From: an uncultured Candidatus Melainabacteria bacterium | GTDB lineage: Bacteria > Cyanobacteriota > Vampirovibrionia > Gastranaerophilales > Gastranaerophilaceae | Direction: 5' to 3' | NCBI GenBank assembly: GCA_947364235.1 | Contig: CANARY010000004.1 | Location: 1-64,000 of the forward strand | Length of the DNA: 64,000 nt | Shown: in pieces, positions 1-64,000 of the stretch | How positions within the stretch are numbered: the first letter of the stretch is position 1 | Layout of the letters: each line of letters opens with the position of its first letter | Notes under the pieces: generated by a model | The model's database searches: none | Told to the model about the DNA's origin: nothing | What the model saw: the letters and a program-made list of their open reading frames with translations, nothing else | Program-made: the position numbers and the translations under genes

Positions 1-60
1 GAACTCAGGCAACAGGAACTCAGGCAACAGGAACTCAGGCGACTGGAACTCAGGCGACTG
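1..60 (+). repeat. 15-bp tandem repeat coding for pentapeptides
   Basis: Four perfect-length 15-bp units lie end to end: two copies of GAACTCAGGCAACAG and two of GAACTCAGGCGACTG. A fifth unit is degenerate. The array continues the pentapeptide repeat of the partial gene and very likely extends to the left of the window. Paired identical units suggest recent slippage or unequal exchange. Confidence 0.9.
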
Positions 61-436
61 GAACAGTGGACTGTTCAATGCCTGTAACCACGCAAATGGC
101 TTATTCAACTCAAAATCACCAAAAATTTCAATGTTTAATAAAGCCACAAAAATGACATTTGAAGAGTTTCAAGAAAAATATCCTGAAGCTTACAATCTTC
201 TTTATTATTCAAACTTTAGATTAAACCAGTGGATTTGCGATTTTGAAATGACAGACGAAGAAAAAGAAGCACATCCTGAATATAAAACTACAGGTGGTTA
301 TTTGAAGAGAAAAAATTACAAAGAAGCTTGTAAAGAGATGTGGGAAGGTTTCAATAAAACTGAAAGAAATAAAATCAAAAAACTTCCTAACTTTAATAAA
401 GATGTATTCTTTGAAATTACAGGAATTGAGGTGTAG
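2..436 (+). CDS. Phage pentapeptide-repeat protein, 5'-partial
   Basis: The frame is open from base 2 to the stop at 434-436, so the gene begins before the window and the Met at 131 is internal. The first residues read as tandem pentapeptides (NSGNR, NSGNR, NSGDW, NSGDW, NSGLF), followed by a looser repeat around NANGLFNSKSPKISMFNKAT and a C-terminal domain with 'MTFEEFQ' and 'WICDFEMTDEEK'. Pentapeptide stretches followed by 'LFNK.T..T..EF' occur in phage and prophage proteins of unknown role, often near the tail or late region. The repeat probably forms a right-handed beta-helix. The function is not known, and the C-terminal domain carries no catalytic motif that I recognise. Confidence 0.8.
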   Translation, partial: NSGNRNSGNRNSGDWNSGDWNSGLFNACNHANGLFNSKSPKISMFNKATKMTFEEFQEKYPEAYNLLYYSNFRLNQWICDFEMTDEEKEAHPEYKTTGGYLKRKNYKEACKEMWEGFNKTERNKIKKLPNFNKDVFFEITGIEV

Positions 437-685
437 ATGGATAAAATTGAATATCAAAGTAATGGGCAACCAGTAGCTGTCTGTTTTGAGGATTTAAGAG
501 AAAAACTAGGATACAGAACCTACAAACCAAGAATAGGCTCTGTAGGAAGAGCATTAATAAAAGCAGCAAATGAGGGTAAGTCAAGGTCGAGCGGTTGGCT
601 TAAACACCAACTGGATGAACTCTTTAAAAAGGATAGAAAAGCACAGTTTAGTAGAAGGAAAAAGAACCACAATGCAAAAAAGTAA
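437..685 (+). CDS. Small basic phage protein, unknown
   Basis: 82 residues, strongly basic at the C-terminus (KKDRKAQFSRRKKNHNAKK). It starts directly after the stop of the preceding gene and overlaps the next start by 14 bases, so it is translationally coupled. The middle ('KPRIGSVGRALIKAANEGKS') might be a short DNA-binding segment, but no family is recognised. Confidence 0.6.
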   Translation: MDKIEYQSNGQPVAVCFEDLREKLGYRTYKPRIGSVGRALIKAANEGKSRSSGWLKHQLDELFKKDRKAQFSRRKKNHNAKK

Positions 686-968
686 TACAGTAGATTTAAT
701 TCATTCATTAATGTTTCAAAGTACAGATTCAAAACCTGTATCTCAAACTTCTTTAAAAGTTATGAAAGCTATCCAAAATGATAGCATTGAAAATCAAATT
801 CTAGGAGTAGCAAGTTTACTTTTAGTGTTCCTAGACAGATATGGATTAAGTCATATTGATGTTTTAGGAACGGCTGATGCCGTTGTACATTCAGGGGATA
901 ACAACAATATGTTACCTGAATTTAAAAATTGTTATTTATTTATGAAAAATAAAAAGGAGATTATGTAA
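672..968 (+). CDS. Small phage protein, unknown
   Basis: 98 residues from the ATG at 672, which has AAGGAAAA a few bases upstream. A longer upstream reading from 570 lacks a ribosome site and overlaps the previous gene heavily, so I did not use it. A hydrophobic stretch around residues 42-56 (ILGVASLLLVFLDRYG) could be a buried helix or a weak membrane segment. No family recognised. The stop overlaps the next ATG (TAATG). Confidence 0.6.
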   Translation: MQKSNTVDLIHSLMFQSTDSKPVSQTSLKVMKAIQNDSIENQILGVASLLLVFLDRYGLSHIDVLGTADAVVHSGDNNNMLPEFKNCYLFMKNKKEIM

Positions 969-1192
969 TGGAAAACAATATGGGAATGAATCCTCTAAAA
1001 TTTATGATGGGAATGATGGTTGAATCATCATTAGAAACAGGAAAACTATTACATGAATTAATTCTTAAATATAAGGCAAATAATATTGATGTTATTCCAA
1101 TTTCTGAATTAGAAGCAATAGAAATAAAAGGTGTTGAAAAAACATTTGCAGAAGGAAGCCTAACAAAAAAATTAATAGGAGATTTAAACTAA
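968..1192 (+). CDS. Small phage protein, unknown
   Basis: 74 residues with a Met-rich start (MENNMGMNPLKFMMGMMVE) and predicted helices. It is coupled to the gene before it through TAATG and lies directly before the SSB gene with no gap. Its position just upstream of the SSB suggests a replication-region accessory protein, but the sequence itself gives no function. Confidence 0.55.
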   Translation: MENNMGMNPLKFMMGMMVESSLETGKLLHELILKYKANNIDVIPISELEAIEIKGVEKTFAEGSLTKKLIGDLN

Positions 1193-1843
1193 ATGGCAAA
1201 AGAGAAAAAATCAGTTTCAGAAAAATATACAACTGAAAAAGGCACATTAACTGGTTTTATCAGCTTGTTTGAGCCTTCAACAAAATTTAATAAAGAAGGT
1301 GTTTACCAAGCTCATTTATTACTTTCAAAAGATGAAGGCGAAAAACTCGCTTCAAAAATCAAAGAAATTAGAACACAACAATTTAAACAATTTGGTAAAG
1401 GAACAAAAGTTGCAGAATTAACTCAATGTGTACCTTATACCACTGTTAATGAAGAAACAGGAGAAGAAATTGAAGATGCAGAAGGCAGATATGTATTAAA
1501 ATCAAAGGCTTCAGCATTTATCAAGGATGGTAAAATTACTCAAAGAATCCCTGTTTTAGATGCAAAATTAAAACCAGTAACAGGAATTAAAGTTGGAGAA
1601 GGCACTACAGCTAAATTGGGTGTTGAGCTTGTTGGCTACAGCGTTGCAGGAAAAACTGGTGTTTCTGTTAAATTAAGATTGGTTCAAATCATTAATTTAG
1701 TTGAATACTCAGGAGGAGCAACAGCCGAAAGCTTTGGTTTAACACAAGAAGATGGTTTTGATTTTGAAGAATCTGATGTAGAAGAAACAACAACAACAGA
1801 GGATGAAGTTGAAGATGGCGAAAGCGAAGAAGTTGACTTCTAA
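1193..1843 (+). CDS. Single-stranded DNA-binding protein, T7 gp2.5-like
   Basis: 216 residues. The body is rich in beta-strand and resembles the OB-fold SSBs of T7-like phages. The tail from about residue 183 is extremely acidic and ends in a single phenylalanine (SEEVDF). In T7 gp2.5 such a tail, with its terminal Phe, contacts the DNA polymerase and primase-helicase, and here both partners are encoded within 4 kb. It would coat single strands at the replication fork. The end overlaps the endonuclease I gene, the same order as T7 genes 2.5 and 3. Confidence 0.85.
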   Translation: MAKEKKSVSEKYTTEKGTLTGFISLFEPSTKFNKEGVYQAHLLLSKDEGEKLASKIKEIRTQQFKQFGKGTKVAELTQCVPYTTVNEETGEEIEDAEGRYVLKSKASAFIKDGKITQRIPVLDAKLKPVTGIKVGEGTTAKLGVELVGYSVAGKTGVSVKLRLVQIINLVEYSGGATAESFGLTQEDGFDFEESDVEETTTTEDEVEDGESEEVDF

Positions 1844-2234
1844 GCAAGTAGGCTTAACTTATGGTTTCAGAAGCGGATTAGAAGAAACCATAGCTCAACA
1901 GCTCAAACAAGCTGGTATAGACCCTAAATTTGAAACTTTGAAACTACCTTATAGAGTTGAAAAGAATCATACCTATACACCTGATTTTCCTGTAGGAAAA
2001 CGAATTATTATTGAGACCAAAGGAAGGTTTCAAACTGCTGACAGAATGAAAATGTTAGAAGTAAAAAAACAGCATCCTGAATATGAATTTAGATTTGTAT
2101 TCAATAATTCTAACGCTAGAATTTCAAAGGTTAGTGCAACTACTTATGGTAAATGGTGTGAGAAAAATGGGTTTAAATATGCAGATAAAGTAGTTCCACA
2201 AGAGTGGATTGAAGAAATTTTAAAGGAGAAATAA
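1803..2234 (+). CDS. Endonuclease I (Holliday-junction resolvase), T7 gp3-like
   Basis: 143 residues, close to the usual 149. The catalytic set of T7 endonuclease I is complete: Glu27 in 'RSGLEE', Asp61 in 'YTPDF', and Glu71 and Lys73 in 'IIETKG'. The later 'YGKWCEKNGFKYADK' block also matches the family. It resolves branched DNA and, in T7, also degrades host DNA. The start could be 1803 or 1815 (Met5). Both lie inside the SSB reading frame, so the genes overlap by 29-41 bases. Confidence 0.93.
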   Translation: MKLKMAKAKKLTSKQVGLTYGFRSGLEETIAQQLKQAGIDPKFETLKLPYRVEKNHTYTPDFPVGKRIIIETKGRFQTADRMKMLEVKKQHPEYEFRFVFNNSNARISKVSATTYGKWCEKNGFKYADKVVPQEWIEEILKEK

Positions 2235-2428
2235 TGGGAATTATTAATATTTTCAGAGGTCTGAATACTCTCGGTAAAGCAGCAAAATTTTTAAAACAAC
2301 AAGATGAAATTAAAGAACAGGCAATGAATTTAGCAGAACAAATTAAAGCAGTTGTTGAAGTTTTCAGAAAGTTTGTTGCAAATGCAGAAGATGTATTAGC
2401 TAGACTAAAGGAAGTTGTTACTAAGTAA
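2234..2428 (+). CDS. Small helical phage protein, unknown
   Basis: 64 residues, almost wholly amphipathic helix (for example KFLKQQDEIKEQAMNLAEQI), probably a coiled coil. It is coupled on both sides by one-base overlaps with endonuclease I and primase-helicase. AAGGAG precedes the ATG. No family recognised; a helper of the replication complex is only a guess from position. Confidence 0.6.
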   Translation: MGIINIFRGLNTLGKAAKFLKQQDEIKEQAMNLAEQIKAVVEVFRKFVANAEDVLARLKEVVTK

Positions 2429-4038
2429 TGGCTCAAGGACATCAGCCTTGTCCTGATTGTGGTTCTAGTGATGCTTTATTAATTAATGATGATGGTTCTA
2501 CTAAATGTTATTCTTGTGGGAAGTTCACACCGTCTCCTGACGGTGCTTCCACACAGAATACTAAAAAAACTCCAGCAGAGTTTCTAAAAGGAAAAGCTGC
2601 TTATATTGATTCAAGAAAACTAAGCAAAGAAACCTGTTCTAAGTTTAAGTATATGACTGGAACATATAAGGACAAAGAGGTTCAGATAGCTACATATCGT
2701 GATTTAGACAACAATCCAGTGTTTCAAAAAATCCGATTTGTAGAAGATAAAGAATTTTTCACCATAGGAAAATTTAAACCACTTTTATATGGTATGCACC
2801 TATTTAAAGGGAGTACAAAAAAGTTAATTATAACCGAAGGTGAAATAGATGCTTTATCAGTATATCAAGTAGTTGGCGATTATCCAGTAGTAAGCGTGCC
2901 AAATGGTGCTAAAAATGCAAAAGAAGCAATACAACATAATTTAGAATGGCTTGAACGATTTGAAGAAATTGTTTTTATGTTTGATTCTGATAAATATGGT
3001 GTTGAAGCTGCTAAAGAATGTGCCGCATTAATTACTATCGGAAAAGCAAAAATAGTTACTCTTCCTCTCAAGGATGCCAATGAAATGTTGGTTAAGGGGA
3101 AAGAAAAGGAACTATATAAAGCTACTTGGAACGGTGAAGAATATAGACCTGATGGAATTGTATCGGGAGAAGAACTTTGGGAAGAAGTTAATAGACCAAT
3201 AGAAAAAGGTCTTAGCTATCCATTTGAAGCTTTAACAGAGCTTACATACGGCATAAGAGTTCCTGAGTTTATTTGTTTTGGTGCTGGTACAGGAATGGGG
3301 AAAACAGATTTCTTTAAAGAGATTGAAACCCATTTGATAAAAGAACATAAACAAACGGTTGGTATTATTCACCTTGAAGAAACAACAAAAGATACTGTAT
3401 TAGGGCTAATGACTAAGCATAGTGGAATAAAATTTCACCTCCCTGATACACCTTTTACAGAGGAAGAAAAAAGGAAAGCATTTGATGAAACAATCGGCAC
3501 AGACAGAGTATTTATATATGATAGCTTTGGAACAACCGACCTTGATACCATCAAAAATACAATCAGGTATATGGTTAAAGGCAAAGGTTGTAAGTTTATA
3601 TTTCTTGACCATATCACTGCTCTTGGTGATGCTATTGAAAATAGTGGAGAAGTCAATCAAAGGATGCGAAATATTGTCTCAGAGCTTGCTAGGCTCACAA
3701 GAGAGTTGGACTTTACCTTATTTGCAATATCTCACCTTAGAAAATCTGACGGCAAAAAGCCCCATGAAGAAGGTGGGAGGGTTCATCTTGATGATTTATA
3801 TGGTGCTAAGGCTATTTCTCAATGGGCTAGCTATGTATTTGGGTTGGAACGCAACCAACAGGCTGAGGATTTGGAAGAGAGACATACAACAACACTTAGA
3901 TGCCTTAAAGACAGATATACAGGTCAAGCTACAGGATGCACAATAGCGATTAAATATGATACGGAAACAGGAAAACTCTTTGAAGCTGAAAATGCTCCAT
4001 CCGAGTTTGATTTAAAAGATGAATCAGGAGATTTTTAA
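2428..4038 (+). CDS. Bifunctional primase-helicase, T7 gp4-like
   Basis: 536 residues (T7 gp4 has 566). The domains in order are a zinc ribbon with Cys8, Cys11, Cys27 and Cys30, a TOPRIM primase core with Glu137 in 'ITEGEID' and the 'MFDSDKYG' acidic pair, then a RecA-like helicase with Walker A 'GAGTGMGKT' at 285-293 and 'FIFLDHITAL' as Walker B. It primes lagging-strand synthesis and unwinds the fork. The intact zinc ribbon means it should make primers, unlike the short helicase-only form of T7. Confidence 0.95.
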   Translation: MAQGHQPCPDCGSSDALLINDDGSTKCYSCGKFTPSPDGASTQNTKKTPAEFLKGKAAYIDSRKLSKETCSKFKYMTGTYKDKEVQIATYRDLDNNPVFQKIRFVEDKEFFTIGKFKPLLYGMHLFKGSTKKLIITEGEIDALSVYQVVGDYPVVSVPNGAKNAKEAIQHNLEWLERFEEIVFMFDSDKYGVEAAKECAALITIGKAKIVTLPLKDANEMLVKGKEKELYKATWNGEEYRPDGIVSGEELWEEVNRPIEKGLSYPFEALTELTYGIRVPEFICFGAGTGMGKTDFFKEIETHLIKEHKQTVGIIHLEETTKDTVLGLMTKHSGIKFHLPDTPFTEEEKRKAFDETIGTDRVFIYDSFGTTDLDTIKNTIRYMVKGKGCKFIFLDHITALGDAIENSGEVNQRMRNIVSELARLTRELDFTLFAISHLRKSDGKKPHEEGGRVHLDDLYGAKAISQWASYVFGLERNQQAEDLEERHTTTLRCLKDRYTGQATGCTIAIKYDTETGKLFEAENAPSEFDLKDESGDF

Positions 4039-4283
4039 TGGTTTATTCAAGAGAACAATTTTTAAAAGATAACCCTGATAAAACAATACAAATAGAAGAT
4101 TATCGTGCCAATAGTGGCTATTATTGCCATTCAGCAAGATGCACTTTTACAGGTGATTGGGATGTTCAGGATTTAGTTAATTATGTTGATAATTCTACAG
4201 GAAACTATGGAGGAAGATTAGAAAATGCAAGAAAAAACGAAGATGGAAGCACCACAGCAACAGTCGTTGTCTATTTCGACTAA
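4038..4283 (+). CDS. Small phage protein, unknown
   Basis: 81 residues with aromatic-rich beta-type sequence (YYCHSARCTFTGDWDVQDLV). It starts on the last base of the primase-helicase stop. The end overlaps the next gene by 59 bases. No family recognised. Confidence 0.55.
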   Translation: MVYSREQFLKDNPDKTIQIEDYRANSGYYCHSARCTFTGDWDVQDLVNYVDNSTGNYGGRLENARKNEDGSTTATVVVYFD

Positions 4284-4461
4284 TAAAACTCTGTATGCAG
4301 ATATTAAGGAAAATCAACATCAAGATGAATATGATGAAGAACTGGCTGGTTACAACTGCCCTAGATGTGGCTATCCTGTAGTAATAGAAATGGACTTAGA
4401 GCTTTGTTATCACTGTGGCTGGTCAAAAGATGAAGAAGAATTGGGATATTACGAGGAATAA
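4225..4461 (+). CDS. Small zinc-ribbon phage protein
   Basis: 78 residues. The C-terminal half holds two knuckles, 'CPRCGY' and 'CYHCGW', the layout of a rubredoxin-like zinc ribbon, set in a very acidic background. Such small ribbons in phage replication regions may bind nucleic acid or host polymerase. The 59-base overlap with the gene upstream is long, so a later start is possible. Confidence 0.6.
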   Translation: MQEKTKMEAPQQQSLSISTNKTLYADIKENQHQDEYDEELAGYNCPRCGYPVVIEMDLELCYHCGWSKDEEELGYYEE

Positions 4462-4464
4462 TTT

Positions 4465-4770
4465 ATGAATTTAGAACAAAGAATTAGAAATTTAGAAGTA
4501 AAGAATAAAATGGACTATTTTAATATAGACCATATAGAAAAATGTGTCATAGCTTTGAAACAAGAGGGCTACAATATAGAAGCTATTCTTGTTGCTCCTT
4601 TTTTTAGACATCACATATTAGGGCATAGTTCCATATTAGGCATTCCTTTAATTTTAAATGGCGGTTATGCTGATGATATTACTTTTAAAATATCAAAAAC
4701 AAGAGGCTCAAATTTTACAGATTCTTTTCCTTTTGAATCTATGATTGATAGAAATGAGGATGTCTATTAA
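4465..4770 (+). CDS. Small phage protein, unknown
   Basis: 101 residues, placed directly before the DNA polymerase with GAGGAATA upstream of the ATG. The text 'VIALKQEGYNIEAILVAP' followed by 'GIPLILNGGYADDI' looks like a compact alpha/beta fold. No function recognised. Confidence 0.6.
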   Translation: MNLEQRIRNLEVKNKMDYFNIDHIEKCVIALKQEGYNIEAILVAPFFRHHILGHSSILGIPLILNGGYADDITFKISKTRGSNFTDSFPFESMIDRNEDVY

Positions 4771-4772
4771 GA

Positions 4773-6569
4773 ATGAGCCTAATCTTTGATATTGAAACAG
4801 ACGGCTTATTGGACACAACTCAAAAATTACACTGTATAGCAATATATGACACCAAAACCGATACAATAAAAAGTTATAGCAATAATACATTAAGAGATGG
4901 TTTGCTGGCACTTAGTGAAGCAGATGAGCTTATTGGACACAATATAGTTAAATTTGACTTACCAGCTTTACAAAAAATTTATCCTGAATTTGACACAAAA
5001 CAAGGATGTAAAATATTTGATACTTTATTGGTTTCAAAGCTTGTATATCCTGACATTGGCGAATTAGATGATAGAAATATCAGAAAAGGTAAGTTTCCAA
5101 AGAAATTAAGAGGTCGCTACAGTTTAAAAGCTTGGGGCTATCGTTTAGGGGAATTAAAAGGTGAATATTGCGAACAGGATGGAGCTTGGAATCAGTGGTC
5201 AGCCGAGATGGAAGAATATTGCAAACAGGATGTTATGGTAACTAAAAAGGTTTATGACCTTTTAAAAACAAAATATTTATCAGAAAAATCATTAGAAATA
5301 GAACATAAGTTTGCAAAAATTATAGGACAACAAGAACAGAGAGGAGTGTGTTTTGACAAAGAAAAAGCAGTCGAACTTGCAGCCAATCTCGTTGAAGAAA
5401 AAGCAGATTTGGAACGAAAGCTTAAACTTGCTTTTCCAAACGAAATCAGAGAAGAAACATTTATTCCAAAAGTTAATAACAAAACCAAAGGATACATCAA
5501 AGGTCAACCTTTTATTAAAAGGTATGAAATTGAGTTTAATCCTTCTAGCAGACAAATGCTTGCTGAAAGACTTATTAAAAAATATGGTTGGAAACCTACT
5601 AAAGAAAGTCCGACAGGGTTGCCTGTTATTGATGAAGAAGTTATAGAAAGCTTAACTTACCCTGAAGCACCACTATTACAAAGATATTTCTTGGTAACAA
5701 AGACTTTAGGACAGCTAGCAGACGGTAGAAATGCTTGGCTAAAACTGGAAAAGAATGGTGTTATTTATGGTGGTGTTGATACAATCGGAGCAGTAACAGG
5801 CAGATGTACGCATAATTCACCTAATTTAGCACAAGTTCCATCAGGGCATTCAGCCTTTGGTAAAGAATGCAGAGGGCTGTTTAAAGCTCGCAAAGGTTAC
5901 AGGTTCATAGGCTGTGATGCTTCAGGATTGGAATTGAGATGTCTTGCTCATTATATGAATGATGAAGATTACACACACGAAATCTTGAACGGAGATATTC
6001 ACACCAAAAATCAGATGATGGCAGGACTTCCAACAAGAGATAATGCTAAAACATTTATTTATGGCTTTATTTATGGAGCTGGGGATGCAAAAGTAGGCTC
6101 AATTACTGGCAAAGGTGCTAAGGAAGGCAAAAAAATTAAAGCCAAATTCTTGCAATCCTTACCAAAACTACACAAATTAATGACTGGTGTAAAAGATAAA
6201 ATCAAAATCAAAGGCTATTTGCTAGGTTTAGATAAAAGAAAGCTAAAAGTCAGAGAACAATATAAAGGTTTAAATGTCTTACTTCAATCGGCTGGAGCTA
6301 TAGCTATGAAAAAGGCATTATGTATTCTCTATGATGATTGTGTAGCTAAAGGCTGGATAAATGACAGATGGTATCTAGCAGATGATAATTTAGTTTATTT
6401 TGTCTTAAACATTCATGATGAATACCAAGCCGAAGTAATACCTGAAATCGTTGAAGAATATAAACAAATGGCAGTGGAAGCTATTAAAAAATCAGGAATT
6501 TATTTTAACTTCAGATGTCCTTTGGATGGTGAAGCAAAAGAAGGAGTGAATTGGTATGAGACACACTAA
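4773..6569 (+). CDS. Family A DNA polymerase with 3'-5' exonuclease, T7 gp5-like
   Basis: 598 residues. The exonuclease begins at once with Asp6 and Glu8 in 'FDIETDG'. Polymerase motif A has Asp382 (GCDASGLELRC). Motif B is 'KTFIYGFIYGAGD' with Lys426 and Tyr430, matching T7 Lys522 and Tyr526. Motif C is 'HDE' with Asp549. The protein is about 100 residues shorter than T7 polymerase (704), and nearly all the missing length lies between exonuclease and motif A, where T7 carries its thioredoxin-binding insert. It should replicate the phage genome with the SSB and primase-helicase encoded upstream. Confidence 0.95.
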   Translation: MSLIFDIETDGLLDTTQKLHCIAIYDTKTDTIKSYSNNTLRDGLLALSEADELIGHNIVKFDLPALQKIYPEFDTKQGCKIFDTLLVSKLVYPDIGELDDRNIRKGKFPKKLRGRYSLKAWGYRLGELKGEYCEQDGAWNQWSAEMEEYCKQDVMVTKKVYDLLKTKYLSEKSLEIEHKFAKIIGQQEQRGVCFDKEKAVELAANLVEEKADLERKLKLAFPNEIREETFIPKVNNKTKGYIKGQPFIKRYEIEFNPSSRQMLAERLIKKYGWKPTKESPTGLPVIDEEVIESLTYPEAPLLQRYFLVTKTLGQLADGRNAWLKLEKNGVIYGGVDTIGAVTGRCTHNSPNLAQVPSGHSAFGKECRGLFKARKGYRFIGCDASGLELRCLAHYMNDEDYTHEILNGDIHTKNQMMAGLPTRDNAKTFIYGFIYGAGDAKVGSITGKGAKEGKKIKAKFLQSLPKLHKLMTGVKDKIKIKGYLLGLDKRKLKVREQYKGLNVLLQSAGAIAMKKALCILYDDCVAKGWINDRWYLADDNLVYFVLNIHDEYQAEVIPEIVEEYKQMAVEAIKKSGIYFNFRCPLDGEAKEGVNWYETH

Positions 6570-6822
6570 TATTTATGTGATTCATGTTTGTAAAAATTCA
6601 AAATTAAAACCAACAGACCCGAATTATTGTGATAGGGCTTGGACTGATGAGGATAGAACAAATGTGAAAGACATTCCTCCGACTTGGAAATATTGTCCTG
6701 AATGCGAAAAGAAGGGGTTTAAGAATCCTAAAACAAGAAAAAGTTCTAAAACCCCTGAACAGATAGAAGCCTTTAAAAAGCGAATGGCAGAATACAGGAG
6801 AAATAAAAATGCTGACATATAA
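6556..6822 (+). CDS. Small Cys-containing phage protein
   Basis: 88 residues. There is a Cys pair in 'YCPECEKKGF', two further Cys earlier, and a basic Lys/Arg tail. It overlaps the polymerase end by 14 bases. It may be a zinc-binding nucleic-acid protein, but no family is recognised. Confidence 0.55.
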   Translation: MRHTNIYVIHVCKNSKLKPTDPNYCDRAWTDEDRTNVKDIPPTWKYCPECEKKGFKNPKTRKSSKTPEQIEAFKKRMAEYRRNKNADI

Positions 6823-6985
6823 AGATATGACTTTTTGTGTTAATGATAAATGCAAAAAGCCTTGCAGTAAAAAATTAACAGAAGAAATCACAGAAAAAGC
6901 CAATAAGTTTGGACTACCCCTAGCAGTTAGTAACTATTTCTGTACTGATTGTGGAGAAGATAATGAATCTGAGGAAATGTCCTAA
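6809..6985 (+). CDS. Tiny zinc-binding phage protein (58 aa)
   Basis: A short gene between the Cys protein and the HNH nuclease. It starts at ATG 6809 with AGGAG seven bases before it. Four or more cysteines are spaced as CVNDKC, PC and CTDC, compatible with one zinc site (C-x4-C ... C-x2-C). It overlaps both neighbours, as is normal in this operon. Confidence 0.6.
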   Translation: MLTYKDMTFCVNDKCKKPCSKKLTEEITEKANKFGLPLAVSNYFCTDCGEDNESEEMS

Positions 6986-7304
6986 ATGTGGGAAGGTCTT
7001 GCCTGAATCTATGTTTGCTCCTAATACAGATAAATGCCGAATATGCAGAAGAGATTATGATTGGCAATATAGGTACGGATTAAGTCCTGAACAATATTTA
7101 GAACTATATCAGGCTCAGGATGGGAAATGTAAAATATGTGGAAAAGAATTGCCTGATGGTAAATATCTATGTGTTGACCATAACCAAGCTACTGGAGAAG
7201 TCAGAGGTTTACTTTGCGACCAGTGCAACAGGGGAATTGGTTATTTTCACGAAAATATAGAAGTTATGAAAAAAGCTATTAAATATTTGGAGGAGAATAA
7301 ATGA
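6963..7304 (+). CDS. HNH endonuclease, recombination endonuclease VII family
   Basis: 113 residues from the ATG at 6963 (GGAG six bases upstream); a GTG at 6951 is possible but less likely. An N-terminal treble of Cys (CPKCGK, CRIC) is followed by the family block 'YGLSPEQYLELYQAQDGKC', 'CKICGK', the HNH core 'LCVDHNQATGEVRGLLCDQC' and 'NRGIGYF'. Endonuclease VII proteins cut branched DNA or act as free-standing HNH nucleases. Two junction-cutting enzymes therefore occur in this phage. Confidence 0.88.
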   Translation: MNLRKCPKCGKVLPESMFAPNTDKCRICRRDYDWQYRYGLSPEQYLELYQAQDGKCKICGKELPDGKYLCVDHNQATGEVRGLLCDQCNRGIGYFHENIEVMKKAIKYLEENK

Positions 7305-7537
7305 GCTATTCGAATAAAACAGAATTATTTTTAGTTAAAACCTGTTGGGGATATTCTTCAATTTTAAGCAGGGCTGAAGTTCAACACAGGTTGAAAACAA
7401 ATAGTAGTTCCATAAAAGAAATCCATAAGATAGAAATAAAACCTGTTGAAAAAGTGGATTTCAATTATTTCAGACCAAAAGACCCTAGGGGATGGAATAA
7501 AAATGCTTGGGATAGAATTTGTGAGGTAAACCAATAA
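7301..7537 (+). CDS. Small phage protein, unknown
   Basis: 78 residues, overlapping the HNH gene by four bases (ATGA). It has a basic centre and the C-terminal block 'RPKDPRGWNKNAWDRI'. No family recognised. Confidence 0.55.
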   Translation: MSYSNKTELFLVKTCWGYSSILSRAEVQHRLKTNSSSIKEIHKIEIKPVEKVDFNYFRPKDPRGWNKNAWDRICEVNQ

Positions 7538-7713
7538 TGGAATTAGAGAACATAAAACCAATATATGCTGTAGTAGGCATTCCATCATATAAAATTATGA
7601 ATACTTATTCTACCATCAAACAGGCTCAAAAGTGCAACAGAACACGCTTGAAATTTTTAGGGTTTAAATTAATTAAATTTGTTCCAAGTGAGGAAATATG
7701 TCAAGAACAGTAA
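7537..7713 (+). CDS. Tiny phage protein (58 aa), unknown
   Basis: The ATG at 7537 overlaps the preceding stop by one base (TAATG) and the reading frame runs to TAA at 7711-7713, inside the exonuclease gene. It fills a 160-base space that is otherwise empty in this packed operon. The C-terminal part is basic and aromatic (RLKFLGFKLIKF). No family recognised. Confidence 0.5.
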   Translation: MELENIKPIYAVVGIPSYKIMNTYSTIKQAQKCNRTRLKFLGFKLIKFVPSEEICQEQ

Positions 7714-8486
7714 TTATTGATGGTGATGTTATTGTTTATAAAGTAGCCGAGGGTTGTGCTGATTCTTATGAAATAGAAACAGATGAAACAGATGAATTTA
7801 TTTATCGCAACATTGGCTGGGCTAATAAGCAAGCAGCAAGGGATTATATAGAAAATCTAATAGATAAAATTTGTAGAGATTGTAAAGCTGATAGTGTGGC
7901 TATTTGCTTATCCGATATGAACGGAAACTTCAGAAAAGTTATTAATCCTAATTATAAGAAAAACAGAAAATCTATAAAACCGATTCTTTATGAGTTTATC
8001 AGGAATTATATTAAAGATGAATCAGGATATAAACTCTATGAAAAGCCAAATCTCGAAGCTGATGATGTTATAGGGATTTTAGCTACAACGGATAAAATCA
8101 TCAAAGGAGATAAGGTTGTTTGGTCTTTAGATAAAGATTTTAAAACTATTCCTTGTAAGTTTCACAGGTCAAGACCTAACGGAAACCACGAAAGTAAAAT
8201 TATAGCAAAAGAAGAAGCTGATTGGTGGTTTATGTATCAAACCTTAATTGGAGATACTGTAGATGGCTACTATGGCTGCAAGGGGGTTGGAGATAAAACA
8301 GCTCGCAAGATTCTTGGGTTATGTGGTGAAAACTCATTAGAAAAAATGTGGGAATTGGTTGTAAAAACCTTTGAAAAAAATGGAATGACCAAAGAGGATG
8401 CTTTGTTAAATGCAAGAATGGCAAGAATTCTACATTTTGAAGATTACGATTTTAAAAAGAAGGAAGCTATTTTATGGAATTTATAG
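7698..8486 (+). CDS. 5'-3' exonuclease, FEN family, T7 gp6-like
   Basis: 262 residues. The acidic metal-binding residues of the FEN family are in place: 'IDGDVIVY' at the start, 'LEADDVIG' near 115, 'SLDKDF' near 143 and 'GDTVDGYYGCKGVGDKTA' near 185, the last with the helix-hairpin-helix type ending. In T7 the gp6 exonuclease removes RNA primers and helps recycle host DNA. Position downstream of the polymerase agrees with the T7 order. Confidence 0.92.
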   Translation: MSRTVIIDGDVIVYKVAEGCADSYEIETDETDEFIYRNIGWANKQAARDYIENLIDKICRDCKADSVAICLSDMNGNFRKVINPNYKKNRKSIKPILYEFIRNYIKDESGYKLYEKPNLEADDVIGILATTDKIIKGDKVVWSLDKDFKTIPCKFHRSRPNGNHESKIIAKEEADWWFMYQTLIGDTVDGYYGCKGVGDKTARKILGLCGENSLEKMWELVVKTFEKNGMTKEDALLNARMARILHFEDYDFKKKEAILWNL

Positions 8487-8689
8487 GCTGGGCTATTAAA
8501 AGAAGTGATACAGGAAAATACTGGAATAAGCACAGAGGCTGGAATAATTTACCTACTATCTATGAAAAAAGAGGACACGCAATCAATGCTGGTAAATATC
8601 ACTCCAGTTTTAAAGACTATGATTTACTACGAGCAGTAAAAATCAAAAATATAGTAATAGAAGTAGAGGAAACAAATGAACAAAAGTGA
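8474..8689 (+). CDS. Small phage protein, unknown
   Basis: 71 residues, rich in Trp and Lys (GWAIKRSDTGKYWNKHRGWN). It overlaps the exonuclease by 13 bases and the ligase by 14; GAAGGAAG precedes it. The N-terminal text resembles short phage proteins that carry a compact beta-sheet, but no function is assigned. Confidence 0.55.
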   Translation: MEFIGWAIKRSDTGKYWNKHRGWNNLPTIYEKRGHAINAGKYHSSFKDYDLLRAVKIKNIVIEVEETNEQK

Positions 8690-9593
8690 TAAATTTATAA
8701 GATATTCAAGTATAGAAAATCATTATCAGGAAGGATTTTTGGAAAGATGCCCTGAAGGCGAAATATATTGGTGTGTAACCGAAAAAATTCACGGCAGTAA
8801 TTTTCAAGTTTATTATGATGGCGAAAATCTATTAATAGGCAGTAGAAACAGATTTTTGAATACTACAGATAAATTTAATGGTTTGCAGGATATTATAAAA
8901 GAGCTAGAACCTAATATTAAGGCTTGTTATGATGAACTGGTAATTAAGAAGCCTCTAACATTCTATGGTGAAGTTTATGGTGATGGAATCCAAAAAGGTG
9001 TTAAATATTGCAAAGAACCTAAAATTAAATTCTTTGATATAAAATATGATGGTAATTACCTTCCTTATTCCATAGCGTTAGAAGCTCTAAAATATTATAA
9101 ACTACCTTGTGTAGAACCTATCCAATTTGTCCAAGCTACAGCTAAAAATGTAGTGAATTTAGTAGGTACAAGATTTAATTCTATTGCAGCAGAAGGTGAA
9201 TATGCTAATTTAGAAGAGAATATCTGCGAAGGTGTTGTTATAAAACCTTTCTACGAAGAACTTCAAACCACTATGGGTAGTAGGGTTATTATCAAAAAGA
9301 AGAATGAAGAATTTTTTGAAAATAAGAAAACGCCAAAAAGCAAAACCGATAGATTTGTTGATTATTCAAAAGACAATGAAGCGGTTGCTCCATATATCAA
9401 TGAAAACAGGTTTGATGCTGTGTTTAGCAAAGAACCTTACAAAAAAGAAAACTTTGGTGATTTCATAAAAGCTTATGCTGAAGATGTAGTTATGGATGCT
9501 ACTAAAGATTCTATTGAAGTTAAAAATAGGAAAAACCTGAATAATATCATAGCTAAAACCTTTAAACAAGAATATTTCAGGAGAGTAGCCTAG
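8676..9593 (+). CDS. RNA ligase, Rnl2 family
   Basis: 305 residues. The nucleotidyltransferase motifs are in order: motif I 'TEKIHGSNF' with the adenylated Lys37, 'GSRNRF' as motif Ia, 'YGEVYGDGIQKGVKY' as motif III, 'ICEGVVIKP' as motif IV and 'RVIIKKKNEEF' as motif V. The 'GIQKGVKY' box is typical of T4 Rnl2. It seals 3'-OH and 5'-phosphate RNA ends, probably in nicked tRNA duplexes. The next gene encodes a phosphatase of the T4 Pnkp type, which suggests an RNA-repair pair against host anticodon nucleases. Confidence 0.92.
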   Translation: MNKSDKFIRYSSIENHYQEGFLERCPEGEIYWCVTEKIHGSNFQVYYDGENLLIGSRNRFLNTTDKFNGLQDIIKELEPNIKACYDELVIKKPLTFYGEVYGDGIQKGVKYCKEPKIKFFDIKYDGNYLPYSIALEALKYYKLPCVEPIQFVQATAKNVVNLVGTRFNSIAAEGEYANLEENICEGVVIKPFYEELQTTMGSRVIIKKKNEEFFENKKTPKSKTDRFVDYSKDNEAVAPYINENRFDAVFSKEPYKKENFGDFIKAYAEDVVMDATKDSIEVKNRKNLNNIIAKTFKQEYFRRVA

Positions 9594-10075
9594 TGGGTGA
9601 TGTGCTTCTTTTTAAAAGACCAGCTATTATAGTTGATTTAGATGATTGTTTATTTGATTCAAGACATTTAGACCAATATATCCCAAAGAAAAGTGGAGAC
9701 AGAGCTGGTTGGAATTTAGTTCAGGAAAAAATGGCTGAATGTGAGGTAAATAAGCATATATTAGCTATTTTAGATATGGCATTTATCAAGGATATTGAGC
9801 TAATTTTTGTAACAGGCAGGGAAGGAACAGAAGCCTTAAAAACGGTTACAGAAAATGAACTTGATTTATATTTTCCAAGGTATCACATTTTTTATAGACC
9901 TGAAAATGATTATCGCAAAGCTGCTGTAGTTAAAAAAGAAATCTATGAAAATCATATTAAAGGAAAATACGACATTTTATTTGCGATAGATGATGATGAA
10001 ACAAATATTAAAATGTTTCAGGAACTTGGGTTAAATACTCTTCATTGTAGATATGGGAAGGTTAATAATGGATAA
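9593..10075 (+). CDS. HAD phosphatase, polynucleotide 3'-phosphatase-like
   Basis: 160 residues from a GTG start with AGGAG nine bases upstream; the ligase stop overlaps it. HAD motif 1 is 'VDLDDCLFDS' (Asp15 and Asp17), motif 2 'FVTGREG', and a late acidic motif 'AIDDDETNIKMF'. This resembles the 3'-phosphatase half of T4 polynucleotide kinase. No kinase P-loop is present in it or next to it. Together with the ligase it could heal and seal cleaved RNA. It could also be a nucleotide phosphatase. Confidence 0.78.
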   Translation: MGDVLLFKRPAIIVDLDDCLFDSRHLDQYIPKKSGDRAGWNLVQEKMAECEVNKHILAILDMAFIKDIELIFVTGREGTEALKTVTENELDLYFPRYHIFYRPENDYRKAAVVKKEIYENHIKGKYDILFAIDDDETNIKMFQELGLNTLHCRYGKVNNG

Positions 10076-10766
10076 AGATATATCTAAAAAATGTTGTAAA
10101 TGTGAACCCTATGAGACAGGGTTCATTGAAGCTTGCAAAGATAGAAGCAACTGTTTATATGGTTCAACCCAATGGGATGATAAATTTGGTTTAATTGAAG
10201 TTGGTAAAAAGGAATTTAATATGGAAGATAAAAAAGCAGTAATTGATGGTGTTGGCGAAGATGCAGAAATCATAACAAACGCAGCAGGAGGAAAGCAATC
10301 AAAAAGCCCCATGGCTATGCACTTAGTTGACCCTTATTATTTAGAAGAAGTATTCAAAGAATTGGCAGAAAGAGAAGAATACTGTGATGAAGGCGATTCA
10401 ACTTGTGTGAGAGTTGAAAGCATAGATAGACACAGCTGTTGCAGAGCAATAGAATTTATTGCTTCTTATATGCAATCAGGAGTAGATTTTGAACTTACCT
10501 GTGCTATGGACTGTTTATGTAATGATGAAGTTCAACAGGTAATCAATATAGCTAAAATTCTTCAATATGGTGCTGACAGATATGCTCCTAATAACTGGAG
10601 ATTGATTCCTGAAGAAGAACATATTAATCACGCATTAATTCATCTTATTGCACACCTTGCTGGCGATACTCAAGACGACCATATTAACCACGCATTATGC
10701 AGATTGATGATGGCAAAATCTACTAAAAAATCTGAAAACTTTGCATACGGAGCATATATTGCATAA
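10068..10766 (+). CDS. Protein with dATP/dGTP diphosphohydrolase-like (DUF5664) domain
   Basis: 232 residues from the ATG at 10068, which has GGAAGG upstream; 10053 is an alternative. The N-terminus is rich in Cys (KKCCKCEP, CKDRSNC). The C-terminal 70 residues contain 'LQYGADRYAPNNW', 'HALIHLIAHLAGD' and 'DDHINHALCRLMM', the pattern of the all-alpha DUF5664 domain named after MazZ-like dATP/dGTP diphosphohydrolases. It may sanitise or bias the nucleotide pool during phage replication. The N-terminal part is unexplained. Confidence 0.72.
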   Translation: MDKDISKKCCKCEPYETGFIEACKDRSNCLYGSTQWDDKFGLIEVGKKEFNMEDKKAVIDGVGEDAEIITNAAGGKQSKSPMAMHLVDPYYLEEVFKELAEREEYCDEGDSTCVRVESIDRHSCCRAIEFIASYMQSGVDFELTCAMDCLCNDEVQQVINIAKILQYGADRYAPNNWRLIPEEEHINHALIHLIAHLAGDTQDDHINHALCRLMMAKSTKKSENFAYGAYIA

Positions 10767-10963
10767 TGCAGTTTGAATATAACAGCAAAGAAGGTATTAC
10801 TGAAGTAGCAGCAGAAACCAGTGATATTTGTCTATTTTGCTCCTTATTTGATTATTGTCCATTAGTAGGAGCATTAGAAACAAATTTAGTATATCCTTCA
10901 GCTGACAGGATAACAGTTGTAGATTGCCCGATTTATGAACCTTTAGTTTTAGATGGAACTTAA
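10766..10963 (+). CDS. Small Cys-containing phage protein
   Basis: 65 residues, coupled to the preceding gene (TAATG). Cysteines fall in 'ICLFCSLFDYCP' and 'VVDCPIY', which could hold a metal. It is the last gene before the excision-integration pair. No family recognised. Confidence 0.55.
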   Translation: MQFEYNSKEGITEVAAETSDICLFCSLFDYCPLVGALETNLVYPSADRITVVDCPIYEPLVLDGT

Positions 10964-10993
10964 CAAAAATTCATGAAGGAGTGTAACAATTTT

Positions 10994-11167
10994 ATGTTTG
11001 GTCTTATGACAATTAAAGACCTTGCCAAAGAATTGAACAAGCCTGAAAGTACGATAAACACATGGAGACGGAGAGGGGATTTACCCTCTTCCCTCTTCAA
11101 ACCAATAGGCGGAACAATTTTTGTGAGGGTCAATAGGTTTAAAGAATGGGTTGAAAAAGACACATGA
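10994..11167 (+). CDS. Excisionase-like helix-turn-helix protein
   Basis: 57 residues from ATG 10994; AAGGAG lies 12 bases upstream, and the earlier ATG at 10973 has no ribosome site. The sequence 'TIKDLAKELNKPESTINTWRRRGDLP' is a MerR/excisionase-type winged HTH (helix_turn_helix_17-like), followed by 'GGTIFVRVNRFKEWV', the wing and final helix. Its place just before the integrase suggests the recombination directionality factor. It could also act as a repressor; no other lysogeny regulator is visible nearby. Confidence 0.75.
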   Translation: MFGLMTIKDLAKELNKPESTINTWRRRGDLPSSLFKPIGGTIFVRVNRFKEWVEKDT

Positions 11168-11184
11168 GGTGATATAGATATTGT

Positions 11185-12189
11185 ATGACTATCACCAAAA
11201 GGAATGGAAAATTTTACTGTCGTTTTCAACTCAATGGAGAAAGACATCACAGGTTATGTAGTGGTGCAACCTCCATTAAAGAAGCTGAAAAGATGGAGAA
11301 TGCTTTTAAATATAAACTTCAACAGCAGCAAAATGGTGTAATTCCAAAGGAAGAGAAAAATATACCTTTAAATAAACTAAAACAGATTTATTTAGATTAC
11401 TCAGAAACTAATAATAGAAATTATAAAAATAACTTATATTATATTAAAATCATAATGGATTATTTTGAAGAGAATACACCAGCACAGAAAATATTACCTC
11501 AAACTATAGAAAAATTTAAAGAAACACTAAGAATAGAAAGAAATCTAAAAAACTCAAGCATAAACAGATACTTAGAAATTTTAAGTAAAATGTTTAATTT
11601 AGGAATAGATAACGGATTGATTACACAGAATCCAGTATCAAAGGTAAAGAAGCTCCAAGAAGATAATCATAAAATCAGATTTCTAACAACAGAGGAAGAA
11701 AACAGATTATATAAAGCACTCCCTGATTTTCTAAAGCCCATAGTAACAGTAGCATTACAAACAGGAATGAGAAAAGGAGAAATATTAAACTTACAATGGA
11801 ATAATATAGACTTTGAATATGGATTTATAGAATTATTAAAAACAAAAACTGGCAAGGCAAGAAAAATTCCAATATCAGATAAGTTAATGGAAATATTAAA
11901 AAATCAAGAAAAAGAAAGTGATTATGTTTTTATAAATCCCGAAACAGGATTACCTTATGTTGATATTAAAAAATCTTTTAATAAAGCAAAAGAAGAAGCA
12001 GGAATAAAAGATTTCAGATTCCATGACCTAAGACATACAGTAGCAACTCGGCTGGTGGAAAAAGGAATAGACTTACTTGTGGTTATGGATATTCTAGGAC
12101 ACACAAATATAGAAACAACAATGAGATATGCCCATCCAATTCCAAAAAGAAAACAAGATGCAATATCAGTTCTTAATTCATATAATTAG
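11185..12189 (+). CDS. int: Tyrosine recombinase, phage integrase
   Basis: 334 residues. The N-terminal arm-binding part (TITKRNGKFYCRFQLNGERH) is followed by a SAM-like core-binding domain and the catalytic domain. The catalytic residues are Arg196 in 'TGMRKGE', Lys221 in 'TKTGK', His280 and Arg283 in 'HDLRH', His306 in 'LGHTN' and the nucleophile Tyr315 in 'MRYAH'. All are present, so the enzyme looks active. The gene ends 50 bases from the 3' end of tRNA-Met, the likely attachment site. Confidence 0.95.
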   Translation: MTITKRNGKFYCRFQLNGERHHRLCSGATSIKEAEKMENAFKYKLQQQQNGVIPKEEKNIPLNKLKQIYLDYSETNNRNYKNNLYYIKIIMDYFEENTPAQKILPQTIEKFKETLRIERNLKNSSINRYLEILSKMFNLGIDNGLITQNPVSKVKKLQEDNHKIRFLTTEEENRLYKALPDFLKPIVTVALQTGMRKGEILNLQWNNIDFEYGFIELLKTKTGKARKIPISDKLMEILKNQEKESDYVFINPETGLPYVDIKKSFNKAKEEAGIKDFRFHDLRHTVATRLVEKGIDLLVVMDILGHTNIETTMRYAHPIPKRKQDAISVLNSYN

Positions 12190-12239
12190 GATTTAATTCA
12201 AATCAAAAAGTGGACACAGAATGGACATGAAATAAAAAA

Positions 12240-12280
12240 TAGCTGGGGAGAGACTCGAACTCTCGAACCTTTCGGGTATG
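12240..12280. other. Probable prophage attachment site (attR) in tRNA 3' half
   Basis: The 3' half of tRNA-Met lies on the integrase side, the standard geometry for integrases that use a tRNA T-arm or anticodon region. The core cannot be defined because the other att copy lies outside the window. This is inference from position only. Confidence 0.5.
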
Positions 12281-12314
12281 AGCCGAACGCTCTAACCAAC
12301 TGAGCTACCCAGCC
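12240..12314 (-). tRNA. tRNA-Met (CAT)
   Basis: The minus strand folds as a complete cloverleaf: acceptor GGCTGGG paired to CCCAGCT (first pair G-U), D-arm GCTCAGTTGGTTAGAGC, anticodon stem TTCGG/CCGAA with loop CTCATAC, and T-arm GAGAG-TTCGAGT-CTCTC. The CCA end is not encoded. The 3' end faces the phage integrase. By sequence it could be elongator Met or an Ile2 tRNA modified at C34. Confidence 0.93.
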
Positions 12315-12345
12315 ATGTCTATTTTTATTTAATTGTCAATTTTAT

Positions 12346-12400
12346 GGTTTCGACCACATTTGTATGAGCCGTGCGCTCTCGCCAACTGAGCTACCTTGCC
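12346..12400 (-). pseudogene. tRNA-Met-like relic
   Basis: The minus strand reads GGCAAGGTAGCTCAGTTGGC, followed by a D-stem (GAGCGCACGG) and an anticodon loop CTCATAC. The anticodon stem then fails to close and there is no T-arm or matching acceptor 3' strand. It shares the block GTAGCTCAGTTGG and the CTCATAC loop with the intact tRNA 32 bases downstream of it. It is best read as the 5' half of a tRNA broken by an earlier insertion or exchange. Confidence 0.7.
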
Positions 12401-12480
12401 ATAACAAAATATATTCTCTCACAAACATTTTTTAATTTCAAGCAATAGCAAAAAATATATTTACATACTTTTATTAAAAT

Positions 12481-13233
12481 ATGAATATATTACCTGTAAA
12501 TCCTTATAAACCAATACATTATACACATTTAAATAAAACAAATCCAATATTTCAAAGTAAGTACGATGAATTTCATTCAAGCTATGATGTTAAAATTGAA
12601 AAATATAATTCAGGCAGAATTAAATCAATACAGTACAAATATCCCGTTACTACAGCCAGCGTGTTTAAAAACTTGGCTTCTAAACATGAACCATTTATGC
12701 AAGCCCAATTTCTGGCTCATTTGCATTCGCCTGAAGAAATACAAGAAATAAGCTCACTCTTGGCTGATAATCCTGAAATTGGGAATATTAAAGTTAAATC
12801 TTTAATTGGTCTTGGTTCTTATGCTTATGTATTTGAAACAGAAAAAGGACTCGCTTTAAAAATTACTCAAGGACCTCATTTCCCAGCAAACAGACCGCCT
12901 GCAGATTTTGACCTCCCAATTCTAAAGAGTGGCAAATTAGCCCCAAATAGCATCTATCATTATTTTATTGAAGAAATCGTACGGCAGGATAATTTGCAGG
13001 ATTCGGAAATCTTGCATTTAGTCAAACGTATTCAGTCCCAAGGTTATGATATGGTTGATTTTTATGGAGATTATGAGAATAAAATAATATTTAAGCATAA
13101 GCAATTCGGCAGAGCTTCCGACGGAAAAGTTTATCTCTTAGACCCAGGCTGTGCTATTGCAAAAAATATTAAAAAAGAAAGTAATAGCATTGTTAAAAGA
13201 ATTTTAAACCTAATAAAAAAAGGAACCCGTTAA
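12481..13233 (+). CDS. Kinase-fold-like protein, unknown
   Basis: 250 residues. After a disordered start (MNILPVNPYKPIHY) there is a glycine-rich loop and lysine as in protein kinases: 'LIGLGSYAYVFETEKG' then 'LALKIT' near residue 125. Later 'YDMVDFYGDYENKI' and 'VYLLDPGCAI' could stand for the catalytic loop and a DFG-like DPG. The canonical HRD Asp is not clear, so it may be an inactive or divergent kinase. The gene ends inside a terminator. No Shine-Dalgarno sequence is seen. Confidence 0.55.
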   Translation: MNILPVNPYKPIHYTHLNKTNPIFQSKYDEFHSSYDVKIEKYNSGRIKSIQYKYPVTTASVFKNLASKHEPFMQAQFLAHLHSPEEIQEISSLLADNPEIGNIKVKSLIGLGSYAYVFETEKGLALKITQGPHFPANRPPADFDLPILKSGKLAPNSIYHYFIEEIVRQDNLQDSEILHLVKRIQSQGYDMVDFYGDYENKIIFKHKQFGRASDGKVYLLDPGCAIAKNIKKESNSIVKRILNLIKKGTR

Positions 13234-13247
13234 GGTTCCTTTTTTTA
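13222..13247. terminator. Intrinsic terminator between convergent genes
   Basis: GGAACC and GGTTCC form a stem around CGTTAA, followed by seven T. The left arm overlaps the last codons of the kinase-like gene. The A-run before the stem could let it work for the minus-strand gene as well. Confidence 0.85.
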
Positions 13248-13559
13248 TTAATCATCAATTTCGACTTTTACTTCTCTGTTGTTATCCATTTTGTGTTTCA
13301 TCATTTTCTTATGAAAATCACCTCTAAAACCCCTATCAAAATGGTGCGGTCCCATATACGGTCTTGCCATTCCATGGCATCCGCAAGGACATCCTCCGCC
13401 AACAGGTACTATTACAGGCGGTTTGTGCAAAGCTGCAAATAAGCTTAAAGCTAAAAATGCACCTACAAAAGTTCCGCCGGCAACGGTCAAAAATTTTCTA
13501 AAACCTTTACTTTGGCACATACAAGTATGATGTTCTTCTACTCTAATTTCATCTGTCAT
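13248..13559 (-). CDS. Small membrane protein with Cys/His-rich tail
   Basis: 103 residues. An N-terminal cytosolic part with 'HHTCMCQ' precedes one hydrophobic segment near 26-46 (TVAGGTFVGAFLALSLFAAL). A periplasmic-type tail carries 'GGGCPCGCHG' and many His and Met residues. The Cys/His/Met clusters suggest metal binding, which would suit the thiol and metal genes nearby. No named family recognised. GGAG-type ribosome site upstream. Confidence 0.6.
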   Translation of the reverse strand: MTDEIRVEEHHTCMCQSKGFRKFLTVAGGTFVGAFLALSLFAALHKPPVIVPVGGGCPCGCHGMARPYMGPHHFDRGFRGDFHKKMMKHKMDNNREVKVEIDD

Positions 13560-13638
13560 AAGTTTACTCTCCTTTTTTGAATTACATGACTAAAACGATT
13601 TATATAATCTTATTGTTCATTTATGATAAAATGTTTTT

Positions 13639-14085
13639 ATGGGAAAATACGCTGAAAACGCTTGCAAAAACTTTCGGGAAGGCTATAATTGTGCACAATC
13701 TGTACTATTAGCTTTTTCAGAAGTTGTCGGCTTCGATAAAGAAACAGCTCTTAAGCTTTCTTCGTCATTTGGCGGCGGCATGGGAAGACTGCGGGAAGTC
13801 TGCGGAGCAGTCAGCTCAATGTTCATGATAGCAGGTCTGTTAAAAGGTTACACGACTCCTAATGATGATGAAATTAAAGGCAGTCATTATGAGCGGATTC
13901 AGGATTTGGGCAGTGAGTTTAAATCTCAATGCGGTTCATTTATCTGCCGTGAAATTCTCGGACTTGAAGAAGGCGCAGACTCGCCTGCGCCTTCAAAACG
14001 TACAGAGCAGTATTATCAGGAACGACCTTGTGAACACTGTATTGAAGTTGCAGCAGAAATTATTGAACGTAATATTTTAAATTAA
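13639..14085 (+). CDS. C_GCAxxG_C_C family redox protein
   Basis: 148 residues with the signature order of the family: an early Cys (ENACKNF), 'GYNCAQSVL', 'FGGGMGR', 'REVCGAVSSMFMIAGL', then 'CGSFICREIL' and 'CEHCIEVAAEII'. These proteins are thought to be redox-active or metal-binding, and are common in anaerobes. The ATG follows a TAAAAT -10 box by six bases, so the mRNA may be leaderless. The 3' end overlaps the convergent ccdA-like gene by nine bases. Confidence 0.85.
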   Translation: MGKYAENACKNFREGYNCAQSVLLAFSEVVGFDKETALKLSSSFGGGMGRLREVCGAVSSMFMIAGLLKGYTTPNDDEIKGSHYERIQDLGSEFKSQCGSFICREILGLEEGADSPAPSKRTEQYYQERPCEHCIEVAAEIIERNILN

Positions 14086-14787
14086 CGGTGCAAAAGTTTT
14101 ATAATACAAATACAATGCAACAAGTATCAACAAACCTCCGCTTACTTTTAAAAGTACATCAGAGAATTCTGCAAATTTCTTGAGATTTTTTACTCCGGAT
14201 GTGAATAATCCTGCAATAATAAGGATTAAACCTTGGCCTAAAGCAAATAAGAAAAGCATTAATACTGCTGCAGCAAGGTTTTTACCCATTGCAGCAAATG
14301 CCATTATACCTGCTAAAATAGGAGTTGAACACGGAGTGCCGGCAAGTGCAAAAGCAATACCAAGAAGCACAGGATATAAGAAAAGCGAGTTCGTTGAGTT
14401 CGTCGGCATAGACTTAATCATAACAGGCATTTCAAAATAAAGTATTCCTGTCAGCTTAAGCCCCATAACTAAAAGCAGAGATGCCATTATTAATGTAAAA
14501 TATCCGCCAAGAGTTGATGCGAAGACACTTCCTGTTACTGCACATATTATACCGATTATTGAAAATACAATTGCTGTACCAAAAATAAAAAAGCATAACT
14601 GTGCCAGAGTTCTCAAAGGTGTTTCTTTAGAATAACCGCCCACGTATCCGATTATTAAAGGCAGCATTGCTAATGAACAAGGTGAAATAGAAGCAAGCAC
14701 CCCGCCTGCAAATGATGCTGCAAACATTAAAACCCAAATTCCGGGTGTGGTTGAGCCGGAAGAAAATATCTGTACTAAATTATCCAT
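14077..14787 (-). CDS. ccdA: CcdA/DsbD-type thiol-disulfide transporter
   Basis: 236 residues with six hydrophobic segments. The two conserved Cys sit in 'LASISPCSLAMLPL' (Cys37) and 'ALAGTPCSTPILAG' (Cys153), each followed by Pro-rich membrane text as in CcdA. It carries electrons from cytosolic thioredoxin across the inner membrane. The start overlaps the thioredoxin-like gene by eight bases, so the two form one unit and the partner is probably its periplasmic acceptor. Confidence 0.9.
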   Translation of the reverse strand: MDNLVQIFSSGSTTPGIWVLMFAASFAGGVLASISPCSLAMLPLIIGYVGGYSKETPLRTLAQLCFFIFGTAIVFSIIGIICAVTGSVFASTLGGYFTLIMASLLLVMGLKLTGILYFEMPVMIKSMPTNSTNSLFLYPVLLGIAFALAGTPCSTPILAGIMAFAAMGKNLAAAVLMLFLFALGQGLILIIAGLFTSGVKNLKKFAEFSDVLLKVSGGLLILVALYLYYKTFAPLI

Positions 14788-15172
14788 TTACCAACTCTTT
14801 CAAATAATTTTCCAATACCTGCGGCTCCATTGAACCTTCAATTCTTCTTACTGTATTGCCATTTTTATCTTTAAAAACCGTTGTTGGAACAAGTTTTACA
14901 CCAAAACTCTTAATCATGCCTTTTGTAACATTATCTTTGTTCGTAACATTAACTTTTTTTAAAGTAATATCCTTTTCATATTTTGGAAAAACTTCATTGA
15001 AAACCTTTTCCAGCTCCTGGCATTCATAACACATAGGAGATGCGAATTTTATAATTTCAGCTCCCCCAGAAGCATAAGAAGGCGGAGTTGTAAGCTTGTC
15101 GCGTGTAAGCCCGAAGTATGCAGCTAATGGTACAATAAAAATAAGTAAAATAATAAAAATGTTTCTATTCAT
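14780..15172 (-). CDS. Membrane-anchored thioredoxin-like protein
   Basis: 130 residues. An uncleaved anchor at 4-20 (NIFIILLIFIVPLAAYFG) is followed by a thioredoxin fold with active site 'PMCYEC' (Cys48, Cys51) and the cis-Pro region 'KLVPTTVF'. It should face the periplasm and receive electrons from the CcdA protein encoded by the overlapping gene. GGGAGG lies before the ATG. Confidence 0.88.
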   Translation of the reverse strand: MNRNIFIILLIFIVPLAAYFGLTRDKLTTPPSYASGGAEIIKFASPMCYECQELEKVFNEVFPKYEKDITLKKVNVTNKDNVTKGMIKSFGVKLVPTTVFKDKNGNTVRRIEGSMEPQVLENYLKELVNG

Positions 15173-15246
15173 AAACTTTGTTCCTCCCTTAATCTACCAC
15201 ATAATAATGCTTTAATAAAAAAACAAAACCGCCCGTCGGGTAATTT

Positions 15247-15537
15247 TTATTCGCAAACGTGCTCATAAGCCATCTCAAGCAGAGTTTTTACATGCAGGTC
15301 GCTCAATGCATAAAAAACATTCTTTCCGCGCTTCTCAGCTCTAACAAGCCTCGCTCCGCGTAAAGTTTTAAGCTGATGAGATACAGCTGATTTTGTCATC
15401 TTAAGAACTTCTGCAAGCTCGCCTACACATTTTTCTTTTTCTTCTAATGCTATTAAAAGACGTATCCTTGTAACATCTCCTATAATTTTAAAAAAATCAG
15501 AAAGCTCGTAAATTATTTCATTTTCTTCAATATTCAT
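15247..15537 (-). CDS. ArsR/SmtB-family metal-sensing repressor
   Basis: 96 residues from the ATG at 15537. A longer reading from TTG 15573 would place the start inside the -35 box TTGACA. The winged HTH is 'ELAEVLKMTKSAVSHQLKTLR'. The last helix carries Asp80, His82, His93 and Glu96 with the exact spacing of the alpha-5 zinc site of SmtB/CzrA (DxH ... HxxE). A Cys in 'EKCVGEL' lies in the alpha-3 position but lacks its usual partner. It probably represses itself and the divergent cation exporter until zinc or cobalt rises. Confidence 0.88.
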   Translation of the reverse strand: MNIEENEIIYELSDFFKIIGDVTRIRLLIALEEKEKCVGELAEVLKMTKSAVSHQLKTLRGARLVRAEKRGKNVFYALSDLHVKTLLEMAYEHVCE

Positions 15538-15543
15538 TCTTTT

Positions 15544-15573
15544 ATAATAGTTGAATACTTGCTCAAATGTCAA
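15544..15573 (-). promoter_or_regulatory. arsR promoter with imperfect operator
   Basis: On the minus strand TTGACA, an 18-base spacer and TATTAT are followed seven bases later by the ATG of arsR, so the message is probably leaderless. The spacer contains TTGAGCAAGTATTCAA, an imperfect 7-2-7 palindrome matching the perfect one in the divergent promoter. Confidence 0.75.
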
Positions 15574-15602
15574 ACTTTTGTAACAATTTTATCCTTCTCC
15601 TC

Positions 15603-15632
15603 TTGACAATTGAACAGTTGTTCAACTATAAT
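15603..15632 (+). promoter_or_regulatory. Cation-exporter promoter with ArsR operator
   Basis: TTGACA (15603-15608), an 18-base spacer and TATAAT (15627-15632). The spacer holds the perfect 7-2-7 palindrome TTGAACAGTTGTTCAA at 15610-15625, close to the TGAACA/TGTTCA operators of SmtB-type repressors. Bound repressor would block RNA polymerase directly. Confidence 0.82.
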
Positions 15633-15660
15633 ATAGATAGAATAAATTTAGGAGAAGTTT

Positions 15661-16290
15661 ATGTCTCATAATCATAGAATTTCTAACAGAAATGAAAAAC
15701 GAACCCTAATAGTTATTATTTTTACTGTAATTGCAATGTTTGCAGAAATAGTATATGGTTATTTTACAAATTCAATGGCGCTTTTGGCTGACGGGTATCA
15801 TATGGGTACTCATGCGCTTGCTCTTGGTTTAACGTTTGCAGCTTATATTTTGATGAGAAAATTTAATACAGAAAAAATCGGAACGCTTGCCGGATATACA
15901 AGTTCGTTATTTTTGGGATTTACGGGTTTGTGGATAATTGCAGAAGCTGTGCATAGGTTTTTTAATCCGCTTGAAATCAGATTTGAAGAAGCGATTATTG
16001 TTGCAATAATCGGGCTTATTGTAAATGTTGTTTGTATTTTGATTATGGAATGTAAGCATCATCATGAAATTGATTACAATTTTAAAGCAGCATATTTACA
16101 TATTTTGGCTGACGCTTTAACTTCTATACTTGCAATTGGTGCGTTATTTGCAGGCAAATATTTTCATTTTATTTATTTTGACCCATTGATTGGTATTTTA
16201 GGCGGTATTTTAATTTTAAAATGGGCAGCTGGTCTTTTAAAAGATACGGTTGTAATTCTTATTGATTTAAAGCCAAAATTTGGGGAATAA
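15661..16290 (+). CDS. Cation diffusion facilitator metal exporter
   Basis: 209 residues with six membrane segments. The metal-site residues are Asp44, His47 and His51 in 'ADGYHMGTHA' in helix II and His147 and Asp151 in 'HILADALTS' in helix V. Helix II has His rather than Asp at the last site, as in DmeF-type (Co/Ni/Zn) members. The cytosolic C-terminal domain usual in CDF proteins is missing, the protein ending just after helix VI. His-rich 'ECKHHHE' lies in the loop. GGAG precedes the ATG. The operator upstream points to control by the divergent ArsR protein. Confidence 0.88.
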   Translation: MSHNHRISNRNEKRTLIVIIFTVIAMFAEIVYGYFTNSMALLADGYHMGTHALALGLTFAAYILMRKFNTEKIGTLAGYTSSLFLGFTGLWIIAEAVHRFFNPLEIRFEEAIIVAIIGLIVNVVCILIMECKHHHEIDYNFKAAYLHILADALTSILAIGALFAGKYFHFIYFDPLIGILGGILILKWAAGLLKDTVVILIDLKPKFGE

Positions 16291-16380
16291 ATTCTATTGA
16301 CGAAAAAGTTTTAATATAGATAATTATTCTTACACAATATTGTATAGTCTAGAAGTATTAGAATTAAGGAAAATAGCAGA

Positions 16381-19300
16381 ATGAGAAAGAAAAGTAAACA
16401 CTTGTTGGTTTGCAGCGTTGCTTTAAGTTTTTTATGCGCTGCGACTTTAAACTGTGCCGAAGCTGCATACGTTGCTCCGCCGTCATATTCTAATGTTGTT
16501 GACGGAAATAATGGCGGGCAGAGAATGGAATCTGGAAGTAATCTGGATTCATATTATTTTAAAAACTTAACTCCGGTTTCAGATACTATTAACGGGGGTG
16601 CTTTAGATTTTACCGGATATAATTTGAAAAATTCTTTATTTGAAAATAACAGTGCAAACTCAGGCGGTGCTATAAGTGCTTGGGGTGAAATGCCTATGCT
16701 GGATAATGTTAGATTTGTTTCAAATTCAGCGCAGTATCTTGGCGGTGCTGTAAAATTTGCCGGCAATGGAAGTTTTATGATGCAGCAGATTGATAATTCT
16801 GTTTTTGAGAATAATTATGCAGGAACGCGCGGAGGGGCAATTCACATAAGCGGAAATCCGTATCTTACATATATTAAAAACACAAATTTCATAAATAACA
16901 AAGCTGGTCAGCTTGGCGGTGCTATATATTATGCTCCATCAACAGCGTCCTCTAAGCTTCGTATAGAATCAGGCGACGGCGGTACATATTATTTCTCCGG
17001 CAATAAACAAAATGTAGAATATGGTGATGAACATGCTGTATCAAACGCTTTGTTTATTGAAAGAGGAACGGTAGAGTTAAAAACTCAAAACCATGAAACA
17101 AGCAGGCTGGTGTTTGATGATGGAATTGAAGGAAGCAGTATTGATAATGCAAAGCTTCATATTATATCAATGGGCGGCGGTGAGATTGAGTTAAACAATG
17201 AAATTAAAAATGTTTCTTTGACTCACAAATCCGGAACACTTGTTTTAAACGGTTCAAATATGCTGTCAGAAGGAGCTTCAATTCTTAATAATGTTGATTT
17301 AACTTTTGCTCCGGATGGAGAAAGCAGTATAAGATTTGATATTGCAAATGGAAAAATTGATAATTTAAATATTAGAAACCTTAATATTCAAAATCCAAGC
17401 GGCGAGCAGAAAATGACGATTGCTTTTGATGCAGATTTAAAAGAGGGTCAAAGCGATTTATTTAATATTTCTAACAATATGACAGGCGGAATTGATTTTG
17501 ATTCTGATCATTTTGAAGTTAATATTCTTCAAAATGGTGATGCTGACGGATTTCAGCTGTTTAATAAAATCTCTAACGGGTTTAAATTTGACGGTGAGCT
17601 TGTTCAGTACAATGAGTCAATGAAGTATATTTTATCTGTTGGCGAAAATGGATTTATTAATGTTAAGAAAGATATGGCAAATGGTTTGCCTGATGCTATT
17701 ACATCAGATGAAGCTATTAGAGAATATAAAGCTTCTCCTGGTATGAATGTAATGTTAAGTGATGCGCTTGGAGCTATGACTGGCGAATCATTGAGGATTA
17801 ACATGAACGGTAATGATTTGGATGCTTGCAATAATTCTGGTGTTATTGTATCTGAAGGACAAAAACTTGAGTTTAAAAATGGAAATACCATACACAATTT
17901 TTATACTTCTTCTAACGGTGCAGTAGTTAACAATACAGGCGGCGACATAATTATTACTGATTCTACTATTAAGAATAATACTGCTGATGGAAAGGGCGGA
18001 GCGATTTATTCAAATGGCGGAAATGTAATTATCAATGCAGATACAAAAGATGTTGTGTTTAAAGACAATATTGCAAATAATTTATCAGCAGGTCCAGTTC
18101 GTTCAACAGAAGCTGCAGGAAACGATATTCATCTTGAAGCTGCTTCATTAACAGTAAACGGTTCAAGAAATACTGTTTTTGGAAGCGGTATTTCAGGAGA
18201 TGGCGAGATTCGCAAAAATGGTTCAGGAACTATGGTTCTTGGCGGAAACAACGCTTCTTATACAGGAGATGTTTATTATAATGAAGGTATGACTCAGCTT
18301 CAAGCTGGTGCATCTTATTTCAATGCTCAGAATACTCATTTTGCAAACAATGCAGGATTGAGCTTGATAAATAACAGCGCAGAAGATAATGTAAACTTTG
18401 GTAATTTACATTTGGACGGTAATGCAAGGATTGGAATTGATATTGATGCAACTAGAGGCAGAAGTGATAAGTTTGGTGCTGAGAGCTTAACAGGAGAAGG
18501 CAAGATTATTATCGATAATATTAATCTTACATCATTAAGCGATCCGACTCTTGCAAATATGAACTTTGAAGTTATTTCTCTTGATGTAGATAATGGAAGC
18601 CCTTTGATTGGAAATGTTGAGCTTGGTTCTTCTTCTGCAACAGAAGTTTTAGGACCAATTTACAAATACAAATCAAGTTATAATTCTGCAACAGGTATTA
18701 TGTCATTAAATGGCGGCGGAGCTACAAGTGACGGATATAACCCGGCAGTACTTGCTTCTCCGATTGCTGCTTTAATAGGCGGGTATTTAACTCAGCTTAA
18801 TTCTTATGACATGGCTTTTTATAATTCAGATATGTACATGCTGAAAACTCGTAAACAGAGGGAAGCTTTGAAGCTTAAGAATAAATACGCTTCGAACGAA
18901 GGCGGAATCTTCTCTCCAATAATGGATCCTTATAAAGATGAAAATGTTTGGTTCAAGCCTTATTCTGTGTTTGAAAACGTAAAACTCCAAAGAGGTCCTA
19001 AAGTTTCAAACGTTGCTTATGGTTCTTTCTTTGGTTATGACAGCGAGCTTAAAGATATCGGACACGGATTTGACGGAATGTGGTCTTTATATGCAGGATA
19101 CAATGGAAGCCACCAGTCTTATCTTGGTAATGGTATTTGGCAGAACGGCGGTACTTTAGGCGCAACAGGCGTTGTTTATAAGAATAATTTCTTTTCTGCT
19201 TTGACAGCGAACGTGGGTGCAAACTCCGGCAGTGCAGATACTATGTACGGTACAGATAACTTCTCAATGCTTATGACAGGTATTGCTTCAAAAACCGGAT

Positions 19301-19701
19301 ATAATTGGGAGCTTTTCAAAGAAAAAATGATTATCCAGCCGCATTATTTAATGTCTTACAGCTTTGTAAATACTTTTGATTACACAAATGCAGCAGGTTT
19401 AAGCATAAACTCTCAGCCTTTGAATGCAATCCAGATTTCACCGGGATTGAGGGTTATCGGTAACTTGCCGAAAGGATGGAAGCCTTATTTGAACTTCTCA
19501 ATAGTATGGAATATTATGGACGACATAAGATTTAGAGCAAATAATGTTGCTTTGCCTGAAATGAGTGTTAAGCCATATTTTAACTACGGATTTGGTGTTC
19601 AAAAAACAGGCGAAAGGGTCGGAGGTTTCTTGCAGACTCTGTTTAGATCCGGCGGAAGATCCGGTGTCGCTTTCCAAGCAGGTTTCAATATCGCTTTATA
19701 A
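16381..19701 (+). CDS. Autotransporter with Pmp-like 'GGAI' passenger repeats
   Basis: 1106 residues. A signal peptide covers about 1-28, ending 'LNCAEA'. The passenger (about 30-790) is a beta-helix type sequence with repeats such as 'NNSANSGGAISAW', 'NNYAGTRGGAIHI' and 'NNTADGKGGAIYS', much like the FxxN/GGAI repeats of chlamydial Pmp proteins. The last 270 residues, starting near 'ENVWFKPYSVFENVKL', form the outer-membrane beta-barrel and end in 'FQAGFNIAL'. It should be surface exposed, perhaps for adhesion. It shows that the host has an outer membrane. AAGGAA lies before the ATG and a terminator follows. Confidence 0.88.
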   Translation: MRKKSKHLLVCSVALSFLCAATLNCAEAAYVAPPSYSNVVDGNNGGQRMESGSNLDSYYFKNLTPVSDTINGGALDFTGYNLKNSLFENNSANSGGAISAWGEMPMLDNVRFVSNSAQYLGGAVKFAGNGSFMMQQIDNSVFENNYAGTRGGAIHISGNPYLTYIKNTNFINNKAGQLGGAIYYAPSTASSKLRIESGDGGTYYFSGNKQNVEYGDEHAVSNALFIERGTVELKTQNHETSRLVFDDGIEGSSIDNAKLHIISMGGGEIELNNEIKNVSLTHKSGTLVLNGSNMLSEGASILNNVDLTFAPDGESSIRFDIANGKIDNLNIRNLNIQNPSGEQKMTIAFDADLKEGQSDLFNISNNMTGGIDFDSDHFEVNILQNGDADGFQLFNKISNGFKFDGELVQYNESMKYILSVGENGFINVKKDMANGLPDAITSDEAIREYKASPGMNVMLSDALGAMTGESLRINMNGNDLDACNNSGVIVSEGQKLEFKNGNTIHNFYTSSNGAVVNNTGGDIIITDSTIKNNTADGKGGAIYSNGGNVIINADTKDVVFKDNIANNLSAGPVRSTEAAGNDIHLEAASLTVNGSRNTVFGSGISGDGEIRKNGSGTMVLGGNNASYTGDVYYNEGMTQLQAGASYFNAQNTHFANNAGLSLINNSAEDNVNFGNLHLDGNARIGIDIDATRGRSDKFGAESLTGEGKIIIDNINLTSLSDPTLANMNFEVISLDVDNGSPLIGNVELGSSSATEVLGPIYKYKSSYNSATGIMSLNGGGATSDGYNPAVLASPIAALIGGYLTQLNSYDMAFYNSDMYMLKTRKQREALKLKNKYASNEGGIFSPIMDPYKDENVWFKPYSVFENVKLQRGPKVSNVAYGSFFGYDSELKDIGHGFDGMWSLYAGYNGSHQSYLGNGIWQNGGTLGATGVVYKNNFFSALTANVGANSGSADTMYGTDNFSMLMTGIASKTGYNWELFKEKMIIQPHYLMSYSFVNTFDYTNAAGLSINSQPLNAIQISPGLRVIGNLPKGWKPYLNFSIVWNIMDDIRFRANNVALPEMSVKPYFNYGFGVQKTGERVGGFLQTLFRSGGRSGVAFQAGFNIAL

Positions 19702-19711
19702 TAATTTAGAA

Positions 19712-19742
19712 AAGAGAGGATGAAAATCCTCTCTTTTTTTTA
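19712..19742 (+). terminator. Intrinsic terminator after the autotransporter
   Basis: AAGAGAGGAT and ATCCTCTCTT form a ten-base-pair stem with a GAAA loop, followed by a T tract. Confidence 0.9.
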
Positions 19743-19776
19743 TCAAATATTAAAATTTCCTTAATTTTTTAGGATT

Positions 19777-19804
19777 TTGATTAAATTTGTTATATAAATA
19801 TAAT
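19777..19804 (+). promoter_or_regulatory. Probable groESL promoter
   Basis: TTGATT, a 16-base spacer and TATAAT, 25 bases before the groES start. No CIRCE inverted repeat is seen between the terminator and groES, so HrcA control is not evident. Confidence 0.5.
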
Positions 19805-19829
19805 TGTAAATGAATAGGAGGATTATATT

Positions 19830-20117
19830 ATGGCATTAAAACCATTACAGGACAGAATTGTTATTAGAGTTATTGAAGATACAGAACAAACTTCCGGCGG
19901 TATTTTTATTCCGGACAGCGCAAAAGAAAAACCTCAAAAAGGTGAAGTTGTTGCAGTTGGCGAAGGCAAAACTAATGACAAAGGCGAAAAAGAACCTATG
20001 GAAGTTAAAGTAGGAGATGTCATTCTTTACGCTAAATATGCCGGTACAGAAGTTAAAATGGACGGAGTTGAGTACAAAATCTTATCAATCAAAGATGCAT
20101 TAGCAGTTGTGGAATAA
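19830..20117 (+). CDS. groES: Co-chaperonin GroES
   Basis: 95 residues, normal length. The family text 'LKPLQDRIVIRVIEDTEQTS' at the start, the mobile loop 'GGIFIPDSAKEKPQ' and 'GDVILYAKYAGTEVK' are clear. It caps GroEL during folding. AGGAGG stands seven to eight bases before the ATG. groEL follows after 30 bases in the same operon. Confidence 0.98.
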   Translation: MALKPLQDRIVIRVIEDTEQTSGGIFIPDSAKEKPQKGEVVAVGEGKTNDKGEKEPMEVKVGDVILYAKYAGTEVKMDGVEYKILSIKDALAVVE

Positions 20118-20144
20118 CAATATAAACTAGTAAGAAAGGTATAA

Positions 20145-21794
<1,650 letters not shown>

Positions 21795-21843
21795 TTCAGA
21801 GTGTAGTCCGAATTCACCGGCGGTGAATGAGTATAAATATTTT

Positions 21844-21882
21844 GCAGCAGGCGGAAACCTTAGGTTTCCGCCTGCTGCTTTT
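21844..21882 (+). terminator. Strong terminator after groEL
   Basis: A 16-base-pair perfect stem (GCAGCAGGCGGAAACC with its complement) around TTA, then four T. It lies just before the end of the antisense relic on the other strand. Confidence 0.92.
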
Positions 21883-22069
21883 ACAAAGTTTTTCGGAATT
21901 TTGTTACTTTTTTGCTTAAATTCTCTGACTTTTCAACAAGGATTTCGCTGATTGTCATTATGTCACCTTCGTGCAATTCAAGAGTTTTCGTAAACAAAAT
22001 TTCTTTCAGCATTCTAATCAAACAATCTATGCACTAAAAATCTTTTTCCAATTCCTCAAAATTTGCCAT
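21881..22069 (-). pseudogene. Short gene interrupted by an in-frame TAG
   Basis: The minus strand has AAGGAG seven bases before an ATG at 22069, eleven codons (MANFEELEKDF), a TAG, and then 51 further open codons in the same frame ('CIDCLIRMLKEIL', 'HEGDIMTISEILVEKS') to a TAA at 21881. The good ribosome site and the continued frame suggest a 62-residue protein with an early amber mutation, or a recoded stop. No family recognised. Confidence 0.5.
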
Positions 22070-22130
22070 GTTAACTCCTTTTGTTGATTTTTGTAAACTT
22101 ATAAATACTGTTGCAAGTATTTAAGTACTG

Positions 22131-22165
22131 AATATGGAACTTATAATAATAAAAAGTTCCATATT
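22131..22165. promoter_or_regulatory. 12-bp inverted repeat around a -10 box
   Basis: AATATGGAACTT and AAGTTCCATATT are perfect complements separated by 11 bases. A TATAAT at 22142-22147 lies between the arms. The site sits between the divergent amber-interrupted gene and the HTH gene, as expected for an autoregulatory operator. The link to the HTH protein is inference. Confidence 0.6.
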
Positions 22166-22175
22166 TGTCAACTAA

Positions 22176-22412
22176 ATGGCTAAAATGTATAATAAGTTTA
22201 TGAAATTGCGAGTTAGAGAACAAATAAAAACATTATTATTGCAGGAAGGAATCTATTTAAAAGATTTAGCACAAATGATTTCAGAGAAAACAGGTAAATA
22301 TTGTGCACCGAATTGTTTATCCAGAAAGCTTACGCGTGGAACTCTTTCATACAATGACACTCTTATGATAGCAGAGCTTCTTGGTTACGAAATAAGTTTT
22401 AATAAAATTTAA
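22176..22412 (+). CDS. Small XRE-like DNA-binding protein
   Basis: 78 residues. 'IYLKDLAQMISEKTGKY', 'CLSRKLTRGTLSYNDTLMI' and 'AELLGYEI' give the pattern of small lambda-repressor-like HTH proteins common in Firmicutes and gut bacteria. It probably binds the palindrome just upstream. No Shine-Dalgarno sequence is seen before the ATG. Confidence 0.7.
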   Translation: MAKMYNKFMKLRVREQIKTLLLQEGIYLKDLAQMISEKTGKYCAPNCLSRKLTRGTLSYNDTLMIAELLGYEISFNKI

Positions 22413-22460
22413 GCAAAAAATTTTTTTTACGTGTTTTACTCATGAAAAAAGGAGTAAGAT

Positions 22461-22916
22461 GTGTTATTGATATCAAACCAATATAATTGCAGTACAGTTT
22501 TTGGAACAAAGCAAATTTCGCGTGCGGAGTTAGAGGCTTTGTTGAACAAAGATAAGACAGTAGAGCAGATTGCCAGAAAGTATGGAACAGCATCAAGTAC
22601 GATAAGGGCAAAAATAAAGAAATGCGGATTACAGCTTCCTGCTGATAAGCTTCGCGAGCGTTATAAATCTGAAGCTCTGCCTCTTATCCAGCAAGGCGTG
22701 TCTTTTTCGAAAGTGCGTAAATTGACTGGTATCAGCGAAGAGTATTGTTATCAGCAAATGTTAAAAAACAAGACTGTTAATCCTCGTCAGGTCAGGAATG
22801 AAAAGATTAGAGACTTATTTTATGAAGGTAAGTCTGACGCAGAAATAGGGGAAATACTATCTCTTCATGAGAGTTCAGTTAAGCGCAGCCGTCTTGCTCA
22901 GGGGTTAACAAGATAA
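22461..22916 (+). CDS. Protein with repeated HTH segments
   Basis: 151 residues from a GTG start with GGAG seven bases upstream. Three helix-turn-helix-like segments follow each other: 'KTVEQIARKYGTASSTIRAK', 'VSFSKVRKLTGISEEYCYQQ' and 'KSDAEIGEILSLHESSVKRS'. This resembles resolvase or sigma-4-like HTH arrays. The role is unknown; it may be a regulator encoded with the small XRE-like protein before it. Confidence 0.62.
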   Translation: MLLISNQYNCSTVFGTKQISRAELEALLNKDKTVEQIARKYGTASSTIRAKIKKCGLQLPADKLRERYKSEALPLIQQGVSFSKVRKLTGISEEYCYQQMLKNKTVNPRQVRNEKIRDLFYEGKSDAEIGEILSLHESSVKRSRLAQGLTR

Positions 22917-22933
22917 CAATAATAAGCCAAGGT

Positions 22934-24580
22934 TTATAATTTGTTATAAATTGTGTTGAATTGTTCAATGACTTCAAAATTCCAGCCGCTGTCAATATTC
23001 ATTGCATTTTTGATTAGCAAATTCCAGCTGGAAGGGTTATTTGTATACAAGTTTAAAGCTTTTTCTGTTACTTTCAGGAAGTTTGTAAAGCTATCTTCGT
23101 CGTTAACAAGTTTTGTTTTTGTTTTAAATCCGCAGCCAAGAGTCATATCGTCAAAAATATCAATGACAGTATCGTTATAAATTCCGTTTCTTGATGTCAC
23201 CGGAATGCACCCGTATTTAAGCGCGAGCAGGTGAAGTTCCGAAGTCGGGTTTTCTCTTGCCGGCAGAAGGGTTAAATCGGATGATGCATAGAATTGGGAA
23301 AGGTTGATTTTGCCGTCTATGAAAAGCCATTTGCCGGCCATTTCTTCTTTTTGTTCAAGGTATTCAACCCAGGACTGGATGCTTTTGTTTTGGAGTCCTT
23401 CCGGCATATTAATAATAACCTGCGCATTTTTATTTTCTTCTAAAAGTTTGAGCAGGACTGTAAGTGCTATATCAGCCCCTTCTGGAAAAATTTCTGTAGA
23501 AAATTTACAAAAAATTAAAGGAACTTCGGTTGAAGCTTCAAGGTAGCCTTTAATCTGATGTTCTTTATTTTCAAAAAACTTTGTATCAATAAAATTTGTT
23601 CTTATTCTAGCTTTTGAGAATTCTCTTACAAGGTATTTTTTATTTCTTGCGCGGTATTCTTTGAAGTTTTCTTGTGTAAACTGTTTATAAACAGTATTTT
23701 GTTCTTTGTCTTCATACCCGTACGAAACCCAGCTGCTTCTGCGTTTTCTTTTTTTTATTATGTCAAATAGTACGCCTGAAAGTTCAGGATTTTCAAGGAG
23801 TTCTTCATAATAAGTTTTTGACAAAGCTGCCCAGCCATTTGCTTGTTTAAGTGTTTGATACATTATGTTTTTACATAAATTTGAGCCGAGTTCAAACTTA
23901 GAGAAATCATTAACTGTTAATAAAACTTTTGCTCCTCCGGTGTTCACTCTCTTTACATTTATGCCTCCTATATTTACCCCTTCGAATTCTGAGCCTAAAA
24001 AGAATGGGAAATTATCTGAGTGAACAATATCTGGTTTGAATTTTTTTGTTATGTGTCTTACAACTTTTGCAAACAGTGCAAGGTATTGGAAGCTTTGAGG
24101 TTCATATTCATCAAAAGCTGCGGAGTGTACTCCATAGATTTCGATATTTTCTTTGATGTCTTTGAATTTATACAAAGAAGCTGTGTACTTAATATTTCTG
24201 ATAGAAAAATCAAAGTCTTGGTTGAGTTTTGTTAAACCTTCCGGATTTTTAACCGGCATTAATATTCTGAACTTTTTATCCGGGTATTGTTTTCTAAATG
24301 CTGAAATGTAGTCAATCGGCGGATTTTGCATTGTAATGTACAAAATATTTTTGAAATTTTTGTCTTTAGGGTGAATATAAGAGAACAAAATTTTCCTAAA
24401 GAGCCTGTAATGTGTTTTAAATTTTCGCACAAGCTCTGATTCTTCCGAAAATTTTTCGGAAATTTTTGCATTAGAAGCGTTATATAGAATATCAATCTCT
24501 TGCAAATGTGTTTCTAAATTCTCTTCCATATTTTTAAAGTTATCATATAGTAAGGCTGAAATCAAGTTTACTATTGACAA
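22934..24580 (-). CDS. Diverged glycogen-synthase-like (GT5) protein
   Basis: 548 residues. The middle 'FKPDIVHSDNFPFFLGS' aligns with the 'PDIIHSNDWHT' segment of GlgA. The C-terminal 'LLPARENPTSELHLLALKYG' and 'NDTVIDIFDD...GCGF' match the 'EPCGL..L.ALRYG' and 'DTV' region with the two acceptor-site Glu positions. The N-terminal ADP-glucose-binding K-x-G-G-L motif is absent, replaced by 150 unrelated residues. A canonical glgA begins at 63222, so this is a paralogue, possibly a different glycosyltransferase or an inactive form. Confidence 0.65.
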   Translation of the reverse strand: MSIVNLISALLYDNFKNMEENLETHLQEIDILYNASNAKISEKFSEESELVRKFKTHYRLFRKILFSYIHPKDKNFKNILYITMQNPPIDYISAFRKQYPDKKFRILMPVKNPEGLTKLNQDFDFSIRNIKYTASLYKFKDIKENIEIYGVHSAAFDEYEPQSFQYLALFAKVVRHITKKFKPDIVHSDNFPFFLGSEFEGVNIGGINVKRVNTGGAKVLLTVNDFSKFELGSNLCKNIMYQTLKQANGWAALSKTYYEELLENPELSGVLFDIIKKRKRRSSWVSYGYEDKEQNTVYKQFTQENFKEYRARNKKYLVREFSKARIRTNFIDTKFFENKEHQIKGYLEASTEVPLIFCKFSTEIFPEGADIALTVLLKLLEENKNAQVIINMPEGLQNKSIQSWVEYLEQKEEMAGKWLFIDGKINLSQFYASSDLTLLPARENPTSELHLLALKYGCIPVTSRNGIYNDTVIDIFDDMTLGCGFKTKTKLVNDEDSFTNFLKVTEKALNLYTNNPSSWNLLIKNAMNIDSGWNFEVIEQFNTIYNKL

Positions 24581-24603
24581 ATTTATGAGCTTTGAATTAT
24601 ACT
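24574..24603 (+). promoter_or_regulatory. Strong promoter of the leader ORF
   Basis: TTGACA (24574-24579), an 18-base spacer and TATACT (24598-24603). The predicted start of transcription, near 24610, falls within a few bases of the leader ATG at 24613. Confidence 0.75.
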
Positions 24604-24612
24604 TTTTGTACT

Positions 24613-24702
24613 ATGAAAAGCGTACAGATTGTATTAACAAATACATATTCATCTTCCACATGTTCCGGTAAAATGCGGGACGGTGGTTATTTTAGCGCGT
24701 AA
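24613..24702 (+). CDS. Candidate leader peptide (29 aa)
   Basis: A short open frame begins about three bases after the predicted transcription start, so it would be translated from a leaderless message. The peptide has a Ser/Thr/Cys run (TYSSSTCSG) before KMRDGGYFSA. Its codons at 24676-24681 (CGGGAC) can pair with the left arm GTCCCG of the terminator 57 bases downstream. That is the layout of ribosome-controlled attenuation. The peptide matches no known leader that I recall. Confidence 0.45.
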   Translation: MKSVQIVLTNTYSSSTCSGKMRDGGYFSA

Positions 24703-24731
24703 GTTTTATATGCAGTAGAATTTAATCTTTT

Positions 24732-24768
24732 AAAAAAGTCCCGTTTGGTGCAAAATGGGACTTTTTTG
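24732..24768 (+). terminator. Terminator or attenuator before the membrane-protein gene
   Basis: AAAAAAGTCCCGTTT and AAATGGGACTTTTTT form a stem of nine pairs (one G-U) extended by A-T pairs, loop GGTGC. It sits between a strong promoter and the gene at 24789, so it would stop transcription unless an alternative fold forms. Confidence 0.8.
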
Positions 24769-24788
24769 TTGTGTAGAAAGGACAATTA

Positions 24789-26291
24789 ATGAAAGTAAAT
24801 GGGTTAAGTAATAATATAAACTTTAAAGGACCGCTTGACGGGATGGTGACTGGCGCTCTTAGAGCTTGTGATATGAATGAAATGGTTAACGCAGTCGGGC
24901 TTGATGTTGGTGCGATGGTTATTCCAAGGGCTTATTATGATACAAAAGCAAGGAACGAGTATGCAGGAGCTGAAACATTTATTCGTGAAGCGAGCGGAAC
25001 TTTTATCAACTGTCTTTCTGCGGGTTTATTTGCAATGGGGATTTCAAAAATTGCATCTAAGCGTATTCAGCCTGAAATTAAGGTAAATCCTGACAGCTGG
25101 TATTCTGCAGAGTCTCTTGGAGCTTTGAAAAAAGCTTGGGATAAAACCGGCAATCTTGACGGTTATTTGAATAAAGTGCTTGAAAGCATTTCTGGAAGGG
25201 ATGTAAATAAAGTTAATGAGTTAAAGAATATTTGCTGGCAAGATGTTGAATGGGTTGATGAAGCACGCTGGGAAAAGATTAAATGGGACAATCAGGGGTA
25301 TAGAGGGGTTCAAGACAAGCTGAAAACTAAAGCTGATTTTATCAATACTTTTAAAGAATTAATAAGAGACGAAAATATCACAAAAGATGACAAGAAATGT
25401 GTTTTATCAATAATGGAGAAGCGCCTTGCAAACGTACTTGGAGCTGAAAGAGATACTGCTTTAAATGTTGACGGGGTTAAGCTTTCTGCCAAGCTTGAGA
25501 ATATATTGCGTGATACTCATGATATGGGAAAGGATGTTTTTACAAAACACAGCTCAAAAGAAATTGAACAAATAATTAATAAAACTTTGAAAGTGAATAA
25601 AGTTAAAGCTTTTGGAGCAATTACAGCGTCTTGTATTTTGGGGCTTACAAATCAGGCTTTGAATAGAAAGATTACAGAAAAGCGTACCGGCGTGAAAGGT
25701 TTTGTTGGTGATATAGGCTATGGAACAGAGGGCGCTTGCGCCCGTGAAGACAAATATTTATCAGCCAAAAAAATCGGCGCAAGCGCCCTTATGATTGCGC
25801 TTATTTTTGCAACGATGGGGGTAAAAAACTTCAAAGAGTTTGCGAATAAGCTTCAGTTTACAGGTCCGATTACCGGCGGCAACGCGATTAAAACTGTTTA
25901 TGGGGCTACAATTGTCGGCAGATTTCTGGCAGCGGATAACGGGACAGAGCTTAGAGAGTCTATGACAAGAGATTATTTAGGGTTCTTAAACTGGCTTGTG
26001 TTTGGCGGTTTCTTTGCAAAAGGAGCTGCAAATCTTCTGGATAGAAAAGGTCAGAATTTGTTTAACTACACAAAAGAAGGTAAAGGGTTGAAGCATTGGT
26101 TTAATGATATGAGCTTGAAGACCCATAATGAAATTGCATCTAAAGGAAGTGAGTTTGCGAAGAAAAATATGTGGAAGCTTAATGCTGCGCAAGCATCAGG
26201 GATTGCGTATTCTGCTGTTACGCTTGGAATTCTGCTTCCAATGCTGAATGCAAAAGTTACAGAGATGAGGGCAAATAAGAAAAAGTATTGA
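24789..26291 (+). CDS. Multi-pass membrane protein, lineage-specific
   Basis: 500 residues. The N-terminus carries the 'NINFKGPLDG' motif, which also appears in the protein at 37080. Hydrophobic segments occur near 50-68, 275-292, 335-350, 400-420 and 465-485 (SGIAYSAVTLGILLPML). The central part is charged and helical. There is no recognised domain or catalytic motif. GAAAGG precedes the ATG. Expression may be gated by the leader and terminator upstream. Confidence 0.65.
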   Translation: MKVNGLSNNINFKGPLDGMVTGALRACDMNEMVNAVGLDVGAMVIPRAYYDTKARNEYAGAETFIREASGTFINCLSAGLFAMGISKIASKRIQPEIKVNPDSWYSAESLGALKKAWDKTGNLDGYLNKVLESISGRDVNKVNELKNICWQDVEWVDEARWEKIKWDNQGYRGVQDKLKTKADFINTFKELIRDENITKDDKKCVLSIMEKRLANVLGAERDTALNVDGVKLSAKLENILRDTHDMGKDVFTKHSSKEIEQIINKTLKVNKVKAFGAITASCILGLTNQALNRKITEKRTGVKGFVGDIGYGTEGACAREDKYLSAKKIGASALMIALIFATMGVKNFKEFANKLQFTGPITGGNAIKTVYGATIVGRFLAADNGTELRESMTRDYLGFLNWLVFGGFFAKGAANLLDRKGQNLFNYTKEGKGLKHWFNDMSLKTHNEIASKGSEFAKKNMWKLNAAQASGIAYSAVTLGILLPMLNAKVTEMRANKKKY

Positions 26292-26316
26292 TAAACTAAT
26301 TTTAATTTGGTATAAT
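26288..26316 (+). promoter_or_regulatory. Consensus promoter of the mini-ORF locus
   Basis: TTGATA overlapping the preceding stop codon, a 17-base spacer and TATAAT. It is among the best sigma-70-type promoters in the window and points at the structured small gene. Confidence 0.78.
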
Positions 26317-26398
26317 ATACTGGCATATTAAAAAAAGAATATAGGCAAAAGATTTTGATTATTATTTCGCTGATTTCATAAACGAAAGGAGGTGTAAA

Positions 26399-26470
26399 AT
26401 GATAATCATTATCAGCGAAAAAGAACTACTGATATTAATATCAATAGTTCTTTGGCTACAATCCCATTAA
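26399..26470 (+). CDS. Tiny hydrophobic peptide (23 aa)
   Basis: The ATG follows AGGAGG by seven bases, an almost perfect ribosome site. The peptide is MIIIISEKELLILISIVLWL plus QSH, a single hydrophobic helix with three charged residues near the N-terminus, as in type I toxins and small membrane peptides. The message is highly folded: TTTCGCTGAT before the ribosome site can pair with ATCAGCGAAA after the start, and the frame contains a 28-base near-palindrome at 26424-26451. The function is inferred only from this design. Confidence 0.55.
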   Translation: MIIIISEKELLILISIVLWLQSH

Positions 26471-26480
26471 TTTGGGAACG

Positions 26481-26520
26481 GGCTTGGGTATTAAGGCTAC
26501 CCTTGCCTGTATTCTTATTT
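26481..26520 (+). terminator. Hairpin and T-rich end of the mini-ORF transcript
   Basis: GGCTTGGGTA and TACCCTTGCC pair except for a TT/TT bulge, loop TTAAGGC, followed by TGTATTCTTATTTT. A smaller hairpin TCCCA/TGGGA at 26462-26477 spans the stop codon just before it. Confidence 0.55.
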
Positions 26521-26600
26521 TAACGCATTTAAACAAAATTTCAAGTCTTGTGTTTTTCTTTGATGTATAATTATCTCATAGAAATTTAGAGGGATTAATT

Positions 26601-29255
26601 ATGCTAAAAGGAAATGAAATCAGACAATTATATTTAGATTATTTTAAAAACAAACATCAGCATACTATTGTTGAAAGCTCAAGCCTTGTTCCGGATAATC
26701 CTACTGTGCTTTTGACAACAGCGGGTATGCTTCAGTTCTTGCCGATATTTTTGGGGATTACAAAATCACCTTACGACCCTGCCAGAGCAGCTTCTTGTCA
26801 GAAATGCGCGCGTGCGGGTGGCAAAGATTCTGATATTGAAAACGTTGGAAGAACTCCAAGGCATCATACTTTTTTTGAAATGCTTGGAAATTTTTCTTTT
26901 GGCGATTATTATAAAAAAGAAATTATTCCTTGGGCTTGGGAATTTGTAACAGAAGTTTTGAAGCTTGATAAAGACAGACTCTGGATTACAATTTTTGAAA
27001 CAGATGACGAAGCTTTTGATATCTGGAGAAGCATAGGAGTTCCGGCTGAGCGTATTAAAAGAAAAGGCAAAAAAGATAACTTCTGGGGGCCTCCTGGCGC
27101 TTCAGGTTCTTGCGGACCGTGCTCAGAAATTCACTATGATTTGGGTGAAGAATACAAATGTAATCATCCAAACTGCGGTATCGATACCTGCGAATGCGAT
27201 AGATGGGTTGAGATTTGGAACTTAGTATTCACAGAACTTTATCAGGATGAAGAAGGAAATCAATCACCTTTAGAAAAGAAAAATGTTGATACCGGCATGG
27301 GCTTGGAACGTATTACTATGGTTTGTCAGGGGGTTGCTTCAACTTTTGAAACTGACCTTTTAAAGCCTATTTTAGATAAAGTTTCTGAAATGAGCGGTGT
27401 GCCTTACAAAAAATCTGAGAAAACCGATGTATCTCTGCGTATCATTACAGACCACGCAAGATGTGTTTCTTTCTTGATTTCTGACGGTGTAATTCCTGGT
27501 AACGAAGGTAGAAGCTATGTTTTAAGAATGATTTTGAGACGTGCGCTTAGACACGGCAAAATTTTAGGAATGGAGCTTCCGTTCTTGTATAAACTTGTTG
27601 ATACAGTGGTAGAACATTACGGCGAAGCTTATCCGGATTTAGTTAAAAATAAGGCGAAAATTGTTGATGTAATTAAAAAAGAAGAAGAACGTTTTGCTAA
27701 AACTCTTGATAGAGGATACAAAATGCTTGACGAATTTATCGCTGAAAAGAAAGATATTGACGGAGAAAGCGCGTTTAAACTTTATGATACTTACGGATTT
27801 CCATTTGAACTTACAAGAGAAATTGCAGAAGAAAATAACTTGAGGGTAAATGAAGAAGGCTTTAAAGCTGCTATGCAGGAACAAAAAGAACGTGCTAAAG
27901 CTGCAACAGAGAAGATTTCTGTAACAGGAGATATTAAATACGCAAAAGTTGAAGAACAAGTCGGCTCGACTGAATTTGTCGGATACCTTGTTGATTGTGC
28001 TCAGGCAAAAATTCTTGCTTCAATCGAAGGCGATGGATATGTTGATATCGTGCTCGATAGAACTCCTTTCTACGCTGAATGCGGCGGTCAGGCTGGTGAC
28101 AGCGGTTATATTGTTAATGAAAACTTAAAAGCAGAAGTCTTAACAACATTTAAAGTTAACCACCTTTTTGTTCACAGATGCCAGGTTGCTGTTGGTGAAG
28201 TTAATATTGGTGATTATGTTTTTGCGCAGATTGATTCAGCAAGACGTGCGCAAATTAGAGTGCACCACACTTCTGCTCACTTGCTGCAGGCTGCTTTAAT
28301 TAAAGTTCTGGGTGATGAAGTTAAACAAGCAGGCTCTCAGGTTGAAGAAAACAGAATGAGATTTGACTTTACTTTTTCACGTGCTATGACCCCTGATGAG
28401 ATTGTGAAAACTGAAAAAATCATGAATAATTGGATTGGTGAAAAACTCCCTGTTAATACTGAAGTTATGGATATTGAACAAGCAAAACTTACAGGGGCAA
28501 CAGCTTTATTCGGTGAAAAATATGAAAATGTTGTAAGGGTTGTATCCATAGGCGGAGCACACCATTGCGCTTCTTGCTCAGGTGAATGTAATTGTTCTCA
28601 TGAAGATGAAGAAGAAAAAGAAGTAATCTCAAAAGAGTTTTGCGCAGGTACTCACGCTTCTAATACAGCAGATTTGAGACTTATTAAGATAGTATCTGAA
28701 GGCGCAATTGCTGCTGGAACAAGAAGAATCGAAGCTGTTGTTGCAGATGCAGCGATTGAGTATTTAAACAATAAAGCAAAAATTTCGGATACACTTGAGG
28801 CAAGATTTAAAGTTCATACAGCAGAAGTACTTGAACGTGTAGAAAAACTTGCTGAAGAAAATAAAGAACTTCAAAAAGAACTTGAACGCACTAAAGCTGA
28901 AATGGCAAAAAGCAAGTTTGCAACATTTGTGTCTAAAGCTCTAGAAATCGAAGGCGGAAAATTATTTGTTACAAAGATTGAAAATTATGATGCTGATGCA
29001 ATAAAAGCTGGTATTGAACTTCTTGCTAATAAACTGGGAGAGAGCATAATTGTTCTTGCAAGTGAAAAAATGGTAGTTGTAAAAGTATCTGACAGCTTTG
29101 TAAAAAAAGGTATTAATGCTGGAAAGATTGTTGGAGAAATTGCAAGATTTACAGGAGCAAACGGCGGAGGAAGACCGAATTTTGCTCAAGGCGGTGTAAA
29201 AGACGCTGGTAAGCTTGATGAAATTCTTATAAAAGTAGAAAATGATTTAAAATAG
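26601..29255 (+). CDS. alaS: Alanyl-tRNA synthetase
   Basis: 884 residues, full length. The aminoacylation domain begins 'MLKGNEIRQLYLDYF' and has 'RTPRHHTFFEMLGNFSFGDY' and 'GMGLERI'. The editing domain has the zinc set 'HHTSAHLL' and 'FCAGTHASNT'. The C-terminal oligomer domain ends with 'GGGRPNFAQGG'. An unusual Cys-rich insert 'HHCASCSGECNCSHEDEEE' lies before the CxxxH site. It charges tRNA-Ala in the cytosol. A -10 box at 26566 and GAGGG before the ATG suggest its own promoter; no T-box is seen. Confidence 0.97.
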   Translation: MLKGNEIRQLYLDYFKNKHQHTIVESSSLVPDNPTVLLTTAGMLQFLPIFLGITKSPYDPARAASCQKCARAGGKDSDIENVGRTPRHHTFFEMLGNFSFGDYYKKEIIPWAWEFVTEVLKLDKDRLWITIFETDDEAFDIWRSIGVPAERIKRKGKKDNFWGPPGASGSCGPCSEIHYDLGEEYKCNHPNCGIDTCECDRWVEIWNLVFTELYQDEEGNQSPLEKKNVDTGMGLERITMVCQGVASTFETDLLKPILDKVSEMSGVPYKKSEKTDVSLRIITDHARCVSFLISDGVIPGNEGRSYVLRMILRRALRHGKILGMELPFLYKLVDTVVEHYGEAYPDLVKNKAKIVDVIKKEEERFAKTLDRGYKMLDEFIAEKKDIDGESAFKLYDTYGFPFELTREIAEENNLRVNEEGFKAAMQEQKERAKAATEKISVTGDIKYAKVEEQVGSTEFVGYLVDCAQAKILASIEGDGYVDIVLDRTPFYAECGGQAGDSGYIVNENLKAEVLTTFKVNHLFVHRCQVAVGEVNIGDYVFAQIDSARRAQIRVHHTSAHLLQAALIKVLGDEVKQAGSQVEENRMRFDFTFSRAMTPDEIVKTEKIMNNWIGEKLPVNTEVMDIEQAKLTGATALFGEKYENVVRVVSIGGAHHCASCSGECNCSHEDEEEKEVISKEFCAGTHASNTADLRLIKIVSEGAIAAGTRRIEAVVADAAIEYLNNKAKISDTLEARFKVHTAEVLERVEKLAEENKELQKELERTKAEMAKSKFATFVSKALEIEGGKLFVTKIENYDADAIKAGIELLANKLGESIIVLASEKMVVVKVSDSFVKKGINAGKIVGEIARFTGANGGGRPNFAQGGVKDAGKLDEILIKVENDLK

Positions 29256-29264
29256 ATGTAAAAA

Positions 29265-29302
29265 GAAGGGGCGGAGCCTTTTAGGCTCCGCCCCTTCTTT
29301 TT
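29265..29302 (+). terminator. Strong terminator after alaS
   Basis: A 14-base-pair GC-rich stem (GAAGGGGCGGAGCC with its complement), loop TTTTA, then a T tract. A near copy of the hairpin follows mnmG at 61663. Confidence 0.93.
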
Positions 29303-29328
29303 ATTTAAAAATGAGTTATAATTATAAT

Positions 29329-29772
29329 ATGACAAATATAGAGCTAAATTTACAATTGTTACAATCAATGATTGGCAATTCCGGTCAGAGCGGAGCTGCT
29401 CAAAAAGCAGAACCGCTTGTTTTCGCTAGAGAAGGCGACCCTTTGTATAACGAAGAAATGGATGCTGATAAAGACGGCGTAATTACAATGGAAGAGTATG
29501 AAGAATACCGCAAAGAAAACAGCGGCGGTACAGAGGAAGCTGTTCAAAACGCTCAAAGTATGGCTGATTCAATGATTAAAAAAGATTTGATGGAATACGA
29601 TGATTATATGAAATATGCGGAATCTGCTCCTGTTGCGGAAACTTCGACAAAAGTCGAAGCTCAGAATACACAAGAAGCAGGTTTAGTTATGCGCAATGTC
29701 GGAAAAGCTTTGACGAATTATTCTCATGCACAGATTAGAATGCCGGATGCAAAAATAGAACGTAATATATAA
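29329..29772 (+). CDS. EF-hand-like small protein
   Basis: 147 residues from the ATG at 29329; six more residues are possible from 29311. A TATAAT at 29317-29322 ends six bases before the ATG, so transcription would start at the codon itself (leaderless). One canonical calcium loop is present, 'DADKDGVITMEEY', within 'NEEMDADKDG', followed by a helical tail. It may sense or bind calcium; the partner is unknown. No signal peptide is seen. Confidence 0.65.
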   Translation: MTNIELNLQLLQSMIGNSGQSGAAQKAEPLVFAREGDPLYNEEMDADKDGVITMEEYEEYRKENSGGTEEAVQNAQSMADSMIKKDLMEYDDYMKYAESAPVAETSTKVEAQNTQEAGLVMRNVGKALTNYSHAQIRMPDAKIERNI

Positions 29773-29775
29773 ATT

Positions 29776-30345
29776 TTATAATTCAATTTCACCCTGACGA
29801 AAGATTACTGTGTTACCGTCTTTGAACCCTGCAACGGTTGAAGCTCTGCCCTGAGCCTCGCGGCCTCCTGACTGGATTACAAGGTCGACTTTATCTCCGA
29901 TGTATTTAATAGCTTCTTCGTAAGAGAGGGCTGCAGGTTCTCCTGAAAGGTTTGCGCTTGTTGTTGCAAGAACTCTGCCGTCTATGTTTCTGCAAATTTC
30001 TGCAAAAGTTTCATTATCCGGAATTCTTACGCCGACAGTCGGCATACCTGATGTTATGTAATCAGGAGTTTTTTCTGATTTTTCCAATACAAGTGTAAGC
30101 GCACCTGGAAAATGTTTTTTTATTAATTTCTGGGCTTCTTTTTCTATCGGCTGTTTTACATAATCCAGTAAATTATAAAATTCATTACTCATTAAAATTA
30201 ACGGTTTTTTCCCGTCGCGCTGTTTTATGTCATAAATCTTTTGCACGGCTTTTTCATTATCAGGCAGGCATCCGAGCCCCCAGACTGTATCTGTAACAAA
30301 TGCGATAACTCCGCCGTTTTTTAAAATCTCATTAATTTTATTCAT
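29776..30345 (-). CDS. tsaC: L-threonylcarbamoyladenylate synthase (TsaC/YrdC/Sua5)
   Basis: 189 residues, YrdC-length without the Sua5 tail. Family text: 'GGVIAFVTDTVWGLGC', 'IKQRDGKKPLILM' (the KxR nucleotide site) and 'GRVLATTSANLSGEPA'. It makes the threonylcarbamoyl-AMP used to modify tRNA A37. It is convergent with the EF-hand gene, leaving four bases between stops. Confidence 0.95.
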   Translation of the reverse strand: MNKINEILKNGGVIAFVTDTVWGLGCLPDNEKAVQKIYDIKQRDGKKPLILMSNEFYNLLDYVKQPIEKEAQKLIKKHFPGALTLVLEKSEKTPDYITSGMPTVGVRIPDNETFAEICRNIDGRVLATTSANLSGEPAALSYEEAIKYIGDKVDLVIQSGGREAQGRASTVAGFKDGNTVIFRQGEIEL

Positions 30346-30411
30346 ACTTACTACTCACTATCAACTTTTTATATTATAATATACCTATGTTTAAAATAAA
30401 AGGAGAACGAC

Positions 30412-30657
30412 ATGGTTCAACAATTTAACACACCGCAGAAAACAAGAACAGCTGTAATTTTGTTTTTAAAAGGTTCTGCAACTCCAATTGTAATGTATTT
30501 TGACAACCCTCAGGCGATTTATGCTGAGTTAAAACAGCTTATGAAAAGTCCTACTCCTGTGCTTGTTGAAAAAGAGCCTATGGGACCGATTAAGAAACTT
30601 TGCTTCGTTTCTACTCAAATAGCAGGTGTTGTGCTTCAAGAGGAACCGTATGCATAA
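30412..30657 (+). CDS. Small conserved-looking protein, unknown
   Basis: 81 residues with AGGAGAA before the ATG and a TATAAT at 30375. Text such as 'KTRTAVILFLKGSATPIVMY' and 'IAGVVLQEEPYA' suggests a compact beta-sheet fold. It is the first gene of the cluster that continues with DUF177, rpmF and the fatty-acid genes, and overlaps the next gene by eight bases. No family name recognised. Confidence 0.65.
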   Translation: MVQQFNTPQKTRTAVILFLKGSATPIVMYFDNPQAIYAELKQLMKSPTPVLVEKEPMGPIKKLCFVSTQIAGVVLQEEPYA

Positions 30658-31141
30658 AATTTTAATTGAAGATATCGAACGCGAGCCAAATAAAACCCTT
30701 CATTATGAATTTGATGATGAAATTGAAGAACTCGAAGGATGCAAGCTTAATGCTGATTTAGAAATCAAGTCGCTCGGAGATTTTATTGAAATAAAAGGTG
30801 ATGTTTCTGGAGTTGTTACTCTTGAATGCGATAGATGTTTGAATAAATTTGATTATGATTTGGAGTTTGATATTGACGAAACTTATGCAAAACGTTCGCT
30901 TTATGATGAGTATTCTCAAGAGGTTGAACTCCAGTCAGGACAGTTTATTACGGATTTGAACGGGGAAAAAGAAATTGACATTTATGACTTATTGTATCAA
31001 TCTGTAATATTAAACTTACCAAATAAAAAAGTTTGTGGTATAAATTGTAATGAGGGATTATTTGTGTCTGAAGAAGATATGGTAATTCACGATGATAGAA
31101 TGGATATATTCAAGAATATTCCCATTCAAAATGATAAATAA
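30650..31141 (+). CDS. DUF177 (YceD) family protein
   Basis: 163 residues from ATG 30650 with AAGAGGA upstream; a GTG at 30626 is possible but weaker. It shows the DUF177 core: 'GDVSGVVTLECDRCLNKF' and later 'CGINCNEG', giving the CxxC pairs. The gene sits before rpmF, as in most bacteria. YceD proteins are linked to 23S rRNA accumulation or ribosome assembly. Confidence 0.9.
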   Translation: MHKILIEDIEREPNKTLHYEFDDEIEELEGCKLNADLEIKSLGDFIEIKGDVSGVVTLECDRCLNKFDYDLEFDIDETYAKRSLYDEYSQEVELQSGQFITDLNGEKEIDIYDLLYQSVILNLPNKKVCGINCNEGLFVSEEDMVIHDDRMDIFKNIPIQNDK

Positions 31142-31185
31142 CCCGATATATAAGTAGTACTCAAGAATAGAAAGGTATAGGAAAA

Positions 31186-31494
31186 ATGGCAGTACCAAAG
31201 AAAAGAACAGGGCACAGCGCTCAAGGAAAAAGAAGATCAAACTGGAAGGCTTCAAAGCCTGAAATTACAACTTGTCCAAACTGCGGAGCTAAGGTTTTAA
31301 CTCATACAGTTTGTACAGCTTGCGGAACTTACAAAGGTAAAGTTGTTTCTAAAAAAGCTGAAGGCTATGTTGAAGAAGTAAAAGAAGAAAAGAAATCAAA
31401 AAAATCTTCAAAAAAAGCTGAAGAAGTTGTAGAAACTCCTGCTGCAGAAGAAGCAAAAGCTGAAGTTGTTGAAGAAACTTCAACTGAAGAGTAG
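31186..31494 (+). CDS. rpmF: Ribosomal protein bL32 with long charged tail
   Basis: 102 residues. The first 57 are a normal bL32: 'MAVPKKRTGHSAQGKRRSNW' and the zinc ribbon 'CPNCGAKV' and 'CTACGTYKGK'. The last 45 are an extra low-complexity tail alternating Lys/Ser with Glu/Ala (EEKKSKKSSKKAEEVVE). The tail is unusual for bL32, which normally ends near residue 60. It could be disordered and exposed on the 50S surface. Confidence 0.93.
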   Translation: MAVPKKRTGHSAQGKRRSNWKASKPEITTCPNCGAKVLTHTVCTACGTYKGKVVSKKAEGYVEEVKEEKKSKKSSKKAEEVVETPAAEEAKAEVVEETSTEE

Positions 31495-31499
31495 TTCAA

Positions 31500-31521
31500 A
31501 AGGTGCGGTTTTCCGCACCTT
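31500..31521 (+). terminator. Hairpin between rpmF and plsX
   Basis: AAGGTGCGG and CCGCACCTT pair around TTTT, but only ATTTAA follows, so the T tract is weak. It probably gives partial termination or protects the rpmF message end, letting some transcription reach the fatty-acid genes. Confidence 0.65.
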
Positions 31522-31550
31522 ATTTAAGAGAGATAAAGGGAAGAGTTAAA

Positions 31551-32603
31551 ATGACAAGAATAGCTGTAGATGCAATGGGTGGTGACCATGCGCCATTTGA
31601 AATTATAGCAGGAGCTATATGGGCTGCTGCGGAATATGGTGTAGCTTTAGAGCTGGTTGGTAAGCAAGATCAGATTGAACAATGTCTTGAAACTATTCAG
31701 CAGGAAGGTTTTCTTTCTGATTGCGGGAAAGCCGGCAGAAAACGCAGGGTTAGAGTAGATGTTAAATCTCTTGATATAAAAATCACTCACGCTTCTGAAA
31801 TTATTGAAATGGGCGAAGCTCCAGGGCAGGCTATTCGTAAGAAAAAGAACTCTTCAATTGTTCTTACTGTAAATTCTGTCGCAACAGGAAGTTCAGATGC
31901 TTTGGTTGCAGCTGGTTCAACTGGAGCTGCAATGGCTTCAAGTTTATTTGGTTTAGGCAGAATTCCGGGAATTGACAGACCGGCAATTGCAGTTACGCTT
32001 CCAACGATGAAAAAGCCGATTGTTGTAATTGACGGCGGAGCTAACAGCAACTGTACTCCTCAAATGTTAAAACAGTTTGCAGTAATGGGTATGACTTTTT
32101 CTGAAAAAGTGCTTGGAGTTGAAAAGCCTAGAGTTGGAGTTTTAAATATTGGTGAAGAAGCTGGTAAAGGTAACGAGCTTGCTCAGGCTACTTACAATTT
32201 ATTAGAAGAAGAAAAAGAAAAATTTAATTTTATGGGCAATGTTGAAGGCAGGGAATTGTTCTTGAACCATTGCGATGTCGTTGTTTGCGACGGTTTTGTC
32301 GGAAATGTTGTTTTGAAAGTTACGGAAGGTACTTCTTCTCTTCTTTTCAAAATGATAAAAGCTCAGTTTAAATCAGATTTTATTGGTATGCTGATTGGAA
32401 TGCTGGCAAAGCCTTTTATGAAAAGAATTTACGAAAAAATTAATTACGAAGAGTTTGGCGGATGTTTGCTTTTGGGAGTAAAAGGTATTACAGTAATATC
32501 ACACGGCAGAAGTAAAGCTTACGCAATCAAAAATGCCGTGAGAGTAGCTAAAGAAGCTGTAATTACCGGTGTTAATAAGACGATTGCTGAGAACATCGTT
32601 TAA
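31551..32603 (+). CDS. plsX: Phosphate acyltransferase PlsX
   Basis: 350 residues from the ATG at 31551 (AAGGGAAGAG upstream); an earlier ATG at 31503 lies in the hairpin region and was rejected. Family text: 'IAVDAMGGDHAP', 'ALVAAGSTGAAMASSLFGLG', 'IDGGANSNCTPQML', 'NIGEEAGKGNEL' and 'CDGFVGNVVLK'. It turns acyl-ACP into acyl-phosphate for phospholipid synthesis. The context rpmF-plsX-fabH is classic. Confidence 0.97.
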   Translation: MTRIAVDAMGGDHAPFEIIAGAIWAAAEYGVALELVGKQDQIEQCLETIQQEGFLSDCGKAGRKRRVRVDVKSLDIKITHASEIIEMGEAPGQAIRKKKNSSIVLTVNSVATGSSDALVAAGSTGAAMASSLFGLGRIPGIDRPAIAVTLPTMKKPIVVIDGGANSNCTPQMLKQFAVMGMTFSEKVLGVEKPRVGVLNIGEEAGKGNELAQATYNLLEEEKEKFNFMGNVEGRELFLNHCDVVVCDGFVGNVVLKVTEGTSSLLFKMIKAQFKSDFIGMLIGMLAKPFMKRIYEKINYEEFGGCLLLGVKGITVISHGRSKAYAIKNAVRVAKEAVITGVNKTIAENIV

Positions 32604-32647
32604 GGTTAATTGGTAATTTACCGGCTCGGGAAAAGGAGAAGATTTTA

Positions 32648-33658
32648 ATGATAAATAATGCAATACCGTTGAGAATTGCGGGAGTAGGGTATAGTGTTCC
32701 TTCAACGGTTGTTACAAATGATGATTTAACAAAATTGTATGACACATCGGATGAATGGATTTATACAAGAACCGGTATTAAAGAAAGAAGATTGGTTTCA
32801 GGTAATGAAAGCGCTGTAACTCTCGGAGCTGATGCTGCTGAAAAAGCTCTTGGTAAATCAGGATTGAAAGTAGAAGATATTGATATGGTAATTTGTGCAT
32901 CTTCTGCGCCTCCGGAGCTTTATCCTGCAATTGCCTGCAGAATTCAAGCTCATCTTGGAATCCCGAACGATGTGCCTGCGTTTGACATTACTGCTGCGTG
33001 TTCAGGTTTGATTTATGCATTGAGTATTGCAAGAGGTTTTATTGCATCCGGCATGTATAAGTCAATTTTGCTTGTAGCAACTGATAACAATTCAAGGCTT
33101 TTGAACTGGGAAGATAGAAGTGCTTCCATTCTTTTTGGAGATGGAGCGGGAGCTGTTGTTGTTACAGCTTCTGAGGACGATGTTGATGATATTATTTCGA
33201 TTGATATCAGAGCAAACGGTTCTATCGGCGACTTAATTAAGCTTCCTCTTGCTGGTAAAAACTGTCCGCTTGTTGAACCTAATGATGAGCAGTCTCAGTT
33301 TATTGAAATGAATGGTAAAGAAGTTTATAAATTTGTTGCAAAAGTGCTTCCTCATTACGTTGAAGAAATGATTGAAAAAGCTGGAATGAAAGCTGAAGAC
33401 ATTGATTATTTAATACCGCATCAGGCTAATTTAAGAATTATTCAAGCTGTTCAGGAGCGTCTCGGTTATTCTGATGAAAAAGTTGTGACAAACATTAAGT
33501 ATTATGGTAATACTTCAGCAGCTTCAATTCCTCTAGCAATGGCGGAAGGTGTTGAAAAAGGCAAGGTTAAGCTTGGCTCAACTGCTGTGCTTTGCGGATT
33601 TGGCGCAGGCATGACCTGGGGCGGAGCAATTGTAAGGTTAAGAGAAGGGATTGTATAA
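32648..33658 (+). CDS. fabH: 3-oxoacyl-ACP synthase III (FabH)
   Basis: 336 residues. Catalytic triad: Cys118 in 'ITAACSGL', His258 in 'LIPHQANLRI' and Asn288 in 'YYGNTSAAS'. It condenses acetyl-CoA with malonyl-ACP to start fatty acid synthesis. AAAGGAG precedes the ATG. fabD follows after two bases. Confidence 0.97.
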   Translation: MINNAIPLRIAGVGYSVPSTVVTNDDLTKLYDTSDEWIYTRTGIKERRLVSGNESAVTLGADAAEKALGKSGLKVEDIDMVICASSAPPELYPAIACRIQAHLGIPNDVPAFDITAACSGLIYALSIARGFIASGMYKSILLVATDNNSRLLNWEDRSASILFGDGAGAVVVTASEDDVDDIISIDIRANGSIGDLIKLPLAGKNCPLVEPNDEQSQFIEMNGKEVYKFVAKVLPHYVEEMIEKAGMKAEDIDYLIPHQANLRIIQAVQERLGYSDEKVVTNIKYYGNTSAASIPLAMAEGVEKGKVKLGSTAVLCGFGAGMTWGGAIVRLREGIV

Positions 33659-33660
33659 AT

Positions 33661-34605
33661 ATGAAAAAAATCGCATTTTTATTTCCAGGACAGGGCTCAC
33701 AGTCTGTAGGTATGGGCAAAGATTTGTATGATAATTATGAGGCTGCAAAAAATGTTTTCGATACAGCTGATACAGTTTTAGGAAAAAGCGTTACAAAAAT
33801 TTGCTTTGAAGGTCCGGAAGAAGATTTGAAGCTGACTGTTAATACCCAGCCTTCAATTGTAACAATGTCAATTGCTGCTATGGAAGCTTTGCGTTCTCAG
33901 GTGAATGTTGTACCTGACTATACAGCAGGTCATTCTTTGGGTGAGTATTGTGCAATGTTTGCAGCAGGGGTTATGTCTTTGGAGACAACTCTTAAAGCAA
34001 TTCAAAAACGTGCAGATTTGATGGGGCAGACAAAAGGCGGTTCTATGGCTGCTGTTTTGAATGCCAGCGAAGAACAATTGAAAGCAGGTTTGGAAGAAGG
34101 TTCAAAAGTCGGTTATGTTGATGTTGCAAACTACAATTCTCCTGCTCAGGTTGTAATTACTGGTGCTGATGATGCAGTTAAGGCTGCTTCTGATTACTTG
34201 CTTGCAAACGGTGTAAGACGAGTTGTTCCTCTTGCTGTTTCAGGAGCTTTCCATTCTAAATTTATGGAAGATGCTGGTAAAGAATTTGCTTCTTTTGTGT
34301 CTGATTTAGAATTAAATGACGCGTCTATTCCTGTTATTACAAATGTGGATGCTGAAGCATCTTCAAATTCAGAAGATTTTAGAGAAAAAATGCCTAAACA
34401 GATTTATTCTTCAGTTCATTGGACACAAACAATTCAAAAAATGGTTGAAGAAGGTGTTGATACATTTATTGAAATCGGACCGGGAAAAGTTCTTGCTGGT
34501 TTGAATAAAAAGATAGCTCCTGAAGCTGCTGTTTATAATGTATTTGACAAAGCATCATTAGATGCTACTATTGAAGCATTAAAAGAAAGTATGAGTTTAG
34601 TATAA
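33661..34605 (+). CDS. fabD: Malonyl-CoA:ACP transacylase (FabD)
   Basis: 314 residues from ATG 33661. 'FLFPGQGSQSVGMG' is the oxyanion region, 'GHSLGEYCAM' holds the acyl-carrying Ser92, 'GAFHSKFM' the catalytic His and 'EIGPGKVLAGL' the C-terminal block. It loads malonate onto ACP for FabH and FabF. It is placed inside the fab operon. Confidence 0.97.
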   Translation: MKKIAFLFPGQGSQSVGMGKDLYDNYEAAKNVFDTADTVLGKSVTKICFEGPEEDLKLTVNTQPSIVTMSIAAMEALRSQVNVVPDYTAGHSLGEYCAMFAAGVMSLETTLKAIQKRADLMGQTKGGSMAAVLNASEEQLKAGLEEGSKVGYVDVANYNSPAQVVITGADDAVKAASDYLLANGVRRVVPLAVSGAFHSKFMEDAGKEFASFVSDLELNDASIPVITNVDAEASSNSEDFREKMPKQIYSSVHWTQTIQKMVEEGVDTFIEIGPGKVLAGLNKKIAPEAAVYNVFDKASLDATIEALKESMSLV

Positions 34606-34648
34606 AGGCGTGTATCGCCAAGTTTTTAGAATAAGGAGAAAGTTTAAA

Positions 34649-35380
34649 ATGACAGAAAGAAAAATTGCTTTAATTACGGGCGGTTCACGCGGTATCGGTT
34701 TAGCTTGTGCTTTGGAACTTGCTAAAGCAGGATGCGACATTATTATTAACGATATTTGCGAAGCAGAAAAAGCTCAGCCTGCTATTGATGAAATTAAAGC
34801 TTGCGGTGTTAATGCTTATTTTTATCAGTTTGATGTTTCAAATGATGAGCAAGTTCAAGCTACTGTTGATAAAATGATTAAAGAACATGGCAAAATTGAT
34901 ATTCTTTTAAATAATGCAGGTATTACAAAAGACGGTTTGTTCTTAAGAATGGATATGGAACAATGGGAAAGAGTTATCAAGATTAACTTGACATCTGCTT
35001 ACTGTGTAACTCACGCTGTAATCAAACACATGTCAAAAGCACGCCAAGGTTCAATTATTAATATGTCAAGTATTGTCGGCCGTCACGGTAATGCTGGCCA
35101 AGCAAACTATTCTGCTTCAAAAGCTGGTTTGATTGGATTTACTCAAACTCTTGCAAAAGAATTTGGTTCAAGAAATATCAGAGTAAACGCAGTTTGCCCT
35201 GGATTTATTCAAACAGCTATGACAGCTGAACTTGCTAATATTGATGAATACTTAAAAGCAATTCCTATGAAGAGACTTGGTACTCCGGAAGATATTGCTA
35301 AAGTTGTTAAATTCTTAGCTTTAGATACAGATTATGTAACCGGCCAAGCAATTGAAGTTGCCGGCGGTTTGATGATATAA
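34649..35380 (+). CDS. fabG: 3-oxoacyl-ACP reductase (FabG)
   Basis: 243 residues from ATG 34649 with AAGGAG upstream. SDR motifs: nucleotide loop 'TGGSRGIGLA' at 9-18, 'NNAGITKDG', catalytic Ser in 'INMSSIVGR', and 'YSASKAG' with the Tyr-Lys pair. It reduces 3-oxoacyl-ACP with NADPH. It is one of four consecutive fatty acid genes. Confidence 0.96.
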   Translation: MTERKIALITGGSRGIGLACALELAKAGCDIIINDICEAEKAQPAIDEIKACGVNAYFYQFDVSNDEQVQATVDKMIKEHGKIDILLNNAGITKDGLFLRMDMEQWERVIKINLTSAYCVTHAVIKHMSKARQGSIINMSSIVGRHGNAGQANYSASKAGLIGFTQTLAKEFGSRNIRVNAVCPGFIQTAMTAELANIDEYLKAIPMKRLGTPEDIAKVVKFLALDTDYVTGQAIEVAGGLMI

Positions 35381-35401
35381 TGTAACAATTTCTTAAATTA
35401 A

Positions 35402-35429
35402 TTGCAAAAATATCTTGAAATGGTATAAT
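35402..35429 (+). promoter_or_regulatory. acpP promoter
   Basis: TTGCAA, a 16-base spacer and TATAAT, in the 92-base gap between fabG and acpP. It gives the abundant carrier protein its own promoter, as in many bacteria. Confidence 0.65.
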
Positions 35430-35472
35430 TCAGTAGAATAGTGTATTACACAATAATGAAGAGGATAAAAAC

Positions 35473-35703
35473 ATGAGTACATTAGAAAAAGTTAAAAAAG
35501 TTGTAGTAGACCAATTAAGCTGCGATGAAGCTTTAGTTACTCCAGAAGCTAGCTTTACAGCTGATTTGGGTGCTGACTCTTTGGATACAGTTGAATTAGT
35601 TATGGCTTTCGAAGAAGAATTCGGATGCGAAATTCCTGATGAAGAAGCTGAAAAAATCCAAACTGTTCAAGATGCAGTTAACTACATCGAAGCACACTCA
35701 TAA
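35473..35703 (+). CDS. acpP: Acyl carrier protein
   Basis: 76 residues, acidic, four helices. The phosphopantetheine site is Ser36 in '[13 protein letters not shown]'. It carries growing acyl chains for the fab enzymes and PlsX. GAAGAGGA lies before the ATG. Confidence 0.97.
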
Positions 35704-35722
35704 TTGAGATATCAAGGATTTT

Positions 35723-35760
35723 AAGGGGGTGGGAATAGTATATTTTCACCTCCTTATTTA
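35723..35760 (+). terminator. Hairpin between acpP and fabF
   Basis: AAGGGGGTG pairs with CACCTCCTT (one G-U) around a 15-base loop, then TTATTTATTAAT. It may be a leaky terminator that lets acpP exceed fabF. The right arm equals the anti-Shine-Dalgarno sequence, so the left arm is a decoy-like ribosome site. Confidence 0.6.
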
Positions 35761-35778
35761 TTAATAGGGGAAAATAAG

Positions 35779-37032
35779 ATGACAAAACGTAGAGTTGTTA
35801 TAACAGGTATGGGAGCTGTTACGCCTTGCGGTATCGGAGTTAATAAATTCTGGAACGCGATGCTTGAAGGTAAGAGCGGAATTTCAAATATTGAATCAAT
35901 TGATACGGAAAGACATACTGTTAAAATTGCAGGTGAAATTAAAGAAAAAGATTTCAATCCTGAAGATTATATGGATTCTAAAGATGCAAAAAGAATGGAC
36001 AGATTTACTCAGTTTGCAATGGTTGCAGCGGATGAAGCAATTGCAGACGCAAAGCTTGATGAAGCTGGTATTGATCCATATAGAATCGGTGTATTAGTAA
36101 GTTCAGCAGCCGGCGGTTTCAAAACTTTTGAAAAGAATCATATGGCTATGATTGAAAAGGGACCGACAAAAGGTTCTCCGTTTACTGTTCCTATGCTTAT
36201 TGTTGATATGGCATCAGGCAGAGTTTCAATGAAACACGGATATAAAGGTGTTAACAAAGCGATTGTATCTGCTTGTGCGACAGGCTCACATTCAATCGGC
36301 GATGCGTTTAGAACAATTCAGTACGGTGATGCTGATGTAATGGTTGCAGGAGGCTGCGAAGCTACAATTACAACTCTTGGTATAGGTGCATTTACAGCTG
36401 CAAGAACTTTATCTAAGAGAAATGATGAACCGCAAAAAGCGTCAAGACCTTATGATAAAGACAGAGATGGTTTTGTAATGGGAGAAGGCGCAGGAGTTCT
36501 TGTTCTTGAAGAATATGAATCTGCTAAAAAACGCGGTGCTCATATTTATGCAGAAATCGTTGGTTATGGTCAGACAGCGGATGCTCATGATATGGTAGCT
36601 CCTGATCCTGAAGGCAAAGGGGCAATCAAATCTATGGAATTAGCTCTTGCTGATGCAGGATTAAAACCGGAAGATATTGATTATATCAATCCTCACGGAA
36701 CAAGTACAGGTTTAGGAGACGTTGCTGAGTCTCAAGCTATTGCTAAAATCTTTGGCGACAAAGAACAAAACAAGAATCTTGTTGTAAGTTCAACTAAGAG
36801 TATGCATGGTCACATGCTTGGCGCTACAGGTGCAGTAGAAGGTATCGTTTGTATTAAGACTATTACTGACGGTAAAGTTCCTCCTACAATTAACCTTGAC
36901 AACCAAGACGAGCATGTTGCAAACCTTGATTATGTTCCGCATAAAGCTATTGATAAAAAAGTTAATGCCGCGCTTTCAAATTCATTTGGATTTGGCGGTC
37001 ACAACGCAACTCTTGTTTTCAAAGCTATATAG
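35779..37032 (+). CDS. fabF: 3-oxoacyl-ACP synthase II (FabF)
   Basis: 417 residues. Active site Cys166 in 'VSACATGSHSIG', His in 'NPHGTSTGLGD' and His in 'STKSMHGHMLGATGA'; C-terminal 'NSFGFGGHNATL'. It extends acyl-ACP. AGGGGAAAA stands before the ATG. A terminator ends the cluster. Confidence 0.97.
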   Translation: MTKRRVVITGMGAVTPCGIGVNKFWNAMLEGKSGISNIESIDTERHTVKIAGEIKEKDFNPEDYMDSKDAKRMDRFTQFAMVAADEAIADAKLDEAGIDPYRIGVLVSSAAGGFKTFEKNHMAMIEKGPTKGSPFTVPMLIVDMASGRVSMKHGYKGVNKAIVSACATGSHSIGDAFRTIQYGDADVMVAGGCEATITTLGIGAFTAARTLSKRNDEPQKASRPYDKDRDGFVMGEGAGVLVLEEYESAKKRGAHIYAEIVGYGQTADAHDMVAPDPEGKGAIKSMELALADAGLKPEDIDYINPHGTSTGLGDVAESQAIAKIFGDKEQNKNLVVSSTKSMHGHMLGATGAVEGIVCIKTITDGKVPPTINLDNQDEHVANLDYVPHKAIDKKVNAALSNSFGFGGHNATLVFKAI

Positions 37033-37055
37033 GATGAATAAATTTATTTAAAAAA

Positions 37056-37081
37056 AGCAGGGAATACTCCCTGCTTTTTTT
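37056..37081. terminator. Terminator closing the fab cluster
   Basis: AGCAGGGA and TCCCTGCT with loop ATAC, flanked by an A-run on the left and T-run on the right, so it can work for both convergent genes. Confidence 0.9.
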
Positions 37082-39257
37082 ATTTTAATTGATGAGCTTT
37101 ATTAATTAATATGTTGATAACATTGCACGCTATAATTTCGGTTTTTGCTTGATATTGAGCTTTGTTTTCCTGACCGAAAAGTAAGCTTTTGGTGTAGAAA
37201 ACTTTTGAGTCGATAATCATTTTTGATATTAAGTTATTTATCTTTGGAACAACTTGTTTATCTTTTAACATTTCCTGTAATTGGCTTATATTGCTTGCCA
37301 GGCCATGCAATTCATATATTACAGATTTTGGAGAATTTGTAAGGCTGATGTTAAAATCTCTAATAAAGCTTACGATTTTCAGCTTTATTTTGTTTAACTC
37401 AGATTGAGAAGGAGCTTTACGATAAATGTCATATAGCCTGTTTAGTTCGTCTTTAATTTTTGCGTCTTCTTTGTACTTCAAAAGTTGAAGGCTGTATTCA
37501 TTAGCATCTGCTGCTTCGTAATTTGGGAAAAGAGTTCTGTAGATTTTTTCAGGAGAATCTGAAAATTTTGCGAATACATCTAATGCAGCCATACTGGCAG
37601 CTGCTGTTTCAAATTCCAATTCAGATTTTATAAAATTACGTATGCAATCTAGTCCTGTTTTTCCGAGTATACGTTCATCGTCAATCTTGTCAGCAACTTT
37701 AATTGTTGCGAAACTTAGTTTTGCATTTTCTGTCATCATTGGGTGTTTAAGTGTGAAATTAATAAGCATGTTTACGAATTTAGGCGGAAATCCAATAAAA
37801 TCTTTTCTTAAATAATCTGCTATGAATTCGTCTAGATTCACTGTAATTGCTACATCGTTGTTATCAGTACCTTTGAGCATATAGACTTGAGCGTTATTTT
37901 TTTGTGCTTTTTCTTTCAAAATTTCTATAGGATCTATAGCTTGTACATTAGGAGCAGGTTCTTCTTCCGGCTGGATTTCACCATAACGCCATAAGAAGTG
38001 CTCATTCCATTTTTCTTGTGAAGCTTCGTAATCTGCAAGTGCTTTCAATCTTGCAGGAACAATTTTTTGCGTGTTATCTAGAAGCTCAAGAAATTCTTGC
38101 GGTACAAAGTCGATTGCTTTTTTGTTTTTGGTTTCGGCTGTGATTTCTTGATACTCGTTATTTATAGGAATCAATCCGCCGCTGCCGTAGTTTTCTTCGA
38201 ACAGCTCAATTGTATCAGTAATAGCGGTTGAATATTGTTCAAGAAGTTCAGGTTTGGATTTCCAGAAGCTCGCGAAGAAATTCTCTAGTTTTCTGCCTTT
38301 CGATTTTTCTGACTCAGCAAAGAATCTTTCTTCTTCTGAAAGGTGAATTTTATCAGCTGCAATTGTCATAATCGGGCTTAAGTATTTTATAATAAATGCA
38401 GCTTCAGGATCATCTTTTGTAAAGCGTTTTCTTATTGAATCTGCAATCGTTTTCTCGCTGCCTTTTGATTTTTTGATATCTTGTTTAAGCTGATCTTTTT
38501 GGTATTTTTTTATTGTGTACTTACGTACATACGGTTTCTTTTCAGGAGTTTTAAGTTCTTTTTTAAGCTCAGATTTGGTTTGTTTAGGAAGCTCAATAAA
38601 GAATTTTTTGTATTCATCTCTTGTTGCAATAAAAGAGTTCCAAAAATCGGTTTTCGGATATCTGATGCCGTAAGCAGAAGTTGTTCCGTAAGTAATCGGC
38701 TGGGTGATAATGCCTTTGTATTCCGGGTTTAAATCTTTTTCATAAAAATCTTTGTTTATTTCTTTGATTGTCTTGCCTTCAAGAAATATTTTCTTTAAAA
38801 GATAAACTCCCAGATGGTCAGAACCGTCAGTAAAAAGCGGAATATCTGACATTTCACGAGCTAATTTTATGTCGGAAAGAACTCCGCTTCTGCCTTTCAA
38901 GCTTGCTTCATGAAGGTTTTCAAAAAGCGGTTCTTCTTTATAAATGTCTTTCACATCTTCAATAGTGTCAGCAACAGTAAGATATTTGAAGCTTTCGCTC
39001 ATGATTTGTTCAGGAGGCATATGTCTTCTGGATTCATAGTTTTCATTAAGATATTTGTTCATAGTATCGGGCATAAACTTTACATTGAACTCCTGCTCAT
39101 AAAAATCTTCAGGTGTTCGGCCTTTGAAGCTTATGCTGAAATCCTGATATGCGAAAGAAATCGGGTTTGTTGCTGCAATTTCTGTGTTTTTAGTATTATT
39201 TTTTCTATTTTGAATGAATGTTTTGTTATCGTAAATTTGAATTTTTGTAATTTTCAT
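37080..39257 (-). CDS. Large helical protein with 'SFKG' N-terminal motif, unknown
   Basis: 725 residues, AGGAG before the ATG. After a low-complexity start comes 'FSISFKGRTPEDF', comparable to 'NINFKG' at 24789. The remainder is charged and helical with no membrane segment or signal peptide ('KKELKTPEKKPYVRKY', 'AEESEKSKGRKLENFF'-type stretches). No catalytic motif recognised. It is likely a lineage-specific cytosolic or envelope-associated protein. Confidence 0.6.
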   Translation of the reverse strand: MKITKIQIYDNKTFIQNRKNNTKNTEIAATNPISFAYQDFSISFKGRTPEDFYEQEFNVKFMPDTMNKYLNENYESRRHMPPEQIMSESFKYLTVADTIEDVKDIYKEEPLFENLHEASLKGRSGVLSDIKLAREMSDIPLFTDGSDHLGVYLLKKIFLEGKTIKEINKDFYEKDLNPEYKGIITQPITYGTTSAYGIRYPKTDFWNSFIATRDEYKKFFIELPKQTKSELKKELKTPEKKPYVRKYTIKKYQKDQLKQDIKKSKGSEKTIADSIRKRFTKDDPEAAFIIKYLSPIMTIAADKIHLSEEERFFAESEKSKGRKLENFFASFWKSKPELLEQYSTAITDTIELFEENYGSGGLIPINNEYQEITAETKNKKAIDFVPQEFLELLDNTQKIVPARLKALADYEASQEKWNEHFLWRYGEIQPEEEPAPNVQAIDPIEILKEKAQKNNAQVYMLKGTDNNDVAITVNLDEFIADYLRKDFIGFPPKFVNMLINFTLKHPMMTENAKLSFATIKVADKIDDERILGKTGLDCIRNFIKSELEFETAAASMAALDVFAKFSDSPEKIYRTLFPNYEAADANEYSLQLLKYKEDAKIKDELNRLYDIYRKAPSQSELNKIKLKIVSFIRDFNISLTNSPKSVIYELHGLASNISQLQEMLKDKQVVPKINNLISKMIIDSKVFYTKSLLFGQENKAQYQAKTEIIACNVINILINKAHQLK

Positions 39258-39315
39258 AATTATCTCCTTTGGATATTAAAACACGTAAAAAAATTTTTTG
39301 CTAAAATAGAATTAA

Positions 39316-39984
39316 ATGTTTGATTTAAAAAATAAGTTTGATTATTATTTACGTTCAGCAGCAAAGTTTTCTAGAAAGAATTATTCGGAAGATTTAAATC
39401 TTACAAAAGAAGTAAACGGCTATGCGTTTGATATTTTGTCTCAAACTCTTAGGCTTGAGCATCAAAAAGATTTAAAAGTTCTTGATATTGGTTCAAAGAA
39501 TTGGGAATACGCAAGAGGTGAGTACAAGTTTTTTAGGCAATATTGTGAAAATCTTGTTCTTGATGGAGTTGAAATTGATGCTTACAGGCTTTATTCGAAT
39601 TTTTATTCCAGATATGAATATGCGAAATTTTATATTAAGGATTTAGCCGGAGTAAATTATTATCCTGATGATTTGTTAAATATTAAAGGCAGGTATGATT
39701 ATATAATCTGGATTCTGCCTTTTGTAACGAAGTATCCGCTAAAGCGCTGGGGGCTTCCTGAAAAGTTTTTTATGCCCGAAAAACTTCTTGAGCATGCTTA
39801 TAGCCTTTTGAAAAAAGATATGCTGATTATTAATCAAGGAGAAGAAGAAGCAGAAGTTCAAGAACAGTTATTTAAAAAGCTTAAAATTCCTTATAAAACA
39901 TTAGGAGAAATAAAGAGTAAAGAGCTGGAGTATAGAAACAGGCGGTTTGGCTTTCTTGTCTCAAGGGCAGTGACCGCAGTTTGA
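39316..39984 (+). CDS. Probable SAM-dependent methyltransferase-like protein
   Basis: 222 residues. 'LKVLDIGSKNWEYARGEY' fits the glycine-poor motif I of class I methyltransferases, followed by an acidic 'LDGVEIDAYRLYS' and 'YDYIIWILPFV' as motifs II and IV. The substrate is unknown. A TAAAAT box ends eight bases before the ATG, so the mRNA may be leaderless. The end overlaps the convergent DUF5131 gene by 24 bases. Confidence 0.62.
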   Translation: MFDLKNKFDYYLRSAAKFSRKNYSEDLNLTKEVNGYAFDILSQTLRLEHQKDLKVLDIGSKNWEYARGEYKFFRQYCENLVLDGVEIDAYRLYSNFYSRYEYAKFYIKDLAGVNYYPDDLLNIKGRYDYIIWILPFVTKYPLKRWGLPEKFFMPEKLLEHAYSLLKKDMLIINQGEEEAEVQEQLFKKLKIPYKTLGEIKSKELEYRNRRFGFLVSRAVTAV

Positions 39985-40842
39985 GCATCCTGCACAGCGT
40001 TTTTTCATTACGCAGTATTTGCAGTCATCCTGATAAAAAGGAGCTGCATCTTGAGAGAATAAGCCTATCTGTTTTGGTTCTGTAATTTTTGGAATATTAA
40101 AAATATGCGGTTTAGAGCTTTCATAGTTCAAGCTGCATAAGAAAGCGTATTTTGTCTGTTCTCGTTTGTTTGCAAAAGTGATTTTTTTTCCGTCTTTAAT
40201 AAAAATATTGCCTGATTCAAAGAATTCAAATGTAACATCGTGATTTTTGCATTCATCAGAAAGTGTTTTTACCCATTCGTAGAAAAGCGGCCGCGAGCCT
40301 GCGTAATTTTCTCCTCCGCACCAAACATTTTCGATTTTTCCTGTTTGTAAATATTCAATGAGTGAAAGCTTTCCGATAAAGGGTGTTACAGAAATACCTT
40401 TATGTTTAAACGGTAAATCAAGTAGAACGGGAATTCGCTCATCTGCTCTGTTTTGGTTTTCGCAGGTTGCATTCAGCCATACATTTTCCCATCCATCATT
40501 CCAATCGTTTGGCAATGTTTCAGCAGCTCTTTGAATTCGCTTGGTTATTAAAATAAAAACTACATCAGGCCTGGATTTAATGATTTCCCAGGCTGCAGGA
40601 CGCCATTCATCTGCTTCTTCAAGGAAAAAATCAGATGTCATGCAAACCCGGATAAATTCTCCGCTTTTGATTTTGTAGTTTCCTTTTTTATCTCGATGAA
40701 GGGGGTAGTCAAAATTGTTTTTTACTTTAAATATATCTGCACCGGATTTTTTGCGTTGTGCATCTAAAAAATACATATAACAATTTTGGCAGCCTTCGCT
40801 TATTTTTTTACACCCGTGCCATGGGTTCCAGATATCTCGCAT
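39961..40842 (-). CDS. DUF5131 (phage Gp37/Gp68-like) protein
   Basis: 293 residues. The start 'WNPWHGCKKISEGCQNCYMY' holds the three-Cys signature of the family, 'RVCMTSDFFLEEADEWR' and 'ILITKRIQRAAETLP' are its further blocks, and 'GISVTPFIGKL' and 'NVWCGGENYAGSRP' complete a TIM-barrel-like fold. The C-terminus adds 'CKYCVMKKRCAGCSNCGHC', a second Cys cluster. The fold is radical-SAM-like; the reaction is unknown. Members occur in phages and mobile regions. Confidence 0.8.
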   Translation of the reverse strand: MRDIWNPWHGCKKISEGCQNCYMYFLDAQRKKSGADIFKVKNNFDYPLHRDKKGNYKIKSGEFIRVCMTSDFFLEEADEWRPAAWEIIKSRPDVVFILITKRIQRAAETLPNDWNDGWENVWLNATCENQNRADERIPVLLDLPFKHKGISVTPFIGKLSLIEYLQTGKIENVWCGGENYAGSRPLFYEWVKTLSDECKNHDVTFEFFESGNIFIKDGKKITFANKREQTKYAFLCSLNYESSKPHIFNIPKITEPKQIGLFSQDAAPFYQDDCKYCVMKKRCAGCSNCGHCP

Positions 40843-40987
40843 AGTTTTATAATATCATATAGTTTTATTTGCTTGCCAGAAAATTTAATAGACAAATTAT
40901 TGAAATGTATTACCCTGAAAACTAAACTAACAGGTAATTTATGTTGCTCCAGAAACCTTTACAATTGCTGTATGGAGATACGTTGTT

Positions 40988-41299
40988 ATGGAAAAATTTC
41001 AGAATAAATATTTAGAAATAAAAAACATCAGCAAAGATATTGTAAATTGGGTTGAAGATATAGCCGAAGAAAACAATTGCAAGATAGAACGTAAAGAATG
41101 GAAAAGCAAATATAACAGCTATGTTGTTTATGATTACGAACCTTTCTGCTCAGAAGGGTTTGAAATAAATGTTCTTCTGAGTTCTTTTGATATATCTTAT
41201 CTTAATTTTATCAAGTATCTTTATAATGAAAAATTAAGTACAATTGAATATTTAGATAATTGCATAAAAAATTCGCCAGTAAAAAACTATTCACATTAG
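40988..41299 (+). CDS. Small protein, unknown
   Basis: 103 residues, GGAG about ten bases before the ATG. Mixed alpha/beta text such as 'SYVVYDYEPFCSEGFEINVLL' and 'YLNFIKYLYNEKLSTIEYLD'. No family recognised. It stands alone between the DUF5131 gene and the leader of the aminotransferase. Confidence 0.5.
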   Translation: MEKFQNKYLEIKNISKDIVNWVEDIAEENNCKIERKEWKSKYNSYVVYDYEPFCSEGFEINVLLSSFDISYLNFIKYLYNEKLSTIEYLDNCIKNSPVKNYSH

Positions 41300-41310
41300 A
41301 AAAATTGTTA

Positions 41311-41397
41311 TATAATATTCCTTAGCTGGAGTAAATGAAGGGGTCAGCAAAGAGATAAGCAGCTGCTCCTGCAAGTTAGACGGTTAAGGAATATTAT
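41311..41397 (+). promoter_or_regulatory. Inverted repeat covering the aminotransferase ribosome site
   Basis: ATAATATTCCTTA and TAAGGAATATTAT are a perfect 13-base inverted repeat 61 bases apart. The right arm contains AAGGA, the ribosome site of the gene that starts at 41399. The interior has further pairing options (CAGC/GCTG, GGAG/CTCC). This could be a translation-gating leader. A -10-like TATAAT at 41310-41315 overlaps the left arm, so whether the arm is transcribed is uncertain. Confidence 0.45.
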
Positions 41398-41398
41398 T

Positions 41399-42640
41399 AT
41401 GCAAGAACTTTTTAATGACTATGTACAATCTTTAGAAACTTATATCATGTTTCGAATAAAGGAAACAGTGGCGAAAATTACGCCTGAGCTTAAAGCAAAA
41501 AATAGAGCGCCGATTGCTCTTTCAATGGGAGCTCCGACAGCAGCTCCTCCAAAAGCTCTTATTGATTCTCTAAAATCTGCTCTTGATGAAGGCGGAATAC
41601 ACCTTTATTCTTCTCCAAAAGGAGAAAAGTTTTATCGAGAAGCTATTGCAAAGAGAATGAAAACAAGATTTGGTGTAGAGCTCAATCCTGATGCCGAAAT
41701 ATTTTCGCTTATAGGTTCTAAAGAAGGGCTTGCAAATTTCATAAGAGTTTTAATTAATCCGGCAGTGGCGGAAGAAGATAAAGAAATTATTCTTGTACCT
41801 GATCCAGGATATGCTTCTTATAAAGAAATGGTTAAGGTATCTGGGGGTAAAGCTTTTTCTATTCCTTTGATTCCTGAGGATAATTTTATGCCGGATATGG
41901 ACAAAGTTTGGGAAGATTTAGTCAAAGCTGGAAATAAACCTGAAAAAGTAAAAGCACTTTTGATTAATTATCCGAATAATCCTTTAGGCGCGACTGCTGA
42001 CAAAGAATATTTAACGAAGCTTGTAGATTTTTGTAAAAAACATAATATTCTTTTGATTTCTGATGCAGCTTATGCAGATATGTATTTTGAGCCGGAAGTT
42101 AAGCCTATGAGCATATTGGAAATTGAAGGTGCAAAAGATGTTTCAGTTGAGTTCTTCAGCTTTTCAAAACCTTATGCTGCTACAGGCTGGAGGTTGGGTT
42201 GGATTTGCGGAAATGAAGAAGCTGTTAAAATATTTGGAAAGTTAAAGTCTACTCTTGATTCTGGTTTGTTTAAAGCTTTGCAAAAAGCTTGCGCTGCGAT
42301 TTTAAACTCAAAAGCAGGTGATGATTATATTGCTGAAGCTAATAAAAGATTTAAACGCAATCAAGAAATTTTTGTGCAAGGTTTGAAAGAAGAGCTTGGC
42401 TGGGGAGATTTTAATATTCCGCGAGCAACTTTTTATCTTTGGCTTCCAATTCCTCCAAGATACAATTCTTCTGTTGAGTTTACAGATGATTTAATGCATA
42501 AATCTGGCGTTGTTGCCGTTCCTGGCGATGCCTTTGGCGATTATGGAAAAGGTTTCTTTAGAGTGTCGATTGTGTGCTCAGAAGATGAGCTAAAAGAAGT
42601 AATTCGAAGAATGAAAGAAGACGGATTTACATTTAACTAG
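41399..42640 (+). CDS. dapL: PLP aminotransferase, probably LL-diaminopimelate aminotransferase
   Basis: 413 residues, fold-type I. PLP Lys257 lies in 'SFSKPYAATGWRLGW', with 'NYPNNPLGA' and 'SDAAYADMYF' as cofactor-site blocks and 'FFRVSIVCSEDEL' holding the carboxylate Arg. Length and motif text fit the DapL/aspartate aminotransferase group; cyanobacteria and relatives make lysine and diaminopimelate through DapL. The substrate is inferred, since alanine or aspartate aminotransferases look alike. Confidence 0.8.
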   Translation: MQELFNDYVQSLETYIMFRIKETVAKITPELKAKNRAPIALSMGAPTAAPPKALIDSLKSALDEGGIHLYSSPKGEKFYREAIAKRMKTRFGVELNPDAEIFSLIGSKEGLANFIRVLINPAVAEEDKEIILVPDPGYASYKEMVKVSGGKAFSIPLIPEDNFMPDMDKVWEDLVKAGNKPEKVKALLINYPNNPLGATADKEYLTKLVDFCKKHNILLISDAAYADMYFEPEVKPMSILEIEGAKDVSVEFFSFSKPYAATGWRLGWICGNEEAVKIFGKLKSTLDSGLFKALQKACAAILNSKAGDDYIAEANKRFKRNQEIFVQGLKEELGWGDFNIPRATFYLWLPIPPRYNSSVEFTDDLMHKSGVVAVPGDAFGDYGKGFFRVSIVCSEDELKEVIRRMKEDGFTFN

Positions 42641-42650
42641 CAAAAAAGTG

Positions 42651-42683
42651 TTGACAATAGAACTTGAGCATGTACTATATAAT
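42651..42683 (+). promoter_or_regulatory. tRNA-Gly promoter
   Basis: TTGACA at 42651-42656, and TATATAAT-type text at 42676-42683 with TACTAT at 42673 giving a 16-base spacer. It stands directly before the tRNA. Confidence 0.6.
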
Positions 42684-42691
42684 TATACCGA

Positions 42692-42766
42692 GCGGGGGTA
42701 ATTCAGTGGTAGAATGCCTCCTTGCCAAGGAGGATGTCGCGAGTTCGAGCCTCGTCTCCCGCTCCA
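42692..42766 (+). tRNA. tRNA-Gly (GCC)
   Basis: Acceptor GCGGGGG pairs with CTCCCGC, anticodon stem CCTCC/GGAGG with loop TTGCCAA, T-arm with GTTCGAG, discriminator T and an encoded CCA. A terminator follows. The phage-tail remnant begins about 300 bases downstream, so the tRNA could be an old integration site, but no second copy of its 3' end was found in the window. Confidence 0.95.
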
Positions 42767-42771
42767 TAAAG

Positions 42772-42796
42772 AAGAGTCCTGAAAGGGCTCTTTTTT
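42772..42796 (+). terminator. Terminator after tRNA-Gly
   Basis: AAGAGTCC and GGGCTCTT (one G-U) with a five-base TGAAA loop, then six T. Confidence 0.85.
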
Positions 42797-43070
42797 ATTG
42801 CGTTTCCGCCTTATCCCCGTATAACTAGACCGTTTTGGATGAGAATTATCAAACTAGGTGACTCTTTATGTTGAGGGAAGCGGCTCAATTCCCCACACAA
42901 TCAACCTTTTCCCGATTTGCATAAGTGGATATTAATTGCGAATGTTCCTGTTTATTTATAGATACCTGTGACGATTTGATGTTGGCAATTGCAGTTAACA
43001 GGAACGAATATTAATAAAAAACATCTAGAAAATTTGGTTACAAATTATTTGATGCAGCTTTGCAAAATCC
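42797..43070. other. Gene-free stretch with a long stem-loop
   Basis: No credible gene is seen in these 274 bases. GTTCCTGTT (42944-42952) and AACAGGAAC (42997-43005) form a nine-base stem, extended by ATTAAT on both outer sides (42931-42936 and 43009-43014), with 44 bases inside. The part at 42830-42920 contains GGGAAGCGGC-type text reminiscent of an SRP RNA loop, but the required pairing is not convincing. The contents are unassigned. Confidence 0.4.
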
Positions 43071-43124
43071 GTGAGATATGGTGTACAAAAATTTTATAGT
43101 ATAATTAAAAAAAGGAGAATAGTT

Positions 43125-44618
43125 ATTTTTTTAGAAGTATTAAAAAAAACTAAGATATACAAGCTTCTGGTAAAACAAGAAAATGAGTTAGAAGACCATG
43201 AAATCTCTGAGAATTTAAAAATTATTTTATCAGAATCAATTCCGATTCTTGCCCAAACAAGAAGTTATTTACCTGAATATACTTTGCATGACTATACACA
43301 TTCTATTTCAATTATCAATATTGCTGCTGATATTATTCCTGAACAAACTTTAAATAGTTTAAATAATATTGAGTTATCTTTAATAATATTTTCTGCGTTT
43401 TTACATGATATAGGAATGGCTTGTTCAGAAACTGAAAGAAACAAAATTATTATTACAGACGATTTTAAAAGATTTTTTAATTCTTATGAAGAAGACGAGA
43501 TTGATTTTATTTTTTCTGAATATATTAGAAAAAACCATGCAAAAAGATCTTATAATTTTATTATCAAAAATTACAAAAACAGAATTAAATATAAGAACAT
43601 TGATTATAGCGAGTTAGTTGCAAATTTATGTTTGGGACATTGTCTTGATATTTCTGATTTGAAAAATGAGGGAATGTTTTCTAAACAGGAGCTTATTGAG
43701 TCTTATGAATGCAATATTCATTATATCGCAATGATATTGAGACTTGCGGATTATTTAGATATTTTTCCAAACAGAGCTCCAATAGCTTTATATAAATTTG
43801 TATCACCTAAAAACCAAATTAGCATTATTGAGTGGCAAAAGCATATGAGCATTTCCGGTTGGAAATTTTCATCTAATAAAATAAGAATAGCGGCTAATTG
43901 TAAAAATATTGATTATGAACGAGCTATAAGAGAAACATTAAAAGGAATTAATGCTGAAAGAAAAAACGTTTATGATGCTGTAAAAGACTATAATTCTAAT
44001 TTATTGGGTAAATACAAATTTTTTATTAACGAAGATATAAGTTTTGATGATATCAAAAACGATGGTTCATATATATTTGACAATCTTGAATTTAAGATTG
44101 ATTACAAATCAATTTTAACACTATTAATGGGAGAAAAGTTATATAACTCTCCTGAAGTTGCATTAAGAGAACTTATTCAAAATTCAGTTGACGCAATAAA
44201 TTTCAGGAAAGGACTTCAAAAAGATAAATTTGAGGCTAAAATAGAAATAAATTTTGATGGTCAATCATTATCTATTTCAGATAATGGAATAGGAATGGAT
44301 GAATATATTTTCAAGAAATATTTTGTAAATGTCGGTAAAAGCTTTTATAAAAGTAAAGATGCGAAATCTTTAGTGTCTGATTATCAATCGATTAGCGAGT
44401 TTGGCATTGGCATACTATCCTGTTTTATGGTTGCAGATAGTATAGAAATAGAAAGTAAAAGGTTTAGTGAAGATACTAATAATCCTAATGAGCCACTATG
44501 TGTTGAAATACCTACTGCATTTGGATATATGATTAAGAAGAAATCCTACAAACAACAAGTTGGAACAAAGATAACTTTAAAATTAAAAGAAAATCATCCT
44601 TTTAAAAATATATTATAA
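43125..44618 (+). CDS. HD domain-GHKL ATPase protein, truncated
   Basis: About 497 residues. The N-terminal half is an HD-type domain ('LHDYTHSISII', 'FSAFLHDIGMA', 'RLADYLDIF'). The C-terminal half is an Hsp90-like GHKL ATPase ('ALRELIQNSVDAI', 'ISDNGIGMD', 'VGKSFYKS', 'EFGIGILSCFM'). The frame then stops, where an Hsp90-type protein would go on for several hundred residues, at a junction with phage DNA. No ATG, GTG or TTG stands in the right place. GGAG at 43114 points to an ATT codon at 43125, and a TATAAT at 43100 excludes the GTG at 43071. Full-length relatives may be defence or stress ATPases. The role of this copy is unknown. Confidence 0.65.
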   Translation: MFLEVLKKTKIYKLLVKQENELEDHEISENLKIILSESIPILAQTRSYLPEYTLHDYTHSISIINIAADIIPEQTLNSLNNIELSLIIFSAFLHDIGMACSETERNKIIITDDFKRFFNSYEEDEIDFIFSEYIRKNHAKRSYNFIIKNYKNRIKYKNIDYSELVANLCLGHCLDISDLKNEGMFSKQELIESYECNIHYIAMILRLADYLDIFPNRAPIALYKFVSPKNQISIIEWQKHMSISGWKFSSNKIRIAANCKNIDYERAIRETLKGINAERKNVYDAVKDYNSNLLGKYKFFINEDISFDDIKNDGSYIFDNLEFKIDYKSILTLLMGEKLYNSPEVALRELIQNSVDAINFRKGLQKDKFEAKIEINFDGQSLSISDNGIGMDEYIFKKYFVNVGKSFYKSKDAKSLVSDYQSISEFGIGILSCFMVADSIEIESKRFSEDTNNPNEPLCVEIPTAFGYMIKKKSYKQQVGTKITLKLKENHPFKNIL

Positions 44619-44851
44619 CAAATAGTGATAAAGTGCCTATTTTTAATTCACTAGTGAGCATTGATACATTGACTTACAAATTGGATAAAGCTGGTGATAT
44701 TAATTATTCGATAAAGGTTTCAGAATTTCCAGCCAAATTTCTATCATTTTTGGAGGTAGATCCAAAAATATGGAAATATGTAAAAAATAATACAGTAAAA
44801 TATAAAAATGAATTATTAAAAAAAAATGGATTAATTAAAGATGACGTTTGA
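44609..44851 (+). pseudogene. 3' fragment of an XkdP-like tail gene
   Basis: The frame reads 'YIITNSDKVPIFNSLVSIDT' then 'LTYKLDKAGDINYSIKVSEF', which fits the C-terminal part of XkdP-type tail proteins (a beta-strand pair ending in 'GDIxYxLxLxEY') followed by a short LysM-like end. The recognisable text begins at 44609, directly at the end of the ATPase frame, so the N-terminal part is lost. A GTG at 44633 might start a 72-residue product. It overlaps the first hub gene by 11 bases. Confidence 0.6.
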
Positions 44852-45692
44852 GATACATAAAATAGGTTTTGAAAATAATAAATTTATAGAACGAGATAAA
44901 ACAAACCCTGAACAAACAATAATAAAAAATGTTTTTAAAGTTAACTGGGAGGATGACGTAAAGAATTATCACATATCGTTTAATTTTACTACTAATGAAG
45001 AAATCGAACTTGGACAGGCAATAGAATTATATGAAAAAGAAGATGATGTAGTTATTTTCCGTGGATTTATAAGAAAATCAATCAGAAGTGCTCAAAAACA
45101 AATCAATTATGAAGGCTATGATATAGGTTATCTATTATCTAAACTGTCATATACATTTGATTTCAAGGGAACTTGTATATCTGATGCAATATCAAGGGTT
45201 TGCAGCGATTCTAACTTCCCGGGTTTAGTCAATATTAAAAAAGATGAAACGAGATTAACACGTATATACAGAAATAAAATTCTTAAAGATGTAATATACG
45301 ATATCCTTAATGGTAATCCTAAATTAAATAAATACACCGGACCTGTTAATAAAAATTATTTTATAGATTGTTCGACAGGTGTTTTAGAATTAAAAGAGTA
45401 CCAAATATGTAACGACCTATACGGAAAAGTTTCAAATTTATATGTAGTTAAAAGTTTGGATACAATTCAAAATGATTTTAAAATTACTTATTCAATAGAT
45501 ATAGAAGGTTTACCTAAAGAAGATGATACTTTAACTATTTTGGGAGATTATAAAGCAAGAAAAGGTGTAATTATTAAAATTGATAATAAAGAGCTCAGGT
45601 TTAATGACTATTATTTAATAGAAAGGTCTAAGCATCAAATTCAAGGCTCAGTTGAAAAGGTTCAAATATATATCAAGAAAGTTATTCTATAA
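44841..45692 (+). CDS. XkdQ-like tail hub protein, copy 1
   Basis: 283 residues of the XkdQ/YqbQ type: N-terminal 'NVFKVNWEDDVKNYHISFNF', 'GQAIELYEKEDDVVIFRGFI', 'GYDIGYLLSK', a middle 'IYRNKILKDVIYDIL', and the C-terminal 'DTIQNDFKITY' and 'DYKARKGVIIKI'. In PBSX-like tails it forms the central hub (gpD-like) below the tube. A second, clearly homologous copy follows at 46082. The 3' end overlaps the convergent small-protein gene by six bases. Confidence 0.78.
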   Translation: MTFEIHKIGFENNKFIERDKTNPEQTIIKNVFKVNWEDDVKNYHISFNFTTNEEIELGQAIELYEKEDDVVIFRGFIRKSIRSAQKQINYEGYDIGYLLSKLSYTFDFKGTCISDAISRVCSDSNFPGLVNIKKDETRLTRIYRNKILKDVIYDILNGNPKLNKYTGPVNKNYFIDCSTGVLELKEYQICNDLYGKVSNLYVVKSLDTIQNDFKITYSIDIEGLPKEDDTLTILGDYKARKGVIIKIDNKELRFNDYYLIERSKHQIQGSVEKVQIYIKKVIL

Positions 45693-45941
45693 CTCGTACC
45701 TCACAGACCTATTCCCTATGCCTGTAATTCTGCCATTGTTATCATAATGTATATCTTCATTTCCTATCTTCTCGATGCGACTGGAATCAAGCGAGTACCT
45801 CACAGACTTATTCCCTATGCCTGTAATTCTGCCATTGTTATCATAATGTATATCTTCATTTCCTATCTTCTCGATGCGATTACCAGCAAATGCCGGACAG
45901 ATAAAGAACAACATTAAAAATAGTATTAATATTTTTTTCAT
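45687..45941 (-). CDS. Small secreted repeat protein, copy 1
   Basis: 84 residues. A signal peptide (KILILFLMLFFICPAFA) is followed by two 33-residue repeats with the pattern 'RIEKIGNEDIHYDNNGRITG' then 'IGNKSVRY'. The 'YDNNGRI' text is YD-repeat-like. AGAGGTGA lies before the ATG. The gene is antisense to the phage operon, directly after the first hub gene. The two repeats differ by one base in 85, which shows a recent duplication. The function is unknown. Confidence 0.7.
   Translation of the reverse strand: MKKILILFLMLFFICPAFAGNRIEKIGNEDIHYDNNGRITGIGNKSVRYSLDSSRIEKIGNEDIHYDNNGRITGIGNRSVRYEL
45696..45879 (-). repeat. Two 85-bp direct repeats, period 99 bp
   Basis: 45696-45780 and 45795-45879 match at every base except one C/T. 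They encode the duplicated 33-residue unit of the small secreted protein. Such near identity points to a recent slippage or gene-conversion event. Confidence 0.92.
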
Positions 45942-46081
45942 ATTTCACCTCTTGGTTTGTAGAGTTACTTATTATTATAAACGAAATTAATATGTTTTTG
46001 TTCAAAATGGAATAGAATTGGTAAAAAGATGAAATAAATGAATATTGTAGAAGCCTATTAAAAAAGAATGGATGATTAAAA

Positions 46082-46942
46082 ATGACTTATGAACTGCATA
46101 ACATAATTTTTGAAAATAATAGATTTGTTGAAAGAGACAAAAATAAATCTGAACAAACAAAAATAGAAAATGTTTTTGAAGTTAACTGGAGTGATAATAT
46201 TAATAACAACTTTTTATCATTTGATTTTACTACCAATACAGATATTAAGCTTGGTAGTGCTGTAGAATTATATAATAAAGATGATGATGCGGTTGTTTTC
46301 CGAGGTATTATAACGCATTCAATTAGGACTCAAAAAGATAGAGTTCAGTATTATGGATATGATATAGGATATTTACTTAACAAATGCCGTGATACATTCG
46401 ATTTTAAATACGTTAAAATTACAGATGCTCTTAAAAAAATTTGTAATGATATAAATTTTCCTATCTCATCGAATCTTGTAAAGGAAGATACAGAGTTGAA
46501 ACGTATATATAGAAATAAGTGTGCTAAAGATGTAATAAGCGATATACTAAAAGGAGATCCTAAGTTAAATAATTATAGCGGTCCAGTTAATCAGAATTTA
46601 TTTATTGATTGTTCATCTGGCGAGCTGGAACTAAAAGAGTATACTAGAGTTGAGAATTTATATGGAAAGATATCAAATTTATACAGAGTTAATAGTATGG
46701 ATACGATACAAGATAAATTTAAGATTACTCATATTATAAGTCCAGAAGGTGTTAAAGAAGAACAAGATAAGTTAACAATATTTGGTGATTATAGAGCGCG
46801 AAAGGGGGTTATTATTCCTATTAATAATAAAGAACTAAATTTAAATGGTGATTATTTAATAGAACAATCAATACATATAATTCAAGGTGTAACAGAAAAA
46901 GTTGAAATATTTATTAGAGAACTAGGTCGATTTTCTAGTTAA
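46082..46942 (+). CDS. XkdQ-like tail hub protein, copy 2
   Basis: 286 residues, aligned along its whole length with the copy at 44841: 'NVFEVNWSDNINNNFLSFDF', 'GYDIGYLLNK', 'IYRNKCAKDVISDILKGDPK', 'DYRARKGVIIPI'. Roughly half the residues are the same by eye. No frame damage is seen, so it may be the functional hub. The next downstream gene on this strand is the DUF2577 gene. It is followed by its own antisense small-protein gene. Confidence 0.78.
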   Translation: MTYELHNIIFENNRFVERDKNKSEQTKIENVFEVNWSDNINNNFLSFDFTTNTDIKLGSAVELYNKDDDAVVFRGIITHSIRTQKDRVQYYGYDIGYLLNKCRDTFDFKYVKITDALKKICNDINFPISSNLVKEDTELKRIYRNKCAKDVISDILKGDPKLNNYSGPVNQNLFIDCSSGELELKEYTRVENLYGKISNLYRVNSMDTIQDKFKITHIISPEGVKEEQDKLTIFGDYRARKGVIIPINNKELNLNGDYLIEQSIHIIQGVTEKVEIFIRELGRFSS

Positions 46943-46977
46943 TTTATTTTAATAAGGGAATGGTTTATTTATGGCAT

Positions 46978-47232
46978 TTAATAATATTGTACTCTTCTAT
47001 TACCAATGTAAATTATTTTGCCCTTACTATTATAAATAACTGTTTCATTACCTATTGATTCAATGCGTTCCGGGTCTATAATACAATATTGTACTCTTCT
47101 ATTACCAATGTAAATTATTTTGCCACTACTATTATAAGTAACCGTTTCATTACCAATGGATTCAATGCGAACATTGGCAAATGCAGTGGGTAAAAATAAT
47201 AACATTACTAAAAGAGTTAAAAAAAATCTCAT
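46978..47232 (-). CDS. Small secreted repeat protein, copy 2
   Basis: 84 residues. Signal peptide 'RFFLTLLVMLLFLPTAFA', then two 34-residue repeats of 'RIESIGNETVTYNSSGKIIY' plus 'IGNRRVQY'. AGGAG stands before the ATG. It is homologous to the protein at 45687 and has the same position and orientation relative to its hub gene. The repeats are more diverged than in copy 1. It is probably periplasmic or surface located. No catalytic residues are evident. Confidence 0.7.
   Translation of the reverse strand: MRFFLTLLVMLLFLPTAFANVRIESIGNETVTYNSSGKIIYIGNRRVQYCIIDPERIESIGNETVIYNSKGKIIYIGNRRVQYY
46985..47190 (-). repeat. Two direct repeats, period 102 bp
   Basis: TATTGTACTCTTCTATTACC begins at 46985 and again at 47087; the following 80 or so bases match with several changes. 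This is the coding repeat of the second small secreted protein. Confidence 0.85.
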
Positions 47233-47264
47233 AAATCTCCTTTATTTATTCTTTTACTTATTAT

Positions 47265-47363
47265 AAACGAAATTTATATGTATAACATTACAATTACATT
47301 AAAAATTTTTCATATCTTACCTCGTTACTATAATAACGAATTTTTTATGTTTTTGTTCAAATA
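47265..47363 (-). pseudogene. Relic of a third small-protein cassette
   Basis: On the minus strand GAGGTAAGAT then ATGAAAAATTTTTAA mirrors the ribosome site and signal-peptide start of copy 1 (GAGGTGAAAT, ATGAAAAAAATATTA), but a stop follows at once. The flanking text 'AACGAATTTTTTATGTTTTT' with 'GTTCAAA' repeats the segment upstream of copy 1 (45967-46006). It looks like the remains of a third hub/small-protein unit. Confidence 0.5.
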
Positions 47364-47380
47364 ACAAAGAAAGTTGATGT

Positions 47381-47827
47381 ATGACCAATAAAAGTTTTAT
47401 TGAATTGTTAGCGGAAAATTTGAATATCCGCAATAATCCTGATGATTTAAAATCAAATATTATCGCAAAAGTTGTGCAGCTTGATCCGATTATTGTCCAG
47501 ATTTCAGATGGAAAAATTTTACTGAAAGAAGGTGATGAGTTAGAAATATCAGAATGGTTCAGGTTTCGGTGTGAGATTGATGCATCCGGAATTTTATCGG
47601 AAAACGTACAGTCAAACTGTGATTCTGCCCTAAGTATTACAGAAATTCATTCGTATACAGGCTCTGACTGTATGATGCCGAATGCAGTCAGTTATCTTGC
47701 TAATGCCATTTTAGGCGTTAGAGATGAGTTATTAAAACTCAAATGTGAGCTAAAACAAGACGATTTTGTAAATATTGCAAGTCTTGAAACAGATGGAAAG
47801 TATATATTATTAGATAAGGTTTTATAA
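47381..47827 (+). CDS. XkdR-like (DUF2577) tail protein
   Basis: 148 residues. 'IIAKVVQLDPIIVQISDGKI' followed by 'LLKEGDELEISEWFRFRCEI' is the OB-like DUF2577 pattern found after the hub gene in PBSX-type tails. It belongs to the baseplate centre. A long spacer region with cassette relics separates it from the hub, whereas these genes normally touch. Confidence 0.72.
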   Translation: MTNKSFIELLAENLNIRNNPDDLKSNIIAKVVQLDPIIVQISDGKILLKEGDELEISEWFRFRCEIDASGILSENVQSNCDSALSITEIHSYTGSDCMMPNAVSYLANAILGVRDELLKLKCELKQDDFVNIASLETDGKYILLDKVL

Positions 47828-47828
47828 G

Positions 47829-48257
47829 ATGGAAAATTTTAGCATCGGCTATGAGCCGGAAATTAATTTTGAAGATACAACAATAAATATTATCCCTAAC
47901 TGCAAGTTTGTACTAAAAAATGGTTCTCCAAATCTTATTAACAAAATTATGGCTGTCAGGCAATGGGTAACAAAATTTTGTATAACAGAAAAAAACGTTA
48001 ATGAGATATATCAAGGAACAGGTTTTGGCACCAGATTTAAGCAGCTCTACGGAAGGAAAAGAATAGGCTACGGATTTGAAGAAGCAGAAATTGAACGTGA
48101 TTTTAGAGAAGGGCTTGCTTTATGTCCGGCTATTAGTGAAGTTGTTTCGTTTGAAATAAAGAAAAACGGAAGAATATTAAGTATTAAATTAAAAATCGAA
48201 CTCTCTAGCGGAGATTTATTGGATATTGATATAGAAAAAGCGTACACAATCAAATAA
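47829..48257 (+). CDS. XkdS-like (DUF2634) baseplate wedge protein
   Basis: 142 residues. 'IMAVRQWVTKFCITEKN' with 'EIYQGTGFGTRF', then 'EAEIERDFREGLALCPAISEV' matches the gpW/DUF2634 layout. It normally links the hub to the baseplate J arms. It starts one base after the DUF2577 stop. Confidence 0.78.
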   Translation: MENFSIGYEPEINFEDTTINIIPNCKFVLKNGSPNLINKIMAVRQWVTKFCITEKNVNEIYQGTGFGTRFKQLYGRKRIGYGFEEAEIERDFREGLALCPAISEVVSFEIKKNGRILSIKLKIELSSGDLLDIDIEKAYTIK

Positions 48258-48268
48258 GAAAGGATTTT

Positions 48269-49402
48269 ATGGCTTTAATTGATAATATTGAGATAACAGC
48301 AGAACAAATTACAAAAGAAGGTTTAGATGCTCTTGACGACAAGTATCAAAAAACAGTTGGATTTTTTGCGTGGGATTATTTTTCGGCAATAGGAAAAGTG
48401 CTTTATAAGCTTTGGCAGAAAATAGGTTATATTGCATCTTGTTTAGCCGATTTAAGAAATATGGATTACGAAGACTTAGTTCAATTTGTATTTCAAACAC
48501 GCGGAATGAATGCGAAGAAGGCAGCAAGTTCTTCCGGTTATCTAACTGTTCTGAACGGAAACGGGACTATAAACATCGGTAATGTTTTTGAAACTCCCGA
48601 CGGGCTTCAATTTCAGGCGATTGAGAAAAAGGATGTTTTAGCAGGAGATAAATTCAAAGCCTCATGTCTTACAAAAGGCATAATAGGTAATGTTCCTAAA
48701 GGAGCAATAAGTGTAATGCCTTCAACGATTCAAGGAATAGTCAGTGTAATTAATGAAGAAGCTTTCACCGGCGGATATGAAGATGAAACGAAAGAAGATT
48801 TATTGCAGCGTTATTATGATGATATTCAAAAACCTGTAACCAGCGGAAATATTTATCATTATATTAAATGGGCTTTGGAAGTTACAGGTGTAGGCAATGC
48901 AAAAGTCAAACCGTTATGGAATGGTGATAATACTGTAAAAGTAGTTATTCTTGATTCGAATAAAAATATTCCTTCAAAAGAGCTGGTTAATAAAGTACAA
49001 GATTACATAGACCCAGGCTCAAAAGGTTTAGGTCTGGGACAGGCGCCCTTAGGGGCTTATTGCACTGTATGCGCTGCAGAACCAAAATATTTGAATGTAA
49101 AAAATAAAATCAAGTTAAAATCAGGTATAGAGCGAAGTGAAGTAGTTAATAATATTCGCAGGGATATAGAAGAGTACTTAAAAGTTGCTGCTTTTGATGA
49201 AGCTGTTAAATATATCAGTTATTCCAAAATTGGTTCATTAATTATGAATGCAGATGGTGTTTATGATTATGATAGCAAAGATTTTTTGCTAAATGGTGAT
49301 ACTGACAATATTGTGCTGGCTGATAATGATGAAATAACAGAAGTTGCGGTATTAAATGAATTAATAATTGAGGTAGAAAATGATATTGAAGCTGTTACAT
49401 AA
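48269..49402 (+). CDS. Baseplate J-like protein (XkdT)
   Basis: 377 residues. The N-terminal helical part is followed by 'GYLTVLNGNGTINIGNVFET' and 'GVPKGAIS'-type strands ('GNVPKGAISVMP'), then 'GGYEDETKEDLLQRYYDDIQ' and 'ALEVTGVGNAKVKPLWNGDN', the standard baseplate J text. It forms the baseplate wedge arms. AAAGGA precedes the ATG. The end overlaps the next gene by 23 bases. Confidence 0.92.
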   Translation: MALIDNIEITAEQITKEGLDALDDKYQKTVGFFAWDYFSAIGKVLYKLWQKIGYIASCLADLRNMDYEDLVQFVFQTRGMNAKKAASSSGYLTVLNGNGTINIGNVFETPDGLQFQAIEKKDVLAGDKFKASCLTKGIIGNVPKGAISVMPSTIQGIVSVINEEAFTGGYEDETKEDLLQRYYDDIQKPVTSGNIYHYIKWALEVTGVGNAKVKPLWNGDNTVKVVILDSNKNIPSKELVNKVQDYIDPGSKGLGLGQAPLGAYCTVCAAEPKYLNVKNKIKLKSGIERSEVVNNIRRDIEEYLKVAAFDEAVKYISYSKIGSLIMNADGVYDYDSKDFLLNGDTDNIVLADNDEITEVAVLNELIIEVENDIEAVT

Positions 49403-49910
49403 AATTTATCGTAATGATGATTTTATTAAGAATTTTGTTAATGCAGCAAGTCTTGTATTTAATTCTTGCGAAGAAATGATTATAAGAATAGGAAATCTTT
49501 TTTATTTTGACAAACTGGATTCAAAAAGCTGTGAATGGTGGGAAAAGTTTTTGGAAATCACTGAAATAAGCTCAAGCATAGAAAGCCGTCGTGCACGTAT
49601 AAGGGCAAAATGGCTCAGCAGTGCTCATAATGATATTTTACTAATACAAGCGATTTGTGACAGCTGGAAAAATGGTGAAGTTGAAGCTGATTTTATTGAT
49701 GGAAAAATCAGCCTTAAATTTATAGGCGGGTATGGTATACCAAAAGATTTAGAAGGTTTGGTAAATGCAGTTAATGAAATAAAGCCTGCTCATTTGCCGC
49801 TGCTGCTTATTTATAAGTATCTATTAATTGAAAATATCCATTTGACCAAAACTATTGAAGAAATGGAGCAGGTACAGTTATTTTGTTTTGCGGGCGGTGT
49901 AGTCAGATAA
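49380..49910 (+). CDS. XkdU-like (DUF2313/YmfQ) tail protein
   Basis: 176 residues. 'YFDKLDSKSCEWWEKFLEI' with 'SSIESRRARIRAKWLSS', and 'KPAHLPLLLIYKYLLIE' near the end, give the family pattern. It sits between baseplate J and the tail fibre, as expected of the protein that joins fibre to baseplate. Confidence 0.85.
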   Translation: MILKLLHKIYRNDDFIKNFVNAASLVFNSCEEMIIRIGNLFYFDKLDSKSCEWWEKFLEITEISSSIESRRARIRAKWLSSAHNDILLIQAICDSWKNGEVEADFIDGKISLKFIGGYGIPKDLEGLVNAVNEIKPAHLPLLLIYKYLLIENIHLTKTIEEMEQVQLFCFAGGVVR

Positions 49911-49924
49911 AAGAAAGGAATGTT

Positions 49925-51745
49925 ATGTCAACAAGTACAACTTATTTAGATTTATTTAAATATGATTCAGAAAAAGATGCTAAGCAGACTTTTAATATTA
50001 ATACTGCTTTAAACGAAAATTGGGATAAGATAGACAATTTTGCCGCTCAAAAAGGAAATGTCAACGGTTATGCTTCTCTTGACGGGAACGGTAAAGTGCC
50101 TTTAGCACAGCTGCCGGAGCTGAAAAACGGCATCTCCCTACCTCTATTCACTCCCATAATAATGGACCATGCTTTAAGCTTTGAATCCAGCAAAGGTTAT
50201 GCACTTCAAGGCACATACGTCTATAAAGAAGCCGTCGCGGGTTCACGTTACGGTTATCCGGATTTTTATCAAAAATGTGTTGATGAAAAAAACAATGCAG
50301 TTCAAGAACAAATGACAATAGGCAGTACAACAATTACTGTTTACAAAAATGCTAACGGTCATATTTTTTACGATATCTCCGATAAATCCACTGTTGACAA
50401 TTTATTTAACACAACCGGAGTTTCAGATATGTACGGTGTGGACGAAGAAAACGAGCGTATATTTTTACCGCGCAGTAATTGGTTTATGCAGCTTACAACC
50501 GACATAAGCAAAGTGAATGATTACAACAAACCAGGACTGCCGAATCATACACACCCTATACAACCTCCTGCAAGAAACTCAGCCGGCAGCATTCCATTTG
50601 GCGGCGGCGGGGGTAATATGGGATTTACTAACGAAACGGAGGAAGTTGAAAATAGTGATATTTATGGTGCTTCAGATACAGTACAGCCTCCATCATCAAA
50701 TAAACTTCTTTACTATGTAGTCGGGAATACAGTTCAAGAAGAGGCAATTACAAACGTAATAGATATTACTACAAGCGAAAATGATACCATTCCGCTGGGA
50801 TTTTCAACATATCAGAACGGCGCACAGCCTTCAGCAGCCTGGTTGAAATCGCAAGGACAATGGAATAGCGGGAATATATATCAAACATTCTATAACTATG
50901 CAGTAAATAAGCTAGGTGATACTTTTGCCAGTGGTTATATCAAGTCATCAACAACTGCGTATAATGACTATGACCTAGTTATTAATGAAGAGAATATGAC
51001 GTTTAGGCTTCCATTGTTGAATGGTAGTGAAAGAATATTAAGTAATAGTTATGAAAATATAACACTATTGGAATCCGGTTCGCAATATCAAGTAGAAAAA
51101 AGTGGAAGAGTTGAATTAAATATAACAGCCGGTGCCACGAACGAATATGCAAATTTAATTAATTGGACTAAGCAAAGTTTAACAGATGAAGCACAATCTA
51201 CTTATAATGGAGCACGTCTAACAGTTTCAATAGAAGTTGCCCAAAATGATACTTTTGTAGCTTGGTATGATACAACAGGGCCATTAGTGTATTTTAGACT
51301 ATATCCTTTTAAGGGCAATGGTACACTTTATTTTAAAGTTTCCAATGCAGTCCAGAACCTTGAGCTGCTGGATGCTGCAGAAGTAACCGAAGCTCTTGCT
51401 GATAAGCTCGATATTTCACAGGTTAAAGCTTACATCACAGAAAGTTATCTTAATGGATTAAGCGGATACAACTTGTATTCTAACGGATTTTGCGAGCAGT
51501 GGGGGAGCTTCACGACAACTGCAGCCAGCTACGATAATATTACATTATTAAAACCATTTATTAATACAAATTATTTTGCTACATATTTATTTTGTAATCA
51601 AAGCAGCACTTCTGACGATTTGTATGTAAGTTACCTGGGTATACCTAGAAAATCTCCAAGTAATTTTTCAATAGTACATTCTACCCGAGACCAGACTATT
51701 TCCGGTAAAACTATGCAATGGTATGCCAGAGGATATATTAATTAG
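49925..51745 (+). CDS. Tail fibre / collar-type protein
   Basis: 606 residues from ATG 49925 with AAAGGAA upstream. The N-terminus 'TTYLDLFKYDSEKDAKQTFN' with 'NENWDKIDNFA' is the phage-fibre attachment type. Two receptor-type modules follow: about 75-200 and 280-390, each with 'FLPR' or 'FRLPLLNGSER' collar-like text and 'GLPNHTHP' as in tail-collar domains. The end is a beta-rich head. It would bind a host surface. Confidence 0.85.
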   Translation: MSTSTTYLDLFKYDSEKDAKQTFNINTALNENWDKIDNFAAQKGNVNGYASLDGNGKVPLAQLPELKNGISLPLFTPIIMDHALSFESSKGYALQGTYVYKEAVAGSRYGYPDFYQKCVDEKNNAVQEQMTIGSTTITVYKNANGHIFYDISDKSTVDNLFNTTGVSDMYGVDEENERIFLPRSNWFMQLTTDISKVNDYNKPGLPNHTHPIQPPARNSAGSIPFGGGGGNMGFTNETEEVENSDIYGASDTVQPPSSNKLLYYVVGNTVQEEAITNVIDITTSENDTIPLGFSTYQNGAQPSAAWLKSQGQWNSGNIYQTFYNYAVNKLGDTFASGYIKSSTTAYNDYDLVINEENMTFRLPLLNGSERILSNSYENITLLESGSQYQVEKSGRVELNITAGATNEYANLINWTKQSLTDEAQSTYNGARLTVSIEVAQNDTFVAWYDTTGPLVYFRLYPFKGNGTLYFKVSNAVQNLELLDAAEVTEALADKLDISQVKAYITESYLNGLSGYNLYSNGFCEQWGSFTTTAASYDNITLLKPFINTNYFATYLFCNQSSTSDDLYVSYLGIPRKSPSNFSIVHSTRDQTISGKTMQWYARGYIN

Positions 51746-51759
51746 AAAGGATAAAAGAA

Positions 51760-52206
51760 ATGGAAACTAAAGCTATATTAAATAAACCATATACAGAAGA
51801 AGAGAGATTAAACTTCATTGTAGAGAACAACCACAAGCTTGGTTACACAATTCAGGAAACAGAAGATGGCTTACAAGCTCTTGGATTTACAGAAGAAGAG
51901 CTTCAGGCTCAGGAGTGTGAACATTTAAATATGCTTTCTCTCACAGCTGCAGATGTTGAAAGAGCTATTTACAAAGCTAAAGGCATGGATTTTGAGGATA
52001 TCTTAAAGCTTGTAAAAGATAATCCGGATATTGATGTAAAGGCGTTGAAAATTGAGCTTAAAGCAAACAATTTCTTCCGCGGCAATCCTTGGATTAATGA
52101 GGTCGGGGTGCTATTGGGATTCACTCCTGAGATGCTGGATGAGTTTTTTGAGACGAAAGATTATACGAAGCTTATAAAGGATAATGAGGCAGTAGATGAG
52201 GCTTAA
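51760..52206 (+). CDS. Tail-region protein, unknown
   Basis: 148 residues, helical and acidic. 'YTEEERLNFIVENNHKLGYT' and 'EETEDGLQALGFTEEELQ'-like text ('IQETEDGLQALGF') resembles short proteins downstream of phage fibres that may act as fibre chaperones. It overlaps the DUF1353 gene by 11 bases. Confidence 0.6.
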   Translation: METKAILNKPYTEEERLNFIVENNHKLGYTIQETEDGLQALGFTEEELQAQECEHLNMLSLTAADVERAIYKAKGMDFEDILKLVKDNPDIDVKALKIELKANNFFRGNPWINEVGVLLGFTPEMLDEFFETKDYTKLIKDNEAVDEA

Positions 52207-52705
52207 GAATATACATCCGCTTTATATAGAAGGCAGAAAAGGGGTAACAATTAAATTTTACCCCTCTTTACCCGAAGAATGTCTTGCTGATAAATCTTTG
52301 GTTGGGTTAACGGGAGAAGAGCTTGAAAAAGCTTTAAAAAAACCGTTTTATGTAAGATGTCCGTTTTCAGTCCAGGTATTGTATAAAAATAATTTATACA
52401 ATTGGATAATACCTAAAGCTTATGATTGGAATGGTGCGAATGTACCTCCTTTTTGCTGGTTAATTATCGGTCAGCAGAAAGAACCGCGTTTTAAGCTGGC
52501 AAGCTGTGTGCACGATTATATGTGCGAACATCACGAGGTTATAGGAAATGACAGGTATTTGTCTACTCTTGTATTTGAAACGTTATGTGAATATTTTGGG
52601 CGGTTTAATGCGGTTAAAAGATGGGCTATGTTTCATAGTGTTGATAACTATCAGAAGATTTGCGGAAGAGACTTGAATAAAGAGCGCTGGCAGCACAAAA
52701 AATGA
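52196..52705 (+). CDS. DUF1353 phage protein
   Basis: 169 residues. The DUF1353 core is clear: 'WIIPKAYDWNGANVPPFCW', 'ASCVHDYMCEHH' and 'GRFNAVKRWAMFHSV'. The family is common near phage lysis or tail genes; its function is unknown. The conserved His-Asp pair could bind a metal. Confidence 0.82.
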   Translation: MRLKNIHPLYIEGRKGVTIKFYPSLPEECLADKSLVGLTGEELEKALKKPFYVRCPFSVQVLYKNNLYNWIIPKAYDWNGANVPPFCWLIIGQQKEPRFKLASCVHDYMCEHHEVIGNDRYLSTLVFETLCEYFGRFNAVKRWAMFHSVDNYQKICGRDLNKERWQHKK

Positions 52706-52980
52706 GTTTAGAGTTAGTTATAGCAGGACTTGCACTATTTATTACAGTTATAATTAATATTGTTGCAGTATCCTTTTTTGCAGGTATTTTGAAATCGAAT
52801 CAGGACCATCAAAAAGAAATGCTTCAATTATTGAAAGAAGATTTTCAAAGTCATTTTACCCGATTGGAACAAAAACAAGATAAGCATAATAATTTAATTG
52901 AAAGAATGGCATCAGCAGAAAACAGTATTAAATCTGCGCATCACAGAATTGATGATATAAAAGGAATCGTAAAATTTTAA
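52702..52980 (+). CDS. XhlA-like membrane protein
   Basis: 92 residues. One N-terminal membrane helix (LVIAGLALFITVIINIVAVS) is followed by a coiled coil with 'KHNNLIERMASAENSIKSAH'. This is the layout of haemolysin XhlA, which works with a holin in PBSX lysis. No holin XhlB or endolysin follows. It overlaps DUF1353 by four bases. Confidence 0.72.
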   Translation: MSLELVIAGLALFITVIINIVAVSFFAGILKSNQDHQKEMLQLLKEDFQSHFTRLEQKQDKHNNLIERMASAENSIKSAHHRIDDIKGIVKF

Positions 52981-53042
52981 AGGTTAGTTTTAAGTTTATG
53001 AACGCTTGATTTATTGACCATTTTAGTGTATAAATAATTGAT

Positions 53043-53065
53043 GCACCCGACGGGTGCGTTTTTTG
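53043..53065 (+). terminator. Terminator at the right edge of the tail remnant
   Basis: GCACCCG and CGGGTGC form the stem, followed by GTTTTTTG. It separates the phage remnant from the next chromosomal gene. Confidence 0.85.
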
Positions 53066-53079
53066 TTTTGAGAGGTTTA

Positions 53080-54480
53080 ATGAAAAGTAAAAAAGTCTGT
53101 TTTTATTACATTGTTATTATAATTTTATTTGTTTTAGCAGTTTTTCTTAGGACGAAACTTTATCTTGCAAACGATATTTTTTCTGATGATGAATGCAGGC
53201 TTGCTTTGAGTATGTTAAATTCAGGCTCAATTTTTTATCTTGGATATGCTCAGTCTGCTCCTCCTGTGTTTGTTCTTCTTTCGAAAATGATTACTGGTTT
53301 ATTTGGTTTTACAGAACATGCTGCAAAATTTATTCCTTTTGTTTCAGGGCTTGGAAGCGTTTTTTTGTTTTATAAAGTTTGTGCAAAATATTTGAACTCT
53401 TGTGCTGGCATTGCAGCAGGACTCTTTATTTTTGCGCTTAGTCAGCCTCTGATATCTTTTTCTGTTATTTTTAAGCAGTATTCTCTTGATGTTTTAGCAG
53501 CGCTTTTATGTTTATATTATTTGCCTCAGATTAAAGTTTCTGAACTTTCTTTTAAAAAGTTTGCTGCTCTGTGCTGCGGGATACTATTATTACCTCTTAT
53601 TTCTTTGCCGTCATTGTTTTTTATTGCGGCATTTTTTGCTATTAATTCGGCGAGAAACTGGAAACGAGTTTTAGTATTAAGTTTACCGTTTGCTGTTCTT
53701 ATTGGAGCTTATTATTTTTTAAGCCTAGCTCCTTCAAAAGCTGACTTGTATAATTATTTTCCTGAATATTGGAATGATGGTTTCTGGAGCTTTTCTTTAA
53801 ATGAATTTTTAAAGCTTTTGGTTTTGAATATAAGATTTTATTTTCTGCCGAATGATTTATCTTTAGCTTCAATCATTCTTATGTTTTGGGGGATTTATCT
53901 TTTTATCCGCGAAAAACAGTACTTTGTTCTGCTGGTATTTTTATTTATTCTTCTATCGTCGCTTCTCGGGCTTTATCCTTTGAGCGGCAGAGTCGGGCTG
54001 TACGCACTTCCTATTTTCTTGCTGTTTATCTTAAAACCTCTGGATATTAAAAATAAGACAGTGATTTTAGCGGGATTATTTTTGATTTTGAGTTTTTGTA
54101 AATATGATTGGAACTATATTAAGAATTTAACTAATACTGATTATCTTGTTTCGTATTCTCCAAAAAAGCTTATGCTTATTATGATGGATAAATATAATCC
54201 GAAAAAAGATATTGTTCTTTGTAATCCGGCTTCTTCTCCAAGTTATTTGTTTTATTCTTCAAAATACGGGTTTGAAACTAAAGATATTTATGAAATGCCT
54301 GTTGATTTTTCAAAGGATTATCTTGATGGCTTGGAGAGAGGCCGCGGTTACTGGCTTTATCTGATAAAAGATTATAACAGGGCGCAAGTTTTTCCTATGA
54401 TTTTTGAATGGCTTAAAGGTCAAAATGTTAAATATTCAAAACGAGAAAGAAATTCATATTTGATTTATGTGGAGAAATGA
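53080..54480 (+). CDS. GT39-like membrane glycosyltransferase
   Basis: 466 residues from ATG 53080 (GAGAGG upstream); an earlier ATG at 53038 would read through the terminator and was rejected. About ten membrane segments. The first external loop has 'NDIFSDDECRLALSML', the Asp-Glu acidic site of PMT/ArnT-type enzymes, and 'YAQSAPPVFVLLSKM' fits their next block. It probably transfers sugar from a lipid carrier on the outer side of the inner membrane. The last base overlaps YraN. Confidence 0.8.
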   Translation: MKSKKVCFYYIVIIILFVLAVFLRTKLYLANDIFSDDECRLALSMLNSGSIFYLGYAQSAPPVFVLLSKMITGLFGFTEHAAKFIPFVSGLGSVFLFYKVCAKYLNSCAGIAAGLFIFALSQPLISFSVIFKQYSLDVLAALLCLYYLPQIKVSELSFKKFAALCCGILLLPLISLPSLFFIAAFFAINSARNWKRVLVLSLPFAVLIGAYYFLSLAPSKADLYNYFPEYWNDGFWSFSLNEFLKLLVLNIRFYFLPNDLSLASIILMFWGIYLFIREKQYFVLLVFLFILLSSLLGLYPLSGRVGLYALPIFLLFILKPLDIKNKTVILAGLFLILSFCKYDWNYIKNLTNTDYLVSYSPKKLMLIMMDKYNPKKDIVLCNPASSPSYLFYSSKYGFETKDIYEMPVDFSKDYLDGLERGRGYWLYLIKDYNRAQVFPMIFEWLKGQNVKYSKRERNSYLIYVEK

Positions 54481-54833
54481 CTATGACAAATATTTCTGTA
54501 GGTAAAATGGGTGAAGAACTTGCAGTTGATTATCTAATTAAAAACGGATACAAGATAATTGAAACAAATCGGAGATTTTCGCGTTTTTGCGAGATTGATA
54601 TTATAGCTGTTGATAAAGACACTCTTGTGTTTGCGGAAGTAAAAACTCGTTCAACTGATATTTGCGGCAGACCTTTTGAAGCTGTTACTAAGAGTAAATA
54701 TCAGCATATAAAACGGGGATTGTTTATGTATCTGCAGGAAAATCCGCAGCATAAAAAGTTTAGAATTGATGTGATTTCTGTTCTGTTAAAACCTGAGTTG
54801 AAAATTGAACATTTAAAGAATGTATCTTTATGA
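54477..54833 (+). CDS. YraN/UPF0102 nuclease-fold protein
   Basis: 118 residues; the start may be 54477 or 54483. 'GKMGEELAVDYLIKNGYKII' and 'CEIDIIAVDKDTLVFAEVKTR' show the PD-(D/E)XK core (Asp, Glu-x-Lys) of the family. The cellular role is unsettled; a link to DNA uptake or repair has been suggested. It overlaps the glycosyltransferase by four bases. Confidence 0.92.
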   Translation: MTMTNISVGKMGEELAVDYLIKNGYKIIETNRRFSRFCEIDIIAVDKDTLVFAEVKTRSTDICGRPFEAVTKSKYQHIKRGLFMYLQENPQHKKFRIDVISVLLKPELKIEHLKNVSL

Positions 54834-54894
54834 TAAAATAGGGATAAATAAAAATTCTCTTTAAGCAGAGAAAGAAGAAAAATGAGGAAAAGTT

Positions 54895-56340
54895 ATGACA
54901 GATTTAAGAGATAAGTATGAAGTTGTTATCGGGCTTGAAGTTCACGCTCAGCTCAAAACAAAATCAAAAATATTTGCACCGGATTCTACTGAGTTTGGTA
55001 ATGAACAAAATACTCAGATAAGCCCGATTACTTTGGGAATGCCGGGAGTTTTACCTGTTTTAAATAAAGAATGTGTTAACATGGGTATTTTATTGGGGCT
55101 TGCTTTGAATTGCGAAATCCCTTCAAGATGCAAGTTTGACAGAAAACAATATTTTTATCCTGACCTTCCAAAGGGATATCAAATTTCTCAATACGATGAA
55201 CCTATTTGTTTGAATGGTCACATCAATGTTAAAGGAAAGAGAATCGGTATTACAAGAGCTCATTTGGAAGAAGATGCAGGAAAACTTGTTCACGTAGGAG
55301 CAGCAGGTATAAATGGCGCAACATATTCGCTTGTTGATTTAAACAGAGCCGGCACTCCGCTTTTGGAAATCGTATCTGAACCTGATATGCGTTCAAGTGA
55401 AGAAGCTAGAAACTATATGGAAGAACTTCGTGAAATAGTTAGATATTTAGGTGTATGCGACGGTAACTTAGAAGAAGGTTCTATGAGATGCGACGCAAAC
55501 ATTTCAATTATGCCTAAAGGTTCAAAAGAATTCGGCACAAGAGCTGAAATTAAGAACGTAAACAGCTTCTCTGCGCTTCAAAGAGCAATTGAATACGAAA
55601 TCGACAGACAAATTGAGATTGTAGAAGAAGGCGGTCAGGTTGTTCAAGAGACAAGGCTCTGGGATGATAACCTTAAAGAAACACGTTCTATGAGAGGAAA
55701 AGAGGATGCTCATGATTACAGATATTTCCCTGAACCGGATTTAATGCCTTTAGAAATTTCAAGAGAATGGGTTGAAGAAATCAGAGCTAAAATGCCTGAA
55801 CTTCCGGAAGCAAAGCGCCAAAGATATATGGGCTTAGGTTTAAGTGAATATGATGCTTGCGTTATTGTTGAGCAGATGCCGTTGGCACTTTTCTTCGATA
55901 AAGTTCTTGAACTCGGAGCTAATGCTAAGATTGCTGTTAACTTTATGATGGGTGAAATTGCGGCTTATTTGAAAGAAAATAAAGTAGAAATTACAGAAAC
56001 TAAGTTGACTCCGGAAGGTCTTGCCGAGTTGATTTCTCTAATTGAAAAAGGAACAATTTCAAATAATATCGGTAAACAAATTCTTGTTGAAGATATGATT
56101 ACAAGAGGAGAAAAACCTTCTGAAATCGTAGAAAAGAAAGGTTTGAGCCAGATTTCTGATGAAGGTGCAATCAAAGCTGTCGTTGAGAAAATTGTAAATG
56201 CTCATCCGAACGAAATAGAAGCTTATAGAAATGGAAAAACTAACCTTCTTGGTTTCTTTGTTGGTCAGGTAATGAAAGAAACTAAAGGAAGGGCTAACCC
56301 TAAAACAGTTAACGAACTTGTAAGGCAGATATTAGGATAA
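54895..56340 (+). CDS. gatB: Asp/Glu-tRNA amidotransferase subunit B
   Basis: 481 residues, full length. 'YEVVIGLEVHAQLKTKSKIF', 'YFYPDLPKGYQISQYDEP', 'EEDAGKLVH' and 'VNELVRQIL' are GatB landmarks, with the C-terminal YqeY-like tail. It forms Gln-tRNA and/or Asn-tRNA with GatA and GatC, which are not in the window. GAGGAAAAG before the ATG. Confidence 0.97.
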   Translation: MTDLRDKYEVVIGLEVHAQLKTKSKIFAPDSTEFGNEQNTQISPITLGMPGVLPVLNKECVNMGILLGLALNCEIPSRCKFDRKQYFYPDLPKGYQISQYDEPICLNGHINVKGKRIGITRAHLEEDAGKLVHVGAAGINGATYSLVDLNRAGTPLLEIVSEPDMRSSEEARNYMEELREIVRYLGVCDGNLEEGSMRCDANISIMPKGSKEFGTRAEIKNVNSFSALQRAIEYEIDRQIEIVEEGGQVVQETRLWDDNLKETRSMRGKEDAHDYRYFPEPDLMPLEISREWVEEIRAKMPELPEAKRQRYMGLGLSEYDACVIVEQMPLALFFDKVLELGANAKIAVNFMMGEIAAYLKENKVEITETKLTPEGLAELISLIEKGTISNNIGKQILVEDMITRGEKPSEIVEKKGLSQISDEGAIKAVVEKIVNAHPNEIEAYRNGKTNLLGFFVGQVMKETKGRANPKTVNELVRQILG

Positions 56341-56341
56341 T

Positions 56342-56371
56342 AAAAAGGCGCTCAATCGAGTGCCTTTTTTA
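56342..56371. terminator. Terminator after gatB
   Basis: AAAAAGGCGCTC and GAGTGCCTTTTTT with loop AATC (one G-U). Works in both directions for the convergent peptidase-like gene. Confidence 0.85.
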
Positions 56372-57070
56372 TTTTGTGAAGAAGGGTTTAAGCATATCTG
56401 CAAAAGGTCCTTCGTATTTTTTGTAAAGTTCCCATATTTTTATTGGTAAAATCTTACCGTTGGCTAATGCTTCAAATGTGGCGGCAACAAATTCGCACGG
56501 GGAAGATGCTGCATATCCGCAAAGAGTTCTTTTTATTAAGTTTAAGCTTGCTAAGTCGCGGCGAAATTTGTTGTAAATAGAAAAATCTGTTATTTCTTCA
56601 GCTTTCATTTCGCTTAATTTGCCCATTTTTGCGTAATTCGGGCATAATAGCTCATGATTATAGTGTGCAATTTCATGCGCTAGAGTTGATTCATGTATGT
56701 TGCATGAAGAATTTATACGAATAATTCCATCACCGTAGTCTCCGCTGAATTTTTTATCTTTACTTTTGTATGTTTCGATTCTTGGCGGGAAATTGATTTG
56801 TCCTCTGGTCATGTTGTGCAGGTGGCACATTGTCCGCAGTATCCTGTTGCCGTCGCTTGTGCTTGTTATGTTTAAATGTGTGTTAGGGAAATTTAAATTT
56901 ACAAACGAATGGACTTCGGCTAAATTACTGCTTTTTTCGTATTTTAGAAAATTGTATGAATATTTAAAACAATCTTGTTGAATCTCTTTTTTATTCGGCA
57001 TTATGCGGTTAATACCGGTTTTTAGCTGAGATGAAATTGTTTTTATTTGAGGCAGTAAATTTATTTTCAT
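56369..57070 (-). CDS. Zinc-metallopeptidase-like protein
   Basis: 233 residues. 'STLAHEIAHYNHELL' is a canonical HExxH site near residue 136, and 'EMKAEEITDF' downstream may supply the third ligand Glu. No signal peptide is evident; the start resembles the loosely structured N-termini of other lineage-specific proteins here. The substrate is unknown. The upstream 360-base gap separates it from nrdD. Confidence 0.65.
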   Translation of the reverse strand: MKINLLPQIKTISSQLKTGINRIMPNKKEIQQDCFKYSYNFLKYEKSSNLAEVHSFVNLNFPNTHLNITSTSDGNRILRTMCHLHNMTRGQINFPPRIETYKSKDKKFSGDYGDGIIRINSSCNIHESTLAHEIAHYNHELLCPNYAKMGKLSEMKAEEITDFSIYNKFRRDLASLNLIKRTLCGYAASSPCEFVAATFEALANGKILPIKIWELYKKYEGPFADMLKPFFTK

Positions 57071-57429
57071 ATTTGTTTAAAATCCTGTAAAAATTTTTTT
57101 GTTATGGCATGGCTGCGTGTTTTTATTTAATTAGTGTTTCATTAACAATTAATATAGCTTTGGGATTTTGTCAAGAAAATGCTTGGAAAAACATGCTAAA
57201 ATCGTAACAAAGTTTACAAAGAGGCAAAGTTTAAAAAGCCTATATCTATTGAGTTTAAGATTTGCTTCCTCCTTTGTGACGATTTGTGAATTTGTTGATT
57301 AGAATTGCTGTTTGAATTATCATTTAAATATAGGATTAGATTTGGGTCAGGGAATGTTATTCTCTAAATATAAGGAAAGCTGAAGAAAAAATAGCTGCCT
57401 TAGCGTATGATTAGGAGGTCTTAAGGGTA
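57071..57429 (+). other. Long nrdD leader region
   Basis: No gene is seen. Two possible hairpins stand near nrdD: GGGAAT/ATTCTC around 57351-57365, and AAGG-A-AAGCT with AGCT-G-CCTT at 57372-57401. AGGAGG at 57413 is the ribosome site, 11 bases before the ATG. The length of 359 bases is long for this compact genome and suggests regulation (NrdR or a leader RNA), but no known box was identified. Confidence 0.4.
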
Positions 57430-59703
57430 ATGCAAAATAGTTTAAATAAGGAAGTAAATATAGTAGAATTTTCTTCACCGGCGAAAAATGCAACCGATGT
57501 AATTAAAGGAACTGCGGTTTCTCCGATGTCAAAAATGAGCGATTTGCAGAAGACTGTTCAAATCACTCCTATTAAAGCTTCTAATATTTCTGTCATCAAA
57601 AAAGACGGAACAAGAGAAGAGTTTGATAATAACAAGATTATAAACGCTGTTAAAAAATCTGCTACAAGAATGCTTGTAGAACTTACAGATGTCGAATTGA
57701 AAGAAATTTGCGATTTTGTAGATAATAATGTTGCCAGAATGAACAAATCTGAAGTTACAATTTCTGATATGCACAATCTGGTTGAAGGAGCTTTAGAGCA
57801 TATTAATCCGAATGTTGCTCACAGCTATAGAAATTACAGAAACTACAAACAGGATTTTGTGCACATGCTGGACAAAGTTTATCAAGAATCTCAAAGAATT
57901 ATGTATATCGGTGATAAAGAAAATTCTAACGCCGATTCTACACTTGTTTCTACAAAGCGTTCTTTGATTTTTAATGAACTGAACAAAGAATTGTATAAGA
58001 AGTTCTTCTTAACAGTTGATGAGCTTCAGGCAATTCGTGACGGTTATATTTATATTCATGATATGTCAGCAAGACGTGATACGATGAACTGCTGTTTATT
58101 TGATGTTGCTTCTGTTCTTAAAGGCGGATTTGAGATGGGTAACTTATGGTACAACGAACCTAAATCTTTAGATGTTGCTTTTGATGTTATCGGAGATATT
58201 GTTATGGCAGCGGCAAGCCAGCAGTATGGCGGTTTTACTGTTGCTGAAGTTGATAAGATTTTAGCGCCGTATGCAGCAAAAACATTTGAAAGACAAAACG
58301 AAAAGTACTTGTGCTTAGGCTTGTCCTTTGAAAAAGCAAGAGAAGAAGCTATGAAAGATGTTCAAAAGGATTTTGAACAAGGTTTCCAAGGCTGGGAATA
58401 CAAATTTAACACAGTTGCCTCATCACGCGGTGATTATCCGTTCATTACTGTTACTGCGGGTCTGGGTACAGAAGAGTACGAGAAGATGGCTACGCTTGCG
58501 ATGCTTAAGATTAGAATGAACGGTCAAGGCAAAAAAGAATGCAAAAAACCGGTTCTGTTCCCTAAAATTGTATTCTTGTATGATGAAAACATTCACGGCG
58601 AAGGCAAAATCAGCCACGATTTATTTAAAGCAGGTATTGAATGTTCTAAAAGGGCTATGTATCCTGACTGGTTGTCACTATCTGGTGAAGGTTATGTTGC
58701 TTCTATGTACAAGCAATACGGCAGAGTTGTCTCTCCAATGGGATGTAGAGCGTTTCTTTCTCCTTGGTTTGAAAGAGGCGGTATGAAACCTGCTGATGAT
58801 AATGACAAACCAATTTTTGTAGGACGTTTCAATATTGGAGCAATAAGCTTGCACCTGCCTATGATTTATGCGAAAGCTAAGAAAGAAAGCAAAGATTTCT
58901 ATGAAGTTCTTGATTATTATATGGAGTTAATCAGAAAACTTCATATCAGAACTTACGATTATTTAGGTGAAATGAAAGCTTCTGTAAACCCTCTTGCTTA
59001 TTGCGAAGGCGGTTTCCTCGGCGGTCATCTCGGCATTCATGATAAGATTAAACCAATTTTGAAATCTGCAACAGCTTCATTTGGTATTACAGCTTTGAAC
59101 GAACTGCAGCAGCTTCATAATGGAAAGTCTCTTGTTGAAGACGGTCAGTTTGCAATTGAAGTTATGGAATACATTAACAAGAAAGTTAACCAGTTTAAAG
59201 AAGAAGACGGAAATCTTTACGCATTGTATGGTACTCCTGCTGAAAACTTATGCGGACTGCAGGTTAAACAATTCCGTAAGAAATTTGGTGTGGTGGCAAA
59301 CGTTTCAGATAAATGCTATGTTTCAAACAGCTTCCACTGCCACGTAAGTGAAGATATTACGCCGATTGAAAAACAGGATTGTGAAAAACGTTTCTGGGAT
59401 TTGATGAATGGCGGTAAGATTCAGTATGTAAAATATCCGCTTGATTACAATACAGAAGCGGTTGAAACTCTTGTTCACAGAGCAATGGATATGGGATTTT
59501 ATGAAGGTGTGAACCTTTCTCTTGCATATTGTGATGATTGCGGTCACGAAGAGCTAAGCATGGATGTTTGTCCGAAATGCGGAAGTAAAAACTTGACTAA
59601 GATTGACAGAATGAATGGATATCTTTCTTATTCAAGAGTTAAGGGTGATTCAAGACTCGCCGACCACAAGATGCAGGAAATTGCAGACAGAAAATCTATG
59701 TAG
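57430..59703 (+). CDS. nrdD: Anaerobic ribonucleoside-triphosphate reductase
   Basis: 757 residues. An ATP-cone ('VIKKDGTREEFDNNKIINAV') stands near residues 55-140, then the reductase barrel with 'RDTMNCCLFDVASVLKGG', the Cys pair of the active site, and the C-terminal zinc site 'CDDCGHEELSMDVCPKCGS'. The glycyl-radical loop is in 'RMNGYLSYSRV'. It makes deoxynucleotides without oxygen, which fits an anaerobic gut life. The activase gene nrdG is not adjacent. Confidence 0.95.
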   Translation: MQNSLNKEVNIVEFSSPAKNATDVIKGTAVSPMSKMSDLQKTVQITPIKASNISVIKKDGTREEFDNNKIINAVKKSATRMLVELTDVELKEICDFVDNNVARMNKSEVTISDMHNLVEGALEHINPNVAHSYRNYRNYKQDFVHMLDKVYQESQRIMYIGDKENSNADSTLVSTKRSLIFNELNKELYKKFFLTVDELQAIRDGYIYIHDMSARRDTMNCCLFDVASVLKGGFEMGNLWYNEPKSLDVAFDVIGDIVMAAASQQYGGFTVAEVDKILAPYAAKTFERQNEKYLCLGLSFEKAREEAMKDVQKDFEQGFQGWEYKFNTVASSRGDYPFITVTAGLGTEEYEKMATLAMLKIRMNGQGKKECKKPVLFPKIVFLYDENIHGEGKISHDLFKAGIECSKRAMYPDWLSLSGEGYVASMYKQYGRVVSPMGCRAFLSPWFERGGMKPADDNDKPIFVGRFNIGAISLHLPMIYAKAKKESKDFYEVLDYYMELIRKLHIRTYDYLGEMKASVNPLAYCEGGFLGGHLGIHDKIKPILKSATASFGITALNELQQLHNGKSLVEDGQFAIEVMEYINKKVNQFKEEDGNLYALYGTPAENLCGLQVKQFRKKFGVVANVSDKCYVSNSFHCHVSEDITPIEKQDCEKRFWDLMNGGKIQYVKYPLDYNTEAVETLVHRAMDMGFYEGVNLSLAYCDDCGHEELSMDVCPKCGSKNLTKIDRMNGYLSYSRVKGDSRLADHKMQEIADRKSM

Positions 59704-59726
59704 TGCTCGGGTAAATATTTTAGTGA

Positions 59727-59765
59727 AAAGGTCGTGTTCAACAATTGTTGAACACGACCTTTTTC
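59727..59765. terminator. Long palindromic terminator after nrdD
   Basis: AAAGGTCGTGTTCAACA is followed by its complement around an AATT centre, then TTTTT. TTGAAC within the right arm may also be the -35 box of mnmG. Confidence 0.88.
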
Positions 59766-59778
59766 TTTGGTGTATAAT
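59749..59778 (+). promoter_or_regulatory. mnmG promoter
   Basis: TTGAAC in the terminator arm, an 18-base spacer, and TATAAT at 59773-59778. The ATG follows six bases later, so the mRNA should be leaderless. Confidence 0.65.
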
Positions 59779-59784
59779 TAAACT

Positions 59785-61653
59785 ATGACTGGCAGGGATT
59801 ATTTAAATAACAAATTTGATGTAATAGTAGTCGGAGCAGGCCACGCTGGATGTGAAGCAGCTTTGAGTGCTGCACGTTTAGGGTGTAATGTTTTGCTTTG
59901 CACTCTAAATGTCGATAATATTGCGCTCCAGCCTTGTAATCCTGCAATCGGAGGTCCTGCAAAATCTACACTTGTGCGTGAAATTGATGCGCTTGGCGGG
60001 GTGATGGGCGAAGCTGCGGATGCGACTTATATCCAGATGAAGACTTTAAATTCCTCAAAAGGTCCTGCTGTAAGAGCTTTGAGAGCGCAGTCTGATAAAA
60101 AAGAATACACGCAGTATATGCGTAATATCCTTGAAAACACTGACAATATTTGGATTAAGCAGACTTGCATTACGGATATTATTGTAAAAGACAAGCAAAT
60201 TGTCGGGGCAAAAGATGAGTATGGCTTGGAATATTCTTGCCGTGCGATTATTTTAACTACCGGAACTTCATTGGAAGGTAAAATGTATGTAGGTTTGCAG
60301 GCTTATTCAGGAGGAAGGCTTGGAGAACGTGCTGCAATAGGGCTTTCACAGTCTCTAAGAGAACACGGAATTATAACAAAGAAGCTTAAAACCGGCACGC
60401 CTGCAAGAGTTGATAAGCGTACGATTGATTATTCAAAAATGGATGTTCAGCCGGGTGATGAAAAGCTTAGTTTTTATTCTTTTAAGCCAAACCGTCCTAT
60501 ACGTCCGCAAGTTCCGTGTTATTTAACAAGAACTAATGAAGATACACACGCAATTATTCGCGCTAATCTTGATAAATCACCAATGTATCAGGGTTTAATT
60601 CAAGGTGTCGGCCCTCGCTATTGTCCTTCGATTGAAGACAAAATTGTTAGATTTGCTTCAAACCCTTCGCACCATATTTTTATTGAGCCTGAAGGGTTAA
60701 ACACTTATGAAGTTTACGTTCAAGGTTTTTCAACCAGTCTGCCGGCTTGCGTTCAGGTAGAAATGCTCAGGTCGCTTCCCGGGTTAGAAAATGCACATGT
60801 TATTAAGCCTGCTTACGCAGTTGAATACGATTATGTTCCTGCTGTTCAGACTAAACATTCATTAATGTCAAAAGATATTGCGGGGCTTTTCTTTGCGGGT
60901 CAGATTAATGGTACAAGCGGATATGAAGAAGCTGCTGCGCAGGGTTTGATTGCGGGAATAAATTCGGTTAAGTATTTGAATGATTCGGAGCCTTTGGAGC
61001 TTTCAAGAGCATCGTCTTATATCGGAACTTTAATTGACGATTTAGTGACAAAGGATATACAAGAACCTTACAGGATGCTTACATCGCGTTCTGAGTACAG
61101 GCTTCTTTTAAGGCAGGATAACGCAGATGCGCGTTTGACTGAAATCGGGTATCAGGTTGGCTTGATTGATGATGTGCAGTATAAGAGATTTTTGGATAAG
61201 CAAGAAGATATCAAGTGTGAGATTAAGCGTCTAGAAGAAGCAAAGCTTTCTGCATCAGAAGAAGTAAATGATATTTTAGCAAAATGCGGAGAGCATATCG
61301 ACCGTGGAATACGCTTTGCAGAGCTTTTGAAGCGTCCGAATATTTCGTACGATATTTTTAGAGAGCTTGATGAGGCTTCAAGAGCTGTGGGAGCAGATGT
61401 AGCTGATGAAGTTGAAGTTTTGATTAAATATGACGGGTATATTAAGCGTCAGGAACAGCAGGTGGATACTGCTGAGAAGCTTGAAAAATACAGAATTCCT
61501 GCCAATATTGATTATTCACAGATTAAGCATATATCAACGGAGACTAAAGAAAAGCTCGAAAAAATCCGCCCGCAGAATTTGGCACAAGCTTCCAGAATCG
61601 GCGGAGTTAAGCCGGCAGATATTTCTGTTTTGATGGTGATGTTAAAGGGTTAG
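59785..61653 (+). CDS. mnmG: tRNA uridine 5-carboxymethylaminomethyl enzyme MnmG (GidA)
   Basis: 622 residues. FAD motif '[19 protein letters not shown]' near residue 15, '[20 protein letters not shown]', '[12 protein letters not shown]' and '[20 protein letters not shown]'. With MnmE it modifies U34 of several tRNAs. No Shine-Dalgarno sequence is present, in line with the leaderless promoter. Confidence 0.97.
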
Positions 61654-61662
61654 GTATTAAAC

Positions 61663-61699
61663 AAAAAGGGCGGAGCCTGAAAGGCTCCGCCCTTTTTGT
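61663..61699. terminator. Terminator after mnmG
   Basis: AAAAAGGGCGGAGCC with its complement, loop TGAAA. The core GGGCGGAGCC repeats that of the alaS terminator at 29265. Confidence 0.92.
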
Positions 61700-62091
61700 T
61701 ATAGATGTATAAAATAACTGATAAACAATATTGCAAGAATAATACTTACAATTAAGCCTGTCAGTGCGTTTTTTATTTTATAATTTTTTACAAGCGAAAT
61801 AATAAATGGTGCCAGTACTAATATCATTGGCTTAAGGCATATCGCAGTGTATTGATAAATCGAAAAAATTAAATCTCCGTCTTTATCTTTGATTGTCAAA
61901 ATTTTCGGATAATGCTGTATTAAAGCCAGAATAATGATATTTGATACAGCCCAGATAACGCATATTACTGTACCTGCCGGCAGAAGGTATTTTGAAAAGT
62001 CTTTTTTATTAAGTTTTGTTGTGCAGAAAGGACACTGAATACTTTCTTCCGGTATTGATTGTCTGCAGTAAGGACAGGTTATTTCGCTCAT
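61699..62091 (-). CDS. Zinc-ribbon membrane protein
   Basis: 130 residues. A double zinc knuckle 'CPYCRQSIPEESIQCPFC' opens the protein, then three membrane segments (about 36-56, 82-100, 108-128). No TM2 motif. It overlaps the next upstream gene by four bases and shares its N-terminal ribbon type, so it may be a relative that lost the TM2 core. Confidence 0.68.
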   Translation of the reverse strand: MSEITCPYCRQSIPEESIQCPFCTTKLNKKDFSKYLLPAGTVICVIWAVSNIIILALIQHYPKILTIKDKDGDLIFSIYQYTAICLKPMILVLAPFIISLVKNYKIKNALTGLIVSIILAILFISYFIHL

Positions 62092-62507
62092 GAATTTGCT
62101 CCTGCAAGCGCCGTTGCGAGACCCAGTATAAATAATAAGAACAGTATTAATCCTAAAGGAATAAGGCTGATAACAAATATTGTGATACCTGTATTTTGGT
62201 TATAGTCTCTAAGCGGGCGTCCTTTTCCGTCTTTAAATTTGTTAAAACAAATCAAGATAAAGTCAATGTATGACCAGATGCCGCAGCCTCCTAAAGTTAA
62301 AAGCTGGGCAGCGCCTGTTGCGATATTTCCTGTATAAAATCTGTGGATTCCAAATCCGCCCAGAAACCAGGCAAACAAAAGTGTTTCAAGGAACCCGGCA
62401 GGTTTGTCTGCTTGTTCAGCTTCCGGTGTAAGCCATTTTTGGCAAGCGTAGCATCTGACTGCTTCGTCATTTATTTCAGCTCCGCAGTGTGGACAAGTTT
62501 TGCTCAT
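62088..62507 (-). CDS. TM2 domain protein with N-terminal zinc ribbon
   Basis: 139 residues. Ribbon 'CPHCGAEINDEAVRCYACQK', then the TM2 core: 'FLGGFGIHRFYTGNIATGAA' and 'LLTLGGCGIWSYIDFILICF', and one further hydrophobic segment at the end. TM2 proteins are small membrane proteins of unclear role. It stands two to three bases from its TM2 neighbour. Confidence 0.85.
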   Translation of the reverse strand: MSKTCPHCGAEINDEAVRCYACQKWLTPEAEQADKPAGFLETLLFAWFLGGFGIHRFYTGNIATGAAQLLTLGGCGIWSYIDFILICFNKFKDGKGRPLRDYNQNTGITIFVISLIPLGLILFLLFILGLATALAGANS

Positions 62508-62510
62508 GGT

Positions 62511-62822
62511 TTATCCTTTCAAAGCTGCAACCATTGCTGCAGAGTTAGTGATTATAGACAAAATAACGATAGCAATCCATACATAGAAGAATGCTAAGCC
62601 AAGAGTTTTATTGTATTCACAAAGCTCTTGTCCGTCTGCATCTTTAAAATTGTTGAAGCAGATTCTGATGAAATCAATAAGAGCCCATATTCCGCATCCG
62701 CCAAAAGTTAAAAGCTGTAAAATACCTAGTCCGATGTAGCCTGTATAAAATCTGTGGATGCCCAATCCTCCTAAAAAGAATGATAATAAAAGTGTTACGA
62801 CATAGCTTCTTTGTTGTTGCAT
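62511..62822 (-). CDS. TM2 domain protein
   Basis: 103 residues from the ATG at 62822, which has AGAGG upstream; a longer frame reaches 62873 but lacks a ribosome site. TM2 core 'FFLGGLGIHRFYTGYIGLGI' and 'LLTFGGCGIWALIDFIRICF'. It is homologous to the next gene downstream, with no zinc ribbon. The start overlaps the DUF2752 gene by 28 bases. Confidence 0.85.
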   Translation of the reverse strand: MQQQRSYVVTLLLSFFLGGLGIHRFYTGYIGLGILQLLTFGGCGIWALIDFIRICFNNFKDADGQELCEYNKTLGLAFFYVWIAIVILSIITNSAAMVAALKG

Positions 62823-63115
62823 GATAAACCTCTTTCTTTTTTCTGTACTTCTCTTATTAAAGTTTTTATCCAAATATACACTAGAAGCGGTGCAGTTATA
62901 ACTATTCTGGGGTTAAATGCGTACGCTTCTTTAAAATGCAGCTGGAATAATTCGTTAAATGCTCTTGTCATACCGCATCCTAAACAATCGTGACCTGTTA
63001 TTAGTTTGAAAATGCATATAGTATGTGTATTATAGCGGGTTAGAATGGTTACACATAAATAGAAAATAACGGGTAAAATTATCAAGAATGCGATGTTAAG
63101 ATTTTCTTTTTTCAT
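62795..63115 (-). CDS. DUF2752 membrane protein
   Basis: 106 residues with two membrane segments. 'HDCLGCGMTRAFNELFQLHF' is the DUF2752 signature (CxGCGxTRA). The family often lies next to TM2 proteins, as here, which suggests a common process in the membrane. The function is unknown. Confidence 0.88.
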   Translation of the reverse strand: MKKENLNIAFLIILPVIFYLCVTILTRYNTHTICIFKLITGHDCLGCGMTRAFNELFQLHFKEAYAFNPRIVITAPLLVYIWIKTLIREVQKKERGLSCNNKEAMS

Positions 63116-63221
63116 TTCTACAGCCAGAATACTTCAATTTTATAAAACAGAAATCATATATTTACATTATTTTGATTTAAGAATATAATTCTCATGTCCG
63201 TAAAAAATAGGAGTGAGTTTT

Positions 63222-64000
63222 ATGAAAATATTGTTTGCAGCCGCAGAAGTTTCGCCTTTTTCAAAAGCAGGCGGTTTGTCAGATGTTGTTGGAAGTTTGC
63301 CTAAAGCTTTAGAAAAAGATGCTGAAATAGCAATTTTTACTCCGCTTCACGGATGTATCGACAGGGCAAAATGGGGAATAAATGAGCTTGAAAATTCTGA
63401 AATGTGGATAACATTTGGGTCTTCACCTCAGAAATTTAAGCTTTTTATGACAAAGCTTCCTAATACAGATATTAATGTGTTCTTTATAGAAAATGACTGG
63501 TATTTTTCTTGTTTTAAAGAAGTTTATCCAAGATGGCTTGATCCTCGTTACGAACACGAAAGATACGCTGCTTTTTCACTTGCAGCATTAGAATATGCAA
63601 AAAAACTGAACTTTAGAGCAGATATAATTCATTCTAATGATTGGCATACAGCGATGATTCCTTTGTATATTAAAGCGAATTATAAGTTTGATGAGTTCTG
63701 GTCAAAGACAAAAAATGTTTTTGAAATCCACAATCTTGCTTATCAAGGAGTGTGGTTTGAAGATATTTTAGATTTCGCAAATATGCGTAAAGATATTGTA
63801 TTTAATGAATGGGGCTGCGAGCATTACGGTCGTGTTAACTGGATGAAAGGCGCGATTAATTATGCTGATAAAATTGTTGCGGTTTCTCCAAACTATGCGC
63901 GTGAAATTTTAACCGGCGAATATGGAGAAGGTATGGATTACACTCTTCGAGGCCAGCAAAACAAGTTAACAGGTATTGTGAACGGTATTGATTATGACGC
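63222..64000 (+). CDS. glgA: Glycogen synthase GlgA, 3'-partial
   Basis: The frame opens at ATG 63222 with AGGAGTGAG upstream and runs off the window (259 codons seen). 'KILFAAAEVSPFSKAGGLSD' has the ADP-glucose-binding K-A-G-G-L motif. 'ADIIHSNDWHTAMIPLYIK' and 'VFEIHNLAYQGVW' follow as in bacterial GlgA. It adds glucose from ADP-glucose to glycogen. A diverged relative lies at 22934. Confidence 0.95.
   Translation, partial: MKILFAAAEVSPFSKAGGLSDVVGSLPKALEKDAEIAIFTPLHGCIDRAKWGINELENSEMWITFGSSPQKFKLFMTKLPNTDINVFFIENDWYFSCFKEVYPRWLDPRYEHERYAAFSLAALEYAKKLNFRADIIHSNDWHTAMIPLYIKANYKFDEFWSKTKNVFEIHNLAYQGVWFEDILDFANMRKDIVFNEWGCEHYGRVNWMKGAINYADKIVAVSPNYAREILTGEYGEGMDYTLRGQQNKLTGIVNGIDYD

Follow-up and report, generated by a model that had tools for sequence, protein, structure and literature searches.

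A probable new chromosomal type I toxin–antitoxin family of the Gastranaerophilales, built around a self-enclosing small mRNA

What is the function of a compact, heavily structured locus that fills the gap between a gene ending at 26291 and alaS (start 26601) on contig 4 of a genome from the Gastranaerophilales? The locus lies within a stretch of 64,000 nucleotides, here called the window, and the original prediction had read it as having the style of a type I toxin or of a small-RNA locus. The answer reached here is that it very probably represents a hitherto undescribed type I toxin–antitoxin family carried on the chromosomes of the Gastranaerophilales, a reading that is built on sequence comparison and that takes the earlier suggestion further, given that copies of the locus recur, that peptide and RNA structure are both kept and that a predicted promoter is conserved on the opposite strand. 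A chance arrangement in the window is discounted because conservation and covariation extend over 35-40 aligned copies.

Most of the parts named in the original prediction are found at the positions collected in Table 1, namely the near-consensus promoter, the ribosome site with its ATG, the ORF for a 23-residue peptide having one hydrophobic run, the two exactly matching arms that close a loop around the ribosome site, and the hairpin at the stop codon. The in-frame near-palindrome is also present, at 34 nt and not at the 28 bases given for it, and the terminator-like 3' hairpin exists and runs into a TGTATTCTTATTTT tail, making a weak mRNA terminator in the window copy which a simple consensus scan does not call; by that scan no terminator is reported in the locus, and both of the proposed terminators are weak. 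Features absent from the original prediction are a 21-nt end-to-end inverted repeat (90%), which closes the entire predicted RNA, and an antisense promoter downstream of the ORF. At 26288-26293 the −35 box of the sense promoter shares bases with the stop codon that ends the upstream gene (26289-26291).

Table 1. Features of the window copy, with positions in the window, strand and basis
Feature	Position	Strand	Basis
Sense promoter (putative toxin mRNA), TTGATA-17-TATAAT, 11/12	26288-26316	+	consensus scan
5' arm of the end-to-end (5'-3') long-distance helix; core GAATATAGGC at 26337-26346	26328-26348	+	inverted repeat
5'UTR segment pairing with the ORF start in a loop around the Shine-Dalgarno; includes TTTCGCTGAT at 26365-26374	26356-26374	+	
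Shine-Dalgarno AAAGGAGG	26385-26392	+	
ORF, ATG at 26399, TAA at 26468-26470; 23-residue hydrophobic peptide MIIIISEKELLILISIVLWLQSH	26399-26470	+	
ORF-start arm ATCAGCGAAA of the ribosome-site hairpin	26411-26420	+	fold and inverted repeat
In-frame palindrome, 34 nt, arms 95% complementary	26420-26453	both (+, mRNA hairpin; −, terminator-like)	
Hairpin whose loop contains the stop codon	26463-26476	+	fold
3' hairpin and T-rich tail; probably an intrinsic terminator for the mRNA, though a weak one	26480-26522	+	
3' arm of the long-distance helix; core GCCTGTATTC at 26505-26514	26503-26523	+	inverted repeat
Antisense (putative antitoxin) promoter: −35 TTGAAA 26544-26539, 16-nt spacer, −10 TAAAAT 26522-26517	26517-26544	−	
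Predicted antisense RNA, ~95 nt, three hairpins	26415-26510	−	promoter position and fold; both ends inferred

The heavy RNA structure claimed for the locus is borne out by its predicted fold, which at −70.9 kcal/mol lies far below dinucleotide shuffles (−33.7±3.8, z −9.7), and by helices that covary between copies. The reverse strand likewise folds strongly (z −9.05) because the locus has inverted repeats, and since both strands do so the fold of a single sequence cannot tell which strand acts.

Looking for further copies, as had been proposed, places the region 26288-26550 as one of seven in its own genome, the other six being 70-74% identical to it (an eighth row of that search was the palindrome matching itself and is left out of the count), with more across the order. 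The own-genome copies sit among ordinary chromosomal genes, and by eye no integrase or phage genes were recognised in their flanks. A DNA search covered 57 related genomes. From an initial set of 44 copies, 40 make up alignment A1 (L031, L024, L010:1-252 and L041, which are truncated or have damaged 5' parts, being left out) and 35 make up alignment A2 and the covariance model R1, from which five copies with 5'UTR insertions (L007, L019, L025, L038 and L042) were also left out. The related genomes supplied 94 distinct close relatives, termed subtype A. R1 detects the element in 35 of the 65 genomes that the genus contributes; for the order, at E≤0.01, the count is 94 of 383, some of these matches being weak and about four being expected by chance near that threshold. 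The weak R1 matches in other genera are a diverged subtype B of the same plan, 27 of whose 30 copies (all but L092, L093 and L177) were used for alignment A3 and model R2. Since R2, built from B, recovers subtype A copies in the genome that holds the window, at 7e-9, the two subtypes are homologous. At E≤1e-4, R2 matches 162 of the 383 genomes, spread over 33 of 52 genera and families f1, f2, f3 and f6. Across a phylum sample of 386 genomes from 142 genera, the R2 matches (85 genomes) all fall within this same order and the R1 matches (36 genomes) all within family f1. An exact pattern search of named genomes returned 32 stretches, and the titles that name a group give Candidatus Gastranaerophilales, Candidatus Melainabacteria or uncultured cyanobacterium, bar one Brachyspira, which is probably a mislabelled stretch; in the NCBI taxonomy the order belongs to Candidatus Melainabacteria. 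Tandem pairs and one triple of the element are seen among the copies.

Conservation of the RNA structure is clearest in A2, where the three named helices have 96.5% of their cells paired in the 35 copies, and where 12 of the 25 pairs have changed on both sides versus 6.0±1.1 in shuffles, a control that for A and B alike ignores relatedness. Measured in the same way, covarying cells number 62 versus 17.9±2.9 and the covariation score is 0.210 versus 0.101±0.006; 'further pair types' are not above shuffles (18 vs 18.4). Registers slid away from the true one leave 33-45% of cells paired with at most one covarying pair, and none comes near the true register. Helix 1, which joins the two ends, is paired in 99.1% of cells and half of its ten pairs change on both sides; in helix 2, the ORF palindrome, 92% of cells are paired and 5/10 pairs covary; for helix 3, the 3' hairpin, the figures are 100% and 2/5. 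The palindrome of subtype B also covaries (4/8 pairs, 94.9% paired), and its covarying cells number 69 versus 28.0±4.4 shuffled. For the whole subtype B structure the pairs changed on both sides do not beat the shuffles (9 vs 7.5±1.2), and a helix predicted there between the Shine-Dalgarno and the 3' end is paired in 97.9% of cells, with one-sided variation and without covariation.

The pairing of the 5'UTR with the ORF start, which would act as a lock on the ribosome site, shifts its exact position between copies, so counting over an alignment would miss it. Judged by duplex energies, a 5'UTR binds the ORF start of its own copy at −14.7 kcal/mol, those of other copies at −11.6 and shuffled partners at −6.7 (Wilcoxon p 2e-12). 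The minimum-energy fold has this helix enclosing the Shine-Dalgarno in 73/73 segmentable copies (of 84 with an ORF), and in 64 of these 73 the end-to-end helix is formed as well. In the predicted folds of these 73 copies, then, the ribosome site of the putative toxin mRNA would be masked. Two of the copies with 5'UTR insertions, L007 and L019, carry within the extra sequence a CCTCC facing the Shine-Dalgarno, an apparent second masking route, and three others (L025, L038 and L042) have in common an insertion of roughly 33-36 nt directly behind the 5' arm of helix 1.

That the ORF is translated is suggested by several features of its variation. A start codon and an ORF of 22-27 codons are detected in 84 of the 94 A copies, beginning with ATG in 79 and TTG in 5, and encoding in each case a hydrophobic peptide below the 60 residues taken here as the limit for a short one; 81 of these 84 are preceded by a Shine-Dalgarno-like motif. 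Over the 80 of them used for substitution rates, variability is lowest at codon position 2 (0.19 vs 0.38 at position 1 and 0.32 at position 3), and pN/pS is 0.63 in frame, compared with 0.81 and 1.17 when the two alternative sense frames are read and 0.69, 0.74 and 0.88 for the three antisense ones. Taken on its own the pN/pS test is weak, as is to be expected because RNA structure also constrains silent sites, and the absence of in-frame stops is by construction, ORFs having been required. The chemical pattern appears to be a stronger sign of coding than the rates: across most of residues 11-18 the substitutions are exchanges among I, L, V, M, A, T and S, and the mean Kyte-Doolittle hydropathy of residues 10-20 in the 80 copies is 3.36 in frame, the two alternative sense frames giving 0.10 and −0.88. 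The peptide also has a conserved charged patch, E-K-E-L, and E9-L10 is apparently invariant in the 80 ungapped copies, partly by construction as these were chosen for E9 and L/S10. L028 has an insertion of exactly one codon, and subtype B keeps a peptide pattern of I-[TS]-E-K-[EA]-L followed by a hydrophobic run despite a different 5'UTR. Ten A copies have no ORF passing the filter. In L061 and L067 a TGA replaces Trp codon 19 of the window peptide and leaves an 18-residue peptide, in L134 and L010 the ORF is cut at contig ends and intact on inspection, in L083 the frame reads on past 27 codons, and L041, L044, L101, L123 and L149 are decayed, with damage to start, Shine-Dalgarno or frame. The original prediction had allowed that the structure might be conserved without the peptide, as for a non-coding RNA, or that neither might be; since both are conserved, neither outcome applies.

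The antisense promoter is the better conserved of the two promoters. A best score of 9/12 or more is reached by 89 of the 94 A copies (mean 9.70 vs 7.58 in shuffles), 86 of the 94 having the promoter at the same offset, and in subtype B by 29 of 30 copies (mean 10.77, with TATAAT in 28); the sense promoter reaches at least 9/12 in 64/94 A copies (mean 9.07 vs shuffles 7.96). At its fixed position the antisense promoter scores at least 9 in 84 of the 91 full-length A copies, and over these 91 (three copies shorter than 300 bases being left out) an intact ORF has no significant association with an intact antisense promoter (77, 5, 7, 2; p 0.14), because the promoter is near-universal and persists in broken copies, including three of the decayed ones (L101, L123 and L149) at 9/12 or better. 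On the minus strand of the window the ORF palindrome is followed by TTTTT, a terminator-like end for the antisense RNA, and a tail of at least 5 T in 8 nt is present in 76 of 93 A copies examined and in 14 of the 15 B copies (of 30) where it could be placed. The 14-nt 3' tail of the mRNA holds 7-12 T in all 82 copies (of 94) examined. The antisense RNA predicted from these landmarks would lie across the 3' end and the stop codon of the mRNA and cover about two thirds of the ORF, and in the window the region 26413-26510 folds at −38.4 kcal/mol (z −6.57).

Overall the conserved plan, as predicted, is an mRNA of ~200 nt with a Shine-Dalgarno and an ORF of 22-27 codons for a single-helix hydrophobic peptide, in which the end-to-end helix and the 5'UTR/ORF-start helix together place the ribosome site in a closed loop. 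The full-length mRNA would thereby be made translationally silent. An antisense RNA of ~95 nt, driven by the better-conserved promoter, would start opposite the mRNA 3' end, stop at the palindrome inside the ORF and pair with the 3' half of the mRNA, leading to a block of translation or to decay. Owing to the inverted repeats at either end of the locus, the start of the antisense RNA would have nearly the same sequence as the start of the mRNA, and the antisense RNA and the 5' end of the mRNA could be in competition for the 3' end of the mRNA. Were the antisense RNA exhausted, or the 3' end of the mRNA trimmed, the peptide would be made, and it might then act on the cell's own membrane.

Other accounts of the locus have to be set against this one, and several turn on its surroundings. 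Lying 56 nt upstream of alaS and in the same direction, the window copy could be thought a leader peptide or attenuator of that gene, yet none of the alaS genes of the 14 relatives examined carries the element, other copies adjoin unrelated genes and the peptide is without alanine; contradicted by this distribution, a leader function has next to no likelihood and was rejected. A relative of the window's upstream gene is likewise missing beside alaS in 14/14 relatives, and since neither that gene nor the element is found there alaS is regarded as incidental. Absence from this site in all 14 relatives, multiple scattered copies and inverted repeats at both ends would instead suit a miniature inverted-repeat transposable element with the 21-nt repeats as its ends. 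Conservation, however, does not stop at the repeats but reaches the −35 boxes on both sides, the internal ORF, Shine-Dalgarno and helices are all constrained, and some sites are common to many copies of several species, which argues for vertical inheritance: among 95 flank sets, 16 copies come after one gene family and 12 before another, six precede a gene which we take to be prmA-like and six one that is presumably lipA-like. With conserved −35 boxes lying outside both repeats a transposable element is highly improbable, and it too was set aside. An origin in phages or plasmids was rejected on searches of viral and plasmid sequences, in which IMG/VR gave no exact match to a 21-base pattern, phages gave one 35-base match only, which looks like chance, and plasmids gave none; viral contigs searched with the protein of the upstream gene also yielded nothing.

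The remaining accounts concern what the RNA carries. Strongly covarying structure, and strong folding of both strands, are what a structured non-coding RNA with no peptide product would show, but such an RNA would have no call for the near-constant ribosome sites and ATG or TTG starts, for hydrophobic residues replaced by hydrophobic ones with codon position 2 the most conserved, for the single-codon insertion of L028, or for a peptide pattern kept in subtype B where the 5'UTR differs. On this evidence of coding the plain non-coding RNA was rejected and is very unlikely. A harmless small peptide of the membrane, serving for instance as a signal or to regulate a membrane protein and made from an mRNA under control of a cis antisense RNA, accommodates the coding evidence, and the charged E-K-E-L patch could be its binding face; copies adjoining housekeeping genes also speak for it. 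Set against it are the several diverged copies found within a genome, each having an antisense promoter to itself, the patchy presence in the genus (35/65 genomes), the existence of decayed copies and the several layers of translational masking, a combination that would suggest the pattern of a type I toxin rather than that of a constitutive regulator, and a non-toxic role is accordingly rated as unlikely, with a small but real chance of being right.

How the type I reading relates to known systems is in part a matter of what databases hold. At gathering score Rfam finds two tRNAs only in the whole window, and at the locus its matches are far below gathering scores (best E 0.2); across Pfam, NCBIfam, PHROGs and PADLOC the sole match is a sub-threshold one to Sarcolipin, in one relative (E 0.036), in agreement with the original remark that no known family was recognised. 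A literature search found no description of the element, nor of type I systems in Gastranaerophilales or Melainabacteria; two papers that mention both Gastranaerophilales and toxin–antitoxin do not appear to deal with it. The Bacillus systems txpA/RatA and bsrG/SR4 also have single-helix peptides, their toxins being longer than the window peptide and unrelated in sequence, and we know of no case among them where the antitoxin terminator is formed from a palindrome inside the toxin ORF. The multicopy or tandem toxins ldr, ibs and hok share short hydrophobic peptides and structured mRNAs, and the present locus differs from them in lacking an Rfam or Pfam match to any family.

The closest likeness in design is to aapA/IsoA of Helicobacter, for which one report describes several chromosomal copies, a 225 nt toxin mRNA with a 5'-3' long-distance interaction, an 80 nt antisense RNA and local hairpins that mask the ribosome site during transcription (PMC6733600). 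A multicopy chromosomal habit, an end-to-end helix and a masked ribosome site recur here, where they are read from genomic sequence, the end-to-end helix being helix 1 with its 99.1% pairing and 5 covarying pairs. In aapA3, according to the same report, the antitoxin −10 box could be mutated with the amino-acid sequence kept, placing it inside the ORF, and the peptide has 30 residues (PMC6733600). By contrast the antitoxin promoter proposed for the Gastranaerophilales lies downstream of the ORF and the window peptide has 23 residues; as the promoter is downstream and not within the ORF, the locus is not filed under aapA/IsoA. A type I candidate within the cyanobacterial lineage is msoT1/msoA1 of Microcystis aeruginosa, whose toxin is described as having 63 residues and two predicted membrane helices, unlike the 23 residues and one hydrophobic run of the window peptide; the term 'long-distance' is absent from the text of that paper (PMC12390103). 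According to that 2025 paper, earlier finds of type I systems were confined to Proteobacteria, Firmicutes and Tenericutes, with msoT1/msoA1 the first outside them (PMC12390103). If the present reading is true, the range of type I systems would be widened to an uncultured gut and rumen order in Candidatus Melainabacteria, more than 100 natural variants would be at hand of one compact design in which an RNA encodes, hides and silences a peptide at once, and there would be a specific transcript pair to seek in gut metatranscriptomes.

Two further observations were made among the copies. In family f2, L097 and L098 (genomes G040 and G034) represent a distant variant of greater length, whose ORF has ~40 codons and whose 3' end is similar. 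In the window's own genome, ~400 nt downstream of the copy G000:C3:46956-47132, there is at L004:2107-2798 what we take to be a HEPN/minimal nucleotidyltransferase-like pair, of the type VII-like toxin–antitoxin kind.

Follow-up and report, generated by a model that had tools for sequence, protein, structure and literature searches.

Why would genes for small secreted proteins lie antisense inside the tail operon of a prophage, each beside a tail hub gene, and what keeps them there? The question is raised by a 64,000-nucleotide stretch of DNA (the window) from the 1.93-Mb, 12-contig genome of an uncultured Candidatus Melainabacteria bacterium. An earlier note on this stretch had described two hub genes, each succeeded by a convergent gene encoding an 84-residue secreted repeat protein, and the relic of a third such unit, and had suggested that hub and small protein belong together. 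Here we examine the structure of this locus, its occurrence in related prophages and its fate in decayed ones, and weigh what the small proteins might do.

Results

Both hub-small gene units are intact. The first hub gene (hub1, 44841..45692, plus strand) encodes a 283-aa protein resembling XkdQ/YqbQ (Pfam YQBQ, E 1.4e-17; phrog_400, E 1e-18), and the second (hub2, 46082..46942, plus strand), its tandem duplicate, one of 286 aa (Pfam YQBQ, E 5.4e-19). Both pass the Pfam YQBQ cut-off and also match the phrog_400 'tail protein', and their assignment as XkdQ/YqbQ-like hubs combines these profile matches with their position between a gp53/XkdP-like gene and DUF2577. On the minus strand lie small1 (45687..45941), whose stop codon overlaps that of hub1, and small2 (46978..47232), each an open reading frame for a secreted 84-aa IG-repeat protein with a signal-peptide-like start. 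The promoter-like motif of small1, TGAACAAAAACATATTAATTTCGTTTATAAT (45974..46004, minus strand), has the form TGAAC-N-TATAAT common to many small genes (see below); small2 has the -10-like element TATAAT (47260..47265, minus strand) and lacks the TGAAC element. The supposed relic of a third unit is borne out for the small gene and not for the hub: over 47299..47361, the minus strand aligns to the 5' termini of both small1 and small2 and carries the start codon (ATGAAAAATTTTTAA at 47299-47313), ribosome-binding site and promoter (reaching 47361) of a third such gene, and hub sequence is absent there.

The locus belongs to a prophage truncated at its left end. In other loci, the upstream neighbor of the hub is a gp53/XkdP-like gene; in the window, the 5' part of this gene is missing, and a 72-aa ORF (44633..44851, plus strand) that matches the C-terminal portion of 170-175-aa proteins from L039, L040 and L041 at 42-47% identity forms the left edge of the surviving tail operon. 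This remnant abuts an HD-CE/HATPase gene whose HSP90-type domain ends at position 170 of 604. Both genes are shortened, and the surviving prophage therefore extends from this junction to ~52980. Its right part (47381..52980, plus strand), annotated by Pfam matches, consists of DUF2577, a sheath initiator (gp25-like), baseplate J, Gp48-like and tail fiber genes and three small ORFs, in a gene order equal to that in related prophages. An att-like repeat joining both ends of the element was looked for and not found.

The two units are spaced 1241 nt apart and share 71-74% DNA identity, the repeat beginning 22 nt upstream of each hub ATG; at the protein level, hub1 and hub2 are 60% identical, and small1 and small2 49%. 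Each small gene contains two copies of an internal 85-nt repeat (99% identical in small1, 93% in small2), and each 33/34-residue IG repeat of the protein consists of two units of ~17 residues. On the hub tree, hub1 and hub2 are sisters with a support of 100/100, and on this ground we reject the idea that hub2 was taken from another phage. The earlier note had named decay of the second hub copy as a finding that would speak against its reading; with an ω of 0.22 between the two hubs, hub2 is not decaying.

Using DUF2577, the gene to the right of the slot, as bait, we searched 383 genomes of the window's family of gut bacteria (Gastranaerophilales), GTDB contigs and IMG/VR, and annotated the junction at each locus. 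The slot between hub stop and DUF2577 start, with its antisense secreted genes, is present in related prophages and is not peculiar to the window's genome: it is also seen in other genera and among viral contigs from metagenomes, filled by two unrelated families, the IG repeats and a family that we name APNY after its mature N-terminus. Without a small gene, the hub-DUF2577 gap is -27 to +30 nt in most loci and 92 nt in two viral contigs, whereas with one it spans 260-484 nt and holds the antisense secreted gene. The small-gene stop overlaps or nearly abuts the hub stop, and every hub-adjacent small gene is antisense. APNY genes occupy the slot in G224, G014, G293, G309, G443, G140 (twice) and G349 and in viral contigs L070, L074 and L076, among them apparently intact phage regions (G224, L074 and L076). 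Contig L070 carries three copies of the hub, or of its C-terminal piece, with an APNY gene, the third inside gpJ. In G226, from another genus, the hub is flanked by three IG-repeat genes, and the signal peptide of an IG gene is nearly identical to that of the APNY gene of the same genome; in contig L067, an IG-type gene directly precedes the hub.

Small proteins that are widespread without any hub, which the earlier note had held to count against its reading, are found for the IG-repeat family, since chromosomal relatives occur without a hub, e.g., between nusB and ftsY, and this family is consequently not hub-specific. They are not found for APNY, whose strong matches almost all lie beside a hub end; one APNY gene, in L133, follows terL instead. 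APNY was not found outside this one bacterial family in a class-wide sample, searches of IMG/VR with single proteins returned no relatives, and the INPHARED phages yielded no small-protein relatives and only two, weak, hub matches. At other late-operon junctions, we observed HigBA-like and HicB-like antisense cargo.

A signal-peptide-like N-terminal stretch is present in 27 of 27 small-gene sequences. For small1, a simple rule predicts cleavage near residue 19-20, and the mature APNY proteins are predicted to be mostly 67-86 aa long; many of the small proteins lack cysteine. No convincing match above the curated cut-off was obtained in Pfam, NCBIfam, PHROGs or PADLOC for the window's small proteins or APNY; a viral protein, A0A8S5TL48, matches APNY (E 3e-6, 40% identity). 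In AlphaFold2 models, APNY (pLDDT 80) forms a helix-hairpin-helix and small1 (pLDDT 76) six short strands, and a fold search of the PDB gave no confident match for APNY or the IG protein and no Spackle match. The best Foldseek neighbors of the IG protein, Rhs-type and teneurin shells, are weak (E 0.14-0.3), as is the contact of the chromosomal IG proteins with Pfam MORN_2. The IG repeats resemble Rhs/YD and MORN-like repeats in that they are predicted to form short beta hairpins, but the IG proteins contain just two to four of them and lack both a shell and a toxin. A chance open reading frame antisense to a repeat was rejected in view of the recurrence of the small genes, their signal peptides and their ω.

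Of the 27 small genes, 13 have a TGAAC-N19..21-TATAAT motif no more than 110 nt from the start codon, and both families are represented among them; shuffles give an expectation of 0.06. A stricter form with TTATAAT has 5 matches in the window's genome versus 13 for the reversed control, making a housekeeping host promoter unlikely. One genome-wide match precedes a TolC-like gene. A standard consensus promoter scan of the window gave no excess of sites, and a simple scan of 44600-47500 found no terminator-like site. The small genes are extra genes that separate late genes lying side by side in relatives, as in the packed hub-DUF2577 pairs lacking a small gene, and the shared promoter-like motif, predicted from sequence, would serve as their own promoter; because the simple scan did not find a terminator of their own, we use the term moron loosely, for independently transcribed cargo.

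The expectation that hub and small gene belong together is supported. Apart from recurring in other genera and viral contigs, the pair has been duplicated as a unit in the window and occurs three times in L070, and the presence of a small gene tracks hub phylogeny, needing 2 changes on a 29-hub tree versus a shuffled mean of 9.8, with 0 of 500 shuffles as low. At 97.7% identity, G443 and G140 have in common a 426-nt block made up of the end of the hub, the small gene and the promoter region, and the DNA on both sides is unalignable. The small gene is not essential, because roughly half of the family's full-length hubs lack one (5 with, 6 without).

A census of the 383 genomes with a hub profile (A9), blind to the small gene and with divergent or doubtful matches (G337, G444 and G339) set aside by eye, recovered 12 truncated hubs (G293, G309, G367, G443, G324, G363, G349, G140 at two places, G355, G204 and G272). 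The C-terminal hub end is kept in all 12, and N-terminal-only remnants number 0 in the 383 genomes (two-sided binomial p 0.0005, or 0.001 with the one locus shared by G363 and G324 counted once; related loci are not fully independent). The remaining hub pieces range from 46 to about 220 residues, and at several of the loci, both neighbors are ordinary chromosomal genes. The small ORF is intact in 10 of the 12, decayed in G355 and absent in G204; in G363 and G272, it is intact next to hub pieces with five and three stops, respectively. Small genes in remnants (G363, G309 and G324) have an ω of 0.21-0.27, with some dS values high and near saturation, and the higher frequency of small genes in remnants than beside full-length hubs does not reach significance (p 0.09). 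Together, these patterns suggest that the small genes outlive the phage, usually persisting after the rest of the prophage has decayed.

Discussion

We favor the view, to which we give slightly better than an even chance, that the small genes are prophage-expressed morons for periplasmic superinfection exclusion of related phages, aimed at the hub or tip complex. The sequences show intact antisense ORFs, signal-peptide-like N-termini, a promoter-like motif, stop-to-stop closeness with the hub, two unrelated families in one slot, joint duplication and exchange with the hub end, purifying selection and retention of the small gene beside nothing but the 3' end of the hub once the prophage is otherwise gone. 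Superinfection exclusion is favored because the small genes appear exported, antisense, equipped with their own promoter-like motif, linked to the hub, exchangeable and retained by the host, and because Spackle, Ltp and Glo set precedents. As a plausible mechanism, the prophage would transcribe the small gene from its own promoter while the late genes are off, and the protein would be exported to the periplasm of the lysogen. There, we infer, it would bind the part of an incoming contractile tail that reaches the periplasm, either the hub or the tip complex, so that DNA delivery would fail and the lysogen would be protected from related phages, with exclusion as the selected function; the host may then keep the small gene after the prophage decays. 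Of the roles that the earlier note had offered (moron-like immunity, exclusion or adaptor factor), exclusion-type moron cargo fits best, although the IG-repeat family is not restricted to hubs; as its chromosomal members lack one, the basic function of this family may differ from exclusion.

Morons with such a function have a reported example in HK97 gp15 (cited in PMC11436027), which is said to be an independently transcribed accessory gene in the structural region of a temperate phage, acting in superinfection exclusion. The slot described here differs from gp15-type morons in being antisense and hub-specific, in holding unrelated secreted families and in having been duplicated and moved with hub sequence.

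The earlier statement that no system of this kind had been described goes too far: Spackle (PMC7677548) and Ltp and Glo (PMC3952083) are known exclusion proteins of the periplasm or cell surface that are directed against parts of the tail. On contraction, the T4 tail pushes its tip complex into the periplasm and within reach of exported proteins (PMC7677548). Spackle (Sp), an early gene product of this lytic phage, has ~97 aa, a cleaved export signal and a mature form of 75 aa, and acts in the periplasm on the incoming tail hub/spike complex as an all-helical bundle that binds and inhibits gp5 at its lysozyme domain (PMC7677548). The small proteins are likewise phage-encoded and, for APNY, of similar predicted mature size, and they begin with signal-peptide-like stretches. 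However, they belong to temperate prophages and are encoded antisense beside an XkdQ-type hub that has no lysozyme domain, the part that Spackle binds, which counts against the exclusion reading. Their predicted folds, helix-hairpin-helix for APNY and all-beta for small1, also differ from the all-helical, disulfide-containing Spackle; given these folds, the PDB result and the many members without cysteine, we do not place them in the Spackle family. Ltp of Streptococcus phage TP-J34 is expressed from the prophage and exported, its repeat domain is responsible for exclusion, and it acts on the tape measure protein (PMC3952083). It would share with the small proteins prophage expression, export and a repeat domain directed at a tail component, but it is a lipoprotein of a Gram-positive host, and its gene belongs to the lysogeny module, outside the tail operon. 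For Glo, from the temperate Vibrio cholerae phage K139, PMC3952083 and PMC4870250 describe an exclusion protein that is soluble and periplasmic, as proposed here, and do not mention a position beside a hub. The small proteins would therefore resemble Spackle, Glo and Ltp in proposed role, not in relatedness. Exclusion proteins against tail parts are already known; the new elements are an antisense slot that is specific in position, tied to hub clades and occupied by secreted families unrelated to each other, and the persistence of this slot in dead prophages.

A bolder version, which we put forward only tentatively, has hub and small protein form cognate pairs resembling toxin and immunity protein. 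Each periplasmic protein would specifically neutralize the neighboring hub, the families would be swapped as hubs diversify, units would be stacked in tandem, and the small gene would act as stand-alone anti-phage immunity after prophage death.

Among other explanations, a different kind of lysogenic conversion is unlikely but deserves serious consideration: the secreted proteins would aid the host envelope or gut surface without any exclusion, and the hub end would merely tolerate antisense cargo. The chromosomal IG-repeat relatives (e.g., between nusB and ftsY), the APNY gene that follows terL in L133 and the HigBA-like and HicB-like cargo at other late-operon junctions are what one would then expect, whereas the strong preference for the hub end, the association with hub clades and the duplication and exchange of the small gene together with hub sequence are not. 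That same exchange is what a selfish or recombination-driven cassette would produce, in which hub 3' end and small gene spread by hub-end homology and their retention says nothing of a benefit to the host. The 426-nt block shared between genomes, the three copies in L070, one of them within gpJ, and the many short remnants at different chromosomal places agree with this idea; yet the cassette has neither a recombinase nor terminal repeats, the variable hub pieces (46 to about 220 residues) look like erosion, and the small protein is under purifying selection, and we regard it as improbable.

We consider it more improbable still that the antisense transcript matters rather than the protein, silencing the hub in lysogens. 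Because all hub-adjacent small genes are antisense, with stops that overlap or nearly meet the hub stop, read-through transcription would run across the hub, and the scan of 44600-47500 revealed no terminator-like site; against this, signal peptides are kept, ω is 0.2-0.3, and small genes are still present at loci with a dead or almost vanished hub. Least probable of all is a virion part or hub assembly helper, for which the tight linkage to hub clades speaks, since a signal peptide would export such a protein away from cytoplasmic assembly, the gene is antisense with its own promoter-like motif, and it survives where no other phage gene is left.

If periplasmic superinfection exclusion is indeed the function of the small genes, they would form a class of exclusion genes for which position is a sufficient search criterion, namely an antisense secreted gene at the 3' end of the hub, and would link the phage entry machinery to a periplasmic inhibitor. 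Fragments of dead prophages would then be kept as anti-phage immunity in hard-to-culture gut bacteria, a reading that offers a testable answer to why decayed prophages retain one particular half-kilobase.

Antisense small genes and hub rearrangements in tail operons

The viral contig L070 carries three cassettes in which the 3′ end of the tail-hub gene is joined by an antisense gene of the APNY (predicted helix-hairpin-helix) family of secreted proteins; one of the three, a hub 3′-end piece with its antisense APNY gene, is fused into gpJ after about eight codons (L070:6019-6907). Away from the hub, in a genome of another genus (G226), an antisense APNY gene lies immediately 3′ of terL (L133:1682-2008). 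Because the tape measure gene terminates both this contig and the hub contig L040, the two probably represent one prophage. In related prophages, antisense genes labelled HigBA-like and HicB-like, by eye only, occupy late-operon junctions other than the hub slot (L038:4249-4967, L042:15590-16175, L040:3695-4072).

Hub and DUF2577, its neighbor in the tail operon, are fused in a single frame in two contigs (L067:5068-6435 and L069:733-2100). The prohead protease gene directly follows the fusion on its 3′ side in both, an unusual order; the two contigs come from different samples.

Related elements in the window and its genome

At the left edge of the window prophage, an HD-CE/HATPase (HSP90-like) gene (43071-44618), of a kind known from conflict systems, has apparently lost its 3′ end at the junction with the truncated prophage. 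Chromosomal genes at L010, L013, L014 and, in the window's own genome, L003 (G000:C6:72665-72853) also encode secreted proteins, which carry as many as seven IG-repeat units; these genes frequently lie in the nusB-ftsY interval. This genome additionally harbors two more distant Baseplate_J genes (G000:C1:357104-357868 and G000:C7:88652-89401); other contractile-tail elements are therefore present.
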